The translations under genes were made by a program, and so were the position numbers. Below are positions 1 to 56,714 of a DNA stretch of 56,714 bases, piece after piece. The stretch spans positions 1-56,714 of the forward strand of contig SUWK01000009.1 of assembly GCA_015061525.1 (NCBI GenBank). The letters are read 5' to 3'. The notes under the pieces are model-generated. The model did not search any database and had not been told where the DNA came from. It saw only the letters and a list, made by a program, of their open reading frames with translations. Numbering within the stretch: the stretch's first letter is position 1; each line of letters begins with the position of its first letter. Source of the stretch: Lentisphaerota bacterium (GTDB lineage: Bacteria > Verrucomicrobiota > Lentisphaeria > Victivallales > Victivallaceae).

Positions 1-128
1 TTGCTCGCATGTAAATGCTCGCAAAGTTCATTCGCATGCGGACTGCGCGCTCGCACCCTCGCGGTGCTCGCACCCGTGCGTTGAACGTTCCACGGAGGGC
101 ATCAACCAATATCGGGAACAGAGCCTTT
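1..128. repeat. short repeat-rich stretch, CTCGCA motif
   Basis: The hexamer CTCGCA occurs four times in the first 90 bases, with a related CTCGCG between them. The GC-rich part (about 46-85) can fold back on itself because GGTGCGAG-like and CTCGCACC-like words alternate. No reading frame or RNA gene is visible. It could be a REP-like element or the remains of an intergenic array cut by the window edge. It lies downstream of the minus-strand nucleotidyltransferase gene, where a terminator would be expected, but no hairpin with a T-run is seen. Confidence 0.35.
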
Positions 129-626
129 TTATTTCGTCAAAGTTGAAGAAATCTTCTCGACGATATTGGTTGTGGAAAAACCGGAAACGAACGGCATGAA
201 TACGATTTCCGTATTTCCGTCAAGTAATGCCGCTCTTTCCCCGGCATCCAGTGTTTCGATCGTATAATCTCCGGCTTTTGCATATATATCCGGCTGAAGC
301 GCAGCAAGTTCCCGATCACAGCGTGAACTGTTGAAAATCACCACCCGGCTAACCGATTCCAAAGCAGCAAGCAAATATGCCCGGTCAGCTTCGGAAACTA
401 TCGGACGGCTGTCGCCTTTCAACGCTTTTACTGAAGCATCAGAATTTATCAACACCAGCAATTCATCGCCAAGTTTTGCTGCCTCAAGCAGATACGATGC
501 ATGTCCGCGGTGTACCAGATCAAAACATCCGTTGGTCACCACCAGACGCTTTCCTGCACAACGGAGTTCTTTTCGCCATATAACAGCCTCCTCCAAAGAA
601 AGCAGGCATTTTTCCGGATCTTTCAT
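129..626 (-). CDS. rfaE2: D-glycero-beta-D-manno-heptose 1-phosphate adenylyltransferase-like protein
   Basis: Single-domain cytidylyltransferase-fold protein of about 165 residues. The N-terminal motif NGCFDLVHRGHASYL contains the HxGH nucleotide-binding signature (HRGH), and the C-terminal STTNIVEKI matches the STTxII element of RfaE domain II. The family transfers AMP to heptose 1-phosphate in ADP-heptose synthesis for lipopolysaccharide, in the cytoplasm. No RfaE domain I kinase is fused, so the kinase must be elsewhere. Start: a GTG at 629 precedes it, but the ATG at 626 overlaps the upstream dCMP deaminase stop by one base (TGATG), indicating translational coupling, so the ATG is preferred. 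Last gene of the aroE-pilD-deaminase-rfaE2 run. Family assignment is firm; the exact sugar substrate is inferred. Confidence 0.87.
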   Translation of the reverse strand: MKDPEKCLLSLEEAVIWRKELRCAGKRLVVTNGCFDLVHRGHASYLLEAAKLGDELLVLINSDASVKALKGDSRPIVSEADRAYLLAALESVSRVVIFNSSRCDRELAALQPDIYAKAGDYTIETLDAGERAALLDGNTEIVFMPFVSGFSTTNIVEKISSTLTK

Positions 627-1102
627 CACTTAAATGCCTCCTCGTCCACACTGCGCACAGCAACCCCGGCTTCACGCAGCAGTTTCATGGAAACATCATC
701 TATTGTATAATGCTGATGGTAAACCACCTCCACAATTCCGGCATTGATTATCATCTTGGCACAAAGCAAACACGGACTGAATGTGGTGTAAAGCGTAGCC
801 CCTTTCAACCGGATTCCGTTATATGCCGCCTGCACAATAGCATTTTCCTCGGCATGACTGCAAAGACACTGCCCCAATCCTTCTCCACTCGGCACATCAG
901 AGTTGCAGCGTGGACAACCGCCGTCGGAACAGTTTTTTATTCCGCGCGGAGTACCATTGTATCCGGTGGATATGATTTGCCGATCTCGCACGACCACCGC
1001 CGCCACCTGACGGCGGCTGCAGTTGCTCCGGCTCGCCGCCACATGAGCAATATCCATGAAATAGCGATCCCAAGAGGGCCTGACTCTTTTTTCATTTGCC
1101 AT
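626..1102 (-). CDS. dCMP deaminase family protein (ComE operon protein 2-like)
   Basis: Zinc-dependent cytidine/deoxycytidylate deaminase of about 158 residues. CSHAEENAI carries the zinc His and proton-shuttle Glu, and SPCLLCAKMI carries the PCxxC zinc cysteines. The extra Cys/His-rich insert (CSDGGCPRCN) is typical of dCMP deaminases, which make dUMP for dTTP synthesis. Start: an in-frame TTG lies six bases upstream, but the ATG at 1102 has GGAG eight bases ahead and is chosen. The gene sits between prepilin peptidase and rfaE2 on the minus strand and overlaps the latter by one base. Confidence 0.92.
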   Translation of the reverse strand: MANEKRVRPSWDRYFMDIAHVAASRSNCSRRQVAAVVVRDRQIISTGYNGTPRGIKNCSDGGCPRCNSDVPSGEGLGQCLCSHAEENAIVQAAYNGIRLKGATLYTTFSPCLLCAKMIINAGIVEVVYHQHYTIDDVSMKLLREAGVAVRSVDEEAFK

Positions 1103-1117
1103 GATCAAATCTCCGTT

Positions 1118-1990
1118 TTATAACTGTACAAATAACTTCAAATAAAAATCCAATATCTGCCGGTCAAAAAATATCCACACCAGTGCCGCCAGAAAAATAA
1201 ACGGCACAAATGCCAGTTTAGCGGAAAAACTGCGCTTGACCACTATTCCCCACAACGCTCCGGCCCATGAACCGGCAAGCAGAGCAAAAAGCGTTCCCGG
1301 CAAACCGATAAGCATACCGCAAAGGGCAAGAAATTTCACATCCCCCATCCCGACAACATCTTTGCCGGTAAACATTTTGCCAAATTCGGCAAATAAAAAC
1401 AGAAACCATCCGGCAATCAGTCCGGCGGCTAAAGAATATGCAGCTCCCCCAAAATGGTCTGCCGTTCCCCACGCTTCCGGCAAAGCAAACGCTGTCAGCA
1501 AAGCGAACACCATTCCGGAATACGTCAGTTTATCCGGAACCACCCGGAAACGGATATCTGTCATACTGCATGAAACACCGAAAAATATCAACAGAACCCT
1601 TCCCGGAATAATCTGTGCAAGCTGATTGCTCAAACCGGTTTTCAACACCACCAGCGTCACCAGCACTCCGGTAACAAGCTCCACCCAGAAATACATTGAC
1701 GAATACGGTGTCCGGCAACTGCGGCATCTGCCGCGCAAAATCAGATAACTTGCAACCGGAATATTGTCATACCACTTTATCGGCGCACCGCAAACTGTAC
1801 AGTGACTTGCCGCTTTTGAAAGTGACTCCCCCCGTGGTATCCGCCAGATGCAGACATTGAGAAAACTGCCGATACATGCACCGAACGCGAAAATCCAGAA
1901 AAGCACAAAAATCGCCACTGCCGGATAGATAAATCCATAAACAGTGAACCAGTTTTGATTTGACAAATGATACAACTGCGACCAATCCAT
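1118..1990 (-). CDS. pilD: prepilin peptidase (A24 family, type IV leader peptidase/methylase)
   Basis: Polytopic membrane aspartic protease of 290 residues that cleaves the leader of type IV pilin-like and type II secretion pseudopilins. It has a hydrophobic start with the GSFLNVCIWRIPRG motif, a zinc-type four-cysteine loop (C64, C67, C89, C92), the first catalytic Asp in a TDIRFRVVPD context (about D145) and the GMGD motif (about 214-217). This is a full-length bifunctional type with the N-methylation domain. A pseudopilin substrate is encoded near 53 kb in the same window. It lies just downstream of aroE (gap of 5 bases) and is probably cotranscribed. Confidence 0.94.
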   Translation of the reverse strand: MDWSQLYHLSNQNWFTVYGFIYPAVAIFVLFWIFAFGACIGSFLNVCIWRIPRGESLSKAASHCTVCGAPIKWYDNIPVASYLILRGRCRSCRTPYSSMYFWVELVTGVLVTLVVLKTGLSNQLAQIIPGRVLLIFFGVSCSMTDIRFRVVPDKLTYSGMVFALLTAFALPEAWGTADHFGGAAYSLAAGLIAGWFLFLFAEFGKMFTGKDVVGMGDVKFLALCGMLIGLPGTLFALLAGSWAGALWGIVVKRSFSAKLAFVPFIFLAALVWIFFDRQILDFYLKLFVQL

Positions 1991-1995
1991 ACGTC

Positions 1996-2835
1996 TTAAA
2001 TTCCTCCCTCATCAAAACCACGCCGCATCGCTTCTATATCAGCTTTGATCCCGGTCCACAGTTCAAAACTTGCCGCCCCCTGACGGATGAGCATCTCCTT
2101 GCCGCCGACACAGGATATCTGCAACCTGGCAGCCAGTTTCTGCAAAGCAGTCTGCCAGTAAACCGTATCAAAGATCCGCAACTTCATTTCCGGAACAAAA
2201 CATGATTCATCAAGCGGCAGCGGGTCATCATCTTTCAGTCCCAGACTGGTTGCCTGTATCAGAAAATCCGCCCTCTGAACCAGCGCTCTGCAACCTGCAG
2301 TATCGGCAGCCGGCACACACACACTTTCCAAAGCCGGATAAAACTTGCGGCACAATGAACTCAGCTCCTCCGCTTTTTTCACTGTCCGGTTGATAAAGTT
2401 GACCGCTTTTACTCCGCATCCGGCAAGATGTACCGCAGTTGCCCGTGCCGCTCCACCTGCCCCGCAGAAAAGGACAGTCTTCCCGGAAAGAGTTTCATTG
2501 AAACAATATTCCAAAGCTTTTTCCAAACCGACTCCATCTGTAGAGTCACCGGCGATCTTTCCATCCCGGATAATGAGTGTATTGACACTTCCGCATTTTT
2601 CAGCACGATCGGTCAACTCATCGGCAAGCAAAGCTGCCTGCAGTTTATGAGGCACGGTAATATTTACTCCGGCAAGATTTTTTCTGGCATATTCAAAGAA
2701 CTCAGGCAGCTCCTGAGAAGTGACATGACGCATTCCGTATGGACGCCCCATTCCGCACGCTTCAAACGCAGCATTTTGCATTCCCGGGGAACGGCTGTGT
2801 CCCACCGGATCGCCAATTACAAGATATTTTTCCAT
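1996..2835 (-). CDS. aroE: shikimate dehydrogenase
   Basis: 279-residue NADP-dependent shikimate dehydrogenase, which reduces 3-dehydroshikimate in the shikimate pathway. Substrate domain: GDPVGHSRSPGMQN at the N-terminus and GVNITVPHK with the catalytic Lys. Nucleotide domain: FCGAGGAARA glycine-rich loop followed by NRT. Length is normal. The start ATG at 2835 has only a weak GTGA-type ribosome site. A promoter is visible upstream, so aroE heads the aroE-pilD-deaminase-rfaE2 transcription unit. Confidence 0.95.
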   Translation of the reverse strand: MEKYLVIGDPVGHSRSPGMQNAAFEACGMGRPYGMRHVTSQELPEFFEYARKNLAGVNITVPHKLQAALLADELTDRAEKCGSVNTLIIRDGKIAGDSTDGVGLEKALEYCFNETLSGKTVLFCGAGGAARATAVHLAGCGVKAVNFINRTVKKAEELSSLCRKFYPALESVCVPAADTAGCRALVQRADFLIQATSLGLKDDDPLPLDESCFVPEMKLRIFDTVYWQTALQKLAARLQISCVGGKEMLIRQGAASFELWTGIKADIEAMRRGFDEGGI

Positions 2836-2876
2836 TTTTTATCACTTTTCACTGGAAATTTTGTGCTTTTGGGGTT

Positions 2877-2905
2877 AATATACATGAACATCATTTTATT
2901 CGCAA
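2877..2905 (-). promoter_or_regulatory. sigma70-type promoter for aroE
   Basis: Read on the minus strand: TTGCGA, a 17-base spacer, then TATATT, about 42 bases before the aroE ATG. It fits the pattern repeated throughout this window. Confidence 0.6.
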
Positions 2906-2945
2906 GAAGCAACAACAGATAAATTGCAATTTTTTGGAGATTTTT

Positions 2946-3512
2946 ATGAACAAATTCATACTCTTTGCGGTATCGCTCTTCGCCATGTCCCTTTTCTGCG
3001 GATGCGAATTATTCAGAGAAGCTATGGAAGAAAGCTTCTCGTCAGAGAATCCGAATGACGATGACTATGAAGCTAAATTCACCATCGGCATCTTTCAATT
3101 GATCAAATACCCGAGAGCGGAGATGCTGGAAAAAGAGATCATCACCCCCGATGGAGAAACCATATGTGTCAACTCCAATGCTCTCTTCAGCAGCAAACGT
3201 ATCCGGCAGGCACGGGCGATACCGCGCCCGGGCAATCCTGATGTCTATGACCTGGAGTTCCGGATCGACCGTATGGGCAAAACCCAGTGGATGACCCTGG
3301 AAGCTGAACGCCGGGGCAATGAACTGGTGATGATCGTGGACAACCGCTGCGTCGGAACATTTATCCCCGAAAGTTACACCCATGGCAATCAGGACTGGGT
3401 AAAAGTCCATATCGGAGTTGACGTATATACTGCACGCGGAATCGTTAAATTCGCCAAGAAAAACTATGATTTCTACAACCCGGAAGCAAAAAACTTCTTC
3501 AGCAACCTTTGA
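2946..3512 (+). CDS. small secreted lipoprotein of unknown function
   Basis: 188-residue protein starting at the ATG that follows a GGAG site by six bases. The reading frame is open further upstream, but that part is antisense to aroE. Residues 1-20 form a lipoprotein-like signal (hydrophobic run ending LFCGC, with C20 the likely lipidated residue; the lipobox is relaxed). The rest is acidic just after the cysteine, then mixed, with no motif I recognise. Its 3' end overlaps the start of ppk1 by 47 bases. Function unknown; probably anchored in a membrane facing the periplasm. Confidence 0.7.
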   Translation: MNKFILFAVSLFAMSLFCGCELFREAMEESFSSENPNDDDYEAKFTIGIFQLIKYPRAEMLEKEIITPDGETICVNSNALFSSKRIRQARAIPRPGNPDVYDLEFRIDRMGKTQWMTLEAERRGNELVMIVDNRCVGTFIPESYTHGNQDWVKVHIGVDVYTARGIVKFAKKNYDFYNPEAKNFFSNL

Positions 3513-5571
3513 TATTCCATCAAGGTTTATCAACCGGGAACTTTCATGGCTCGATTTCAACGGCAGAGTGCTGGATGAAGCCGGAATGTCCGGAAACATG
3601 ATCCTTGACCGTCTTAAATTCATTTCCATATTCAGCAGTAATCTGGATGAATTTTTCATGGTCAGGGTCGCTGGTTTGCGCCAATTGCTCAAAGCCGGTA
3701 TCATTGAAACAGATCCGGCAGGGTATACCCCGGCAGAACAATTGCAGCTGACACGCAAAAAAATATCCGTTCTTCTGAAACAGCAATATTCTCAGCTCTA
3801 CAGCGAACTGTTGCCGGAACTGGAAAAAGAAAAGATTATTTTGCATAATTTCCCGGAACTCCCGGAAAAAATCCGTCATAAACTCTGCCGCCACTTTGAA
3901 ACCGAAATCATGCCGGCATTAACACCCCTGGCAGTTGATCCGTCCCATCCTTTTCCTCTGCTCAACTCCGGCACCATTGAACTTGCTCTCAAACTCCATT
4001 TCCCCAAAAGCGGCAAGTACATAACCGCTTTTGTGGAAGTTCCGGAACTGCTGGGCCGCTTTATCAGGATCTGCGACGAAAAAAGCGAGGTTCAGGAATT
4101 CATCCTTATAGAAGAACTCATTGCCGCAAATATTCCGGCACTCTTTCCCGGTGGAGAAGTTCGTGCCATTCAACTTTTCCGCGTGACCCGGGATATGGAT
4201 TATCACATCGATCAGGATGAATCAGGTGATCTGCTCAAAGCATTGCGCAGCAAATTGAGTCAGCGCAGTTCCCGCGCCCCGGTGCGGCTGGAATTTTCAA
4301 AAAAATACTGTGACCGTTCACTGCAGAAGTATCTGGCAGATGCTCTTGATCTGGAACCGGATTTCTGCTATACTCTCCCCGGGGCTTTGCGGTTGGAACA
4401 ATTCAATCAATTGATCGATCTGGTTGACCGCGAAAATCTGCAGGAACCTCCGTGGCATCCGACGACCCCGGAGATATTTTCCGGAAAGCGTCCGGTATTT
4501 GAAGCGATCAACGAAAAGAAAAATATTCTCCTCGCCCATCCTTACCAGAGCTTTGACCCGGTTTTGAAGCTGCTGGAAGACGCTGCCGATGATCCATCGG
4601 TACTGGCGATAAAACAAACCCTTTACCGGGTCAGCGGCAACTCCCCGGTCATAAAAGCTCTGCGCCGTGCCGCGGAAAACGGCAAACAGGTCACAGTGGT
4701 CGTGGAATTGAAAGCCCGTTTCGACGAGAGCAACAATATTGCCTGGGCGGAATTGCTCGATCTTTCCGGCGCCCATGTAGTCTATGGAGTAACCGGATTG
4801 AAAGTTCACTGCAAAACTCTGCTGATAGTCAGAAAAGAAGATAAAAAACTGCGCCGTTACATCCATCTGGGCACCGGAAACTACAATGACAATACAGCCA
4901 GACTTTACACGGACTTAAGTTTATTGAGCTGTGACGAAGAACTTGCCGGTGATGCTGCGATCCTTTTCAACCTGCTCACCGGAGCCGCAGAACCGCCGGA
5001 AAAATGGGAAAAACTCTGCACCGCACCTTTTGACCTGCGTTCAAAACTTGTCGAAATGATAAAAAAAGAAACCGCTCTCGGGAAAAAAGGCAGGATAATC
5101 GCCAAAATGAACAGTTTTTCCGATCCGGAACTCATTACTCTGATCCACGAAGCTGCCGCCGAAGGAGTGGAAATTGACCTGATCGTACGTGGTATTTGCT
5201 GCTGCCGTCCGCTGCCGGGGCAGAAGAATCTGCGGATAATCAGTATAATAGACCGTTTTCTGGAACACTCAAGAATATTCTGTTTCGGATCTGAAGAAAA
5301 CATCTATTGTTCAAGTGCCGACTGGATGCCGCGCAATCTTGACCGGAGAGTGGAAACAATGTTTCCGGTAAGCGATCCGGAAAACAAAAGACTGCTCATG
5401 GAAATTCTTTGCCGCCACTTGCAGGATTACAGCAAACAGCGGCGATTACTTGCGAGCGGAAATTACACCCGACCGGCAGGAAACTTTAACAAACAGTGCC
5501 GCAGTCAGCTCAAAATATATGAATTTTTCAAAAATCAGGTATCTTTTTCAATAAAACGTCAGGGGGGATAA
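3466..5571 (+). CDS. ppk1: polyphosphate kinase 1
   Basis: About 701 residues, normal for PPK1, which reversibly polymerises the gamma phosphate of ATP into polyphosphate. Visible: FINRELSWLDFN at the N-terminal domain start (residues 21-32), the first active-site His in LKVHCK (about H448) followed by the RYIHLGTGNYN motif, and the second His in EHSRIFCFG (about H601). The ATG at 3466 is chosen because it gives the usual length. It lies inside the preceding lipoprotein gene and has only a weak purine stretch upstream, so expression may depend on translation of that gene. Confidence 0.94.
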   Translation: MISTTRKQKTSSATFDIPSRFINRELSWLDFNGRVLDEAGMSGNMILDRLKFISIFSSNLDEFFMVRVAGLRQLLKAGIIETDPAGYTPAEQLQLTRKKISVLLKQQYSQLYSELLPELEKEKIILHNFPELPEKIRHKLCRHFETEIMPALTPLAVDPSHPFPLLNSGTIELALKLHFPKSGKYITAFVEVPELLGRFIRICDEKSEVQEFILIEELIAANIPALFPGGEVRAIQLFRVTRDMDYHIDQDESGDLLKALRSKLSQRSSRAPVRLEFSKKYCDRSLQKYLADALDLEPDFCYTLPGALRLEQFNQLIDLVDRENLQEPPWHPTTPEIFSGKRPVFEAINEKKNILLAHPYQSFDPVLKLLEDAADDPSVLAIKQTLYRVSGNSPVIKALRRAAENGKQVTVVVELKARFDESNNIAWAELLDLSGAHVVYGVTGLKVHCKTLLIVRKEDKKLRRYIHLGTGNYNDNTARLYTDLSLLSCDEELAGDAAILFNLLTGAAEPPEKWEKLCTAPFDLRSKLVEMIKKETALGKKGRIIAKMNSFSDPELITLIHEAAAEGVEIDLIVRGICCCRPLPGQKNLRIISIIDRFLEHSRIFCFGSEENIYCSSADWMPRNLDRRVETMFPVSDPENKRLLMEILCRHLQDYSKQRRLLASGNYTRPAGNFNKQCRSQLKIYEFFKNQVSFSIKRQGG

Positions 5572-5718
5572 AATATTTGACAAAAAAAATACGTTACGTT
5601 CAGTAAGGGATGGGGGCTTTTTTTGTTTTATCATATTTAAAAGCAAATTGAGTCATTCGTAATTTTACAACACATAAACCAACATACAAAACAATAAAAA
5701 AGAGAGGTCAAGAAAAAA
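5572..5718. other. intergenic region between ppk1 and the symporter
   Basis: 147 bases, AT-rich. A TTGACA occurs at 5577-5582 but no matching -10 follows at 16-18 bases. A GGGGGC-T7 stretch at 5612-5624 lacks a convincing stem. The symporter has a good AGAGAGG ribosome site just before its ATG. Confidence 0.4.
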
Positions 5719-8124
5719 ATGAGTTTCATGAATTCGGCAATGTTGCTGGCTGATACAGCAACAAGATTCACAAATGTATCCATGTCATGGATCGACTGGC
5801 TGATCGTACTGATTCCGGTCTCCTTTGTTTACTACATGGGTATCCGTTCCCGCAGATATGTGCGCAGTGTCGCAGACTTTCTGTCTGCCGGCCGTGTTTG
5901 CGGCAGGTATGTCATCAACGTAGGTGATATTGCCAATGCCTTGAGCATTATCGGTCTTGTTTCCATGCTCGAAGTGAACTACAAAAGCGGATTTGCCATC
6001 ACGTTCTGGAGCAGTATGATCATCCCGTTGAGCGTTTTTTTGAGCTTGACCGGTTTCTGCAGCTACCGTTTCCGTGAAACCAAAGCAATGAGTCTTGGAC
6101 AGTTCCTGGAAATGCGCTACAGCCGCAAATTCCGTATTTTTGCAGCTACTTTGCGTACTCTGTCTGAAGTCATTGCCAACTCCATCATGCCTGCTATTGC
6201 AGCACGTTTCTTCATCTTCTTCCTTGACTGGCCGCGTTATATTGATATTTTCGGCTTCAAAGTTTCAACTTTTATGCTGATCATGGCAGTCTGCCTTTTT
6301 ATCGCCATTTCCATCATCTGCTTCGGTGGTACTCTGGCGTTGATCATCACCGACTCCATTCAAGGTATGTTGATTTATCCGTTGATGGCAGTATTCGTGA
6401 TTTACGTGCTGATCAACTTTGACTGGACAACTGAAATCGTTCCGGTAATGCAGGATCGCGTCAAAGGGCAGAGCTTCCTGAATCCGTTTGATATCAATGA
6501 GCTGCGCGATTTCAACCTCTTCAGCTTGCTCCTTATCCCGATCTTCAACAGCATTATCCACCGTGCCTCCTGGATCGGTGCCGGTTACTCTACTGCGGCA
6601 AAAACTCCGCATGAATCAAAAATGGGCGGTCTGCTCGGTTCATGGCGCAACGCTTTGAACACCATGATGTATGTACTTTTTGCAATCATGCTTATCACTC
6701 TGTTCAACCACAAAAACTTTGCCGGTGATGCGAATATCGCCCGAAAAGAACTGGCAACCAAAATCAATACCGAGCCGATGCTCAATATTTCCGATGACAT
6801 GAGAAGCCGTCTGGATAAAGTTATTGCCCGGCAGCAGCCGATCGTCCATGAAATCGGCAAAGATGCCCCATTGAGCAGCGACAACAACCTTGACACCAAG
6901 TTCCTCGAACCGGTCAAACAGGAACTCCTCAAAGGTGAAACCGGTAAAGCATATGTTGATGAAGAGGCGAGAAAAGCCGAAGGCAACGCCAACTTCCAGC
7001 AGTACCGCACCTATTTCCACCAGTTGAAGTTTGCTATCGCCATGAAAGAAATGCTGCCGGTCGGTATGATGGGACTTTTCTTCCTCATGCTGGTCATGGC
7101 AATGATCTCCACTGATGATACCCGTATCTACAGTGCCTCACTTACTTTCACTCAGGACGTTATCGTACCGCTGTGCAAGAAACCGTTGACGATGAAACAG
7201 CACGTGCTGGCGTTGCGTATCAGCTCCATTGCTGTTGGTGTGATTTTCTTCTTTGCTTCAATTTTCATGGCTCAGTTGAATTACATCAACCTTTTCGTAA
7301 CCATCATCTGCTCCATGTGGCTTGGCGGCTGCGGTCCGGTGATGCTCTTCGGTCTTTACAGTCGTGTCGGTACCACCATCGCGGCATGGACCAGTTTGCT
7401 GACCGGTATGTTCCTCTCTCTGGTTGCAATCGGCATTGACCGTAACTGGGCGGATCATATCTATCCTTTCCTCGAACGCCGCGGCTGGACCGAAGGTGTC
7501 GGCATCGTATTGGAGAAAATTTCCGATCCGCTGCCGTGGATCGAATGGAAGATGAATGCCCAGCGTTGTCCGATCAATGGATATGAGTTCTCATTCTTCA
7601 TCACCCTGTTGACGCTGTTTCTCTACATCATCGTTTCCTACGCGACCTGCAAAGAGCCGTTCAACCTGGATCGTATGCTGCACCGCGGCAAATACAATCT
7701 GGACGGCGAAAACAAAGATACCGAAAAACTCACCTTCAAAAATGCCTTGCGCAAACTTATCGGTATCACTCCGGAATATACCAAGGGCGACAAAGCCATT
7801 GCATGGGGCTTCTTCATCTACAGTTTCGTCTATCAATTCGGCATCATCTTCCTTTTGGTGCTGATCTGGAACTGCATCCCCGGCTGTGCCTGGCCGATCG
7901 AATGGTGGAGCAAATACTTCTTCATCGTTCAATTGGTAGTCCCGGGTATTCTTGCTGCTGCCACAACCTTATGGTTCGGTTACGGCGGTATCAAAGACCT
8001 GATCCAGCTTTTCCGTGACTTGGAAACCCGTACTGTAAACCATCTGGACAATGGTACTGTGGACGGACACGTTTCACTGGCGGACAAAGCCGAACTTGAA
8101 GCTGTCGAAAAGAATGAGCAGTGA
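5719..8124 (+). CDS. sodium:solute symporter family (SSS) transporter
   Basis: 801-residue multi-spanning membrane protein of the SSS family (solute uptake driven by sodium). The N-terminal membrane core shows SRRYVRSVADFLSAGR, typical of the family's first loop, and about 13 hydrophobic segments follow. A hydrophilic stretch at about residues 331-445 interrupts the core between two helices and is unusual. The C-terminal 130 residues add further membrane segments and a charged tail. The substrate cannot be read from sequence; sugars or organic acids are plausible. The gene stands alone, ended by a strong terminator. Confidence 0.88.
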   Translation: MSFMNSAMLLADTATRFTNVSMSWIDWLIVLIPVSFVYYMGIRSRRYVRSVADFLSAGRVCGRYVINVGDIANALSIIGLVSMLEVNYKSGFAITFWSSMIIPLSVFLSLTGFCSYRFRETKAMSLGQFLEMRYSRKFRIFAATLRTLSEVIANSIMPAIAARFFIFFLDWPRYIDIFGFKVSTFMLIMAVCLFIAISIICFGGTLALIITDSIQGMLIYPLMAVFVIYVLINFDWTTEIVPVMQDRVKGQSFLNPFDINELRDFNLFSLLLIPIFNSIIHRASWIGAGYSTAAKTPHESKMGGLLGSWRNALNTMMYVLFAIMLITLFNHKNFAGDANIARKELATKINTEPMLNISDDMRSRLDKVIARQQPIVHEIGKDAPLSSDNNLDTKFLEPVKQELLKGETGKAYVDEEARKAEGNANFQQYRTYFHQLKFAIAMKEMLPVGMMGLFFLMLVMAMISTDDTRIYSASLTFTQDVIVPLCKKPLTMKQHVLALRISSIAVGVIFFFASIFMAQLNYINLFVTIICSMWLGGCGPVMLFGLYSRVGTTIAAWTSLLTGMFLSLVAIGIDRNWADHIYPFLERRGWTEGVGIVLEKISDPLPWIEWKMNAQRCPINGYEFSFFITLLTLFLYIIVSYATCKEPFNLDRMLHRGKYNLDGENKDTEKLTFKNALRKLIGITPEYTKGDKAIAWGFFIYSFVYQFGIIFLLVLIWNCIPGCAWPIEWWSKYFFIVQLVVPGILAAATTLWFGYGGIKDLIQLFRDLETRTVNHLDNGTVDGHVSLADKAELEAVEKNEQ

Positions 8125-8147
8125 TCTTCCTGCAATAAATTCTCCTG

Positions 8148-8175
8148 CCGCCGGGATATTTCCCGGCGGTTTTTT
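8148..8175 (+). terminator. Rho-independent terminator of the symporter gene
   Basis: Nine-base perfect stem CCGCCGGGA / TCCCGGCGG with a four-base loop, followed by six T residues, 23 bases after the stop codon. Confidence 0.93.
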
Positions 8176-8176
8176 C

Positions 8177-8205
8177 TTGCTTTTTTTCTCTTGCAGTGGT
8201 ATATT
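8177..8205 (+). promoter_or_regulatory. promoter for lactate permease
   Basis: TTGCTT, 17-base spacer, TATATT, placed directly after the upstream terminator and about 42 bases before the permease start. Confidence 0.6.
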
Positions 8206-8246
8206 TAACTGATAACTTTTTTTGAACCAACCTGACAGAAAAAAAT

Positions 8247-9863
8247 ATGTGGATGGCGATTCCGGCACTGCTGCCGATCTTTACAGCACTGGTATTGATG
8301 TGCAAATTCAAAGTTTCTCCGGGCAAAGCGATGCTTACGGCATGGCTTATGACTGCGTTGTCCGCATTTTTCATATGGAAATCAACTCCGGCAGGAATAG
8401 CAGCTGCCTCTCTGCAGGGTATATTCAAATCTCTGGACATAATTTTTATCATCTTCGGAGCAATTCTGCTGCTCAATGTGCTGCGTAAAAGCAAAGCTAT
8501 TGATACGATAAATGCCTCTTTTTCCGGTATCAGTAATGACCGGCGCATCCAGATTCTGGTGATTGCCTGGCTTTTCAGCGGTTTCATAGAGGGAGCTTCC
8601 GGTTTCGGAGCAGCTCCGGCACTGGCGGCTCCGCTGCTTGCCGGTCTGGGCTTTCCGCCGTTGATCGCCGCCGCAACTGCACTGATCTGCAATACTCTGC
8701 CGGTTCCTTTCGGAGCTGTAGGGATACCCGCGCAAACGGCAGTGACAACTGTTTCAAACCAACTGGAACTCATCGGAACAACTCCGCAATCATTCAGTAC
8801 GCAAATGCTGGATAAACTGACTCTGATCTCCGGAATATCCGGAATGCTGCTCCCGCTGCTGGCTATCGGTATGATGATAATGTTGTCTCACAAAGAACGC
8901 AAATTCCGCTCATTTGTCGAAATCATCCCGCTGGCGATGCTGGCAGCAGCAGCCTACATTATCCCATGGCGTTTGACTGCGCTCCGACTCGGTCCGGAAC
9001 TGCCATCCATGGTGGGAACGATCATTGGTCTGCCGGTGATTCTGCTTTGTATCAAATTCCGGATACTGGTTCCCAAATATGTATGGGATTTTCCGGAAAA
9101 ATCAGAAAGCCTCCGGACGGAAACCACGGAAACGATTCCATTAAAAATTTCTCCGCTGAAAGCATGGCTGCCATATATGGCTATGGCGGCTGCTCTGTTC
9201 ATCCTGCGGATGCCGGGAACGATCTTTGCCGGTTGGCTGACCGAAGTAAAGATAATTTTGCCGGATACATTCGGTGTACCGCACAGTGGAGCAGAGTGGA
9301 ACATTCTCAATAATCCCGGCTTGATCCCCATTTCTGTAATTGCACTGGTAAGTGCCTGCACATGGAAAATTCCGGTCAAAGCACAGATAAAAATTCTGCA
9401 AAAAACCATTGCCCAAATCGGAGTGTCAGCAATCGCAATCGCCTCAAGTGTAGCGATCGTTCAAGTAATGGCTGCCTCTGCGGGAAATTCAGCCTCAATT
9501 CCGGGAATGCTCAATTGTGTTGCCAACGCAATCGCGGCAATCATGGGTAAAGCGTATTTGCTTGCCTCACCGTTCATCGGTATTTTCGGAACATTTTTTG
9601 CCGGTTCATGTACCGTTTCCAATATCCTTTTTGCGCCGCTGCAATTCAACACCGCTCTCATGCTGGATCTTGATCCGGCTTTGACCGTGGCTCTTCAGAA
9701 TGTCGGCGGCGGATTGGGCAGTATGATCCGTATCAGCGGAGTGATTGCCGCCTGCGCGACAGTGAATGCCGCCGGTCAGGAAGGAAAAATCATTACGCTC
9801 AATATGATACCAGCCGTTATTATGGCGATGCTGGCTGTCACAGCTGCTCTGATTGCCGGATAA
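8247..9863 (+). CDS. lldP: L-lactate permease (LctP/LldP family)
   Basis: 538-residue inner-membrane proton symporter for lactate and related 2-hydroxy acids. The signature FIEGASGFGAAPALAAPLL (about residues 112-130) and the NTLPVPFGAVGIP motif are diagnostic. Hydrophobic segments run throughout, with a second conserved FAGSCTVSNILFAPLQF stretch near the C-terminus. The start ATG has a poor ribosome site (A-rich); an alternative is the second ATG six bases on. It is convergent with the downstream minus-strand gene, with only 13 bases between. Confidence 0.93.
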   Translation: MWMAIPALLPIFTALVLMCKFKVSPGKAMLTAWLMTALSAFFIWKSTPAGIAAASLQGIFKSLDIIFIIFGAILLLNVLRKSKAIDTINASFSGISNDRRIQILVIAWLFSGFIEGASGFGAAPALAAPLLAGLGFPPLIAAATALICNTLPVPFGAVGIPAQTAVTTVSNQLELIGTTPQSFSTQMLDKLTLISGISGMLLPLLAIGMMIMLSHKERKFRSFVEIIPLAMLAAAAYIIPWRLTALRLGPELPSMVGTIIGLPVILLCIKFRILVPKYVWDFPEKSESLRTETTETIPLKISPLKAWLPYMAMAAALFILRMPGTIFAGWLTEVKIILPDTFGVPHSGAEWNILNNPGLIPISVIALVSACTWKIPVKAQIKILQKTIAQIGVSAIAIASSVAIVQVMAASAGNSASIPGMLNCVANAIAAIMGKAYLLASPFIGIFGTFFAGSCTVSNILFAPLQFNTALMLDLDPALTVALQNVGGGLGSMIRISGVIAACATVNAAGQEGKIITLNMIPAVIMAMLAVTAALIAG

Positions 9864-9876
9864 CACTGCTTGTGCG

Positions 9877-10707
9877 TTAATGCATCATCATCGGCAAACG
9901 ATTGGGAACATCATTGAGAATGACTCCCAACTCATTATTTACCGCCGTCACTCCGGGAAGATTTTTCACAATTTCTCCGGCATGACGTTTGGCAGCCTCG
10001 GAAGCAACTGTACCATGCAGTGTAACTGTACCGGAAACATCGACGGTCACCTCGGGAAAACGCAGCTGCAATTCTGATATGCCAAATAAAGTGTGCTTTA
10101 TCAACTGTGCCTGCACAATCAATTCCAGTTCCGTTTTTTTATCTTCAGAAACAGGCCCCGGCAACAAAGGATAAAGCAAATCGGCAAGCTCTTCCATGGA
10201 AATTGTTTCCATATTGACAACCAGATCGTAATTCGCCGGATCACGCCAACTTTTCCCGTAATAATATTCACAAAATTTGCTGCGGCTGCTATCACTCTGG
10301 TGCACCATTTTGCGGGCTTCTGCATCAGAAACGGCATACTCTCTGGCTACTTGCTGCACCCGGAAATCTTCCGGAGCGATCAAACGGACACGCAAACATG
10401 CCGCAATATCCTGCAGCAGAAAGTTGCCGCCGCGTCCGATAAAAGCGATATTATCCTGCTGCAATTCCTGAATTACCGCTGTACGCAACGTTTCCCAGTA
10501 ATATTCCGCAGAATTAGTCAATGCACCGATTATTCCGGGTTTACATTCATCAAAACGGGCAAGAAATTCTCTGGGTATTCCCAATGCAGAAAAACGTTCC
10601 TCCAATGTGGATTTATTGACACAGCGCAAATTCAATTTAGCACAAAGAGTCAATTCTTCCCCCCGGATAACAGCTCCCAGTTCACGTGCAATCGTTAAAA
10701 CCGCCAT
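9877..10707 (-). CDS. cytidylate kinase-like protein fused to a C-terminal BON domain
   Basis: 276 residues from the ATG at 10707, which has GAGGAG five bases upstream; the longer frame to 10752 lacks such a site. The N-terminal 195 residues follow the cytidylate kinase-like family: TIARELGA start, FIGRGGNFLL nucleotide-region motif, VRLIAPEDFR, then SRSKFCEYYYG and the YDLVVNME stretch. Residues about 205-275 form a BON domain (VTVDVSGTVTLHGTVASEAAKRHA... then GVTAVNNEL), a fold usually found in envelope or phospholipid-binding proteins. The combination suggests a nucleotide kinase or sensor linked to a ligand-binding module. Substrate unknown. Confidence 0.8.
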   Translation of the reverse strand: MAVLTIARELGAVIRGEELTLCAKLNLRCVNKSTLEERFSALGIPREFLARFDECKPGIIGALTNSAEYYWETLRTAVIQELQQDNIAFIGRGGNFLLQDIAACLRVRLIAPEDFRVQQVAREYAVSDAEARKMVHQSDSSRSKFCEYYYGKSWRDPANYDLVVNMETISMEELADLLYPLLPGPVSEDKKTELELIVQAQLIKHTLFGISELQLRFPEVTVDVSGTVTLHGTVASEAAKRHAGEIVKNLPGVTAVNNELGVILNDVPNRLPMMMH

Positions 10708-10776
10708 ACGCACTCCTCGCTTTCTGCCCTGTTTCAATGCTGTTGTACACACCGTTCAGCACTCCCGGACAATTAA

Positions 10777-10805
10777 AATATAATATATTCTTTCACAAAA
10801 TGCAA
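10777..10805 (-). promoter_or_regulatory. promoter for the cytidylate kinase-like gene
   Basis: Minus strand: TTGCAT, 17-base spacer, TATATT, about 70 bases upstream of the ATG. Confidence 0.6.
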
Positions 10806-10823
10806 GTTCCATGCTGAAAAAAG

Positions 10824-10852
10824 TTGTTTTTTTATTGCGGATGATGTATCTT
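10824..10852 (+). promoter_or_regulatory. candidate promoter for nitrilase-GDPD gene
   Basis: TTGTTT, 17-base spacer, TATCTT on the plus strand, about 48 bases before the start. It is back-to-back with the minus-strand promoter at 10777-10805. A weaker match than the TATATT promoters. Confidence 0.45.
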
Positions 10853-10900
10853 ATACTGGTGATAGTGTGATCGATCCAGCAAAAAAGGAATTTTATCTGT

Positions 10901-12496
10901 ATGAAACTTTGCGCCATTCAACTTCCGTACGCGCATCAATATACAGATGCGGCGGCATCTGTGGAATTTCTCATCAATGAACTTAACTCCTGCGATGCGG
11001 AGTGTGACTTGATCCTGACCCCGGAATACTCCAATATGCCGGCAGCATTCCCGCTGGAAGAAGGCAGAAAATTCATTGCCCGGTACACCCCTCTTTTGGA
11101 GAATGCAGCCATCAATGCAGCCTGCCGTTGCAATGCCATAGTAGCGTTAAGTTATCTCTGCGAAATAACTCCCGGAGTGTTGCGTAATACAACCAGAGTT
11201 TATGACCGTCAGGGCAACATCGCCGGTGATTTCTACAAACAGCATCTTCCGAATTCAGAAAAACGCGGTGTCCAGCCGGATTACGGATATACCCAATCCC
11301 CGACCCGACCGGAAATCATTGAAGTAGATGGAATCCGACTCGGTTTCCTCATCTGTTATGACACTTACTTTACCGAATACATCGCCCACCTCGGATACCG
11401 GAAACCGGATCTGATCCTGGTATCCAGTTTTCAGCGCGCTGAGCGGCAGGATATTTTGAGAATGCTCAATACCTCTCTCGCGTTCAATTGTAATGCCTAC
11501 GTTCTGCGTGCTTCTGTTTCCATGGGGCTTGATGCTGCTGTCGGCGGCATGAGCATGGCAGTCACCCCGGAAGGGGAAATAATTGCAGAACTTGGAAGCA
11601 AAACCGGAAAATTGCTGTGCGACGTTGAGGACATCCACCACAAATACATGCGTTCAAACAGCTTTGGCGGCTCACAAATCCCAAACGATCAATTTGTCAC
11701 GCAAGGTAGAACCACTTGGAGTTACCGTCCGGCAGGCAGCATGACCATTCCGGGAGAAAAAGAACTGCCCTACCCCCGCGTCTGCGCCCATCGCGGCTGG
11801 TCCAAAGTCCTGCCGGAAAACACCCTCGCTGCTTTTGGTGCCGCCATCGCTCTCGGCGCACAAGAGATAGAAATGGATATCCGTTTTACTGCCGATAACG
11901 TTCCTGTTGTCTGCCATGACTCTTTTCTGGAACGGGTCTCAGACGGGAAAGGATTTGTGGAAAATCATACCTTTGAACAATTGAAAACACTGGATTTCGG
12001 CAATAAACACGGTTCGCAATTCACCGGAATAAGAATCACTTCATTTGAAGAAGTACTGGCAAAATTCGCCCGGCATGTCATCATCAATCTGCATTTGAAA
12101 TCAGTTGATGAAAATAGCATCTATCCGGAATCCCAAATGCAGAAGATCATTGATCTGCTCACCCGCTACGATCAACTGGAACATGTTTACATCATGGGAA
12201 GCAGTGATGTGCAGGCATGTGCGCTGACGATGGCACCGCAAATTCCCCGATGCATGGCCAACTTTCCTGATCCGGAAAACGTCATTGACAATGCGATAAA
12301 ATACCAATGTTCCAAAATCCAGTTCTTCAATTCACAACTTTTCCCGGGGGTAATCCAACGCACTCATAAACTGGGAATGAAATGTAATCTCTTTTTCTGC
12401 GATGATGCAGTTGAATCCGGAAAATATTTTGCTGACGGCATTGATACCATTCTTACCAACGACTGTCTGCATATTCTGCCGCTGATACAAAAGTGA
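10901..12496 (+). CDS. nitrilase-superfamily amidohydrolase fused to a glycerophosphodiester phosphodiesterase domain
   Basis: 531 residues in two catalytic domains. Residues 1-275: carbon-nitrogen hydrolase with the complete triad E42 (LTPEYS), K113 (FYKQHLP) and C152 (FLICYDTYF). Residues about 290-531: GDPD TIM barrel with HRGW (H297/R298), PENT (E306), EIEMD (E324/D326) and the CHD motif at H339. Nitrilases hydrolyse amides or nitriles; GDPDs release glycerol 3-phosphate from glycerophosphodiesters. No signal peptide, so cytoplasmic. The domains are joined by a short linker (YRPAGSMTIPGEKELPYPR). A plausible idea is stepwise breakdown of an amide-bearing phosphodiester such as a glycerophospho-ethanolamide, but the substrate is unknown. 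Confidence 0.88.
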   Translation: MKLCAIQLPYAHQYTDAAASVEFLINELNSCDAECDLILTPEYSNMPAAFPLEEGRKFIARYTPLLENAAINAACRCNAIVALSYLCEITPGVLRNTTRVYDRQGNIAGDFYKQHLPNSEKRGVQPDYGYTQSPTRPEIIEVDGIRLGFLICYDTYFTEYIAHLGYRKPDLILVSSFQRAERQDILRMLNTSLAFNCNAYVLRASVSMGLDAAVGGMSMAVTPEGEIIAELGSKTGKLLCDVEDIHHKYMRSNSFGGSQIPNDQFVTQGRTTWSYRPAGSMTIPGEKELPYPRVCAHRGWSKVLPENTLAAFGAAIALGAQEIEMDIRFTADNVPVVCHDSFLERVSDGKGFVENHTFEQLKTLDFGNKHGSQFTGIRITSFEEVLAKFARHVIINLHLKSVDENSIYPESQMQKIIDLLTRYDQLEHVYIMGSSDVQACALTMAPQIPRCMANFPDPENVIDNAIKYQCSKIQFFNSQLFPGVIQRTHKLGMKCNLFFCDDAVESGKYFADGIDTILTNDCLHILPLIQK

Positions 12497-12519
12497 ATTG
12501 CAGCGGCAGACCCCGCATA

Positions 12520-13872
12520 TCACTCAACCGGATAAATCGGCTTGGTACTCTTTTTGAGTTTCCACGTCGGAGGGATCGTCATTTCCAACGTTAATGGTTT
12601 GCCGCGCTTGCCGTAACCGCTTACCGGAAAAACCTCAAAACGCATAAGTTGACGTGGACACATGGTATTTTCCGGTATTTTTATTGCCACTTCACTTGTC
12701 CGGTGCTTTTCGTAACGGTAAAAGTCACTGACATAGTCAGCTTCTTTCACAACTTCCCAGCTTCCGTCACTTTTTTTCACCGATGCCCGCATAAAATAGC
12801 TCAATACCATATCGTCATGGTACGCCGGGACAAAAAGCAGATAAGCAAATCCGAAATCGTGACGTATGAGCAGCCTGGCTTTTTCCGGAAACTCCGGAGC
12901 TTTCTCGGTGGCGATCTTGTTTTGCAGAGCTTTTTCCGCCTTATTCCGGTTGTAAGGTACATCAACCATCCACGGGTCCGCCGGATCGATCTCCCGGCGG
13001 TCATGCACATTAAAACGGCGAATGACCACCCGGTTATCGTAAATATCCATCAACAATGCCTCCTGAACCTCTCGGGCAAAAGGCAGAATTGAACCGCCGG
13101 CGACATTGACAAAGTAACCGCCGCCAATGCAGCCGTAGCTCAATGTGGAAGTCGTAAACGCAGTAAATTCCCCCTGCCAGAATGATTTATCCCATTGCAG
13201 AGGACGGTGCGAATGACCGGATATCGAGATCACTTGCGGATAGTTGTTCAATAATTTCCGCAATGCTTCTTTGCCGTTGCCGCACTCACTGCCGATCATG
13301 GTAAAAGTCGGCGGATAGTGTGTAATAACAAAGATCGGTTTTTTATTATCACGGGCAACCGCTTTATCCAGTTTTTCCTTGAGTTTGGCGATCATTTCCG
13401 GAGTGTAATCTCCTATTTTATCATCACGAAGTCCCTCGCTGACTGTGATAAAGTCATAACCTCCGATCACCTGATGCCCGGGTTTATCACGGCTGATCAT
13501 CAAACCGTCAGCAAAATTCTGCCACAATTTATTGCGATCGCGCTCTTCCGGATGAGCAAAATCGTGATTACCGGCACATGCCGCCTGCACCGGAAGTTTA
13601 TTTTTGAAATACCGCACATACAACTCCATATATCTGTCAAACACCGCCGGATCGCCCCGGTCGGCAAGATCCCCGCTCATCACCAGCACATCAGGCTCAA
13701 ACGGAGCAAGAAAACTGAACGCCTTGGCGGTATTGACAATGCCCCAGTGATCAACCGAATCGACAGCTTGAGCATCTCCGGTGATCGCTACGCGCAAACG
13801 TAATTGATCAACTCTTGATACACATCCGGCACAAAACAGCGTAATTGCAAAAAATAAAATAATTTTTTTCAT
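12520..13872 (-). CDS. calcineurin-like metallophosphoesterase lipoprotein
   Basis: 450 residues from the ATG at 13872. The open frame continues to 14115, but the extra part overlaps the divergent gene and has no ribosome site. The signal sequence MKKIILFFAITLFCAGC ends in a lipobox-like AGC (C17). Metallophosphoesterase motifs follow in order: ITGDAQ, MSGDLADRGD (about 65-74), CAGNHDFAH (about 99-107) and SGHSHRPLQ. The C-terminal 150 residues look beta-rich and may bind substrate. Acts outside the cytoplasmic membrane on an unknown phosphoester. Convergent with the nitrilase-GDPD gene, which also concerns phosphodiesters. Confidence 0.87.
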   Translation of the reverse strand: MKKIILFFAITLFCAGCVSRVDQLRLRVAITGDAQAVDSVDHWGIVNTAKAFSFLAPFEPDVLVMSGDLADRGDPAVFDRYMELYVRYFKNKLPVQAACAGNHDFAHPEERDRNKLWQNFADGLMISRDKPGHQVIGGYDFITVSEGLRDDKIGDYTPEMIAKLKEKLDKAVARDNKKPIFVITHYPPTFTMIGSECGNGKEALRKLLNNYPQVISISGHSHRPLQWDKSFWQGEFTAFTTSTLSYGCIGGGYFVNVAGGSILPFAREVQEALLMDIYDNRVVIRRFNVHDRREIDPADPWMVDVPYNRNKAEKALQNKIATEKAPEFPEKARLLIRHDFGFAYLLFVPAYHDDMVLSYFMRASVKKSDGSWEVVKEADYVSDFYRYEKHRTSEVAIKIPENTMCPRQLMRFEVFPVSGYGKRGKPLTLEMTIPPTWKLKKSTKPIYPVE

Positions 13873-13951
13873 TGGATCAATATACTCCTGATTACAAATA
13901 AAACGTTTTTTAATATACCATCTGCCGAAGAAAAAATCAACTGTAAAGCAT

Positions 13952-13980
13952 TTGAAAAAATACTGTTTATGCTGTATATT
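13952..13980 (+). promoter_or_regulatory. promoter of the ConA-like gene
   Basis: TTGAAA, 17-base spacer, TATATT; about 52 bases before the ATG at 14032. One of the best matches in the window. Confidence 0.7.
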
Positions 13981-14031
13981 ATGCGCTTTAATTAACAATA
14001 TAATAATTACAAATATTACGGAAAACGCAAT

Positions 14032-14673
14032 ATGAATTATCAATGCCAATTTTCTGCAAATTCCTGGGATCAGAATGACTGGCTGCTTGTCCGCAGTCCC
14101 CGATGGGAAGCGCACAGTTCATGGAATCAGGAAGATCACTGCATCGCCAATGTCCTGCCGGATGATCTTGATCCGTCGGAAACTCAAATGGGCAGAGAAC
14201 GTACCGGTGAAACCTATTTGAGTATGCTTTTCAAACAGCAGCTCTCCGGCAGTGTGCGCATTGAAACCACCTGTTCCTTCGTTGAACGAATGGCTCCCCT
14301 GATCGTACTTTCACGTGAGCTTTCTCCGGTTCATAAGGAACATCTGGAAATCGTCCTCTACGACCGCGGGATCAATATATGGCACCACTTTTTCAACAAT
14401 AATAAACCATCATGGAAACTGCTTGCTTTTCAGGACATCGATCTGCTGCCGAATCAGCAGTACCGTCTGATTGCAGAACTGCATTGTACAAAAAAAGGTA
14501 AATTCCTCTATACCGGATTGAACACCACCGGTTTCGGCTGCCGTTTGAGTGATGACTGGCCGGATGAGTGTTACGCAGGAATAACTGCCTGTGAAGGAAG
14601 AAACCGCTTTTACAACTTTGCCGTCAGTGATATTCTTCCCAGTGACACCATGCACGAAAGAGTTTCTGATTAA
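14032..14673 (+). CDS. predicted concanavalin A-like (jelly-roll) protein, function unknown
   Basis: 213 residues, rich in aromatic residues and alternating beta-strand pattern (SSWNQEDHCIANVLP, GETYLSMLFKQ, LEIVLYDRGINIWHHF, RLIAELHCTKKGKFLYTGL). The pattern resembles LamG/ConA-like carbohydrate-related folds often seen near sugar genes in Lentisphaerae and Planctomycetes. No signal peptide, so cytoplasmic. I see no catalytic signature. Has its own promoter and a shared downstream terminator, so it is a monocistronic unit. Assignment is by fold impression only. Confidence 0.55.
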   Translation: MNYQCQFSANSWDQNDWLLVRSPRWEAHSSWNQEDHCIANVLPDDLDPSETQMGRERTGETYLSMLFKQQLSGSVRIETTCSFVERMAPLIVLSRELSPVHKEHLEIVLYDRGINIWHHFFNNNKPSWKLLAFQDIDLLPNQQYRLIAELHCTKKGKFLYTGLNTTGFGCRLSDDWPDECYAGITACEGRNRFYNFAVSDILPSDTMHERVSD

Positions 14674-14680
14674 CAGTATA

Positions 14681-14728
14681 AAAAACATGGACTGCTGCAA
14701 CACTTTTGCAACAGTCCATGGGGTTTTC
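14681..14728. terminator. bidirectional terminator between ConA-like gene and speD
   Basis: Stem CATGGACTG-C-TGCAA (14686-14700) pairs with TTGCA-A-CAGTCCATG (14706-14720), with one mismatch and a five-base loop. A5 precedes it and GGGGTTTT follows, so it can work on both strands. It closes the long gyrA-speD operon. Confidence 0.88.
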
Positions 14729-14734
14729 TGAATT

Positions 14735-15550
14735 TTATTGTCTTATCTGCACCTGCATCCGGTAATAAGTACCGTTAAGTTCCTGCATGGCAAACTCCGC
14801 TACCGGTCGGGGATCAAAAAATCCATCAGTAAACAAACTCAAATAGACTGTTTGCTTTTCAGGAGAAACAACTCCGGATATCCGTCCCCGGTTGAACGCA
14901 CGAAAAAACTCAACTCCCTCCGGATAACTGTCAAATACCCACTTGCCGTCACATTCCGGCGTACAGCAGAAACGCTCAAGTACTCTGCCGGAAAACTCCT
15001 GCCAGCTGCGCTCACTGACCATATCAATACCGCTGCATTGATAAATATCTATGCAGCTGGATATCGCTCTGGCTTCTGACCGCTCAAAACGCTCTTTCCA
15101 TGACAACTGCAAACCGCAGCTGCGGGAATTTTCCACCACCGGCACCAGCCGCTCCAACTGACCGGACTCATGCAGTATACCGCGGTTGACAATACTGGAG
15201 ATGATCCATTGACCGGACTTCATGCCGTAGGCAAGCGATTTGACTGCGGCATCAAAATCCACCCCGTCTCCGCAAGTAAAGAGATCCACTGCCGCGTAAT
15301 CGTGTTCCGGCCACGCATGAACTGCGAAATGAGATTCTGATATGACCAACACCCCGCTGACACCTTGCGGTGCAAATGAGTGAAACGTGGAGTTTACCAC
15401 ATGCGCCCCGGAAACCTCCGCAGCTTCAAGGAATATTTCCTCCATCCGGCGGACATCCGCAAGAACCTCCGCCGAACAGTCGTAAAACTCCACCGTCATC
15501 TGACGGCCAAGTGCAACTGCACTTGAGTCAGAACCTGATCCACTCATCAT
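14735..15550 (-). CDS. speD: S-adenosylmethionine decarboxylase proenzyme with degenerate second domain
   Basis: 271 residues. The first half is a class 1B (SpeH-type) AdoMetDC, which self-cleaves to form a pyruvoyl group and makes decarboxylated AdoMet for spermidine: VISESHFAVHAWPEH contains the cleavage site (E72/S73, S73 becoming pyruvoyl), H78 and, in LFTCG, C93. Family members are usually about 120-140 residues. Here residues about 150-271 resemble a second copy (SYPEGVEFF, SGVVSPEKQTVYLSLFTDG) without the ESH serine or the cysteine. This may be an inactive dimer half or regulatory domain. The start overlaps the upstream stop by one base (TAATG). Confidence 0.87.
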   Translation of the reverse strand: MMSGSGSDSSAVALGRQMTVEFYDCSAEVLADVRRMEEIFLEAAEVSGAHVVNSTFHSFAPQGVSGVLVISESHFAVHAWPEHDYAAVDLFTCGDGVDFDAAVKSLAYGMKSGQWIISSIVNRGILHESGQLERLVPVVENSRSCGLQLSWKERFERSEARAISSCIDIYQCSGIDMVSERSWQEFSGRVLERFCCTPECDGKWVFDSYPEGVEFFRAFNRGRISGVVSPEKQTVYLSLFTDGFFDPRPVAEFAMQELNGTYYRMQVQIRQ

Positions 15551-17298
15551 TATTCAGCCTTTTTTCCCGCAGCTTCCTGCTGATTACCGCCATCAACCGG
15601 CATCATCATCTGGCACTGGCGGCTGATTTCCTGCTGGAAATTTTCCACTGCGGACTGTGCTTTAAGCATCTGCAAATTAGCACGGATACCATCTTTTTCT
15701 TTCTCAAAATCCGCCATATCAGCCGGCAAACGCTTGATCATCCGTACAACAGCGACACCATCCATGGAACGAATCGCACCGGAAATATCACCGGGAACGA
15801 TCAACGCCTGACCTGCCTGCTGAATGATCTGCATCATAAACGGATCTTTACTCATCTCTTCATTGCTCATCGGATATTTCACCGTCTTGAACACGGCTCC
15901 GGGCAGAGCTTTGAACGCTTTGACCTTTGCCTCTCCGGAAAGAGCATTGACCTTTTTCAGTTCTGCATCAATTTTTTCCGTCAGCTGTTCATACGGAACG
16001 ACCTGCTTGTACATATCGGCAAGTTTGTCTGCTTTCGCCTGCTCAAAAGTCATCGGTTTCGCGGCAGTTTTTCCCTTCAGCATCACAATGGCAATACCAT
16101 TATCCACCGGGAACTGACCGGAGAGCAACTGCAAACCGGCAGCCGGAAGCTGCTGAACCGCAGCCGCCATCTGATCGTAACTGCGCAACGGCTGATCATT
16201 TTTCTCCACGATCGCCAAACCATTATCAGCAGCCCATTCACGGAAAAGTTTGAGCTGGTCAGCAACCGGCAGTTTACCGTCGATTTTATCGTAGCACTCG
16301 CGGGCGATCCGGGAGGCTTCACTGGAAGCAAGCACATTGACCTGTTGAGCTGCCAGCGTCTTTTTCAGCTCATCATCTTTTTTACCCGGATGCAGTTTGC
16401 GCGCCTTTTCGATCATCGTTGCAGTAACAGCTTTTTCCGCCTGTTTCTCAAATTTGGCAACCGGAATAACAGCACACAACACACTGTAAGAACCGGGAAT
16501 CTGGAAATAATCTTTGTTCTTTTCATAAAATGCTTTCAACGCTTTATCATCAACCGTAATTTTGGCAGGATCAGCGGCTTTGAATGTGGCGATCTCAAGT
16601 TCTGCTCCGCGTTTACGCATCTGGTAGTAACTTTTCACCTCATCATCACTGACCACGGCACTATTCATAAAGACATCGCGGATCTTGCCGAGAACACCGA
16701 ATTTACTCATCACTTCTTTGACGTCAGCATCGGTCAATCCGCGTTCTTTGAGAAATTCATCATATTTTTTCATTGAAAACTTGCCGTCCATAAACTGCGG
16801 CTGATTTTCAAGGATGTCCACGATCCGGTCATCGGTCACCGAAGCTCCCAGCTCGTTGCGCAGCTGTGCAACAAAAATCTCATGCGTGATCGCTCTTTCT
16901 TTCAGGAAATCATCATATTTTGCCTGTAAAAATTTTCCATCAAAGAAAAGCGGACTGTTCTTAATTGCCTCTGCACTTTCTTCAGCAGTGTAAACCACCC
17001 CCAGCTGCCCGGCACGTTTAAGCCATGCCTTGAGCTCCAAAAGTGTCTGAAAATCAATATTGGAAACAGGATTGTTGAGCAGAGTGTTATAGAGCGTGAA
17101 ATCACGATGCAGCTGCTGCAATTCTCCGGCAGTGACATTTTCCCCGTAAACAGTTCCGACTACGGTATCCGCCGGATCATCGCATCCGGCTCCCCCCATC
17201 GGTATTTCTGTAAATGCCAGGATGATCAGGATTGCAAAAATCCCGAATATCACCCGGCTGTGATCGTGAAAAAATTTATTAAGTTTCTTGATGACCAT
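15550..17298 (-). CDS. SurA/PpiD-like peptidylprolyl isomerase-family periplasmic chaperone
   Basis: 582 residues. One N-terminal transmembrane anchor (about 16-34) precedes a SurA_N/PpiD-type helical domain with two repeats of the DGKF....Y..FLKER pattern (about 118-135 and 170-185). The middle region has a weak rotamase-like stretch without a clear parvulin motif. The C-terminus is helical and ends in a charged, Ala/Lys-rich tail. PpiD-like proteins sit in the inner membrane facing the periplasm and help outer-membrane proteins fold. It is in the gyrA operon, 46 bases after cdaR, with GGAG-type spacing to its ATG. Catalytic activity is uncertain. Confidence 0.8.
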   Translation of the reverse strand: MVIKKLNKFFHDHSRVIFGIFAILIILAFTEIPMGGAGCDDPADTVVGTVYGENVTAGELQQLHRDFTLYNTLLNNPVSNIDFQTLLELKAWLKRAGQLGVVYTAEESAEAIKNSPLFFDGKFLQAKYDDFLKERAITHEIFVAQLRNELGASVTDDRIVDILENQPQFMDGKFSMKKYDEFLKERGLTDADVKEVMSKFGVLGKIRDVFMNSAVVSDDEVKSYYQMRKRGAELEIATFKAADPAKITVDDKALKAFYEKNKDYFQIPGSYSVLCAVIPVAKFEKQAEKAVTATMIEKARKLHPGKKDDELKKTLAAQQVNVLASSEASRIARECYDKIDGKLPVADQLKLFREWAADNGLAIVEKNDQPLRSYDQMAAAVQQLPAAGLQLLSGQFPVDNGIAIVMLKGKTAAKPMTFEQAKADKLADMYKQVVPYEQLTEKIDAELKKVNALSGEAKVKAFKALPGAVFKTVKYPMSNEEMSKDPFMMQIIQQAGQALIVPGDISGAIRSMDGVAVVRMIKRLPADMADFEKEKDGIRANLQMLKAQSAVENFQQEISRQCQMMMPVDGGNQQEAAGKKAE

Positions 17299-17344
17299 TT
17301 TTTCTCTCCTTTGTTTTTTGGTTATTTCTTAAAGAAACTGTAAC

Positions 17345-18352
17345 TTATTTCTTATTTGTTTTATCAGTACTTCCCCGGTCATTTGCTCCGGGCAATTTTT
17401 CACACCTGATCCGGATCTTATCCGGTTCAATTCTGGTGACACGAATAAATTTTCCCGGGATATTAACCACCGCTTTCAGCGGAACGATATAATCTCCGGG
17501 TTTATCATAAGCAGAATCCCGCAAATCCGCGTAAACCATTATTTCATTTTCAGAAATACGTTTGATCTCATCCTGCTGCCCGGAAACCGTTACCGTCACA
17601 CTTTCACGTTCCGGGAATATCTTAACATTCCTCTGAAGCGGCAAATTCCACAACACCGGCACCAGCCACGGCAGCGAACGCGACATATCATCGGTGATCG
17701 TCACTGTAACGTCCACCATCTGCGTACTCAATGTAAATTCATCACCGGGAGATTCCAACGCGATACTCTTGCTGAAACTCCTGCTCTCATCCTGACGGAT
17801 ACGGAGAATTTCAGTTTTCAGTGTCTGCAAATTCCGCACCGCACGCTCCGGTCCGGATACCCGCACCATATCCGGCTGGGCTTTCCCGCCGTCATGAGCA
17901 AGTCCCTGACGCGGCTGACCAACCACTATCGGTGCCACCGGAACATCCCGGCTGATACGCCGTTGAACCGGCACAACCAATCTTGACGGTTCAATACTGA
18001 CGATCTCTATCCCCCGGGATGAAACGAAATCTTTCGGCTCAAGAAACAATGTTACATTACCACTTTGAAACCCGGGGGTATTGCACGTTATTTCCACTGC
18101 TCCGCGAATATCCTGTATATTCAGCTTTTTGATCCGGCTTTCGGATCCGCGCACAGTGACACGGACTGCGGTACTGCGGTTTACATTTGGAATAAAAACT
18201 TCATCATCAGCCTTTATTTCCACTGGAATATTCAACAGATCTTTCTGCTGCTGCTTTCCTTCATTTAAGACGACATACAAAATAACCGTCAACACCAACG
18301 CAATGATTTTGCGCCATGGATCACGAATCAAAAACGCCCAGAACGCACTCAT
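17345..18352 (-). CDS. cdaR: YbbR-domain protein, likely CdaA regulator
   Basis: 335 residues. One N-terminal membrane helix (about 16-30) is followed by an extracytoplasmic part with repeated YbbR-type beta domains (VTVRGSESRIKKLN; VRVSGPERAVRNL; VTVSGQQDEIKRI). In Firmicutes CdaR binds and controls the diadenylate cyclase CdaA. The ATGA overlap with cdaA here (4 bases) supports the same partnership. The C-terminal tail is short and charged. A clear call from context and repeat pattern. Confidence 0.88.
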   Translation of the reverse strand: MSAFWAFLIRDPWRKIIALVLTVILYVVLNEGKQQQKDLLNIPVEIKADDEVFIPNVNRSTAVRVTVRGSESRIKKLNIQDIRGAVEITCNTPGFQSGNVTLFLEPKDFVSSRGIEIVSIEPSRLVVPVQRRISRDVPVAPIVVGQPRQGLAHDGGKAQPDMVRVSGPERAVRNLQTLKTEILRIRQDESRSFSKSIALESPGDEFTLSTQMVDVTVTITDDMSRSLPWLVPVLWNLPLQRNVKIFPERESVTVTVSGQQDEIKRISENEIMVYADLRDSAYDKPGDYIVPLKAVVNIPGKFIRVTRIEPDKIRIRCEKLPGANDRGSTDKTNKK

Positions 18353-19212
18353 TTCTCCCCCCAGTCTGCATCTTCCGGATCACCTGGAACTGCATTTTCA
18401 GCAGGAAACCCCTGATCGTTCAATTCCATAATCGTTTCATTCAACTCACCGGCATCTTTCTGAACAATCAATTTATCCAGCAATTTCTGCAATTCAACCG
18501 CCGACAGATCCCGGTAAAGTCTTCCATCATGACCAATACTTACGGCTCCGCTTTCTTCGGACACCAACACCGTAACAGCATCACTTTCTTCAGAAATACC
18601 CAACGATGCCCGATGACGGGTCCCAAGACGTTTGGAAATTTTTTCACTGCTGCTCAAAGGCAGAATGACCCGCGCCGCAACGATCCGGTCCCCCCGGATG
18701 ATGACCGCACCATCATGCAGCGGAGAATTGGGATAAAAAATAGATTCCAGCAATGGCGAGTTGACTTTGGCATCCAATACGACCGCATCGTCTATCAACT
18801 GCTGCAATCGCACTTTGCACTCAATGACAACAATCGCTCCGCATTTACGCTTTGCCATATTCAACATTGCAGAAATAACTTCGTTGATCAACTCTTTACG
18901 ACGACGTTTTTCCCAAATCGCCAAACTGCCCAAACGTCCCAATGCACGGCGCAGCTCCGGCTGAAAAATTATCATCAGCATCAAAAACAAAGAGCCGAGT
19001 ATCATCTCTAACAGACGGGAAATCACATCCAGATCCAATACCATTGCCAAACACCACAACACCCCGATGAGCATCAACAGCCCTGCCATCACCAGAGAAC
19101 CGTTGGTATTGCGCAAATGGTACATTGCCAGATAGATCATCACAAACAGCAGAACGACCTGCAGAATAGCACGCCAATCAGTGAAAAATTCCAGCAGCAT
19201 GTTCATCAGCAT
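18349..19212 (-). CDS. cdaA: diadenylate cyclase CdaA (c-di-AMP synthase)
   Basis: 287 residues. Three hydrophobic segments (about 17-30, 40-60, 68-84) precede the DAC domain. Catalytic motifs: LHDGAVII (DGA at 167-169) and LGTRHRASLG (RHR at 199-201). It condenses two ATP into c-di-AMP at the membrane. It overlaps folP by 7 bases and cdaR by 4. A folP-cdaA link is seen in several Gram-negative phyla. The usual RHRAA is RHRAS here, a mild change outside the catalytic Arg residues. Confidence 0.95.
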   Translation of the reverse strand: MLMNMLLEFFTDWRAILQVVLLFVMIYLAMYHLRNTNGSLVMAGLLMLIGVLWCLAMVLDLDVISRLLEMILGSLFLMLMIIFQPELRRALGRLGSLAIWEKRRRKELINEVISAMLNMAKRKCGAIVVIECKVRLQQLIDDAVVLDAKVNSPLLESIFYPNSPLHDGAVIIRGDRIVAARVILPLSSSEKISKRLGTRHRASLGISEESDAVTVLVSEESGAVSIGHDGRLYRDLSAVELQKLLDKLIVQKDAGELNETIMELNDQGFPAENAVPGDPEDADWGEK

Positions 19213-20045
19213 AAACTCCCGGTTTTACGCATCACCATCAATGCATTGTGCAACTCGCGTACTGCATGGGTCCGGATCACTGCCGCTCCGCGTCCGGCAA
19301 GAACAAGTTCCAGTGCCAAAGTTTCCCCTGCCCGGCGTTCCGGTTCACGCTCTCCTGTCAGCGCACCGAGAAATGATTTGCGGGAAATCCCGACCAACAT
19401 CCGAGAAAGCGGACAAACTTTTTCCAATTCCTCAAGCAGTTCCCAGCATTGCTCAGGAGTTTTCGCAAAACCGAACCCGGGATCAAGCAGAATATTTCCC
19501 TCCCTCACACCACTGCGAAGTGCCTTTTCCCTCGCAGATGCAAGTTCATCTGCCACCATTGCCGCCACTCCATCCGGGTAGCTGCAATACTCCGGAGTCA
19601 TCATATTTTCCGGCGTCCCGCGCGAGTGCGAGATCACCAACGCGGCCCCGGCAGCCGCCACCAAATCAGCGATCTCCGGAGAACGGCGCAGCATAGAAAC
19701 ATCATTGATGATCTCAACTCCGGCATCCAACACCGCTTTCGCGACATCCGCATGACGGGTATCCACACTCAAAACAGCTTCCGGATGAACCTTTTTCAAA
19801 TTTCTCACCACCGGAAGTACCCGGAATTTCTCCAGATCTCCGGAAACTTCATGCGCTCCGGGTCTGGTGGATTCTCCGCCGATATCCAGCAGATCCGCCC
19901 CGCAATCCAGATGCGCCAAAGCCCGGGCAAGAGCAGAATCTGCCGTAGAACAACGCTCCATGCTGAATGAATCACACGAAGCATTGACCACCCCCATGAT
20001 AAAAGGAGCGCGTCGTGATGATAAAAATCCGGTCAAATCAAACAT
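19206..20045 (-). CDS. folP: dihydropteroate synthase
   Basis: 279-residue TIM-barrel enzyme joining p-aminobenzoate to dihydropterin pyrophosphate in folate synthesis; the sulfonamide target. Motifs: MGVVNASCDSFS at the N-terminus, GESTRPGA (about 57-64), VSVDTRHADVAKA, INDVSMLR, LDPGFGFAKTPEQC and a C-terminal IRTHAVRELH. Most homologues read MGVxNxTPDSFSDGG; here it is NASCDSFSME, a slightly diverged pterin loop. It starts 6 bases after gyrA and overlaps cdaA by 7. Confidence 0.94.
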   Translation of the reverse strand: MFDLTGFLSSRRAPFIMGVVNASCDSFSMERCSTADSALARALAHLDCGADLLDIGGESTRPGAHEVSGDLEKFRVLPVVRNLKKVHPEAVLSVDTRHADVAKAVLDAGVEIINDVSMLRRSPEIADLVAAAGAALVISHSRGTPENMMTPEYCSYPDGVAAMVADELASAREKALRSGVREGNILLDPGFGFAKTPEQCWELLEELEKVCPLSRMLVGISRKSFLGALTGEREPERRAGETLALELVLAGRGAAVIRTHAVRELHNALMVMRKTGSLC

Positions 20046-20051
20046 TTCGAC

Positions 20052-22721
20052 TTACGCTTCCGGCTCTTTTTCTGCTTTTTCGCTGTTCTCCGGCATTTCC
20101 GGAGCAACTGGGGTCTCCTCACTCATAACCGGAACATCCGGGGAAACATTGTCACTGTTTTCCGGAGCATTTTCCTCTTCCTCATCGACCTTGACCAGTT
20201 TAGCAACACCGGTAATTCTGTCATTCTGGTTGAGGTTCATAATCTTGACCCCCAAAGATGCTCTGCCGACACGACGGATCTCTGCAACCGGAATCCGGGA
20301 GATTTGACCCCGTTCAGTAGTAATGAGCAGCTCATCATCTCCGGTGATCTGAACCACCGACAAGACACTCTCTCCTTCGCGAAGACGGATATTTACCACA
20401 CCGCGGGCACCGCGATTGGTCTTGCGGTAGGCAGAAACGAAAGAACGTTTACCCATACCGCCATCGGTAACGACCAGAACTTCCGGACCAATTCCGGCAG
20501 CATCGGTACCGGCGGCATCCTCTTCCTGAACGTCGCTTTCAGGAATTTCTTCAACATCAACATCTTCCTGCGCTTCATCATAGGTCGGCTCCGAAATAAC
20601 TTCAAGGCTGACCACTTCGTCACCATCAAGTTTGAATCTCATACCGGTCACGCCGCGCGCAGTTCTGCCCATGGGACGGATCTGCTCATCATTCTGATCA
20701 AAGCGGCACGCCATACCAAGTTTGGTTGAGAGCAGCAGCTCATCACCATTGGAGGCAACTGCGGCACCGATAAGATCGTCATCCTCCTCAATGACCAGCG
20801 CACGCAAACCGACCCGCCGGAGATTCTTGAAGAGTGCCAATTCAGACTTTTTGATAAAGCCGCGGCGAGAAGCCATGACAATGTATTTATCCGGATCTTC
20901 AAAATCCTCTTTGGAAACAGTAAGCATCGCACAAATTTTTTCACCCTCCTCAACCTTGATGAGGTTGATGATCGCTTTACCTTTACCGGTTCGGACACCC
21001 TCGGGAATCTCATACACATTGAGCCAATACATGAATCCGCGATCGGTAAAGAAAAAGATAATATCATGACTGTGAGCATTGAAAAGATGTGCGACATGAT
21101 CTTCTTCTTTAGTCCCCATGCCGATGATCCCTTTGCCGCCGCGATGCTGGGTGCGGTAAGTCGCCGCCGGAACGCGTTTGATATAACCGGTATCGGAAAC
21201 AGTGATCACACAGCTGTGACGGGGAATAAGATCGGCGATGTTGAGATCACTGTCATCCATGGTGATCTCGGTACGGCGCGCGGTGGCGTATTTTTCTTTG
21301 ATCTCAGTAAGCTCTTCCTTGACCACAGCGACCCGCTTATCCTGATCGGCAATAAGTCCCTTAAGGTACTCTATACGGGCAGTAAGTTCATCAAACTCAT
21401 TCTGCAAGTTCTCAATCGCCAAGCCGGTAAGCTGATGCAGACGCATATCCAGAATCGCATCTGCCTGAATTTCCGAAAGTCCGAAACGTTCACGCAAACG
21501 CGGATTGGCTTCGGCACGGTTGGCTGAAGTTTTGATTATCTCAACAACCTCATCCAGATTGTTGACAGCGATCATCAACCCGGAAACGATATGCATACGC
21601 GCTTCGGCAGTTTTCAACCGGAAAATACTGCGCCGCAAAATCACTTCAAGGCGGTGATCGATATATGCCTGCAGCACCTGGGTAAGATTCATAATGCGCG
21701 GACGGTTGTGATCGACCACCAGCATCGTACAACCGATGGTGGTTTCAAACGCAGTCATCGCGTAAAGCTGGTTCAAAATCACCTGCGCCATGAAACCTTT
21801 TTTGATATCGACAACGATCCGGGTTCCGGCACGCTCACTGGTTTCATCACGTATATCACTGATACCGTTGATTTTCTTATCAGCAATCATCTGATCAATA
21901 CGGGAAATCTGTTCACCGCGATAAACGCCATAGGGAATTTCACTGAAAATAATCTGCTCTTTGCCGTCTTTTTCAATGATATCAGCCTTGGCACGCAGAC
22001 GGACACTGCCGCGTCCGGTCTGGTAGAACTGGCGCAACGTATAACGTCCGCGGATGATCGCCCCGCCGGGGAAGTCCGGTCCGGGAAGATATTCCATAAG
22101 TTCATCAACGGTGGCATCCGGATTATCCAGCAATGCGATGGTGGCGTCAATAACTTCTCCAAGGTTGTGTGTAGGAATATTGGTCGCCATACCGACACCG
22201 ATACCGGTAGTACCATTGACCAGAAGCTGCGGAAACTTGGCTGGAAGAACTGACGGTTCAACATCGGATTCGTCAAAGGTCGGCACCATGTCGACAGTGT
22301 CTTCTTTGATATCCTGCAGCATCTCTTCGGCAAGACGCTCCAGACGGCACTCGGTATAACGGCTGGCAGCAGCCGGGTCACCATCATCGGTACCGAAGTT
22401 ACCCTGCCCTTCGATCAAAGTTTCACGCAGGCTGAAAGTCTGTCCCAAACGAACCAGAGCATCATAAATGGCGGAATCACCGTGCGGGTGATAATTACCC
22501 ATAACCTCACCGACCACCTTGGCACATTTGACAGTCTGATGACTTTTGGTAATACCCATACGTCCCATCGCATACAAAATACGCCGGTTCACCGGTTTGA
22601 GTCCGTCACGCACATCCGGAATGGCACGCCCGACGTTAACACTGAGCGAATATTGAAGATACGCAGTATGCATGATCTCTTCAATATTCACCGGAATATC
22701 ACGCAAAAGAGTTTCGCTCAT
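20052..22721 (-). CDS. gyrA: DNA gyrase subunit A
   Basis: 889 residues from the ATG at 22721, which has GAGGAA six bases before it. Catalytic Tyr122 in ASRYTE. The quinolone-determining region [10 protein letters not shown] keeps Ser83 and Asp87, the usual drug-sensitive residues (standard E. coli numbering fits directly). The C-terminal wrapping domain has the GyrA box as QHRGGKG, separating it from ParC. Residues about 708-745 are an unusual acidic insert (runs of E and D) between blades, and the tail is also acidic. It heads the gyrA-folP-cdaA-cdaR-PpiD-like-speD operon; no gyrB lies alongside. Confidence 0.97.
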
Positions 22722-22776
22722 AGTTCTTTCCTCAAAATTAGTATACAATAAACCTTACTATACAATAATAATTAAT

Positions 22777-22805
22777 AATATAGCACACTTTATGCTCATA
22801 AACAA
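22777..22805 (-). promoter_or_regulatory. gyrA operon promoter
   Basis: Minus strand: TTGTTT, 17-base spacer, TATATT, about 56 bases before the gyrA ATG. In the leader a 9-base direct repeat TATACAATA (22742-22750 and 22759-22767 on the plus strand) may be a second promoter element or an operator, for instance for supercoiling control. Confidence 0.6.
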
Positions 22806-22837
22806 GTCTTATGCCGGTGCAACAGCACTTTTTATGG

Positions 22838-22871
22838 CAAAAAAAATGCCGCTGAAGAAAATCGGCGGCAT
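22838..22871 (-). terminator. Rho-independent terminator of the esterase gene
   Basis: On the minus strand: stem ATGCCGC / GCGGCAT with a 12-base loop, followed by eight T. It lies 33 bases after the esterase stop. Confidence 0.85.
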
Positions 22872-22903
22872 GTACTTTGAATATTTTGATCGATGTATGA
22901 TCT

Positions 22904-24919
22904 TCACACCAGTTTTCCGGCAAGCATTTGCACCTCTTTTTCAAAGGCATTGCATTTCCCGGAGTCAAAAAGAGTTCCATCATAAGCCCGGGGAGAAACA
23001 AAGTTAAGTTTATCTCCGGCAATGGCTTTAAGCAATGAAACATCTCCCCATTTCAAAAAACCGGGAATCGACAACACCGGCGAATAGAGCGCCCCCGGCA
23101 AAGTCCAGTATTTAAAAGCGTCGTTCTTGAATGTTGTTATTGAATCACGACAGAACACCATGCTCCCCGGAGCATCAATCGCCGTCACGGCAAAATCGTC
23201 ACGGCTCAATACCGCCGCACAGGATGCTGCAAAACCGGTTTCTTTTTCCGCTTCCACGCAGATATCCACTGCATGGAAGTTCTTTTTCAGCATCTTCACC
23301 AGTGCAATAATATCCCGCACCCATTCTCCGGGAAGACTTCTGCCGATCCAGAGCATCTGCCGCAATGTCTGATGAAAACCGGCAAGCAGATGATTGCTGC
23401 GCGCAGTTTCCCCACTGCCGATCAAATCGCACAACACCACGGTAGAACCGTCCGAGGCAGCTTTCTCCACCCAACTGTCAGCAACATCGATTTTGCCTTT
23501 TGGAGAAAGCAGAAGCTTGAATTTGCCTTTTGCCGTACCGCGTTTGACCAGAATTGGCAGCAGATGATCTTCCAGATCCAATGCATAACGTTCCACTCCG
23601 TCAGCATCCTTGTAATGGATCAACGGCATATTGGCTGGTATTTTCCGCAGCCGCAGAACTCCGGCAAGTTCTTTCAGTGTCTTCTTGCGGTTGATCTGTA
23701 TTCTTGCCAGCAATTCACTGTGAAGTTTCTCCCCGACGGTGCGGCAATAAGCATCTGTTCCACACACCTCTGCCGGACGCTCTGCTGCACTTGCAAACAC
23801 CTGCATAACTTCATCCGGTTCAGGTTCTCCCTCATAGACCGGCACCGGGTTGCCGTTACCGATCCCCTTCAGATGAAGATCAAACCATCCGATTACCGCC
23901 TGACGCTGTTCATCATGCATACCGTGGACACGATTACTGACCGTATAACGCAAATTCCCGGGAACTCCGAGATTCCAGTACACTTTTTCAACCTGATGAT
24001 AAGTTTTCAGCATTTCACCGACTGCAAATGTATGATTGCAGTCATAAAGCGCATTACCGATATTGAGCGGACGGGGTGCGATCAAAGCCAACACTCCTGC
24101 CTCATCGGTAAATGTCAGACCGTCAGGAAGCAATTCACAAATACAATTGACCCCATTGACATAGGATTCATACGATCCGACACTGACTACCGGCATCGCA
24201 GCAGCGATACGCTCATCCATAGCGGCAAGATACATCGTCTGATTACCGCCGCCGGAACCGCCGGTGGCTCCGATACGCTCTTTGATGACATATGGAAGAC
24301 TTTGCAGCACGTCAATAGCACGGCGGTTATCAACGATCTGTTCACCCATCAGCGACTCACCGAGATTCAGCAAAGCTCCACCGGGAAAACCGCCATGATA
24401 CTCCGGCACATGACAGTCGCAGGCACGTTCAAACACTCCGAATGCATCCGGAGCAAGACAGACGTAACCGGCTTTTGCAAGCGTCTGGGAAAGCTGTTGG
24501 ATACGCGCACCGAGCTTACCGGTGGCAAAGTGCCCGTGCATATGTACGACTCCGGGGAAAGGCCCCTCGCCTTCCGGAACATAAAGCAGTGCCGGAACAT
24601 GTACTCCGGGACGGCTCTGGTAAGTCAATTTGGTAACAGTATAGCCATCGCGTTCAAGTTTACCGTAAACTTTTATATCCACCGGCAGAGTTCCATCATA
24701 AGTACAACCGGTCTTTTCCTGCATTTTGCGGCGCAATTTTTTCTGAAACGTCCGCAATTCCGCCAGCGTTTCCGGAGCCTCAAGCTGATTGATACGGCGC
24801 AGACGGTCAGCTTCTGAAACCATCATCCGTGTAACCGGACAATCATGCGCCGGTTCCAGATGAAATATTCCCTCCCGGGGAAACGGCGGCATATCAGCTG
24901 TCCAAACACGTGTCTTCAT
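22904..24919 (-). CDS. large alpha/beta-hydrolase esterase (acetyl xylan esterase-like)
   Basis: 671 residues, no signal peptide. Residues about 70-350 form an alpha/beta-hydrolase: VHMHGHFATGK oxyanion region, nucleophile in GATGGSGGGNQTM (S222), LALIAPRPLNIGNA and the later RVHGMHD that should hold the catalytic His. Close relatives are carbohydrate esterases and dienelactone-hydrolase-like enzymes. Residues about 430-671 form a second, poorly defined alpha/beta region (LCDLIGSGETARSN) without a clear triad. AGGAGA precedes the ATG. Second gene of a two-gene unit with the DMT transporter; a role in deacylating imported sugars is likely but unproven. Confidence 0.8.
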   Translation of the reverse strand: MKTRVWTADMPPFPREGIFHLEPAHDCPVTRMMVSEADRLRRINQLEAPETLAELRTFQKKLRRKMQEKTGCTYDGTLPVDIKVYGKLERDGYTVTKLTYQSRPGVHVPALLYVPEGEGPFPGVVHMHGHFATGKLGARIQQLSQTLAKAGYVCLAPDAFGVFERACDCHVPEYHGGFPGGALLNLGESLMGEQIVDNRRAIDVLQSLPYVIKERIGATGGSGGGNQTMYLAAMDERIAAAMPVVSVGSYESYVNGVNCICELLPDGLTFTDEAGVLALIAPRPLNIGNALYDCNHTFAVGEMLKTYHQVEKVYWNLGVPGNLRYTVSNRVHGMHDEQRQAVIGWFDLHLKGIGNGNPVPVYEGEPEPDEVMQVFASAAERPAEVCGTDAYCRTVGEKLHSELLARIQINRKKTLKELAGVLRLRKIPANMPLIHYKDADGVERYALDLEDHLLPILVKRGTAKGKFKLLLSPKGKIDVADSWVEKAASDGSTVVLCDLIGSGETARSNHLLAGFHQTLRQMLWIGRSLPGEWVRDIIALVKMLKKNFHAVDICVEAEKETGFAASCAAVLSRDDFAVTAIDAPGSMVFCRDSITTFKNDAFKYWTLPGALYSPVLSIPGFLKWGDVSLLKAIAGDKLNFVSPRAYDGTLFDSGKCNAFEKEVQMLAGKLV

Positions 24920-24942
24920 AGCAAACTCTCCTTTATAAACAT

Positions 24943-25860
24943 TTACAAAACTGACAAAATCAAACCGGTAACAATCAGAACTCCTCCGACATATTTCGGC
25001 AAAGAACCTTTTTCTTTCAACACAAAAATTCCGGCAAGTAAACCGATAAGCATACCAAGCTGTCGAAACACCTGTACGTAAGAAACATTATCCACATAAT
25101 TCATGGAAATCAACACCAGAACATAGGTCAGCGAAGCAAAAATACCGGCGGCAAACGGAGCCCATTTGCACTCTTTCCACATCTCTTTGAAATGCTTACG
25201 CTGCCGCGGGATCCCCCATGCCAACACCATCAGCGTGGAGGATAACACAATACCGCGGGTTGAGTAATAAGAAAGAGACAACACCGGCTTGGAAATACTC
25301 ATCCCCGCATCAACAACCGCCGCTTTCATGATATCCTGCGAAAGACTGTCAAAAACCGTATATCCGGTCGTTCCGCAAGCAGCGAGCAGAACAAAAAACA
25401 TGTTTTTTTTGAAATAACAACGGATATCAAAATCTGAAAACTTTTTCAGCGGCATGGACATACACCCGAGAAAAACCAACACCATACCGCACACAGCGCA
25501 GGCGGTCAGAGGTTTGCCCATGCCGAAAATCGCAGTCACTCCCACAGTCAACAGCAAAGGCAATGAACGCATCATCGGATAAGCACTTGACATATCCATC
25601 AACCTGTAGACCATGACCAGCGCGCCGCAATACAGCAGTGCGTCACTGCAAACCGAACCTGCCACACTTGCCCAGAACTGCCACGACATACTCCATATCG
25701 GAACCGGTGTCCAAAACTGCACATGCAGCCACATCATCATGGCTGTAGTACAAATCACCGCATAAAACGGCAGGGTCATGTGGTACTTTTTGGCAAGCAT
25801 ATTCCACGAAGCATGGAGCGTTGCCGAGGTGATGATCAGAAAAAAAGCTGTCCAAGTCAT
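24943..25860 (-). CDS. EamA/DMT-superfamily transporter
   Basis: 305-residue membrane protein with about ten hydrophobic helices in two EamA halves: first half start SATLHASWNMLAKK, second half including the ASLTYVLVLISMNYV and ending GGVLIVTGLILSVL. The family moves metabolites or drugs across the inner membrane. It is directly upstream of the esterase gene (23-base gap), suggesting it moves a substrate or product of that enzyme. Substrate not readable. Confidence 0.88.
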   Translation of the reverse strand: MTWTAFFLIITSATLHASWNMLAKKYHMTLPFYAVICTTAMMMWLHVQFWTPVPIWSMSWQFWASVAGSVCSDALLYCGALVMVYRLMDMSSAYPMMRSLPLLLTVGVTAIFGMGKPLTACAVCGMVLVFLGCMSMPLKKFSDFDIRCYFKKNMFFVLLAACGTTGYTVFDSLSQDIMKAAVVDAGMSISKPVLSLSYYSTRGIVLSSTLMVLAWGIPRQRKHFKEMWKECKWAPFAAGIFASLTYVLVLISMNYVDNVSYVQVFRQLGMLIGLLAGIFVLKEKGSLPKYVGGVLIVTGLILSVL

Positions 25861-25896
25861 AATACAATACTCTTCCCCGTTTTTTGTATTTTGGAT

Positions 25897-25924
25897 AATA
25901 TAGCACCTGAAAACGGAGATTCAA
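25897..25924 (-). promoter_or_regulatory. promoter of the DMT transporter-esterase unit
   Basis: Minus strand: TTGAAT, 16-base spacer, TATATT, about 37 bases upstream of the transporter start. Confidence 0.65.
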
Positions 25925-25936
25925 GTTCAGCCGGAA

Positions 25937-25971
25937 TAAAAAAAAACCTCCACCGGCACACCGGCAGAGGT
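25937..25971 (-). terminator. Rho-independent terminator of htpG
   Basis: On the minus-strand RNA an 11-bp stem (ACCUCUGCCGG / CCGGUGGAGGU, including two G-U pairs) with a UGUG loop, followed by nine U. About 21 bases after the htpG stop. Confidence 0.92.
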
Positions 25972-25991
25972 CGGAAAACAGAAGCAAGATG

Positions 25992-27866
25992 TTATTTAAG
26001 CACTCCGGAAAGCAGCTCCACCACTTCTCTGGCAAATGCCGCCGGATCAGAGAGCGGGGAACCTTCCAGCAGCAATGCCTGATCATAAAGCACTCCGGCA
26101 TACTTTTTAAGTTCCACACTATCAGCATCAACTGCGATCTTCGCATTCAACGCCGCGATGATCGGATGATCTCCGTTGAGTTCCAGAATCCGTTTGCTGA
26201 CCGGCACATCCTGATTCATCGCCCGGAAAAGCCGTTCCATGTGCGGACTCAATGCCTGACCGTCGGTGATCAGACAGCAGGGACTGTCTGTCAGGCGGCC
26301 GGAAAAACGCACCTCGCTGACTTTATCCTCCAAAGTCTTTTTAAGGAACTCTGCCACCACAGCATATTTTTCACTGTCTGCCTTGACCTTGTCCTCGGAT
26401 TCCTTATCTTCAAAATCACCTTTTACGATTGATTTGAAGTATTTCTGATCATACTGGTACATTGACTGCATGACCCATTCATCTATCGGATCGGTCATAA
26501 AAAGAACGTCATAGCCTTTTTTGCGGAAGAACTCCAACGCCGGTGATGAAGCAACTGCTTCACGTTTTTCTCCGGTGATGAAGTAAATATCCTTCTGACT
26601 TTCCGGCATGGCATTTACATATTCCTTGAGAGTGATACGCTTACCGTTTTCACTGTTCATCGACTCATACAAAACCAGATCCTTGAGTTTTTCACCGTTG
26701 GTCCGGTCTGTATGAAGCCCCTCTTTGAGGATCCTGCCGAATTCAGCGAAGAATTTCTCGTAATTTTCCCGGTCATTTTCCAAAAGTTTTTTCAGCTCGG
26801 AAAGCACTTTTCCAGTCACCGCAGTCTGGATCTTACCCAAAAGCGGATTCTGCTGAAGGATCTCCCGGGAAACATTCAGCGGCAGATCACTTGAATCAAC
26901 AACGCCGCAAACAAAACGCAGATAATCCGGGAGCAATTCTTTGCATTCATCGGTGATGAACATGCGCTTGATATAAAGCTGCAGACCTTTTTTCTGGATA
27001 TCCGGCATCAGCAGATTAAATGGAGCCTGTTTGGGCAGAAAGAGCAATGCTTTGAATTCGCTGGTACCTTCAGCTGTCATATGAATGGCTTTCAGAAATT
27101 CAGTGCCGCCGAAGTTGGACAAGTGAGCGTAAAAGCTCTTGTATTCATCCTCGGTAATTTCCGACGGCTTACGCAGCCAGATGGCTTTTTGAGAGTTGAG
27201 AGTACGTTCCTCTATGCATTCAGTCTTATCTTCTTTGACCTTTTTTTCCGGCATTACAATGGGATAAGCAATAAAATCAGAATAGCGATGGACGATTTCG
27301 GAGATCTTCCAGCTTTCCAGATACAATTCAGCATCTTCCTTCAGATGAAGAATGATATCGGTACCCGGTTCAGCTTTATCAGCGTTTTCGAGTTCATAAC
27401 TCCCCTCCCCGGTACTGCTCCAACGGACAGCCGGCTCATTGCCGCGGCGTGTAATAAGTTCTACGGAAGAAGCGACCATGAATGCAGAATAAAAACCGAC
27501 ACCGAACTGACCGATCATCTCCGGAATATCAGCACTGTTTTCGCCTTTTTCCTCAAGCATCTTCAAAAACGCTTTTGTTCCGCTCTTCGCAATGGTACCG
27601 ATATTTTCAACCACATCGTTTTCGGTCATACCGATACCATTGTCGCTGATGGTAAGAGTTTTGTTTTCCTTATCCGGAGTAATGGAAATCTTCCATTGAC
27701 GCGCGGCCTCCGGATCGGTCAGACTCTCAAAACGTGCCTTATCCAGAGCATCGGCGGCATTGGCAACCAATTCACGCAGGAAGATATCGCGGTTGGAGTA
27801 AAGAGAGTGGATCATCAGCTGCAAAAGCTGCTGAACTTCGGTTTTGAATTCACGGGTTTGAGCCAT
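25992..27866 (-). CDS. htpG: molecular chaperone HtpG (Hsp90)
   Basis: 624 residues from the ATG at 27866 with AAGGAG seven bases upstream. GHKL ATPase motifs: ANAADALDKARF, SDNGIGMT, GTIAKSGTKAF and GQFGVGFYSAF. Middle-domain FSNVSREILQ-like region (LPLNVSREILQQN). Normal bacterial length with a C-terminal dimer domain. ATP-driven folding of client proteins in the cytoplasm. Transcribed alone, divergent from the DUF349 gene. No CIRCE-type repeat seen upstream. Confidence 0.97.
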   Translation of the reverse strand: MAQTREFKTEVQQLLQLMIHSLYSNRDIFLRELVANAADALDKARFESLTDPEAARQWKISITPDKENKTLTISDNGIGMTENDVVENIGTIAKSGTKAFLKMLEEKGENSADIPEMIGQFGVGFYSAFMVASSVELITRRGNEPAVRWSSTGEGSYELENADKAEPGTDIILHLKEDAELYLESWKISEIVHRYSDFIAYPIVMPEKKVKEDKTECIEERTLNSQKAIWLRKPSEITEDEYKSFYAHLSNFGGTEFLKAIHMTAEGTSEFKALLFLPKQAPFNLLMPDIQKKGLQLYIKRMFITDECKELLPDYLRFVCGVVDSSDLPLNVSREILQQNPLLGKIQTAVTGKVLSELKKLLENDRENYEKFFAEFGRILKEGLHTDRTNGEKLKDLVLYESMNSENGKRITLKEYVNAMPESQKDIYFITGEKREAVASSPALEFFRKKGYDVLFMTDPIDEWVMQSMYQYDQKYFKSIVKGDFEDKESEDKVKADSEKYAVVAEFLKKTLEDKVSEVRFSGRLTDSPCCLITDGQALSPHMERLFRAMNQDVPVSKRILELNGDHPIIAALNAKIAVDADSVELKKYAGVLYDQALLLEGSPLSDPAAFAREVVELLSGVLK

Positions 27867-27911
27867 GGTAAAACTCCTTATTTTTGTTTTCAATTGGGTG
27901 AACATCTCATA

Positions 27912-27939
27912 AATATAGTTTTTTATTTAAAAAAATCAA
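27912..27939 (-). promoter_or_regulatory. htpG promoter
   Basis: Minus strand: TTGATT, 16-base spacer, TATATT, about 46 bases before the ATG. Looks vegetative; no sigma32-like element was recognised. Confidence 0.6.
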
Positions 27940-27959
27940 GTTCAAAAGCGATTGTTGTA

Positions 27960-27987
27960 TTGATTTTTCTCCGTCAGGTGCTATAAT
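27960..27987 (+). promoter_or_regulatory. promoter of the DUF349 gene
   Basis: TTGATT, 16-base spacer, TATAAT on the plus strand, about 46 bases before the start at 28033. Confidence 0.65.
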
Positions 27988-28032
27988 AAACAACATGTCT
28001 GATCGTATTTATCAAATTTAATGGAGTTGAAA

Positions 28033-29988
28033 ATGAGTGAACTGACTGAAGCATTGCGCAGCATTCTGCATGAAAAAGAGAGTATCTGTTCCGCCTTGGA
28101 ACATCTTTCCAATGCCGGAGAGATAGATTACAAAAGCGAAATCACCAGGTTGAGTGACGCATATAAAAATGTCGGAACACTGCCGCCGGAATTTGCAGAA
28201 CTGCTGGATAAACGCTTCGCCGATGCAATAAAAACTGCAGAAAACAGCGAAATGCTCTATGTTGCCAGACAGGAAAAGATCGCCAGACTTTCCGGAGAAA
28301 CCGATGCCCTGCTCGCCGCCGGAGAATTGGCGACATTGAAAGAAGTTGAATCTTTGGAAAAAACGATCCTTGAACTGGCACCGTCAAGCGGTCTTGCCGA
28401 AAAACTTGCCCCGCTCAAAATTCAGCTTGCAGCCGAAGAAGCTGCCGTGAAAGCTGCCGGAGATGCTGCAATAAAGCTTGCCGAAGAACTTGAAAACCTC
28501 TGTGCTATTGAAGATATAGCTCCCCTGCAGGCAAAAAAACCGGAAATTGAGAATGCGTTTGCCCAACTGGCAAACATCCCCCGTCCGGCAGCGCAGCGTT
28601 ATAATGACGCCCACCGCAAAGCCTCGGTCAAACTGGCACAGCACTTTGAAACTCTCGACCTTGCCCGTTGGGAAAATTACACCCGTAAACTTGATCTTTG
28701 TGCGGAATTGGAAAAAATGCTCGCCCTCGGCGAAGATGAACTTGTCAATGCCGGAAAAAAATTGAACGAATTGCGGGAAATATGGAAAAATCTTGGCAGT
28801 GTTCCAAAAGAAAAAAGCGAAGAGATCAATCCGCGTTACCTCGATCTGACCCGCAAACTCCAGCATAAAATCGATGAATATTTTGCCAGAAAACGGCAAA
28901 TGCAAAAAATCGCCGCCGCAGAAAAAGAGCAGCTTTGCGCTGAAACCGAAGCCCTGGCTGATTCAAAAGATTGGAAAAATACTGCAGAAAAAATGCGGGA
29001 ACTGCAATCGAAGTGGAAAGCCCTTCCCCGCGCCGGAGCAAGAGAAAACGAACTTTACCAACGATTCCGTGCCGGGCAGGATAAATTTTTCAACGCCAGA
29101 AAGGCAGCCTTGGACGAACGAGACAAACGTTTTGCCGCCAGTGCTGAAACAAAAAACGCCCTGATCGCAGAAGCTGAAAACCTTACCGATCCCCGTAATG
29201 CCCGTCAGTTGCGTGAAAAATTCCGCAATGCCGGCTTTGCAGGGAAACAGGATCAGGAACTTTTTGAACGTTTCAATGCGGCAATGGATAACTTTTTCAA
29301 TGCCAGAAAGGCGGAAAATGCCTCCAAGAGTGAACGTGTCCGCCAGTTGATAGATGAGATAAATACCCTCTCTGCCGATCCGGCAGCAGGAGTTGCCAGA
29401 ATCCGCGAGATCCGCGAAGAACTTCACACGCTTGGAGTGCGGGAAACCCGCCAGAGCGAACAGCAGGCACTCAAGGCATTTGACAGCGCTCTCAATGAAG
29501 CGCGTCAGCAAGAGCAGCGTAAACGGGAAGAGAATTCCGATACCACTGCGATGACACTGGCACAGGCATATCAGGCATGGAAAGACGGCGGCACACCGGA
29601 ACTGCCGGATGCAGCGGCATTTGCAGGTTTCAATAAACTTCAGACAGAAGCAAAATTACTTGCGGAAGCCATTGCCGGAGACAGTAAAGCTGCAGCGAAA
29701 CTGGATAAACAAATTGCCATTGCCCGTAATGAAAGAGAACGCATTTGCGCTGCATTGGAAAATTTGAGCGGGAATACAGCAGCAGCAGAACCGGTGTTGG
29801 ATTTGGCAGCGGAACTGCAAAATGCGATGCTTGGAGACTTTGGCAAGAGCGGCAGAGAAAATGCCGCAGCAGATCCCCGGAAACTCTGTGCGGAATTTGC
29901 ATCATGCGGCATAGTTCCCCCGGCTGAATTGGAAGAATTTCAGAGACGTTTTGCCTCTGCCAGAGCAGTGATTTTTCCAGCGAAGTAA
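28033..29988 (+). CDS. DUF349-repeat coiled-coil protein
   Basis: 651 residues from the ATG at 28033, which has GGAG six bases before it; the ATG at 28021 contains that ribosome site and is unlikely. Highly charged, Ala/Glu/Lys-rich and almost all helical. At least three DUF349-type units are visible in the middle, each with a W or F, a helix, then a conserved FFNARKA-like end (about 270-280, 350-361, 420-432). No membrane segment or signal. Function of the family is unknown; cytoplasmic. Monocistronic, between htpG and tRNA-Ala. Confidence 0.8.
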   Translation: MSELTEALRSILHEKESICSALEHLSNAGEIDYKSEITRLSDAYKNVGTLPPEFAELLDKRFADAIKTAENSEMLYVARQEKIARLSGETDALLAAGELATLKEVESLEKTILELAPSSGLAEKLAPLKIQLAAEEAAVKAAGDAAIKLAEELENLCAIEDIAPLQAKKPEIENAFAQLANIPRPAAQRYNDAHRKASVKLAQHFETLDLARWENYTRKLDLCAELEKMLALGEDELVNAGKKLNELREIWKNLGSVPKEKSEEINPRYLDLTRKLQHKIDEYFARKRQMQKIAAAEKEQLCAETEALADSKDWKNTAEKMRELQSKWKALPRAGARENELYQRFRAGQDKFFNARKAALDERDKRFAASAETKNALIAEAENLTDPRNARQLREKFRNAGFAGKQDQELFERFNAAMDNFFNARKAENASKSERVRQLIDEINTLSADPAAGVARIREIREELHTLGVRETRQSEQQALKAFDSALNEARQQEQRKREENSDTTAMTLAQAYQAWKDGGTPELPDAAAFAGFNKLQTEAKLLAEAIAGDSKAAAKLDKQIAIARNERERICAALENLSGNTAAAEPVLDLAAELQNAMLGDFGKSGRENAAADPRKLCAEFASCGIVPPAELEEFQRRFASARAVIFPAK

Positions 29989-30017
29989 AAAAAACAGTAC
30001 TTTTTCATATTTTCAGC

Positions 30018-30046
30018 TTGAAAAAGGATAAAGTCCGGTATATATT
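30018..30046 (+). promoter_or_regulatory. tRNA-Ala promoter
   Basis: TTGAAA, 17-base spacer, TATATT, with the expected start point about 15 bases before the mature tRNA. Confidence 0.75.
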
Positions 30047-30068
30047 AAGAGCATTGACAATTTAACAA

Positions 30069-30145
30069 GGGGCAGTAGCTCAGTTGGCTAGAGCGATACG
30101 TTCGCATCGTATAGGTCGTGGGTTCGACTCCCATCTGCTCCACCA
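30069..30145 (+). tRNA. tRNA-Ala (anticodon CGC)
   Basis: Full cloverleaf by eye: acceptor GGGGCAG/CTGCTCC with the G3-U70 alanine identity pair, D-arm GCTC/GAGC, anticodon stem ATACG/CGTAT with loop TTCGCAT (CGC at 34-36), T-arm GTGGG/CCCAT with loop TTCGACT, discriminator A and encoded CCA. Reads GCG codons. An integrase remnant follows 110 bases downstream in the same direction, so the 3' end is the likely attachment site. Confidence 0.97.
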
Positions 30146-30255
30146 TTTTTCTGCTTAAATTGCCGTATTTTCCCCATTTCTTCCCCGTTTCGTTTGCATT
30201 CGGGCCTTTTTGGTGCTATGTTACGCCATAATCTGCCAAAACAGGTTATGTATTT

Positions 30256-31050
30256 ATGAAACAGGAAGAAAAACGGAAACGGATTTACAAACGGATGAAA
30301 GAACTTCGCGGCAAACTTAGACAGAAAACCAAAGGCGGTAACTACTACTACCGCCTCACTATTGCCAATGGGCTTCGCAAAGAATTTGCATTGAAAACAT
30401 CCAACGAAGATGAAGCTGTGCAGAAAGCGGCGGATCTGGATGCTGTTTATGAAGCCCCTAATCAGGAAGTGGCTTTCGCCCAGATCAATGCGATCAAGGG
30501 ATTTTCACGTCAAGCCCAGATGTTACCGCTGGCAGAGGGGTGGAACAAATATGAAAAACATCCCAACCGGGCAATGCCGCATACCGTCAGCGAGCATCTT
30601 TCCTACAAAAAAACATATGAAGATTTTGTTGAGTTCGTTTCTTCTCCTGACCGGAAAGTACCGATTACTTCAATAGCGGAGGTTGAAAGTTCAACAGCCT
30701 CCGAATTTGCCGACTTTATGCGGCAAAAAGCACAAGCTGTCGATACCCACAACCGGAAAATCAAACGCTTGAGAAAAATATTTTCCTGCCTGTCTGATTA
30801 TTACTCCGGCGACAATCCATTTGCCGCCAAATCTCTGCTCCGCAGTATGCGTGAAGAGCAAAGTACAACAGTCAGACGGCAGGCATTCTCCAGTTTAACG
30901 CCCAGACAGGTGGAACAGCGCATCCGTCAGGCTATGCTTTCCTCGCCTCATAAATTCCGTTACAGTACCAATATCGAAATTCAGGGGATGAAAAAGCGTG
31001 TTCGTGGCTATATGAACTGCAAACTGAAATTCCCGACTGTCAAAAGTTAA
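30256..31050 (+). pseudogene. tyrosine recombinase (integrase) remnant lacking its catalytic domain
   Basis: 264 residues. The N-terminal part is typical of phage/ICE integrases: basic start, NYYYRLTIANGLRKEFALKT AP2-like arm-binding region, then a SAM-like core-binding domain (TYEDFVEFV...; SEFADFMRQKAQ; THNRKIKRLRKIFSCL). Full-length relatives go on for another 150-200 residues with the R-H-R-Y catalytic residues. Here the sequence ends about 50 residues after RRQAFSSLT with an unrelated tail, so no strand exchange activity is expected. It could still bind DNA. Position next to the tRNA 3' end marks the left edge of an island. Confidence 0.75.
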
Positions 31051-31056
31051 AAACTT

Positions 31057-31080
31057 CCGTATATCCGTATATCCGTATAT
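31057..31080 (+). repeat. three tandem CCGTATAT repeats (iteron-like)
   Basis: Three perfect, directly adjacent copies of the 8-mer CCGTATAT, followed by a hairpin (AGTTGTC / GACAACT, 31088-31105). They lie between the integrase remnant and the 3' end of the Rep gene, a possible replication origin or Rep binding site. Confidence 0.75.
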
Positions 31081-31114
31081 TTTACGGAGTTGTCTGCCGA
31101 CAACTTGCACAAAG

Positions 31115-31147
31115 CACCTCTTGCAATATACAGCAGGAGGTGTTTTT
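31115..31147 (+). terminator. Rho-independent terminator after the integrase remnant
   Basis: Ten-base stem (CACCTCTTGC / GCAGGAGGTG, one T-G pair), eight-base loop, then T5. The T-run touches the stop codon of the convergent Rep gene. Confidence 0.88.
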
Positions 31148-31832
31148 ATTTCTCCTCATTACGTTTCTTATCGGCATAATGTCTTCTAATCGCTATCGCT
31201 CTATCTTCATCTTTCTGGAATTGAGATATAAAGAACTTTCTGGTACTGCTGGGTGTGGTATCGGTGGGATCGTGCTTGGTCAGATAGGAAAGTTGTCGGA
31301 TCATTGCTTCTCTGGTATCGTTGAAGTCAATAGCATTCCGTTCCAACATATAGCCATTAGGTCTTGGATTACCGTCTGGATCGTGGTTACATGGATAGAC
31401 CAACTTTTTGGCATGAACTTCCTCTACGGATATCTTCAGTGTATTTGCCCAATGCTTTTCCATTTGCTCAAGTAATGTCTTCCTGCAACGTCTCTTATTG
31501 CCATCAACTAATATAGCCACGTGCAAATGAGGATTATCGCTTTGGCTACTCTGTTCCCGTCTGGCGAAATATTGAACATCCACTTTCTTTCTGGTTAAAT
31601 CCTTGGTATAATTTTGAAGCGTACAGGAAAAATCCGCATTGGAACCATCTGATTTCACCGTCTTTGGATAACGGAGGTCTACACGTTCCTGCAGAACTTT
31701 ACTGTGACGTCTGCTCATGGAATCAATCAATCGGATACCTTTTTCCAGATATTGGATGTGGAAGTCATAATTCTTTTCAGTAAGGTTATTTCCATTGATT
31801 TGGTTAATGTTTACAATTTTCTTTCTGGGCAT
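31146..31832 (-). CDS. inovirus Gp2-like / YagK-YfjJ-type replication protein
   Basis: 228 residues from the ATG at 31832, which has AGAGGT five bases upstream. The open frame runs on to 32519 but the extra part is antisense to the next gene. Features of the family: RRHSKVLQERVDLRYP near the N-terminus, a PHLHVAILVDGN motif (HxH at 102-104, HUH-endonuclease-like), then YPCNHDPDGNPRPNGYML and LSYLTKHDPTD. These proteins start rolling-circle replication in filamentous-phage-like or satellite elements. It sits within an island, with iteron-like repeats at its 3' end. Activity is inferred. Confidence 0.78.
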   Translation of the reverse strand: MPRKKIVNINQINGNNLTEKNYDFHIQYLEKGIRLIDSMSRRHSKVLQERVDLRYPKTVKSDGSNADFSCTLQNYTKDLTRKKVDVQYFARREQSSQSDNPHLHVAILVDGNKRRCRKTLLEQMEKHWANTLKISVEEVHAKKLVYPCNHDPDGNPRPNGYMLERNAIDFNDTREAMIRQLSYLTKHDPTDTTPSSTRKFFISQFQKDEDRAIAIRRHYADKKRNEEK

Positions 31833-31872
31833 GATGAACCTCTTTGGTTTGAATGTTGTTATATATAAGTGT

Positions 31873-31900
31873 ACTATATAGAAACCGAGTACTGTTGCAA
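31873..31900 (-). promoter_or_regulatory. promoter of the Rep gene
   Basis: Minus strand: TTGCAA, 16-base spacer, TATAGT, about 40 bases before the Rep ATG. Confidence 0.55.
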
Positions 31901-32021
31901 CTTGTTTTTTTATAAAGAACCTCATCAGGCAATAACGAATAAGCTTTGAAAGACATTGATTTTTTGTCCGAGTTAGTTCCCTCATATTATAACCAACAAT
32001 CATAAAAAAATGAGGTGAACA

Positions 32022-32342
32022 ATGAAACAGGAAAAACATCAATTTGGATTTATTTTTGCACAAAGCCCAACACAACAGATCAGCCAGCAGACTATTGAAA
32101 AGAGCTGCAGTGATTTTATTGCAGAAGTCACTCCGCATTTGGCTCAAGCCTGCAAACTCCCAGAGGAAAAAATCATTTCCGATTTTTACTTCGATAAAAG
32201 AACAAATGAGGTTAAAGGCATGATCCAAATCCCCGAACCAGCAACAGAGAGTGCAATAGATCAACTCTATTATTACGGCAAAACAGCATGGAGAAATCAA
32301 AAGAGCGAACCGTATGATTTTCACTTGTTTATTGCAGATTGA
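32022..32342 (+). CDS. small protein of unknown function
   Basis: 106 residues with a strong GAGGTGA ribosome site. Polar, with no membrane segment or recognised motif. Lies between the divergent Rep gene and the DUF3791/DUF3990 cassette, so it is island cargo. Its 5' flank (31,900-32,020) is AT-rich and may hold a promoter, but I could not settle one. Confidence 0.6.
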   Translation: MKQEKHQFGFIFAQSPTQQISQQTIEKSCSDFIAEVTPHLAQACKLPEEKIISDFYFDKRTNEVKGMIQIPEPATESAIDQLYYYGKTAWRNQKSEPYDFHLFIAD

Positions 32343-32392
32343 AAATGTCAAATGAAAAATTCTATTAAAATTGACAAGAGTTGATTTTTTAC

Positions 32393-32420
32393 TTGACAAA
32401 TCAGAAAAACAAGTTATATT
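32393..32420 (+). promoter_or_regulatory. promoter of the DUF3791/DUF3990 cassette
   Basis: Perfect -35 TTGACA, 16-base spacer, TATATT, 26 bases before the first ATG. The strongest promoter by consensus in the window. Confidence 0.75.
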
Positions 32421-32445
32421 AAACTTCTGGAAAGCGAGGTGTAAA

Positions 32446-32673
32446 ATGGCTGAATCTATGAATATTGATGAGATGAAAGCTGAATTTCTTTCGTTTGGAA
32501 TCGAAGCGTATAAAACCAAACTCGGAGTTTCTGGAGCGAAAGTTGCAGAGTATTTTGATGAATCCGGCGTGCTGGATTTTTTGTTGGAAAATTATGACTT
32601 GCTGCATACTCTTGGTAAAGAACAACTCCTTGCGGAAATTGAAAGATTTTTAAGTAAACGGGTGAATAAATGA
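32446..32673 (+). CDS. DUF3791-like small protein (possible antitoxin)
   Basis: 75 residues starting at the ATG with a GAGGTG site. The pattern FGIEAYKTKLGVSGAKVAEYF followed by GVLDFLLENYDLLHTLG matches the DUF3791 family, usually encoded beside DUF3990 proteins. Its stop overlaps the next start (ATGA). By analogy with toxin-antitoxin pairs it may neutralise its neighbour; this is inference. Confidence 0.72.
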   Translation: MAESMNIDEMKAEFLSFGIEAYKTKLGVSGAKVAEYFDESGVLDFLLENYDLLHTLGKEQLLAEIERFLSKRVNK

Positions 32674-33164
32674 AGTTATATCACGGCAGCCATATTGAAG
32701 TGAAAAATCCAAAAATCATTACTTCTTCCAGAGTGGGAGACTTCGGGCATGGATTTTATACGACCAGCAGTTTGGAACAAGCCCGCCGCTGGGCTCAAAT
32801 CCGGGCAAAACAGGAAGATCTCTCTGCAGGTATCGTAACCGCATTTGATGTTCCGGATAATCTTTTTGAGCATCCGGAATTGAAGATCAAAACTTTTGAA
32901 AATGCCAATGAAGAGTGGTTGGATTTTGTTCTGGCAAACCGTAAAAATGTCGACTTTGACCACGAATTTGATATTGTCAGAGGACCAGTCGCCGATGACC
33001 GGGTGTACGTCTGTTTGAATATGTTGGAAGATGGTTTGGCTGACCGGGAAACGGTTATCAAAAAATTAAAAGCTTATGTGCTGGCAGATCAGATATTGTT
33101 TCATACCGCCAAGTCGCTGTTGTTTCTGGAATATGCTTCAACGGAGGAAGTGCCATGCAAGTAA
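32670..33164 (+). CDS. DUF3990 protein (putative ADP-ribosyltransferase-fold toxin)
   Basis: 164 residues. The N-terminal LYHGSHIEVKNPKI followed by FGHGFYTTSSLEQARRWA resembles the NAD-binding core of ADP-ribosyltransferases, and EWLDFVLANRK plus DIVRGPVADDRVY are family hallmarks. DUF3990 genes commonly pair with DUF3791. Coupled to its partner by an ATGA overlap. Probable role: an NAD-using toxin or defence effector; substrate unknown. Confidence 0.75.
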   Translation: MKLYHGSHIEVKNPKIITSSRVGDFGHGFYTTSSLEQARRWAQIRAKQEDLSAGIVTAFDVPDNLFEHPELKIKTFENANEEWLDFVLANRKNVDFDHEFDIVRGPVADDRVYVCLNMLEDGLADRETVIKKLKAYVLADQILFHTAKSLLFLEYASTEEVPCK

Positions 33165-33547
33165 CGCAGAAAAATCTTTACAACCTCATCCCACCTAAAG
33201 CGGCAAAAATCACCACCATGCTGCGGTCGAGCCGCAACATGGCAGTTAAACAAGCGTTGTTGACTTTTTACACTTCAAGAGCGTACCGGCTTTTGGAACG
33301 GGAGGAGACCAAACTGTGGTACGCCAGTCCCGCCCAGATTTTTGCAGAACATCTGACTGTTCCCAAACATTCCCGTAAAAGTTATCAAAATGGTCCCGGC
33401 CGCAGTAAACTTGCTCCTTACGCAGAACAGATCAAAGAGTGGCAGGCTAACGGCATGACACTCCGTGAAATCGCTGTTGAGTTGCAGAAATACGGCTGTA
33501 GCACAACAGCACAAAATATTTCTCTTTTTCTGCGTAAGAAGAAGTAG
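33155..33547 (+). CDS. third cassette protein with C-terminal helix-turn-helix
   Basis: 130 residues, overlapping the DUF3990 gene by 10 bases and preceded by a strong GGAGG site. The N-terminal half (TMLRSSRNMAVKQALLTFY, then RLLEREETKLWYASPAQIFAEH) is helical and unrecognised. The C-terminal half, from PGRSKLAPYAEQIKEW through MTLREIAVELQKYGCST, reads as a small HTH of the kind in plasmid and transposon regulators. It could be the DNA-binding repressor of the cassette. Confidence 0.62.
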   Translation: MQVTQKNLYNLIPPKAAKITTMLRSSRNMAVKQALLTFYTSRAYRLLEREETKLWYASPAQIFAEHLTVPKHSRKSYQNGPGRSKLAPYAEQIKEWQANGMTLREIAVELQKYGCSTTAQNISLFLRKKK

Positions 33548-33606
33548 CAGTTCTTTAACTATCTAACCGAAGAAAATAGATACATAAAAAAACTGACATC
33601 ATGTTT

Positions 33607-36600
33607 TTATATTGCAATCGCCGGATAGCGGTTGTAAACGTGTTCGTAGATAAGGTCTGTGTAGCGGTTGATGCTCTGGTCGTCGTAGCTCTGCGGGAGC
33701 GAGACAAAGAGGGAATCGCGGATAAGAGTGCTGACGATAGCCTGCGTGTCGGATTTATCCCGCCAGTGATCAAGTTCGGCTATTTTTTCTTTTATTTGAG
33801 CGAGCAATTCAACCGCGATCTTTTTAATTGCCTTTATATCGTTTTTAGACAAATCATCTTTGAAAAGCAGATCGTAAACGGATAACTCCTCGTCCGTTGA
33901 AAAGCCTTCCCGGATATAACGCTGCTGTTCGCCGTCAAGTTCTCCGCAGAGGCGCATCAGGTCATCAAAGGTTTTCTCGATTTTGGGGCGGTCATGTTCC
34001 TGATTGTATTCGTCGATGATTTTCTGATATTTTTCATGGTATTTGATACGGTCCGGATTATTGGGCAGCATAGAGGCTATCCGCTGTTCGATAAGCTGTT
34101 CCAGATCTTTGATCAGCAGGAATTTCTTTTTGGTTTTGGAAAACTCTTTGCGGAGCAGATCAAAATCAATCTTGCTGATATCAAAGGAACGCACCGTTTC
34201 ATCTCCGGTCGATTCGGTGGAAACATATTCATTAACGATATGGTTGATTTGAACCATCAGATCAACTGTGTCGGCATTTTTCCGCTTTTCGATCAATTCG
34301 TTGTAAATGCCGCTGATTGCGTTGCGTTCTTTTGCCATCTGAAGATCTTTTTCATCTTTATTCAGATACTTCCACAACCGGAAAAGTTCACTGGCGATCG
34401 TTTGAAATTCTTTTTTGGTTTTCAGATCAACGCACAACTCATTGGCGGCAGTTTTGAGCAAAGCGATACGTTCAAATTCTGAAGAAGAAACCAGATCATC
34501 CAAATTAAAATTATGTTTCAGCAGAAAATCTTTTGCTTCAGCAATAAGTTCCCGTACCCGGATAACAAGCATTTCTTTGTCAATCGTGGGGTCTTGTCCC
34601 TCGGAGTTCCCTTTTTGTGAAGTGTAATCTGCCAGAGCCTGCCGTAGAGCTTTGACTATTCCGATGTAGTCTATGACCAAACCGTTGGTTTTGCCTTCTG
34701 CCACGCGGTTGGCACGGGCGATGGTCTGCATGAGGGTATGAGCTTTAAGCGGCTTATCCAGATATAGACAGGCAAGGGATTTTACATCAAAACCGGTGAG
34801 CCACATGGCACAGACGAAAACCACCCGGAACGGATGATTTGAATTTTTGAAATCCTTATCAAGTTCACGGTCGATCATTTTCTGCCGATGCGGGAGGATA
34901 TCCAAGCCCCAGGCTTTGAAGGTTTTTATTTCGTTCTGCTCCTGACTGATGACGACCGCCATTTCGGTTTCCTGCATCCACTGGATTTTGCGGGAAAGTT
35001 CCAAAGAAAGCTGCTGAGAAGTTTCGTGTTTCAATTCGGCTTGCAGTTCGGAAATCTTCTGCTGCCAGTATTTCTGAACGAGGTTATACATCCGGACGCA
35101 GGAAACTTTATTCAAGCAGACATACATTGCCTTGCCGCAAGTCCAGTGATCGGAATAGTGTTCCACGAAATCTCTGGCATAAGCATCAAAACGGGGTTCG
35201 GCAGTGAGCAGATGGATCTCTTTGGCAAACTCTTTTTCCAGTTTTTCCTGTTGATTGGGATCAAGTTCGGCAGCTTCGAGAGCTTCGGCGATGCGTTCGG
35301 TAATTTCCGGATCGTTGATATCGTTGAATTTCTGTCCGCGGTTTTCGTAATAAAGCGGAACGGTGGCACCATCGTCCACCGCCCGCTGGAAGTCATAAAT
35401 TGAAACATAACCGCCAAAAGTGCGTTCGGTGATATTGTCATTGGCAAGCAGAGGAGTTCCGGTAAAGCCGATACGGGAAGCACTCGGAAGCAAGCGGCAC
35501 ATATTGTCGGCAAAAATACCGTACTGGCTGCGGTGGGCTTCGTCGGACATGATGACAATATCGTGATCGGGAATGATGGGCGGCAGCTCCGGCTGATTGA
35601 ATTTCTGGATGAGCGTAAAAATAAAACTGGGGTTGCCCTTGAGTTTTTCCACCAAGTCAGAACCGCTGGAGGCGATGAATTGCGAAGATTTGACTGCACC
35701 GAGCATACCGCAGTTTTCAAAGGTGTCGCTGATCTGTGTGTTGAGTTCATCGCGGTCGGTCAGGATGACAAAAGTCGGAGAACCGGCGGCTTTACGGCGG
35801 ATTTTTTGAGCAAGAAAGAGCATGGAATAACTTTTTCCGCTGCCTTGAGTATGCCAGAAAACACCGAGCTTGCCATCTTTGAGTTTGCGGTTGGCATAGG
35901 CTTCGACGGCTTCGTTGACACCGAGATACTGGTGGTTGCGGGCGAGGATTTTTGCAGTATGTCCGTTGGAATGGTCAAAGAGGATGAAGTTTTCCAGAAG
36001 GTCGAGGAAAGTCTCTTTTTTGCAGATGCCGCGAAGCATGGTTTGCAGTTCCACGCAGCCGGGATCTTGCTCTTTGAGGCGTTTCCATTCGTGGAAAAAT
36101 TCATACTTACTGCCGAGAGTACCGACTTTGGCGTGATGGCCGTTGCTCAAGATGAGAAAAGCGTTGTAGTAAAAGAGTTGCGGGATGGTATCCTGATAGT
36201 CGGTAAAGTTATTGGTAAAGGCATCCTGCACGTCGACATTGACCGCTTTGAATTCCATAAAAAGCAGGGGAATACCGTTGACAAAGCCGACGATATCGGT
36301 ACGGCGGCGATAGTGATAACTGTGGATTTTGAGTTCTTTGATGGCGAGAAAATGGTTGTTGGCAGGATTCTGAAAGTCGATGAGTCTGGCGGTACGGGTG
36401 GAGATTTTGCCATTGGGGAGTTTGACGGAAACGGGGACGCCGTCACGGATGAGAGAATATTTTTCCTCATTGATCTGCATTAAGGAGGCGGAAGCGAGGT
36501 GAGCTTCAAAATTTTTCTGAACTTCGTCAATTTGAGCCGGAGTGATCCAGGGATTGAACTCCTGAACTTTGAGCCGGAAATAGTGGGAAAGCAAAATTTC

Positions 36601-36744
36601 CTGATAACTTTTCCGTCCGAACGTGCCGTCTGCACCAAGTTTTTCGGTATCGTAGGCAAACTTGACCTCCCAGCCCAACTCATTCTGGAGCAGATTTCCC
36701 GCACTTTCCTGCACCAGAATATTTTCAGAATACTCGTAACTCAT
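33607..36744 (-). CDS. hsdR: type I restriction endonuclease subunit R
   Basis: 1045 residues. N-terminal PD-(D/E)xK nuclease region with TDIVGFVNGIPLLFMEFKAV (E164, K166). Motor: Walker A TQGSGKS (301-305), DRDELNTQI, DEAH at 401-404, FTGTPL, and a later helicase half with TGFDVKSLACLYLDKPL and ANRVAEGKTNGLVIDYIG. It translocates DNA and cuts away from unmethylated sites with HsdM and HsdS. The ATG at 36744 has GGAGAG upstream. Its first codons (MSYEYSEN) are copied upstream of the Fic gene, see the 23-bp repeat. Last gene of the operon; appears intact. Confidence 0.95.
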   Translation of the reverse strand: MSYEYSENILVQESAGNLLQNELGWEVKFAYDTEKLGADGTFGRKSYQEILLSHYFRLKVQEFNPWITPAQIDEVQKNFEAHLASASLMQINEEKYSLIRDGVPVSVKLPNGKISTRTARLIDFQNPANNHFLAIKELKIHSYHYRRRTDIVGFVNGIPLLFMEFKAVNVDVQDAFTNNFTDYQDTIPQLFYYNAFLILSNGHHAKVGTLGSKYEFFHEWKRLKEQDPGCVELQTMLRGICKKETFLDLLENFILFDHSNGHTAKILARNHQYLGVNEAVEAYANRKLKDGKLGVFWHTQGSGKSYSMLFLAQKIRRKAAGSPTFVILTDRDELNTQISDTFENCGMLGAVKSSQFIASSGSDLVEKLKGNPSFIFTLIQKFNQPELPPIIPDHDIVIMSDEAHRSQYGIFADNMCRLLPSASRIGFTGTPLLANDNITERTFGGYVSIYDFQRAVDDGATVPLYYENRGQKFNDINDPEITERIAEALEAAELDPNQQEKLEKEFAKEIHLLTAEPRFDAYARDFVEHYSDHWTCGKAMYVCLNKVSCVRMYNLVQKYWQQKISELQAELKHETSQQLSLELSRKIQWMQETEMAVVISQEQNEIKTFKAWGLDILPHRQKMIDRELDKDFKNSNHPFRVVFVCAMWLTGFDVKSLACLYLDKPLKAHTLMQTIARANRVAEGKTNGLVIDYIGIVKALRQALADYTSQKGNSEGQDPTIDKEMLVIRVRELIAEAKDFLLKHNFNLDDLVSSSEFERIALLKTAANELCVDLKTKKEFQTIASELFRLWKYLNKDEKDLQMAKERNAISGIYNELIEKRKNADTVDLMVQINHIVNEYVSTESTGDETVRSFDISKIDFDLLRKEFSKTKKKFLLIKDLEQLIEQRIASMLPNNPDRIKYHEKYQKIIDEYNQEHDRPKIEKTFDDLMRLCGELDGEQQRYIREGFSTDEELSVYDLLFKDDLSKNDIKAIKKIAVELLAQIKEKIAELDHWRDKSDTQAIVSTLIRDSLFVSLPQSYDDQSINRYTDLIYEHVYNRYPAIAI
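36722..36744. repeat. 23-bp direct repeat, copy 1 (hsdR start)
   Basis: TTTTCAGAATACTCGTAA followed by C and TCAT: the reverse complement of the first codons of hsdR. Copy 2 lies at 37663-37685 with a single C/G difference. The two copies bracket the Fic gene. Confidence 0.92.
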
Positions 36745-36762
36745 TAATTTCTCTCCATATTC

Positions 36763-37641
36763 TTAAAACTCGTCCGAATCACTCTCGTAATAGTAAGAGT
36801 AGTCGATACCTTTCATAAACATTTCCCGGTCGTCGATTTTGTCGGTCAGAGCAACTTTCAGCAGAGCTTTCAAATCGGAACTGTCAACGACACTTTTACG
36901 CATTGCATCAAGATATGCGTTTTTATTGACCAAACTCCAGTTGATACATTGTTTCAAAGAACGTTTGAGCATCAAGTCCAGCCAGATACGGGTGGAACGC
37001 CCATTGCCTTCCATAAAGGGGTGAGCGACATTCATTTCCACATACTTGTTGATGATCTCTTCAAAGGAAGATTCCGGCATATTCTCAATATTGGGCAGAA
37101 TGGTGGAAAAATAAAGAGCATTGGCAAAGGTGAAACCGCCCTTGCTGATATTTTTATCCCGGATTTGCCCGGCGAAGTCATACAAGCCGCCGAAAAGATA
37201 AGCGTGAATTTGCTGCAAGCATTTTACCGTTCCCGGTTCCATAGAAGCAAGGATACCGCTTTCAAAGAGAGTGTAAGCCTTGGTTCGACTTTTGCCGTCG
37301 ATGGTATCATCGCTGTAAGTGAACCATTTTATAAATTTAGCGGCATGACGGCTTGGAATATGCTCAATCAAAATGAGAATATCCTGTTGGGTAAGACAAT
37401 CGGTCAGATAGCGTTTGCCGTCGGCAGCGGTCATTTTCAGTTGACTACAATTTGTAGTCAACTCGGGGTTGGTCTTTTTCAGGCGTGATTTGAGAACGCT
37501 CCAGTATTTGCGCGGATTAACGCTTTCGGTCAAAACGCCGACAATATCGGCAACCGAGAACAGCCATTGATTAGCTGAGGCATCCCACGCCGCCCGGACC
37601 TCACGGTCATTAAAAAAACGGATGGAAATTTTATTGCTCAT
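36763..37641 (-). CDS. Bro-N/Fic fusion protein (class III-type Fic AMPylase)
   Basis: 292 residues from the ATG at 37641 (a TTG at 37650 is possible). Residues about 1-107 resemble a Bro-N antirepressor-like DNA-binding domain ([24 protein letters not shown]). The Fic core follows: [22 protein letters not shown], and the active-site loop [12 protein letters not shown] (207-218) with all catalytic residues. The C-terminus has SYYYES (about 282-287), matching the class III self-inhibitory motif (S/T)xxxE. Expected to transfer AMP to a target protein, held in check until needed. It lies between hsdR and an unknown gene, flanked by 23-bp repeats, as a separate cassette. Confidence 0.85.
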
Positions 37642-37646
37642 CAATT

Positions 37647-37685
37647 TCAACCTTGTTTTAATTTTTCAGAATACTCGTAAGTCAT
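37647..37685 (-). other. vestigial hsdR start, 12-codon mini-ORF
   Basis: Reads ATG ACT TAC GAG TAT TCT GAA..., a peptide [12 protein letters not shown] then TGA. It mirrors the true hsdR start (MSYEYSEN). Its ATG overlaps the preceding gene's stop (ATGA) and its own stop sits 5 bases before the Fic ATG, so it can act as a coupling leader. Confidence 0.75.
37663..37685. repeat. 23-bp direct repeat, copy 2 (upstream of Fic)
   Basis: Same 23-bp sequence as 36722-36744 with one mismatch. Marks the upstream edge of the inserted Fic cassette. Confidence 0.92.
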
Positions 37686-38410
37686 AATTCATCATCCCGC
37701 AATTTGCAAATATTTTTTGTCATCATAATTTTACGCAACTTGGTTCCTAAATCAGTATATGCATAGTATGAATTGACTTTACGGGGTATGGGGATTTTTT
37801 TAGAAACCATACGCGTAGGTTCTGTTATGAAGCGATTTTTCGCCTGGTGATCCTCCGTAATTATACCAAGTCCTTCTAACCTCAACAATGGCTCAATTCC
37901 ATCACTTTGCCCCTCGTATACTACAAATAAATTTTCTGTATACATTAAATAAGTTACATCATCTGGAAGTAGTCTGTCTATAATTTCTGCATATGTAGAG
38001 AATGTCTGCCAATCAATATACTCGGACAAATATGCAAGGTATAATTTCGCTAACATTCTTGGTTTGTTGTAATCAAGATAGCGATCCACTAAAATCATAA
38101 TGTACTCAAGTTGTTGTTTTTGAAATTTTTCATTCTGTTGGAATTTCTCCGCATACAAGTTGCGATTATTTTCATCAAGAGAACATTTATTTAACTCATC
38201 TAAAAAACATATTAATTTTTTTAAGTTGTGTCGCTCTTTAATGCTTTTTCCAATGCGATATATGGAAATCGCAGAAGATATAAACGGTATATCTTTTAAA
38301 ATACCATCTTCAAGTAACGCATCAATTCCCAACTCCGCCGCATTAGATATGATACTTTCAAATTCTGGTGACAAACTGTCTTTTAATGACTTAGATAAAT
38401 CATTTGCCAT
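37682..38410 (-). CDS. unknown protein downstream of hsdS
   Basis: 242 residues from the ATG at 38410, which overlaps the hsdS stop (TGATG) and has a GGAGG site. A hydrophobic or amphipathic patch, DIPFISSAISIYRIGKSI (about 38-56), precedes a long helical middle (KRLYAEKF-type, QLEYIMILVDRYLDYNKPRML). The C-terminal part (LLRLEGLGIITEDHQ..., then YAYTDLGTKLRKIM) looks like a winged-helix fragment. AT-rich, unlike hsdM. I do not recognise it. Placement inside the operon suggests a defence-linked or regulatory role, perhaps abortive infection. Confidence 0.7.
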   Translation of the reverse strand: MANDLSKSLKDSLSPEFESIISNAAELGIDALLEDGILKDIPFISSAISIYRIGKSIKERHNLKKLICFLDELNKCSLDENNRNLYAEKFQQNEKFQKQQLEYIMILVDRYLDYNKPRMLAKLYLAYLSEYIDWQTFSTYAEIIDRLLPDDVTYLMYTENLFVVYEGQSDGIEPLLRLEGLGIITEDHQAKNRFITEPTRMVSKKIPIPRKVNSYYAYTDLGTKLRKIMMTKNICKLRDDEL

Positions 38411-39633
38411 CACTTCACCTCCAATTCGCCGGTCATCAGTTTGGGCAATAAATAATCTCTCGCTTCTTGGCATGAATTAACAGCTTTTGACAATACTTTA
38501 ACTTTCTCGAAATACGGGGCAACAATCTGTTCAAATGAATCAATGATTTTTCTTGATGGCAGTAAAGTGGAATACATCTCCAATTTATCTACTTTTACCC
38601 TTTGTCGTCCATCACTTCCCGTCATACTGTTGATTGCATAATTTCTGAATTCTTCAGTTCTCGCCAATAAGTACACTATGTACGGATTTAATTTTTTAGA
38701 TCTCAAAACAATAAATTCTGTTGAACCGACGCCATACACACCTTTATCAATATCTGAAACGAAAGCAGTCTTCCCATTTTCTAGACATGGAGTAATACGG
38801 GCGAGAAGAGTATCTCCGATCTCAAATTTACTGCCAGCATTTTTACTTGTTTCAGAAACCGCTGCCGTTGAAATTACCATGCTGGATGTGCTTAATGCTT
38901 CCATCGGAATAAAAGTTTTAATAGTATCATTCGTTGCGGTAATCTTCGGATTGAATGCAATAAGTTCACATAATTGTACTTTCTCCCAACCTTCGGGTAT
39001 GCCGTTGATGATTTTGATGGTTTCGTGACCTTGGAAGCGGAGGTCGATGAACCATTCTTTATAGAGCCGCTGAGCGGCTTCTTCGAGCAGTTTGATCTGT
39101 TTCCGGTTATTTTCAATCAAATCATCATACGCCGAAAGCACATCCGCAATCTTCCGTTGCACCTCAAGCGGCGGGAGAGAGACAGGCACATTTGACAGTA
39201 TGGATGTATTCAAATTGAGCATTGTTGAGCCGACTGCATGTTTTTCAACCCAGCCAACAGATTGAGACGTTTGCAGCTGATAAAAAATAAACTTGGGATT
39301 TGCTTGGGATTCATCTATTGTAACACGCAAACATCCTGTTCCACACAACCATCCGCTTTCTTCTTTACCGGCATACGCACATCTACCGACATCTCCCCTG
39401 CGGGAATACAGAATATCACCGCTCTGTATTTTATGCTTGGTAAGTCTTTCGACATGGGATGCTTCAATCCGTGCAATAGATTGTTCTGATATTTTGCCTT
39501 CTACCAAATCCTTTGGCATAACAACAGGTGTGCCAATTTCTGAATAATCCGATTGGTGCAACTGTGAACCGAAAGGACCAGTCTGAATATTACTGGCAAT
39601 ATCGCCAAGTTTTACTTGTTGCCACTTACTCAT
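38410..39633 (-). CDS. hsdS: type I restriction specificity subunit S
   Basis: 407 residues with the usual two target-recognition domains separated by conserved helices. TRD1 starts WQQVKLGDIASNIQTGPFG and ends with LPPLEVQRKIADVLSAYDDLIENN. TRD2 starts IPEGWEKVQL and ends with LLPSRKIIDSFEQIV and a C-terminal LLPKLMTGEL. Complete; it sets the methylation and cutting site. Overlaps the cyclase-like gene by 8 bases and the downstream unknown gene by 1. No inverted hsdS copy is present, so no phase-variable inversion is apparent. Confidence 0.93.
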   Translation of the reverse strand: MSKWQQVKLGDIASNIQTGPFGSQLHQSDYSEIGTPVVMPKDLVEGKISEQSIARIEASHVERLTKHKIQSGDILYSRRGDVGRCAYAGKEESGWLCGTGCLRVTIDESQANPKFIFYQLQTSQSVGWVEKHAVGSTMLNLNTSILSNVPVSLPPLEVQRKIADVLSAYDDLIENNRKQIKLLEEAAQRLYKEWFIDLRFQGHETIKIINGIPEGWEKVQLCELIAFNPKITATNDTIKTFIPMEALSTSSMVISTAAVSETSKNAGSKFEIGDTLLARITPCLENGKTAFVSDIDKGVYGVGSTEFIVLRSKKLNPYIVYLLARTEEFRNYAINSMTGSDGRQRVKVDKLEMYSTLLPSRKIIDSFEQIVAPYFEKVKVLSKAVNSCQEARDYLLPKLMTGELEVK

Positions 39634-40417
39634 TTTTTCCCTCCAAAGTCAATTTGTCCAAATTGATTAAAAAAGGATGATTGTTGGCATGACAGTATTC
39701 ATTAAACTGATTTGCCAACCAGTGGTATTTAGGGAAAACAGTTGTCTTGTTTTTCGCAAGTAATTTTTTATATTCGTGTAAAATAAAAGAACCATTTCGA
39801 CGAAGATACTGTTCTACTTTACTTTTTCCTCCATCTAATAGAGCAATTCCCCAAAATGGATTCAGATACAATTCCCCATCGATATCTTCACGTATGACTT
39901 CATCTACTTCAAGAAAATTACATAGGTTTAACATTTCTTTGCTTATATAATCAAAAATAGTTCTTTCAATAATAATTCTTGGATAATTCGCAATTTTTGA
40001 CTCTCCATTGAAAGCATTAAGTAATGCCTCTCCGTAAACCAATGTGTCATCCATATAAAGATTACCTATCGAAATAGCTCCCCGTATAATGTTGTGATTC
40101 AGCAAGGCATTCATGTAAAGTAATAAAGAAAAATGTTCTATATTAGCAAAATACCCCATTATGTTCTTTGTATCTTGGATTTCTGTAGCAATGATAATAT
40201 TGTCACTGAATATTTTGATTTTTATATTACTCTTATAAGATTTTTTCATATCTTTATGTATATAATTCGCAAAAGAATACACATAATTAATTGATTGCAA
40301 AAATTTATTATTTTCTTTCGGATCACGCATTTTTTCACTGGCTCCGAGGAAATCTAAAAATGCAACGATATGCGGAGTCTGTTTCAGCGGCTCTGTCGGC
40401 TGGTACTTTAATTTCAT
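39626..40417 (-). CDS. nucleotidyl-cyclase-like protein inside the RM operon
   Basis: 263 residues. The pattern AFLDFLGAS... (first acidic metal position, about residue 22), FSDNIIIAT (second Asp, about residue 71), NALLNHNIIRGAISIGNLYM, and VYGEALLNAFNGES...NYPRIII follows the class III cyclase/GGDEF fold core. It resembles a widespread hypothetical family with the core DILG - SDS - RGAI..G. The SDN and RG residues are consistent with metal and nucleotide binding, but base selectivity cannot be read. Start has GAGGTG upstream and overlaps a 22-codon sORF (ATGA). AT-rich. It may make a cyclic nucleotide signal in defence; this is inference. Confidence 0.6.
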   Translation of the reverse strand: MKLKYQPTEPLKQTPHIVAFLDFLGASEKMRDPKENNKFLQSINYVYSFANYIHKDMKKSYKSNIKIKIFSDNIIIATEIQDTKNIMGYFANIEHFSLLLYMNALLNHNIIRGAISIGNLYMDDTLVYGEALLNAFNGESKIANYPRIIIERTIFDYISKEMLNLCNFLEVDEVIREDIDGELYLNPFWGIALLDGGKSKVEQYLRRNGSFILHEYKKLLAKNKTTVFPKYHWLANQFNEYCHANNHPFLINLDKLTLEGKNE

Positions 40418-40482
40418 TTTTGCACCTCGCTGACAATATTTTTTATAGGACTTATGAGTCTTATTTTAATTGCATCTCTCAT
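40414..40482 (-). CDS. 22-residue sORF linking the four-helix gene and the cyclase-like gene
   Basis: Encodes a peptide starting MRDAIKIRLISP and ending SEVQK. Its ATG overlaps the stop of the four-helix gene (ATGA), and its TGA overlaps the start of the cyclase-like gene (ATGA). This perfect chaining suggests it is really translated, as a coupling peptide or a remnant of a lost gene. It contains copies of a 9-nt repeat also found in the four-helix gene. Confidence 0.55.
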   Translation of the reverse strand: MRDAIKIRLISPIKNIVSEVQK

Positions 40483-41147
40483 TGTTTCCCGCCTTTCAGC
40501 AGCTTTGCCGCTTCTTCGATCTTTTTCAGTAAAGATTCATTGTTGTATTTTGCGGCATCTCGATAGATTTCCCGCAGGAGCGATAAGAGTTTTTCCTGTT
40601 TCGCATTGCGGCTGTTTACCCGGGCGTTATACATCCTCTCACGCAAGCCGCCTTTTTCAGCGAAACTATCTGCCAATGATTTCAGTTGCCGGTCAAGCAG
40701 ATAATTGGTCTGGTGGATCAGCGAAATCATCACATTGCAAAACAACTCGGCGTTGTCAGATGGCAAATAGCTCTTATAAGTCTCATAAGACTTATTCTTT
40801 GTTCGGGCAAGCTGTCTGATCTGCACAATTCTCTGATCATCTTTATCCCACAATGGCAAGTTATGCACCCGCAGATAATCCCGGTAATCTTCCAGTAATT
40901 CTTCGAGACTCGCTCTTGCAACACCGATAAGTTTGATCTCGGTTTCGCTGCTTATCCCCGAAGCCATACATCCCTCGATGATATTCTGTTTGCCGCTTCT
41001 TGCCGCCTGTATCATCTGGTCGATCGTCCGGTCTCCCTTTTTGAGAAAATTGGTACAAAAATCACTGGTGGCATCGAATATCACCACGCTGTTCTGATAG
41101 GATTCCAACTCCTGATAATTGCCGTGAGGCTGGATGATTTCACTCAT
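40479..41147 (-). CDS. four-helix-bundle suffix-domain protein
   Basis: 222 residues. The first 110 residues are a four-helix-bundle (S23/IVP-like) domain: TIDQMIQAARSGKQNIIEG, then ARASLEELLEDYRDYLR. A Tyr-rich repeat NKSYETYKSY follows (about 118-127). The suffix region NAELFCNVMISLIHQTNYLLDRQ completes the known architecture, often found in hsd operons of Bacteroidetes and relatives. Exact role unknown, possibly a nucleic-acid-binding accessory of the RM complex. ATGA overlap with hsdM. Confidence 0.78.
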   Translation of the reverse strand: MSEIIQPHGNYQELESYQNSVVIFDATSDFCTNFLKKGDRTIDQMIQAARSGKQNIIEGCMASGISSETEIKLIGVARASLEELLEDYRDYLRVHNLPLWDKDDQRIVQIRQLARTKNKSYETYKSYLPSDNAELFCNVMISLIHQTNYLLDRQLKSLADSFAEKGGLRERMYNARVNSRNAKQEKLLSLLREIYRDAAKYNNESLLKKIEEAAKLLKGGKQ

Positions 41148-43153
41148 ATTTCCAGCTCCTTGAAGTTGGCGGAGATTTTTTCCATCAGCGTGTTGGATTG
41201 CTGCTGCAAGGTTAATAATTCAGCGTGAATTTCGTGCATCCTTTCGGCGAAATCCACTCCGTCATCTTCGACGGCGGCAACTCCGACATACGCTCCCGGA
41301 GTCAGCGACCAATTCTTTTCTTCTACTTCATCAATGCTGGCTATCTTGCACAATCCGGGGACATCGGTATATTCGCCGTCAGTTCCGAACTTCTCTGTCA
41401 GCCATTTTGCTTCCTGCAAAATAGTGATATAATCGTTTATAACTTCTGCGACTGCTTCGCCTCGTTGTTCCAAAGCCTTTTTATATGCCGCCAAGCGGAT
41501 GAAACCGATATCTTTGAGCTTCTCTTTCTGTAAGTTCGCCGGAACATTTTCAAAACTTCCCAGCACTCCGGCGGTACACTTTTTGTGAATTTCTGCGGTT
41601 GCTTTCAATGATTCAATTACAGCATCCGGCTTTATCAAGGTTTCCGCAGTCATCTCTTTCAGTTCTTTGCAGAGATGATCCACCGCACAATCAAAGTGTC
41701 CGATGCGGTCACCATCCAGCAGCTGACGGTAAGATTGACAAATCTCTTTTATTTCCGTTACGCTGTTATGGAATGTTTCCAGATATTCGGCAATCAGCCT
41801 GCCGTACTTTTCTTTTTCTCCGCGATAGAGCCAGACAATGGCATTGAGATTTTTCAGCTGCCATTCGCTCCATTCGTTGAGGGTGCGGTCAACTTCAGTA
41901 TAATAGTTGCGGGCATCGATGAAAAGAATTTTATCTTTCAGCGTTTCCGCTTTGCCTTTGTCAAAGAACCAGAGCGAACAGGGCAGACTTTTCGTATAAA
42001 AGAAGTTGTTGCCAACGCTGACCATTGCATCAACGTGCCCGGTTTTGACCAATTTTTCGCGGATGTCTTTATCTTTACCCTGACTGTCGGTGGAACTCGA
42101 TGCCATGACAAACCCCGCCCGTCCGACCTCATTCAAATAGGCGTAGAAGTAGGAGATCCACAGATAGTTGCCGTTGCCAACCTCTTTGGATTTGTTGACG
42201 GCAGGCATTCCGAAAGGCAACCGCCCAGCGGCTTCGGTAGATTCCGCTTTGACTTTATCCACGTTAAAGGGTGGATTTGCCATCACATAATTACATTCGC
42301 CCGCCAGATTGTGAGCGTCGTGATAAAAGGTGTTTGCTTCGTCCCCGGAAAGGATTTTGCCATTCAAACCATGCACCGCCATATTCATCAAACAGAGTTT
42401 TGCGTTGTATTCAACTTTTTCCTGACCGTAAAAGGTCATAGTGTTGTTGGCAATCATCCCAGCGTGGTTGACAAAATCCCCTGTCTGCACGAACATCCCT
42501 CCCGAACCGCACGCCGGATCAAGCAAAATTCCATGGCTCGGTTCAAGGACATTCACGATCATTTTTACCAGAGATTTCGGCGTAAAGAATACCCCGTCAT
42601 CTGAAGCGATATTTTTGGCAAACTTATTGAGAAAGTATTCGTAAATCCGCCCGAAAACATCGCCGCCGACTTCATCCAGAGCATCGTTATTAAAAATACG
42701 CAAGAGTTCCGACAACAATTCATCGGAAAACATCGTGTATTCCTGCGGCAGCACGCCTTGCAGCTGTTCGCTTTGCTGTTCAACCAAACTCATTGCATTG
42801 TTGACCGCTTCGCCCAAACTGATGATCGGCATACCGTTAATGTCACTCAAACCAGCTTCAGCAATATTCGCAGGAAGATTCACTAAATAGGGATATTGAG
42901 CAGCTTCCGGCAGAAACAGCGCACTTTTGGATTTGAAATCGTTGGCATCAACCGGCAACACTCTGCCATTGCGTACCGGACGGTTGGCGAGAACCTCTTT
43001 TTCCACCAACTTGAAGCGGCTGTAAGCGTAACGCAAAAAAAGTAAACCAAGTACCGGCATGCAGTACTGATTGGACGTAAGTTTTGAACCGGCACGAAGC
43101 AAGTCGGCAGATTCCCAGAGGTCGCTCTCAAGTTTGCGGATATTGATCATCAT
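41144..43153 (-). CDS. hsdM: type I restriction-modification methyltransferase subunit
   Basis: 669 residues. N-terminal HsdM_N helices, then AdoMet motif I LDPACGSGGMF (212-219 core) and catalytic NPPFN (293-296), which mark an N6-adenine methyltransferase. The C-terminal part is long and coiled. It modifies host DNA with HsdS and supplies the core for HsdR. Starts with ATGATG, the first ATG overlapping the HTH gene stop by 4 bases. Confidence 0.95.
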   Translation of the reverse strand: MMINIRKLESDLWESADLLRAGSKLTSNQYCMPVLGLLFLRYAYSRFKLVEKEVLANRPVRNGRVLPVDANDFKSKSALFLPEAAQYPYLVNLPANIAEAGLSDINGMPIISLGEAVNNAMSLVEQQSEQLQGVLPQEYTMFSDELLSELLRIFNNDALDEVGGDVFGRIYEYFLNKFAKNIASDDGVFFTPKSLVKMIVNVLEPSHGILLDPACGSGGMFVQTGDFVNHAGMIANNTMTFYGQEKVEYNAKLCLMNMAVHGLNGKILSGDEANTFYHDAHNLAGECNYVMANPPFNVDKVKAESTEAAGRLPFGMPAVNKSKEVGNGNYLWISYFYAYLNEVGRAGFVMASSSTDSQGKDKDIREKLVKTGHVDAMVSVGNNFFYTKSLPCSLWFFDKGKAETLKDKILFIDARNYYTEVDRTLNEWSEWQLKNLNAIVWLYRGEKEKYGRLIAEYLETFHNSVTEIKEICQSYRQLLDGDRIGHFDCAVDHLCKELKEMTAETLIKPDAVIESLKATAEIHKKCTAGVLGSFENVPANLQKEKLKDIGFIRLAAYKKALEQRGEAVAEVINDYITILQEAKWLTEKFGTDGEYTDVPGLCKIASIDEVEEKNWSLTPGAYVGVAAVEDDGVDFAERMHEIHAELLTLQQQSNTLMEKISANFKELEI

Positions 43154-43341
43154 TTTGATTCCTCCACATCAGCGGCCTTGCCGGATTTCACCCAGGCATC
43201 TACTTCATCCTTTTTGAATTTCCACAATTTGCCAATACGATGTCCGGGCATTTCCCGATTTTCAATCCAACGATAAACAGTTTCCCGGCGAATGCCCAGA
43301 TATTCGGTAATTTCTTTCAGCGACAGCCAACGGTCTTCCAT
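43150..43341 (-). CDS. small AlpA/excisionase-type HTH regulator
   Basis: 63 residues of the DNA-binding excisionase/MerR-like helix-turn-helix type: SLKEITEYLGIRRETVYRWIE then a wing (HRIGKLWKFKKDEVDAWV). First gene of the hsd operon, coupled to hsdM by ATGA. A palindrome sits just upstream of its start, so autoregulation of the RM operon is likely. It could also have been the island's excisionase. Both roles are inference. Confidence 0.82.
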   Translation of the reverse strand: MEDRWLSLKEITEYLGIRRETVYRWIENREMPGHRIGKLWKFKKDEVDAWVKSGKAADVEESK

Positions 43342-43353
43342 GATAAAAATGCT

Positions 43354-43381
43354 CCATTGAAGTAATATTTTTGTTCAATGG
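43354..43381. promoter_or_regulatory. operator-like inverted repeat upstream of the hsd operon
   Basis: Perfect 8-bp inverted repeat CCATTGAA / TTCAATGG with a 12-base spacer (half-site centres 20 bp apart, about two helical turns), 13 bases upstream of the HTH start. It overlaps the expected start point of a weak promoter (minus strand TGGAAA, 17 bases, TATCTT; -10 at 43383-43388). It fits a dimer binding site for repression. Confidence 0.6.
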
Positions 43382-43482
43382 TAAGATAGCACAAAAGAGC
43401 ATGGATTTCCAGTGCTTTTGTCAATTTTTCAGTTATTTTGTGTGACTTTAAGGGAACGTTTTTCTATTGTTATAAACAGTCA

Positions 43483-43513
43483 GAGAGTTGCCCGGATGCT
43501 CCGGACAACTCTC
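43483..43513. other. strong hairpin in the intergenic region
   Basis: GAGAGTTG / CAACTCTC plus CCGGA / TCCGG with one C-A mismatch and a three-base loop. No T-run on either side, so it is not a classical terminator. It lies between the hsd promoter and a degraded gene, near the probable right end of the island. Confidence 0.6.
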
Positions 43514-43597
43514 CAATAATCGTATTTTACGTTTGGCAAATTATGCTCAAACAACTGTCACAAATGAATGGAGGGACTCCGATTATTTGAACATTTT

Positions 43598-44039
43598 TCA
43601 CTTCCTGTGGGCAGCAGGCTTGCCTAAGAGATTCACAGGGCTGTAATGATTTTTTTCAAAGCAGGAGATTTGAGAGACATATAACGCTTCTGACTGGCGG
43701 TCAGAGTTCCCCAAGGGCAGAGTGCTGCTGCTTTTTTGCTGGATTGCCGGTTCCAACTTCGGCAAGGTGGTTGCCCAGATATCGTTACCTTCAAGAGTCT
43801 GCTTAATAATAGCAGCATTTTCAGTGCAACGGATGAGCAGCATCAAGCGTTCCCAGGGATCAAGAGCCCACAATTCAGAAATCGGCAGTTGTGAAATCAA
43901 TTCAGGATATTGTTCAAGGTACACTTCCAAATAAGCACATCCAGCTTTCCATTATCCGTGCAATTTCCAATAAGCATCTTCTCCCAAATTGGTTTCAAAG
44001 AAAGTAAGAACTTCGGCTGAGGAGCTTGCTTTCATTCAT
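43598..44039 (-). pseudogene. broken small gene of unknown function at the end of the MFS operon
   Basis: Starts with GGAG and an ATG at 44039 (MNESKLLS), 20 bases after the MFS stop. A one-base frameshift near codon 9 leads to a frame that reads EVLTFFETNLGEDAYWKLHG, then a TAA, then WKAGCAYLEVYLEQYPELIS and on to LWALDPWERLMLLIRC. The open part (43598-43930) ends in low-similarity sequence. I recognise no family. One frameshift plus one stop points to a decaying gene. Confidence 0.55.
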
Positions 44040-44059
44040 AATAGAATCTCCTATCCCAG

Positions 44060-45940
44060 TTATGCCTTATCGATCTCACTGTATCCACGCTCAATACGAA
44101 TCAGCAGTATTATCATCAGCAATATTACAAGCAAAATCAACGATTCTGCACACCAGAACCACACTGCTGATACGCTGCTGATAACAGATAACGCCTGATA
44201 AAAACCGATCCCACTCATGCCAGCCGCCGAAATGGCACAGAGAAAAAGCAATCCGTGATGCGGAATACCATTTACCGGCTGCTGACCGTTACGGATCTTT
44301 TTCAGATCACGGGCAACTCCACGCCATATCAGCCAGCAGAATACTCCGGCTGCCGCCGCAAGCGGCATGCCCAAAACCAAAAATCCCCTGCCATTTCCGC
44401 CGCGCAGTGAGATCACGCACAGCACCGCCGCCATAACGATATGCAGCAGCACGACAGCACCGACAGCGATCATGCCGAGTTTTACCAGTTTCTCTGTGGG
44501 ATGTCTGATTTCAGTGACCGGCATCTCCTCCCTGCCGCTCTCCGACCACGGTGCCGGGGCACAGAAGTTATCTCCGCCCAATTTCAGCCATTGACGGTAG
44601 AGCAGGATGAAAAACACCACTGACGGTATCATCCACAAAAGCCGCCATCCCCAAATATAACGGTAGGCAAAATCTCCCAATCCCGCCTGATATTTAAGCA
44701 GATCAATACACGCTCCCAGTATCAATCCGAAAACCAGCACCAGTACCGAGCGCAGCATGGCGCAAGCAGAACAAAACTGACCGAAACGGGATTTCGGATA
44801 GGTACGCATAAGCACCGGCATCGAGCTGAAACTGAAAAGCGTTCCGCCGATACGCAGAAAAACCGCCAGCATCATACTGCTCCACCAGAATACCATCGGC
44901 GGCGGAGTGCTGAAAATAAACTTGAGAAACCCCAGCGGTTCCAGCATCGCCAGAAGAATTCCGAAAAGATAGACCCGTACCGGGTGCCAACGGTCGATCA
45001 GCAGAGTGCCGACTGCCGCTCCGGCAATGGACAGCCCGGTACCGATGATCCCCTGAATACCGAACAATTTGCCGATATTATCCAGCGACAATCCCATTTC
45101 CTGATTGTAAAAAATCAGAAATGTTCCGATACCGCTTACTGAAAGTAATCCGGTGGAAATAAACGCATACCAGTAAAACGGATGAGAAAAACTCTCCTTG
45201 ATAAAGGTTAATGCTCCGGCAGAACCTTTGCTGTTTCTGGCATCTTTTTCCGAAAGCGGCGGATACTCCGGCTCTTTGAGCATAAAGCACATAAGTCCGA
45301 CTCCGACCGCGTAGACCACCGCCGCCAGGATCATCAATCCTTTGAAGCAGCTGATGGAATATTTGAGCAAAAACAAATTGAAGATCGTCGACGCCGCTGT
45401 AGTGGCAACCTGAACCGCACCGACTACCCGAGCCTGAAATCTGACCGGAATGACATCATTGTAGATGTAGTAGATCACCGAAGCTACAAACATGTAGAAA
45501 AACTGGTAAAATGCCATCACGACACCGATGGTGATGATCGTCACAGTCGCCGGTGCGACTTTGGATAATCCGGCAAAATTCCGCAGAAATGCGGCTATTG
45601 AACCGGAAAATGCAAAGAAAAGTATGCTCAATACATAAGGTACCATCGTCCACAGGATAAAAGGTATACGTCTGCCCCAGCGGCTGCGGTACCGGTCGCT
45701 TTTGAAACTCACCATCGGACAGATGGTAATGTTGAATATGCCGCCGATGGTACTGATTATGACTGTAATGGTCTTATTGTCCGCACCCAATACATCTTTC
45801 AGCTGCAGCGGAATAAGGGTGTTGACGATACTGGTGGTCAGTGTAAAGCAGAAAAACGCAAACAGTATCAAACCTACCGCCACCAGCAATCCGCCAAGCG
45901 AATAACGTAATGTGCCGCATTCATAAATCTTTTTTGCCAT
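44060..45940 (-). CDS. MFS transporter (GPH/SUC-like)
   Basis: 626 residues from the ATG at 45940 with GAGGGTG upstream; the longer frame to 46066 is upstream of any ribosome site. Twelve or more hydrophobic segments. The loop CPMVSFKSDRYRSRWGRRIPFI is the MFS signature between helices 2 and 3, of the sugar:cation (GPH) flavour. A C-terminal extension of about 130 residues holds extra helices. Probably takes up sugars made by the glycosidases upstream. Starts 2 bases after the PHP gene. Confidence 0.87.
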   Translation of the reverse strand: MAKKIYECGTLRYSLGGLLVAVGLILFAFFCFTLTTSIVNTLIPLQLKDVLGADNKTITVIISTIGGIFNITICPMVSFKSDRYRSRWGRRIPFILWTMVPYVLSILFFAFSGSIAAFLRNFAGLSKVAPATVTIITIGVVMAFYQFFYMFVASVIYYIYNDVIPVRFQARVVGAVQVATTAASTIFNLFLLKYSISCFKGLMILAAVVYAVGVGLMCFMLKEPEYPPLSEKDARNSKGSAGALTFIKESFSHPFYWYAFISTGLLSVSGIGTFLIFYNQEMGLSLDNIGKLFGIQGIIGTGLSIAGAAVGTLLIDRWHPVRVYLFGILLAMLEPLGFLKFIFSTPPPMVFWWSSMMLAVFLRIGGTLFSFSSMPVLMRTYPKSRFGQFCSACAMLRSVLVLVFGLILGACIDLLKYQAGLGDFAYRYIWGWRLLWMIPSVVFFILLYRQWLKLGGDNFCAPAPWSESGREEMPVTEIRHPTEKLVKLGMIAVGAVVLLHIVMAAVLCVISLRGGNGRGFLVLGMPLAAAAGVFCWLIWRGVARDLKKIRNGQQPVNGIPHHGLLFLCAISAAGMSGIGFYQALSVISSVSAVWFWCAESLILLVILLMIILLIRIERGYSEIDKA

Positions 45941-45942
45941 GA

Positions 45943-47253
45943 TCACCCTCTGCTGAAAAACATCTTCCGGAACTCCCCTGCCGGAGTTCCCAATACTTTC
46001 AATGCTTCTGCCGCAGCAGCATTGCCGCGCAGCAGTTCCATCATCAGATCCCCCTCGATCCGGCACAGTTCCGTATAGCGCGGGAAATACTCGTCCATCA
46101 GAAATGTACCGTATTTGACCAGCCGGAAATCACCGGTAAGCACGGGGAACTGCCCTTCATTGCGCAAAACCGCCAGAGAACGGTTCGCTTTCACCGCCTC
46201 GCGGATGCTCTCAAAGGAGTTCTCCCCGGCAAACAGCAGTGTGTAGAACCAGTCAAAGAGCGCACCTCCATCAAAACAGTGAGCATCACTTGCTCCCACT
46301 ACCGGCATCGGATTGCCGTGTACAGCTTCATGATGCCAGCGGGCATTCTGCACCGCATTGGAACGCCACTGGTGACGGTAAAAACCGCTGACGACCTCTA
46401 AAGCATCAAAGCTGCGGCGGCTGATGATGGAATCGGTGAGCGTTTCCGGGATGGAGTAACCGAAACACTCCTCCCAGTACGGATGACAGAAAATACTCAA
46501 ACCGTCAAACTCTTTGATCTTCCGGAATGCCCACTCGGCGGCTCCGTCGCTGAAAGTATTGCCATTTTCCGGCAAAGTCCGGCAGATATCCTGAACCTCC
46601 TGACGGTACTTCGCCTCGTCGGCTTTTGCCGCGCCGTTGACGCTCGCTTTGCCGCCGAAGTTGACGATATGCGCGTTGCAATCGGGCAAATGCACCTCTT
46701 CACCGGGATAGATCATAAAACCGGTACGCAGATCTTTCCAGTAATCAGCAGCCAGCAGTGACGGTTCATAAACGAAGTGATCGGTGATCGCCATAAAGTC
46801 AAATCCCGCCTGCCGGTAACGGCAAACATCATACTCAGGAGCTTCATTGCCGTCGGACAGATGGGTATGGGCGTGGAAGTCGCCTTTCAACGGTGTAAGT
46901 TTCAACAGGTCATCTTCAACAGAATAGAAACGAAACCGCATTTTCAACTCGCCGGACAACCGGTGGGCGAAAGAGGAGTTTTTTCTTGCCGGCTGACTGG
47001 CGATGACAACTTCCAGTACATGTTCCTGTTCATTGCCGAAAAACACCTCCGCCCCGAGTACACCGTTTTCAAGTTCAAATGATCTGACGGCATTTTCGCT
47101 TTTATGGTCACTCAAACTTACCAGTGACAACTTGATCTCATCTGCCGGCGGGAATGCCACGTTGGAAAATTTTGGAGCAATACAAATTCTGCTTACCTTA
47201 TTTGCCGGAACCACCCGGGGAAAGGTATCAAAGTATTTTTCTGGACAATGCAT
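45943..47253 (-). CDS. PHP-domain metal-dependent phosphoesterase
   Basis: 436 residues. Middle PHP domain: GDFHAHTHLSDG (about 145-156), AITDHF, GEEVHLPDCNAHIVNFG, LSIFCHPYWEE and VGASDAHCFDGG supply the clustered His/Asp metal ligands. The N-terminal 135 residues form a beta-rich region without a known name. No signal peptide. Relatives hydrolyse phosphate esters; here the substrate may be a phosphorylated sugar. Coupled to the MFS gene. Confidence 0.85.
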   Translation of the reverse strand: MHCPEKYFDTFPRVVPANKVSRICIAPKFSNVAFPPADEIKLSLVSLSDHKSENAVRSFELENGVLGAEVFFGNEQEHVLEVVIASQPARKNSSFAHRLSGELKMRFRFYSVEDDLLKLTPLKGDFHAHTHLSDGNEAPEYDVCRYRQAGFDFMAITDHFVYEPSLLAADYWKDLRTGFMIYPGEEVHLPDCNAHIVNFGGKASVNGAAKADEAKYRQEVQDICRTLPENGNTFSDGAAEWAFRKIKEFDGLSIFCHPYWEECFGYSIPETLTDSIISRRSFDALEVVSGFYRHQWRSNAVQNARWHHEAVHGNPMPVVGASDAHCFDGGALFDWFYTLLFAGENSFESIREAVKANRSLAVLRNEGQFPVLTGDFRLVKYGTFLMDEYFPRYTELCRIEGDLMMELLRGNAAAAEALKVLGTPAGEFRKMFFSRG

Positions 47254-47291
47254 TTTCTTTTTTTACCTGTTTTTGTTTGATCGGTATATGA

Positions 47292-47306
47292 TTCCCGCGC
47301 CGGGAA
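47292..47306. other. short hairpin between the amidohydrolase and PHP genes
   Basis: Perfect TTCCCG / CGGGAA stem with a three-base loop, no T-run. Possibly an RNA processing or stabilising element. Confidence 0.4.
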
Positions 47307-47313
47307 CAGAATT

Positions 47314-48150
47314 TCAATCCAGTTCTATTCCCAGCCACCGGGCAACGGTTCCGCCCATGATCTCCTGCCGGATATCATCGGGGACAGCGTTGAGCATCAA
47401 CATTCTTTCATAATGATCCATGCCCTCGATATGGGCGATATGATTCATCACATAAGCGTCACTGCCGAATATGAGTTTACGGTAGTTCCGGTAGATTCCG
47501 CCGCGACGCGCGCAGAAAGTCAGCGGCTGCGGACAGAGCAGGTTATGCAGCTCTGCCGGCAAGACCCCCTGCCAGTTGCCGCTGCCTGCCAAGTCCGCAT
47601 AAAGATTATCGTGCATCCGGATAAGTTCAGCTCCTTCGAACCGCCAGATCCGGGTTCCCATGTGCGCCATGACGATATTAAGTTTCGGGAAACTGCGGGC
47701 GATACGGTCAAGCGTGATGGGAGCCATATTCCGCAGCACCGGACGGCGGACAACCGCATCATAAGCATGAGCGCGGTATTCGCCGGTGTGGAAAAGCACC
47801 GGCAAATCACATTTTTCACACGCCTCATAGACCGGCATATACAGGTCATGGTCGTATTCGTAATACGGATAGATGAATTTCACGCCCCTGAAACCGGCAT
47901 CTTTGCAGCGGTACACCTCATCGGTGTAAACTTTATCCCACAAGTCGATTTTCGCCATGGGGATAAAGACGTCCGGATACTTTCTGCACCATTTCAAAAC
48001 CTCATCATTGGGGATGAAATCGTATCCGCCGTAATTAACTCCGCCGATCATCGCCATCATGCAGCTGTTGTGTCTGCCCAATTCAGCCAACCCGGCAATT
48101 TTTTCCGGGTCGGTGCCATCGAAGTGGACGTGAAAATCTATTCTTTTCAT
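47314..48150 (-). CDS. amidohydrolase-family (amidohydrolase 2) protein
   Basis: 278-residue TIM-barrel metal enzyme: RIDFHVHFDGTD (HxH) at the N-terminus, GVKFIYPYYEY, PVLFHTGEYRAHA, VMAHMGTRIWRF and IFGSDAYVMNH (final Asp). The family hydrolyses or decarboxylates small molecules. It overlaps the GH123-like gene by 4 bases (ATGA) and belongs to the glycan cluster. Substrate unknown. Confidence 0.86.
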   Translation of the reverse strand: MKRIDFHVHFDGTDPEKIAGLAELGRHNSCMMAMIGGVNYGGYDFIPNDEVLKWCRKYPDVFIPMAKIDLWDKVYTDEVYRCKDAGFRGVKFIYPYYEYDHDLYMPVYEACEKCDLPVLFHTGEYRAHAYDAVVRRPVLRNMAPITLDRIARSFPKLNIVMAHMGTRIWRFEGAELIRMHDNLYADLAGSGNWQGVLPAELHNLLCPQPLTFCARRGGIYRNYRKLIFGSDAYVMNHIAHIEGMDHYERMLMLNAVPDDIRQEIMGGTVARWLGIELD

Positions 48151-50372
48151 TTTTTGGAAAATCCTTTGAACTTCAAAATCTTATCTATGACAAAATCCCG
48201 TTTTTTCTGCAGGGGGATCTTTTCCGATTTCAAGACATTTTCCAATGCTTTTTCTTCTGCAATGCGTTCTTTTTCGGGCATTTTTGCCAAAATTTCCCGC
48301 AGAGTTTCCACAAAACGCCAGTCATTGGCTCCGGCACGGATACCCTCAAAGACCACTGTCGGACAATAGTTGCCGTCTTTATCCTTGTAGCAGTACATCG
48401 TACGCTGGTAGCCATAACAGAAGTCGGCGATTTCAAAATCCGGATCAAAAGTATCCGGAGTATAGAACACCCAGATCATAAACGCTTCCAGCAGCCGGTC
48501 GGCAGGCAAAAATCCGCAGGCGCGGCGGGTCCCGATATAATCATCCCACCATGCGGGCCAGTCCATGCCCCAGAAAGGCTGTCCCCATTTGTGGACGGTC
48601 TGGCGGTACTTGACAGCATCATCGCGGGAAATACGGCTGATTTCAGCGCAGCCGACATCCAGTTCCGGGCGGAGCAGCTCAATGGTCGGCAGTTTGTACG
48701 CCGTGGAGAATGTCTTGACGGATGGATTGACCTCTTTGGCAAGCCCGTACTCCATTTTGGCGAACCAGCCGCGATAACGCCACGCATTGTTTTCGTCGAT
48801 CGTCCGGTCGACCGGGAACGCCGGTTCATCCATCAAATGCAGCAGATAATCCGGATATCCGGCTTTTTCGGTATGTTCCATCACCTTGCCGATGATCTTT
48901 TTATACAGCTCTTTAGCTTCCTGCGGATACTGCCCTTCCGGAACGACATAATGCGGTTCACCGTAAGCGATCAGCCGTTTGTAGCGACCCTGGATCTTGA
49001 GCAGTTCCAGAACCCGGCTGGCAAGCCGGTCATGGAAAGGATTGAAAACCATCTTTTCGGTCATACCGGATTTTCTGTAGCAGTCGATCAAAGCATCGCA
49101 ATGATCCATATTCAGTTTCACATCGCCGTCGGGCAGCAGAGCCACGCCCGCCTGTGCCTGACCGAGATAAACGGAGTTGGCACCGTATTTGCGCATCCAT
49201 TTGAATGACTCAAGCACCGGTTTGTGATAGTAGCAGAACATGTACGGTTTACCTTTGGCAAGGACAAAAGGCAGCACCTCAAAGGTCAGCGGCAATTCCA
49301 CTTTTTTGCCGTCAGCGGCAATGGTCACCGTACCTTCATAGACGCCGGGAACGGCATCTGCGGGCAATTCGGAAATAAGATTGTAAAGTTTCGGACAGCC
49401 CGGTTCGATCGCAGTTGAACGGATGGGAATCTGCACTTTGGGAATGGTGCGGTAATAGTCCCTGCCCCAGATGATATTCATCAACTCCGCCTGCCGGGGA
49501 TCAAATATGGAAGCAGGCAGAACTTTGCCGTCACGGCTTTTGAGATCACTGACTTTGACCGTGACATCTTTCAAAGGGCGCAGTGCGCCGACTGCGATGA
49601 AAAGTTCCTGTCCCTGACCCGGTGTGGAACGGACCGAAAGTTTTTTCAGCACCTCTTTGCGGCGGATTTTTCTGCCCGGAGCCACTTCGCGTACCTCATC
49701 CGGCAGAAACGGTACAAATCCAGCCTGATGTTCAGCAGCAGTTGCTGAGAAAACCGAATCATCCAGCACGTCAAAGCGAAATATCAGTTTACCGTTGCGG
49801 CTGTACGCATGCAGACCGTCGGAAAAGAAACGGGAGTCAAATTTATCTCTCCAATTGGCAGGCACTTTGACGTTTTCAACAGCCGCTTCATCTTCCATAA
49901 GCAAGCGGAAACCGGTAACGATCAATTCGCCGTTGGTATTGTTCATACTGGCGACCAGTTTGAGATTGGAGATCTTTTCCGGCAAAGTTACCTGCTTGGC
50001 GTAACGCACCCACGGCAGAGAATCCGTACCGCAATAGTAGTGGCGGCGCAGCTCAACTTTCACCGGTTTACCGGAAGCATCGTTGTATTCCATGTGAACG
50101 GATGCAGTTCCACTGGGAGCGATCTTGAAGCGGAACTTCGCATCCAGCACCACTTTTTTACCGGCGAATTTTTTAACATCCAAGTTTTTGAATGCCCGGA
50201 CCGTCGTCCGCTGTTTCACATTGATCTTCAACCCCGGCCCGAAAGCGGTTTCGATCTTTTTCACCATGGGTGAATTTGCCGGTTCCGTTATCCATTTGGC
50301 TCCGGCAGGCAGTACCGGCAGCAGTAAAGCTGCCAATACTCCGACACAGACAATATTTTTTGTCATGGTCAT
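48147..50372 (-). CDS. secreted GH123-like glycosidase (DUF4091 type), copy 1
   Basis: 741 residues from the ATG at 50372, which overlaps the upstream stop (ATGA); the next ATG six bases on is possible. Signal peptide (KNIVCVGVLAALLLPVLPAGA). An N-terminal beta region precedes the barrel. The catalytic pair is in LLHLMDEPAFP (about D515, E516), as in GH123 beta-N-acetylgalactosaminidases, and WDDY...GTRRACGF plus FEGIRAGANDWR near the C-terminus match DUF4091. Probably releases N-acetylated amino sugars from glycans outside the cytoplasm. Confidence 0.8.
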   Translation of the reverse strand: MTMTKNIVCVGVLAALLLPVLPAGAKWITEPANSPMVKKIETAFGPGLKINVKQRTTVRAFKNLDVKKFAGKKVVLDAKFRFKIAPSGTASVHMEYNDASGKPVKVELRRHYYCGTDSLPWVRYAKQVTLPEKISNLKLVASMNNTNGELIVTGFRLLMEDEAAVENVKVPANWRDKFDSRFFSDGLHAYSRNGKLIFRFDVLDDSVFSATAAEHQAGFVPFLPDEVREVAPGRKIRRKEVLKKLSVRSTPGQGQELFIAVGALRPLKDVTVKVSDLKSRDGKVLPASIFDPRQAELMNIIWGRDYYRTIPKVQIPIRSTAIEPGCPKLYNLISELPADAVPGVYEGTVTIAADGKKVELPLTFEVLPFVLAKGKPYMFCYYHKPVLESFKWMRKYGANSVYLGQAQAGVALLPDGDVKLNMDHCDALIDCYRKSGMTEKMVFNPFHDRLASRVLELLKIQGRYKRLIAYGEPHYVVPEGQYPQEAKELYKKIIGKVMEHTEKAGYPDYLLHLMDEPAFPVDRTIDENNAWRYRGWFAKMEYGLAKEVNPSVKTFSTAYKLPTIELLRPELDVGCAEISRISRDDAVKYRQTVHKWGQPFWGMDWPAWWDDYIGTRRACGFLPADRLLEAFMIWVFYTPDTFDPDFEIADFCYGYQRTMYCYKDKDGNYCPTVVFEGIRAGANDWRFVETLREILAKMPEKERIAEEKALENVLKSEKIPLQKKRDFVIDKILKFKGFSKK

Positions 50373-52609
50373 TTTCCTTTTCCTTTGAGCAGAAGAATAC
50401 GCTGAATGACCCATTCCCGTTTCTCATCGCTGCTTTTATTTGAGGCAAGCAGATCGTCGAGCAGACGGGTTTCCTGCCAGTAATCCACGGACGGCATGGC
50501 TTTCAGCATTTCCCGCAAAGTTTCAACATAACGCCAGTCATTTGCTCCGGCACGGATACCCTCAAAAACCACCGTCGGCAGCAGATTGCCTTCTTTGTCG
50601 TGATATGAGTAATTAGCCATCTGATAACCGCCGTGGAAATCATCGGCGATATATTCCGGATCATGCAGATGGGAAATATAATACACCCAAATCATGAATG
50701 CGTCAAGTTTGGTTTCCGCCGGGATAAAACCGGCAGCACGCCGGGTTCGGCAATAATCATCCCACCATGCGGGCCAGTCCATGCCCCAGAAAGGCTGTCC
50801 CCAGTTATGGACAGTGCGGCGGTAGTTGATCGCCTCCTCGCGGGTGATACGCTCGATCTCGGCACAGCCGACATCCAGTTCCGGGCGGAGCTGTTCGATG
50901 GTCAGCAGTTTGTACGCCGTGGAGAATGTGCGAACCTGCGGATTGACCTCTTTGCAAAAGCCCAGTTCCATTTTGGTGAACCAGCCGCGGAAACGCCACG
51001 CATTGGTCTCGTCGATAGTCCGGTCGACCGGGAACGCCGGTTCATCCATCATGTGCAGCAGATAATCCGGATAGTTCTTCTCTTTCATATGAGCGAACAT
51101 CTCCCTGACGATCTCTTTGTAAAGTTTGGCGGCTTCAGCAGGGTATTTACCTTCCGGAACAACATAATGCGGTTCACCGTAGGCACGGATCGTCTTGTAA
51201 TTTTTGTGCAGACCGAGCAATTCCAGCACCCGGCTGGCAAGCCGGTCATGGAAGGGGTTGAAAACGATCTTTTTGCTCATACCGGATTTGCGGTAACACT
51301 CAATATGGGCATCGGGAATATCGTAATTCATCACCAGTTTGCCGTCTTTGATATTGGCACTGACTTTGGCATCACCGAGATAGACGGAATTGGCACCGTG
51401 ATCGACCATATCGGCGTAATATTTGAGTTCCGGTTTGTGGTAGTAGCAGAACATATACGGTTTGCCGGTGACCAGTTTGAAAGGCAGAACTTCAAAAGTC
51501 AACGGCAGTTCCATTTTGGAATCATCAGCGGTGATGGTCACAGTACCTCTGTAAATACCCGCTTCAGCATTTTCCGGCAGACGGGTGAGCAAATTGAAAA
51601 GCCGGGGATGCTCCGGAGATGCCGCCACCGGGCGCATGGGATACTGCGGACGGGGTACAGTCCGGTAATAATCTCTGCCCCACATTATCCGCATGATCTC
51701 TGCCTCGCGGAGGTCAAAAATGGAATCCGGCAGAGCTTTGCCGTCAGCACGTTTCAGGGTGCTGACACTGACCTTGACCGCCTTGAAATTACGCAGGGAA
51801 CCGACTGCCAGAAAGAGTTCCTGCCCCTGACCGGGAGTGCTTTTCACTTTAAGTTCGTTCAACACCTCACTGCGGCGGATTTTTCTGCCCGGGGCGACTT
51901 CGCGTACCTCCTCCGGACGGAAAGGCACAAAACCGCGTGCCTTTTCTTCGGCAGTCGGAGTGAAAACGGTATCGTCAAGCAGTTGAAACTTGAAAATCAG
52001 TTTATTGTTGCGGCGGAAAGCCAGTATGCCATGCGGGAAAACGCATTTGGTGAATTTTGATCCGTCACGGATCTCCACTTTCGTTTCACTCAGAGGTTTA
52101 TCCTCAAACACCCGGAGATTGACAAACGTGGCGGCACCGGACGCATCGCTTATACCGGCGACCAGAAAACCGTCTTTGGCTCCGGCGGGGATGCGGTGTT
52201 CTCTGACACATCTGATCCACGGCAGAGAATCGGTTCCGGCATAGCGTGCCTTGCGCAGATAAAAGGTGTGCTTTTTGCCGTCGGCTTTGGTGTATTCCAG
52301 AGCGACGAAAGCGAAACCGTCACTTTTTCCGATGCGCATTCTGCCGTCGATTTTATCATTTTTACCGTCAAGTTTGTCGAAACGCATGGTTCCGTCAATA
52401 ATCACATTTTTTCCGGCAAGACCGGACAAGTCGATTTTTTTACGGATAGTTTGAGTGGTTTTGACCTTGGAGGAGAAGTTCCATCCCTGACCGAAAGCGG
52501 TCTGCACCTCTTTCACGGGCAATGCCGGGTCGATCTCCCAGGATGATGCAGCGATACTTCCGGCAAAAAGCACTGCTGCTGAAAAAATCGCAAACATTTT
52601 TTTGTTCAT
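50369..52609 (-). CDS. secreted GH123-like glycosidase (DUF4091 type), copy 2
   Basis: 746 residues, a clear paralogue of the gene just downstream, with long shared blocks throughout. Signal peptide at the N-terminus (MFAIFSAAVLFAGSIAA). Catalytic MDEP pair at about D522/E523 and the C-terminal FEGIRAGANDWRY motif. Divergence is strongest in the N-terminal 190 residues, suggesting different substrate contacts. Cotranscribed with copy 1 and probably with the pseudopilin upstream. Confidence 0.8.
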   Translation of the reverse strand: MNKKMFAIFSAAVLFAGSIAASSWEIDPALPVKEVQTAFGQGWNFSSKVKTTQTIRKKIDLSGLAGKNVIIDGTMRFDKLDGKNDKIDGRMRIGKSDGFAFVALEYTKADGKKHTFYLRKARYAGTDSLPWIRCVREHRIPAGAKDGFLVAGISDASGAATFVNLRVFEDKPLSETKVEIRDGSKFTKCVFPHGILAFRRNNKLIFKFQLLDDTVFTPTAEEKARGFVPFRPEEVREVAPGRKIRRSEVLNELKVKSTPGQGQELFLAVGSLRNFKAVKVSVSTLKRADGKALPDSIFDLREAEIMRIMWGRDYYRTVPRPQYPMRPVAASPEHPRLFNLLTRLPENAEAGIYRGTVTITADDSKMELPLTFEVLPFKLVTGKPYMFCYYHKPELKYYADMVDHGANSVYLGDAKVSANIKDGKLVMNYDIPDAHIECYRKSGMSKKIVFNPFHDRLASRVLELLGLHKNYKTIRAYGEPHYVVPEGKYPAEAAKLYKEIVREMFAHMKEKNYPDYLLHMMDEPAFPVDRTIDETNAWRFRGWFTKMELGFCKEVNPQVRTFSTAYKLLTIEQLRPELDVGCAEIERITREEAINYRRTVHNWGQPFWGMDWPAWWDDYCRTRRAAGFIPAETKLDAFMIWVYYISHLHDPEYIADDFHGGYQMANYSYHDKEGNLLPTVVFEGIRAGANDWRYVETLREMLKAMPSVDYWQETRLLDDLLASNKSSDEKREWVIQRILLLKGKGK

Positions 52610-52667
52610 TTATAAAACCCTTTTTTTCACTGTCATTTGGCAGTTTTCAAGACAACATTCCCCTGAC

Positions 52668-52693
52668 CGGCATGGGAAATGTATCCCATGCCG
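52668..52693. other. perfect hairpin between pseudopilin and GH123-like genes
   Basis: Ten-base perfect stem CGGCATGGGA / TCCCATGCCG with a six-base loop, preceded on the transcript by a second hairpin (CTCGTT / AACGAG, 52707-52721). No T-run, so probably an attenuator or RNA processing site that sets different levels for the genes on either side. Confidence 0.6.
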
Positions 52694-52743
52694 ATTATTT
52701 ATACAGCTCGTTTATAACGAGTTACACTTTCAAATACGATCTG

Positions 52744-53550
52744 TCAGAAACGGAAACCGTGCAGCAATGCACCCCATCTCTCCGGATCATCGCGCCAGTC
52801 ACCGGAACTGTAACCGGAAGGAGTTCCCAAGCCTTTCCACTCCGCATATTTGAGGGAACCGACATGACCATCCATGTAAACAATGTTGCTTGCGCCGGTA
52901 GTAGCGGAAGCTGCGGCATCATTTCTGCCGGTATCATTGTTGCGGGCACGGGCATCTATACCGCCGTGACGGAAAGCTGCCATATAAACTGCCTCAAGAG
53001 TCGGCAGAACAGTCGTACCGTTTTCAGCAACATAGATCGCGCTGGATGCGGAACTTACACAACCGAGCTTTCTGTTCGGTTCATTACACGGATAATAAGT
53101 ATTTGAACCGCCGCTGAAAAAGTGATTTATCGCATAATGGGTACGGCGGAAACCATACACTTCACTGTAGGCAAAAGGCATAGCTTCACTGGGGCAGACC
53201 CACACACCGCTCTCACGGGCATCGCGGTGACCGTTGTTGCCTGAAATGCCAAGCGGATACTGGAAGCTGACACCGTAAGGAGCACCGGTTTCAAAAGCGG
53301 TCAGATAACTGAACCAATACCAGCCGCCGTAGTTTCCGGGAGTGATATGGTCATCATTATCCCCTGAATACATAATGCCGGCAGTACCGATCTGTTTCAA
53401 ATTGCTGACACATGATGCCGCACGGCCGCGCTCACGGGCGGAGTTGAGTGCGGGCAGCAGGATAGCCGCCAAAATAGCAATGATGGCGATAACAACGAGC
53501 AATTCAATAAGAGTGAAACGCGCTTTTGTTTGGAAGAAATGCTTTTCCAT
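52744..53550 (-). CDS. type II secretion/type IV pilin-like protein (DUF1559-type pseudopilin)
   Basis: 268 residues from the ATG at 53550, preceded by AAAGGA; a TTG at 53616 with GGGGAGG upstream would add 22 residues. N-terminal prepilin signal: basic leader, [29 protein letters not shown]. Then [10 protein letters not shown] and the C-terminal [15 protein letters not shown] (H-x9-DG-like motif). The residue before the cleavage site is Arg, not Gly. Such proteins are numerous in Lentisphaerae and Planctomycetes, often beside glycosidases, and are thought to aid surface secretion. Confidence 0.88.
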
Positions 53551-53782
53551 AATGATATCCTTTCCTGATTGTTTGTTTTTGCCGGAGTCTGTGTGAAACT
53601 TCAAAATATTCAACACAGTTACCTCCCCGACAATAGTTTTTTCCGGGATTTTCCGCCGGACAGCCCCTTATTAATTCTGTCTGCCGCATCTTCCCGGATA
53701 TACCGGAAACTAAAACCTCCTTTTTTATGGTTACCCTGTTAAAACTCCTTTCATTTTTAATTGTTCAATTATGCGTAAATTT
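53551..53782. other. intergenic region upstream of the pseudopilin gene
   Basis: 232 bases. Several AGGAG-like words occur on the minus strand (three within 120 bases) without good ATGs, and a small bulged hairpin lies near 53690-53710. I found no firm promoter. Confidence 0.4.
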
Positions 53783-55276
53783 CTAAAGGGAAATTTTTAC
53801 TGTATGTCTGCCCGGTGCAAGCCGGTGTTCCGTGCCGTTCAAAGTCAAATTGAGCGTCAAAGTATTTTCCACTTCGGCAATGCCGCCGGCAGTAACCAGA
53901 GATACCGTATTGCCGCCGAGTTTCAGATTGCGTATACCGCATTTGCCCTGCGTTGCCGGCGGATTCCAGCAAATACTCATATTCGCTGCATCAACTTTAT
54001 TCAGACCGATCACATCCTCGATCAGCAGCGAAATCGGTGCCAGAGCCGACCAGCCGCAGAAATCTTTGCGGCAGAACAAACCGCTCTTGGTCGTTGACGG
54101 CAACGGTTCCGTCGGACTGTAGCACTCCCAGATCGTGTGCGGCTCAACCTGATCGAAACACTCTTTCATCCAGTGGATCATCTGCAGTGACAACTTCCTT
54201 GCCAGAGCATTTTCACCAACCTTGCCGAGAGCTTTCATCGTCATATAAAACACCGGCAGCCACACTCCGCCGCGCCAGTACCCGCCAGCCGGATCAAAAT
54301 CCGGATCGCTGCGGCTGACACTGGGACAGGCGACAACTCCGCCGAGTTTTTCCGGATCAAGCAGAGTTTTCACCATTGCTCCGGTCTGTTCGGGCGTTGA
54401 CATTTGGGCGAATACCGGCCAGAATGACGCCGGGGTGAGCACCTTGATAAAACCGCCGAACCCGGGCCGGGAAAGCGTGCGGTCATAAAAACAGCCGTCC
54501 TCCGGATCAAAGTAATTACAAATGAGCTGCTTTTTGCTTTCGTACTGCTCCATGAACCAGGCAGCTTCATCCATTTTTCCGGCGATCATGCATAATTCAG
54601 CAACATCCCGGGCAAACATACCCTGCTGCGCCAGAGCATCCACCCACAGCATCATCTGATACGAACCGCGTCCGCGCGGGGTATTATCCATACCGCTGGG
54701 GTTGCCGCTCCACAAATATCCGTTGGGCAGCCGCCGGAGCATCACCGGTGCAGTACCGCTCCACGGCAGGTAATCTCCCGGTGCGGCACTGTTTTCACGC
54801 CACTTGTAATAGTTCTGCAGCACCTTGCCGGAAATGAGTTTCTCCACCCGTTCCCGGTTTCCGGTATGCCGGTAAAGTTCCAGCTCTGCCCAGCCGAAAA
54901 GCGGGGGATTATCCGGATGATGCACCTTGATACCGCACTCTTTGCCGCTGATTACCGCATAGAAATTATCCAACGTATTGGCTACCGGGTAAACATCATT
55001 GGCATAACACCCCCAAAGTGCCATGAAACAACTGTCCCATATCCACACTTTGTTGGTACAGCAGCCCTCTCCCAGATACGGCGAAAACGGCATTTCACAG
55101 GAGTTGTAAACATGTGACCAGGCAATACGCCATGCCTCACGATACAACTCCACAACCCCCGGATCATCTTCATAGACTGCTTCCGGCAGCTTTTCAAGCG
55201 GAAACTTTTCCGTCACCGGCGCAAAAAGCTGATTGGGGTCAGGTGTGCTGCTTATCTGCTCTCCGGGTATTTTCAT
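53783..55276 (-). CDS. glycoside hydrolase, MGH1/GH63-like (alpha/alpha)6 barrel
   Basis: 497 residues, no signal peptide. Motifs: TNKVWIWDSCFMALWG (about 73-88, substrate Asp region), GWAELELYRHTG, SGMDNTPR with a catalytic-type Asp, and GGYWRGGVWLPVFYM near residue 340, typical of GH63/trehalase-like barrels. The C-terminal 80 residues form a beta domain. Acts on an alpha-linked sugar, presumably in the cytoplasm. Coupled to the epimerase gene (TGATG). Confidence 0.85.
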   Translation of the reverse strand: MKIPGEQISSTPDPNQLFAPVTEKFPLEKLPEAVYEDDPGVVELYREAWRIAWSHVYNSCEMPFSPYLGEGCCTNKVWIWDSCFMALWGCYANDVYPVANTLDNFYAVISGKECGIKVHHPDNPPLFGWAELELYRHTGNRERVEKLISGKVLQNYYKWRENSAAPGDYLPWSGTAPVMLRRLPNGYLWSGNPSGMDNTPRGRGSYQMMLWVDALAQQGMFARDVAELCMIAGKMDEAAWFMEQYESKKQLICNYFDPEDGCFYDRTLSRPGFGGFIKVLTPASFWPVFAQMSTPEQTGAMVKTLLDPEKLGGVVACPSVSRSDPDFDPAGGYWRGGVWLPVFYMTMKALGKVGENALARKLSLQMIHWMKECFDQVEPHTIWECYSPTEPLPSTTKSGLFCRKDFCGWSALAPISLLIEDVIGLNKVDAANMSICWNPPATQGKCGIRNLKLGGNTVSLVTAGGIAEVENTLTLNLTLNGTEHRLAPGRHTVKISL

Positions 55277-56184
55277 CAGGCAAACTCCCGGGCATTTTCC
55301 GCAACTGCCGCGGTAACGGAATACTCCGGCTCCCAGCCGAGTTCGTTGACCGCTTTGAATATGTCAAAGCACATGTGTTCAGCAAGGAACGTCAAGCCGC
55401 CGCGGATATCTTCACCGTATTTGGCGATCATGGCATCAAAGCTCAATGAATTGAACTTCGCCTCTTTGCCGAGAGCTTCAGCGATGATCTCACAATATTT
55501 GCGAACCGTCACCGCGTTGGCTCCGCAGATGTTGTACGCTTCACCGACAGTTTCCGGATTTTCCACCGCCAGAGCAAACGCCCGTCCGAGGTCACGGACA
55601 TGGACTATCTGCAGCAGAGCCGAACCGCCGTCAAGCAGGTCAAGAGTTTTACCCGCCATGATATCGGCAATAAAATCATCACGTCTGCCGCCGATATTGT
55701 CCAACGGCAGCTTGCCCGGTCCGGCAATGCAGCTCGGCCGCAGAACCGTACCGCGCAAAGTTCCGGCGGCATTGGCTTCAAACATCGCCCGGTCAGCGGC
55801 GACTTTACCCATGAAACCATCGTAATCTTTCATACCCCACTGGTGATTTTCATCTGCCGGAATATACTGCAGCGGAGTGTAAACACCCACTGAACCACAC
55901 TGAATATAACGGTCGTACAAGCCGCTGAATTCAGAGAGGATCGCAATCGCCGCAACCGTCGGTACCGAGTCGATAACACAGTCATAATTGCCGGATTTCA
56001 AAGTTTCATACATGAAATCACGGTTGGTTTTGTCCCCGGTAATACGGGGCAGAAAAGCCACTTCGCGGGAAAAACGCGCATCCGGATTGCGGCTCATCAC
56101 CGTCGTATCAAATCCGGCGCGGCTGCACGCCAGAGCGATATTGTGACCTACCCAGCCGGTTCCGCCGATAACCAGAACTTTCAT
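55276..56184 (-). CDS. NAD-dependent epimerase/dehydratase (extended SDR)
   Basis: 302 residues. Rossmann start VLVIGGTGWVGHNIA (GxxGxxG). The active-site Tyr/Lys pair is not in a clean YxxxK; QCGSVGVYTP and MGKVAADRAMFEA fall in the expected regions, so an atypical SDR is likely. LRPSCIAGPG and VHVRDLGRAFALAVENP complete the family pattern. Probably acts on a sugar or sugar nucleotide in the glycan cluster. Six bases after the propeller-like gene. Confidence 0.83.
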   Translation of the reverse strand: MKVLVIGGTGWVGHNIALACSRAGFDTTVMSRNPDARFSREVAFLPRITGDKTNRDFMYETLKSGNYDCVIDSVPTVAAIAILSEFSGLYDRYIQCGSVGVYTPLQYIPADENHQWGMKDYDGFMGKVAADRAMFEANAAGTLRGTVLRPSCIAGPGKLPLDNIGGRRDDFIADIMAGKTLDLLDGGSALLQIVHVRDLGRAFALAVENPETVGEAYNICGANAVTVRKYCEIIAEALGKEAKFNSLSFDAMIAKYGEDIRGGLTFLAEHMCFDIFKAVNELGWEPEYSVTAAVAENAREFA

Positions 56185-56190
56185 AATTAT

Positions 56191-56714
56191 TTACTCCTCT
56201 ATTGATGGATAAAAGATAAACAACTGACTGATACGGTCATATTCACCAAGAAACAACTCTCCGTTTCTGCCAGTGGTCATCGCTTCAAAACGGTAACCAT
56301 TCCACGGACGTTCCGAACGCGCCAGCAGACATCCCAGATCAAGCAGTTCCCGCGTTTCATCATTATAACTTGCCAGATGAGCGCAGTCGTCGGCTTCACC
56401 GATGATCATGTAAATTTTCTTACCGGAACGGCTCATGCCGGTAATGCGGGTCTGCACGCACGGTTTGCCAAGCGTGATGACCTTTTCTTCAACTGTATCA
56501 AAGCGGAAAAGCTGTCCGGCATTGGTTCCGCCGTACAGTACCGTACCGCTTTTGTCGCTGCACCACGCGGTGACCTGATTATACAACTCCCAGCCTTTGA
56601 CGGATGAGGCACTGACATTCAATGCCCGGAACTCCTGCGTTTCCGGAGTGTAGCGAAAAATCCTGCCGTACAATCCTGCTCCGTAAACTCTGCCCTGACC
56701 ATCCAGCGTCAGCC
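56191..56714 (-). CDS. C-terminal part of a beta-propeller-like protein (partial)
   Basis: The frame stays open to the window edge, so the start is outside. About 174 residues remain, with repeated blade-like strands (GRIFRYTPETQEF, GTVLYGGTNAGQLFRFD, LFLGEYDRISQLFIFYP) as in quinoprotein- or lyase-type propellers. No catalytic motif seen. First visible gene of the glycan cluster; the rest lies beyond the edge. Confidence 0.65.
   Translation of the reverse strand, partial: LTLDGQGRVYGAGLYGRIFRYTPETQEFRALNVSASSVKGWELYNQVTAWCSDKSGTVLYGGTNAGQLFRFDTVEEKVITLGKPCVQTRITGMSRSGKKIYMIIGEADDCAHLASYNDETRELLDLGCLLARSERPWNGYRFEAMTTGRNGELFLGEYDRISQLFIFYPSIEE

Follow-up and report, generated by a model that had tools for sequence, protein, structure and literature searches.

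We report that a 12-codon mini-ORF (the stub) in a restriction-modification operon of a Lentisphaerota bacterium is probably the left edge of a recombination scar, formed when cargo came in on DNA of another hsd operon that was joined by homologous recombination at hsdR and illegitimately at the other end. The operon lies in a stretch of 56,714 nucleotides (contig SUWK01000009.1, assembly GCA_015061525.1), hereafter referred to as the window. In related operons the hsdS-hsdR interval serves as a cargo slot of variable size, and fragments of the gene ends that border it recur there, mostly at gene boundaries.

The window operon and its Fic cargo

The hsdM, hsdS and hsdR genes share one strand and encode the expected domains, and the locus is therefore predicted to be a type I restriction-modification (R-M; hsd) operon. 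Read along the minus strand, the genes are HTH, hsdM, four-helix protein, unknown gene, hsdS, g3, stub, Fic and hsdR. The features are as follows (window positions; L numbers denote the loci that were compared):

33607..36744, minus strand: hsdR, 1045 aa
36722..36744, minus strand: true hsdR start (MSYEYSEN), the second copy of the repeat
36745..36762, minus strand: Fic-hsdR spacer; ATGGAGAG is also found at the Fic-hsdR junction of L035
36763..37641, minus strand: Bro-N/Fic gene, 292 aa, the cargo beside the putative scar
37646..37653, minus strand: AGGTTGAA just 5' of Fic; 8 nt also present in the hsdS tail preceding the Fic gene of L142/L123
37647..37685, minus strand: 12-codon mini-ORF (stub), opened by the repeat copy at 37685
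37663..37685, minus strand: orphan hsdR head (putative scar), a 23-nt copy of the hsdR start; its ATG overlaps the g3 stop (ATGA)
37682..38473, minus strand: g3, an unnamed 263-aa ORF between hsdS and the putative scar
38410..39633, minus strand: hsdS, ending in ...LLPKLMTGELEVK
39626..40417, minus strand: unknown gene in the hsdM-hsdS slot; a 35% homolog is present in L042
40479..41147, minus strand: four-helix-bundle protein in the hsdM-hsdS slot
41144..43153, minus strand: hsdM, 669 aa
43150..43341, minus strand: 63-aa HTH protein directly upstream of hsdM

A first-pass annotation of this DNA had described a 23-bp direct repeat with one mismatch flanking the Bro-N/Fic gene, with one copy being the true hsdR start and the other a vestigial start that overlaps the stop of the preceding gene as ATGA, and our data agree with this description. 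The two copies (36722-36744 and 37663-37685) are identical at 22 of 23 positions and are the only two sites in the assembly (2,830,612 bases in 122 contigs) when up to three mismatches are allowed, while the reversed pattern, used as a control, has zero sites at the same tolerance. Hence, the repeat is not common in this genome, in keeping with the link to hsdR that had been proposed.

The stub is immediately preceded by g3 and not by hsdS; if g3 instead used a later start at 38410, it would overlap the hsdS stop by 1 nt. The g3 stop shares ATGA with the stub ATG, and only 5 nt separate the stub stop codon (37649-37647) from the Fic ATG (37641), as would be the case had the stub been retained as a leader through which translation of Fic is coupled to that of g3. 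We consider it highly improbable that such a function explains the stub, since the stubs in L111 and L059 differ in length and leave a wider gap to the next gene, since AAGG 9 nt before the Fic ATG could be the Fic gene's own ribosome-binding site, and since coupling would be a possible later use and not an origin.

Adenylyltransferases of the NmFic type carry the motif HxFx(D/E)GNGRxxR and a C-terminal inhibitory motif, (S/T)xxxE(G/N). The former is present in the window Fic ORF, and at the position of the latter the window has SYYYES, with S replacing G/N, while the homolog in L156 has SYFYEG. The protein matches the PADLOC profile PDC-S04 (residues 1-287 on profile positions 1-290 of 292, E 3.7e-146) and its Fic part scores 272.9 bits against the NCBIfam NmFic equivalog (cutoff 230). 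Judged by these matches, that to PDC-S04 being full-length, it resembles PDC-S04/NmFic-like proteins, from which it differs by an N-terminal Bro-N match that is weak and below the Pfam cutoff. Fic is already known as the candidate defence gene PDC-S04, and the novelty does not lie in its identity. A scan of the viral contigs with the Fic protein gave no relative, and we looked for mosaic structure inside Fic and saw none.

Insertion of a transposon with target-site duplication was considered and rejected: the insert is the Fic ORF, with Fic and Bro-N domain matches only and none to a recombinase, and the scar length varies from 8 to 31 codons across loci. Inverted repeats of at least 12 nt were not found at the insert edges; the single one in 36700-37760 sits inside the Fic gene (37439-37463) and is perfect, with arms of 12 nt around a loop of 1 nt. 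No tandem repeats were detected at 33000-43500. Elsewhere in the window, two diverged gene-sized copies (48277-49721 and 50493-51934) are situated approximately 2.2 kb apart, with pieces that are 71-85% identical. The HTH protein (43150-43341) scores 79.6 against MAD1 of the MADS defence system, for which the cutoff is 80.

Related operons and their cargo slots

One genome scan supplied the best 80 of 205 relatives of hsdR together with their flanks, and to these we added loci from 198 relatives, from 386 genomes of the phylum, from three viral contigs and from the surroundings of Fic homologs. One of these loci, L042, has an operon without Fic in which hsdR, hsdM and the HTH gene match those of the window at 81%, 84% and 87%, respectively. 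The DNA homology between L042 and the window extends through hsdM and 622 nt of hsdS and resumes 10 nt before the hsdR start. A second hsdR start was not found in L042, where other genes fill the hsdS-hsdR interval. This accords with the earlier suggestion that the second start is tied to the Fic insertion, and as far as the loci allow, no relative lacking Fic was seen to keep both repeat copies.

It had also been suggested that hsdR was once located directly after the upstream gene, and two loci corroborate this for g3. Homologs of g3 (35-39% identical) were detected at only two other loci among 91 + 23 sequences, and in L055 the true hsdR begins 15 nt after the homolog, while in L102 an orphan hsdR head follows it at a distance of 23 nt. 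Apart from the window gene itself, the g3 search in 198 related genomes gave only two matches, both distant (24-31%); since these are few and distant they do not point to a direct ancestor, and neither a donor nor a direct ancestor of the window arrangement was found among the sequences searched.

For the Fic gene, L035 has a homolog (79%) directly before hsdR, with an ATGA overlap and with a spacer like that of the window. The sequence ATGGAGAG is present in the Fic-hsdR spacer of both, in an alignment that by eye starts at the Fic ATG, and the hsdR start of L035 differs from the window scar. The closest Fic among the 198 relatives (L123/L142, 87%) is positioned directly after the hsdS gene of another type I system, with an hsdM at approximately 33% and a contig that stops approximately 120 nt beyond the match. 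No certain hsdS tail follows the window scar, where the match to the hsdS tail of this other system is limited to 8 nt; the presence of AGGTTGAA before the window Fic is a hint of a possible orphan hsdS tail relic.

Two other loci are described here for their structure. In L202 (1400-1560) a Fic homolog is located behind a degenerate hsdS tail, and no hsd gene was recognised by eye in the 1.5 kb that was translated upstream. In L036 (960-1260; G015:C38), which belongs to the window's genus, hsdM codons 1-43 continue in frame into hsdR at approximately codon 427, and the sides of the fusion show 91-94% DNA identity to the window; either the middle of the operon has been deleted or the assembly is wrong there.

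The slot survey included the 82 loci in which hsdM, hsdS and hsdR could all be placed (22 were omitted, including L097). The hsdS-hsdR gap is <100 nt in 20 of these operons, 100-300 nt in one and at least 300 nt in 61, while for the hsdM-hsdS gap 68 of the same operons fall below 100 nt and 11 reach 300 nt or more. On these counts the hsdS-hsdR interval constitutes the main, and variable, cargo slot. Cargo beside the other head scars (see below) includes defence candidates: PDC-M59A/B is situated beside the scar in L059, with a homologous pair in L097, and the cargo includes an HEC-04-like ATPase in L111 and a PDC-S20 KAP NTPase in L102. Among the ten scar-side proteins that were run, six gave no PADLOC match and seven no Pfam match.

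Orphan gene ends in the slots

To score orphan heads, each 150-nt hsdR head was compared with up to 6 kb of upstream DNA and the best ungapped score was recorded. Of 113 sequences, nine were excluded because they lacked a usable hsdR start or were duplicates (L033, L036, L039, L040, L041, L108, L185, L188 and L189). This left 104, of which five more were dropped because their upstream DNA was too short (L010, L052, L084, L099 and L109), and 99 loci were scored. Orphan hsdR heads with a score of at least 18 were identified in 5 of the 99 loci (the window, which is the index case, L059, L097, L102 and L111) vs 0 of 1,183 internal hsdR segments of the same loci; without the index case the number is 4 of 98. 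At a cut-off of 16 there were five loci vs one control, and head matches scoring 11-15 were taken as chance because controls reach 15-16. In a second set, with 20 loci from whole genomes and 3 from plasmids and mostly with other hsdR families, 21 slots could be searched and one head scar was found, with one control reaching 16. This scar is in L230 (11136-11248), which has a different hsdR family and a 15-codon hsdR duplicate 112 nt upstream with no gene between. Head scars are rare, and the counts do not represent independent events since some loci are close relatives of each other.

In four of the five loci the orphan head starts at codon 1, no more than 23 nt past the preceding gene, which it joins through an ATGA overlap in the window and L111 and directly after hsdS in L059. 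These four heads are cut off after 8 to 31 codons, while the orphan in L097 keeps only approximately codons 15 to 25.

The first-pass annotation explained the second start as a duplication of the hsdR start upon entry of the Fic gene. Local duplication of this kind might result from a staggered break at the hsdR start that was filled by captured Fic DNA, or from a tandem duplication that was later split. Since the two hsdR starts in the window are nearly identical (22/23), with differences that are not synonymous, such an origin is conceivable for the window, but we find it unlikely given the data from the relatives. Specifically, in L059 the orphan and the true head differ by seven synonymous and one nonsynonymous substitution across 31 codons (P 5e-5 to 4e-4 if random), and in L230 by five synonymous and zero nonsynonymous across 15 codons (P 1e-4 to 8e-4). 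With differences that are almost all synonymous, two functional alleles that had diverged as working genes have met in each of these loci, and local duplication fails to account for them. This codon test is passed by L059 and L230 alone. The L111 orphan differs from its true head by four synonymous and six nonsynonymous substitutions, and the L102 orphan has coding changes and an indel; these patterns are as expected for older or decayed pieces but are uninformative. The L111 orphan is closer to the hsdR of L066 (83%) than to its own hsdR (73%), in favour of an origin from another hsd operon. The range of scar lengths, from 8 to 31 codons, and the resemblance between the Fic-hsdR spacers of the window and L035 also argue against local duplication, as do the orphan hsdS tails that follow the heads in L059 and L111.

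Among hsdS-hsdR slots of at least 100 nt (n=62), a score of at least 16 was reached by an hsdS tail in eight and by an hsdR head in four, while hsdM tails, hsdS heads (0 each) and controls (0/493) gave none. The tail match in L146 was set aside since it lies in a second hsdS-like gene that is split over two ORFs, which reduces the tails from eight to seven. In the hsdM-hsdS slots (n=14) the corresponding numbers are one hsdM tail (L087) and 0 for each of the other three ends, with a control of 0/112. Taken by slot, these counts indicate that the slots hold fragments of their own bordering gene ends. The hsdM tail in L087 (7540-7580) is an orphan within the hsdM-hsdS slot, a scar of the same kind at the other slot.

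Orphan hsdS tails with scores of 23 to 34 are present in L046, L086, L089, L111 and L117, and weaker ones in L043 (21) and L061 (17). That of L059 was found by an hsdS-tail peptide pattern, which has 78 forward matches and 0 on the opposite strand in 715,608 bases upstream of hsdR, and 0 on either strand of the 941,318 bases from hsdR on. The next cargo ORF overlaps the orphan tail or begins no more than 13 nt from it, except in L043, where the tail has no stop and no clear next gene. In total, 10 of the 62 slots are scarred (the window, L043, L046, L059, L061, L086, L089, L102, L111 and L117), with L097 lying outside this set. Ten of the scarred loci named here come from the best 80 of 205 relatives; nine of them carry the title MAG and the other (L086) is an isolate, and misassembly is therefore possible in single cases. 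In the second set no clear orphan hsdS tail was found in the loci where hsdS was recognised (it was unrecognised in six), and the tail matches in L213 and L216 were set aside as they look like second or split hsdS genes.

Genes behind an orphan hsdS tail tend to have a homolog that is located directly after a true hsdS (9/12 vs 34/103 for other inner cargo genes; Fisher P 0.009, with homologs that are not independent). Counting by hand a gene in L050 that begins 3 nt after its hsdS would change the former to 10/13.

Both L059 and L111 show the succession hsdR head, hsdS tail, cargo and hsdR, as expected if DNA of another operon had joined inside the resident hsdR head. With an orphan hsdS tail following the orphan head, the second start came into these loci together with other hsd DNA, and this, along with the synonymous differences in L059 and L230, makes duplication of the hsdR start an improbable mechanism. 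In the window alone, DNA of another hsd operon and local duplication cannot be told apart. Taken together, the relatives support the insertion proposed in the first-pass annotation and extend it to other loci, probably with a different mechanism.

Proposed origin of the scar and its relation to known systems

The arrival of cargo on DNA of another hsd operon, which we favour, would have started from an hsd operon with g3 running straight into hsdR. Incoming DNA with Fic followed by hsdR would have joined at one end by homology in or at hsdR, and at the other without homology approximately 8 codons into the resident hsdR. The product would be g3, a truncated old hsdR start, Fic and a complete hsdR, and the mirror event, in which g3 arrives from the hsdS side, would give an identical product. 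In other lineages, repeated events would stack cargo between hsdS and hsdR and leave orphan hsdR heads and hsdS tails, and the scars may persist since the end of the hsdS tail (GGAGAAATCGAGGTG) can act as the ribosome-binding site of the next gene. The process would be homology-facilitated illegitimate recombination, also for the window's own scar, in which the non-homologous left edge is seen and the homologous crossover in hsdR is what we infer.

The head-tail-cargo-hsdR order of L059 and L111 would also be obtained if a piece consisting of hsdS tail, cargo and hsdR head were closed into a circle by ligation and then inserted through a single crossover within the hsdR head. A precedent is available in E. 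coli, for which PMC3240628 reports linear DNA that was circularised by ligation and integrated by a single crossover. We nevertheless judge this route to be very unlikely, since it needs a crossover inside the scar, which in the window is only 23 nt, and since it does not directly explain the tails for which no head was detected (L046, L086, L089 and L117).

Defence-like genes between hsdS and hsdR are known, and part of PMC12255303 refers to the site as a potential recombination hotspot. As presented in sections of PMC12255303, PMC5183652, PMC11411939 and PMC2610378, other type I R-M operons carry cargo at the same hsdS-hsdR position, e.g. rlo/mlo of Campylobacter, TgvAB, DarTG2 and embedded phage-defence candidates. 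These sections deal with the cargo, and differ from the present data in that orphan heads of hsdR and orphan tails of hsdS between the cargo genes are not mentioned in any of them. According to PMC2610378, a transposon carries an rloC gene next to which a C-terminal relic of hsdR is found, and the genome has its complete hsd locus elsewhere. PMC6918075 deals with a different situation, in which operons that lack hsdM contain truncated hsdR genes. In the literature searched, which for selected papers consisted of parts of the text, no account of an orphan hsdR head or an orphan hsdS tail within a cargo slot was found. For T6SS immunity arrays and Rhs orphan cassettes, sequential insertion that leaves displaced gene ends has been put forward in part of PMC5361080, with homology-facilitated illegitimate recombination as the proposed process. 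Going by that part, the hsd slots are similar in stacking and in leftover gene ends; the difference is that the T6SS event displaces the effector and keeps the immunity genes, whereas the hsd slots keep hsdS and hsdR whole and end fragments remain.

Defence genes embedded in R-M operons have been used to discover immune systems, termed 'guilt-by-embedding' in a passage of PMC12255303. In the parts of the literature covered here, the route by which they become embedded has been deduced from position, while the scars are physical traces of joining events. Orphan heads and tails can be searched for, they show where modules that were acquired separately adjoin, and with them the idea of a recombination hotspot becomes testable. 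We tentatively suggest that type I R-M operons might gain defence cargo without an integrase, such that the ends of hsdS and hsdR act as docking sites, orphan ends are left behind and the hsdS tail provides a ribosome-binding site. If this is true, the scars would record which cargo entered separately and would show how defence genes become embedded.
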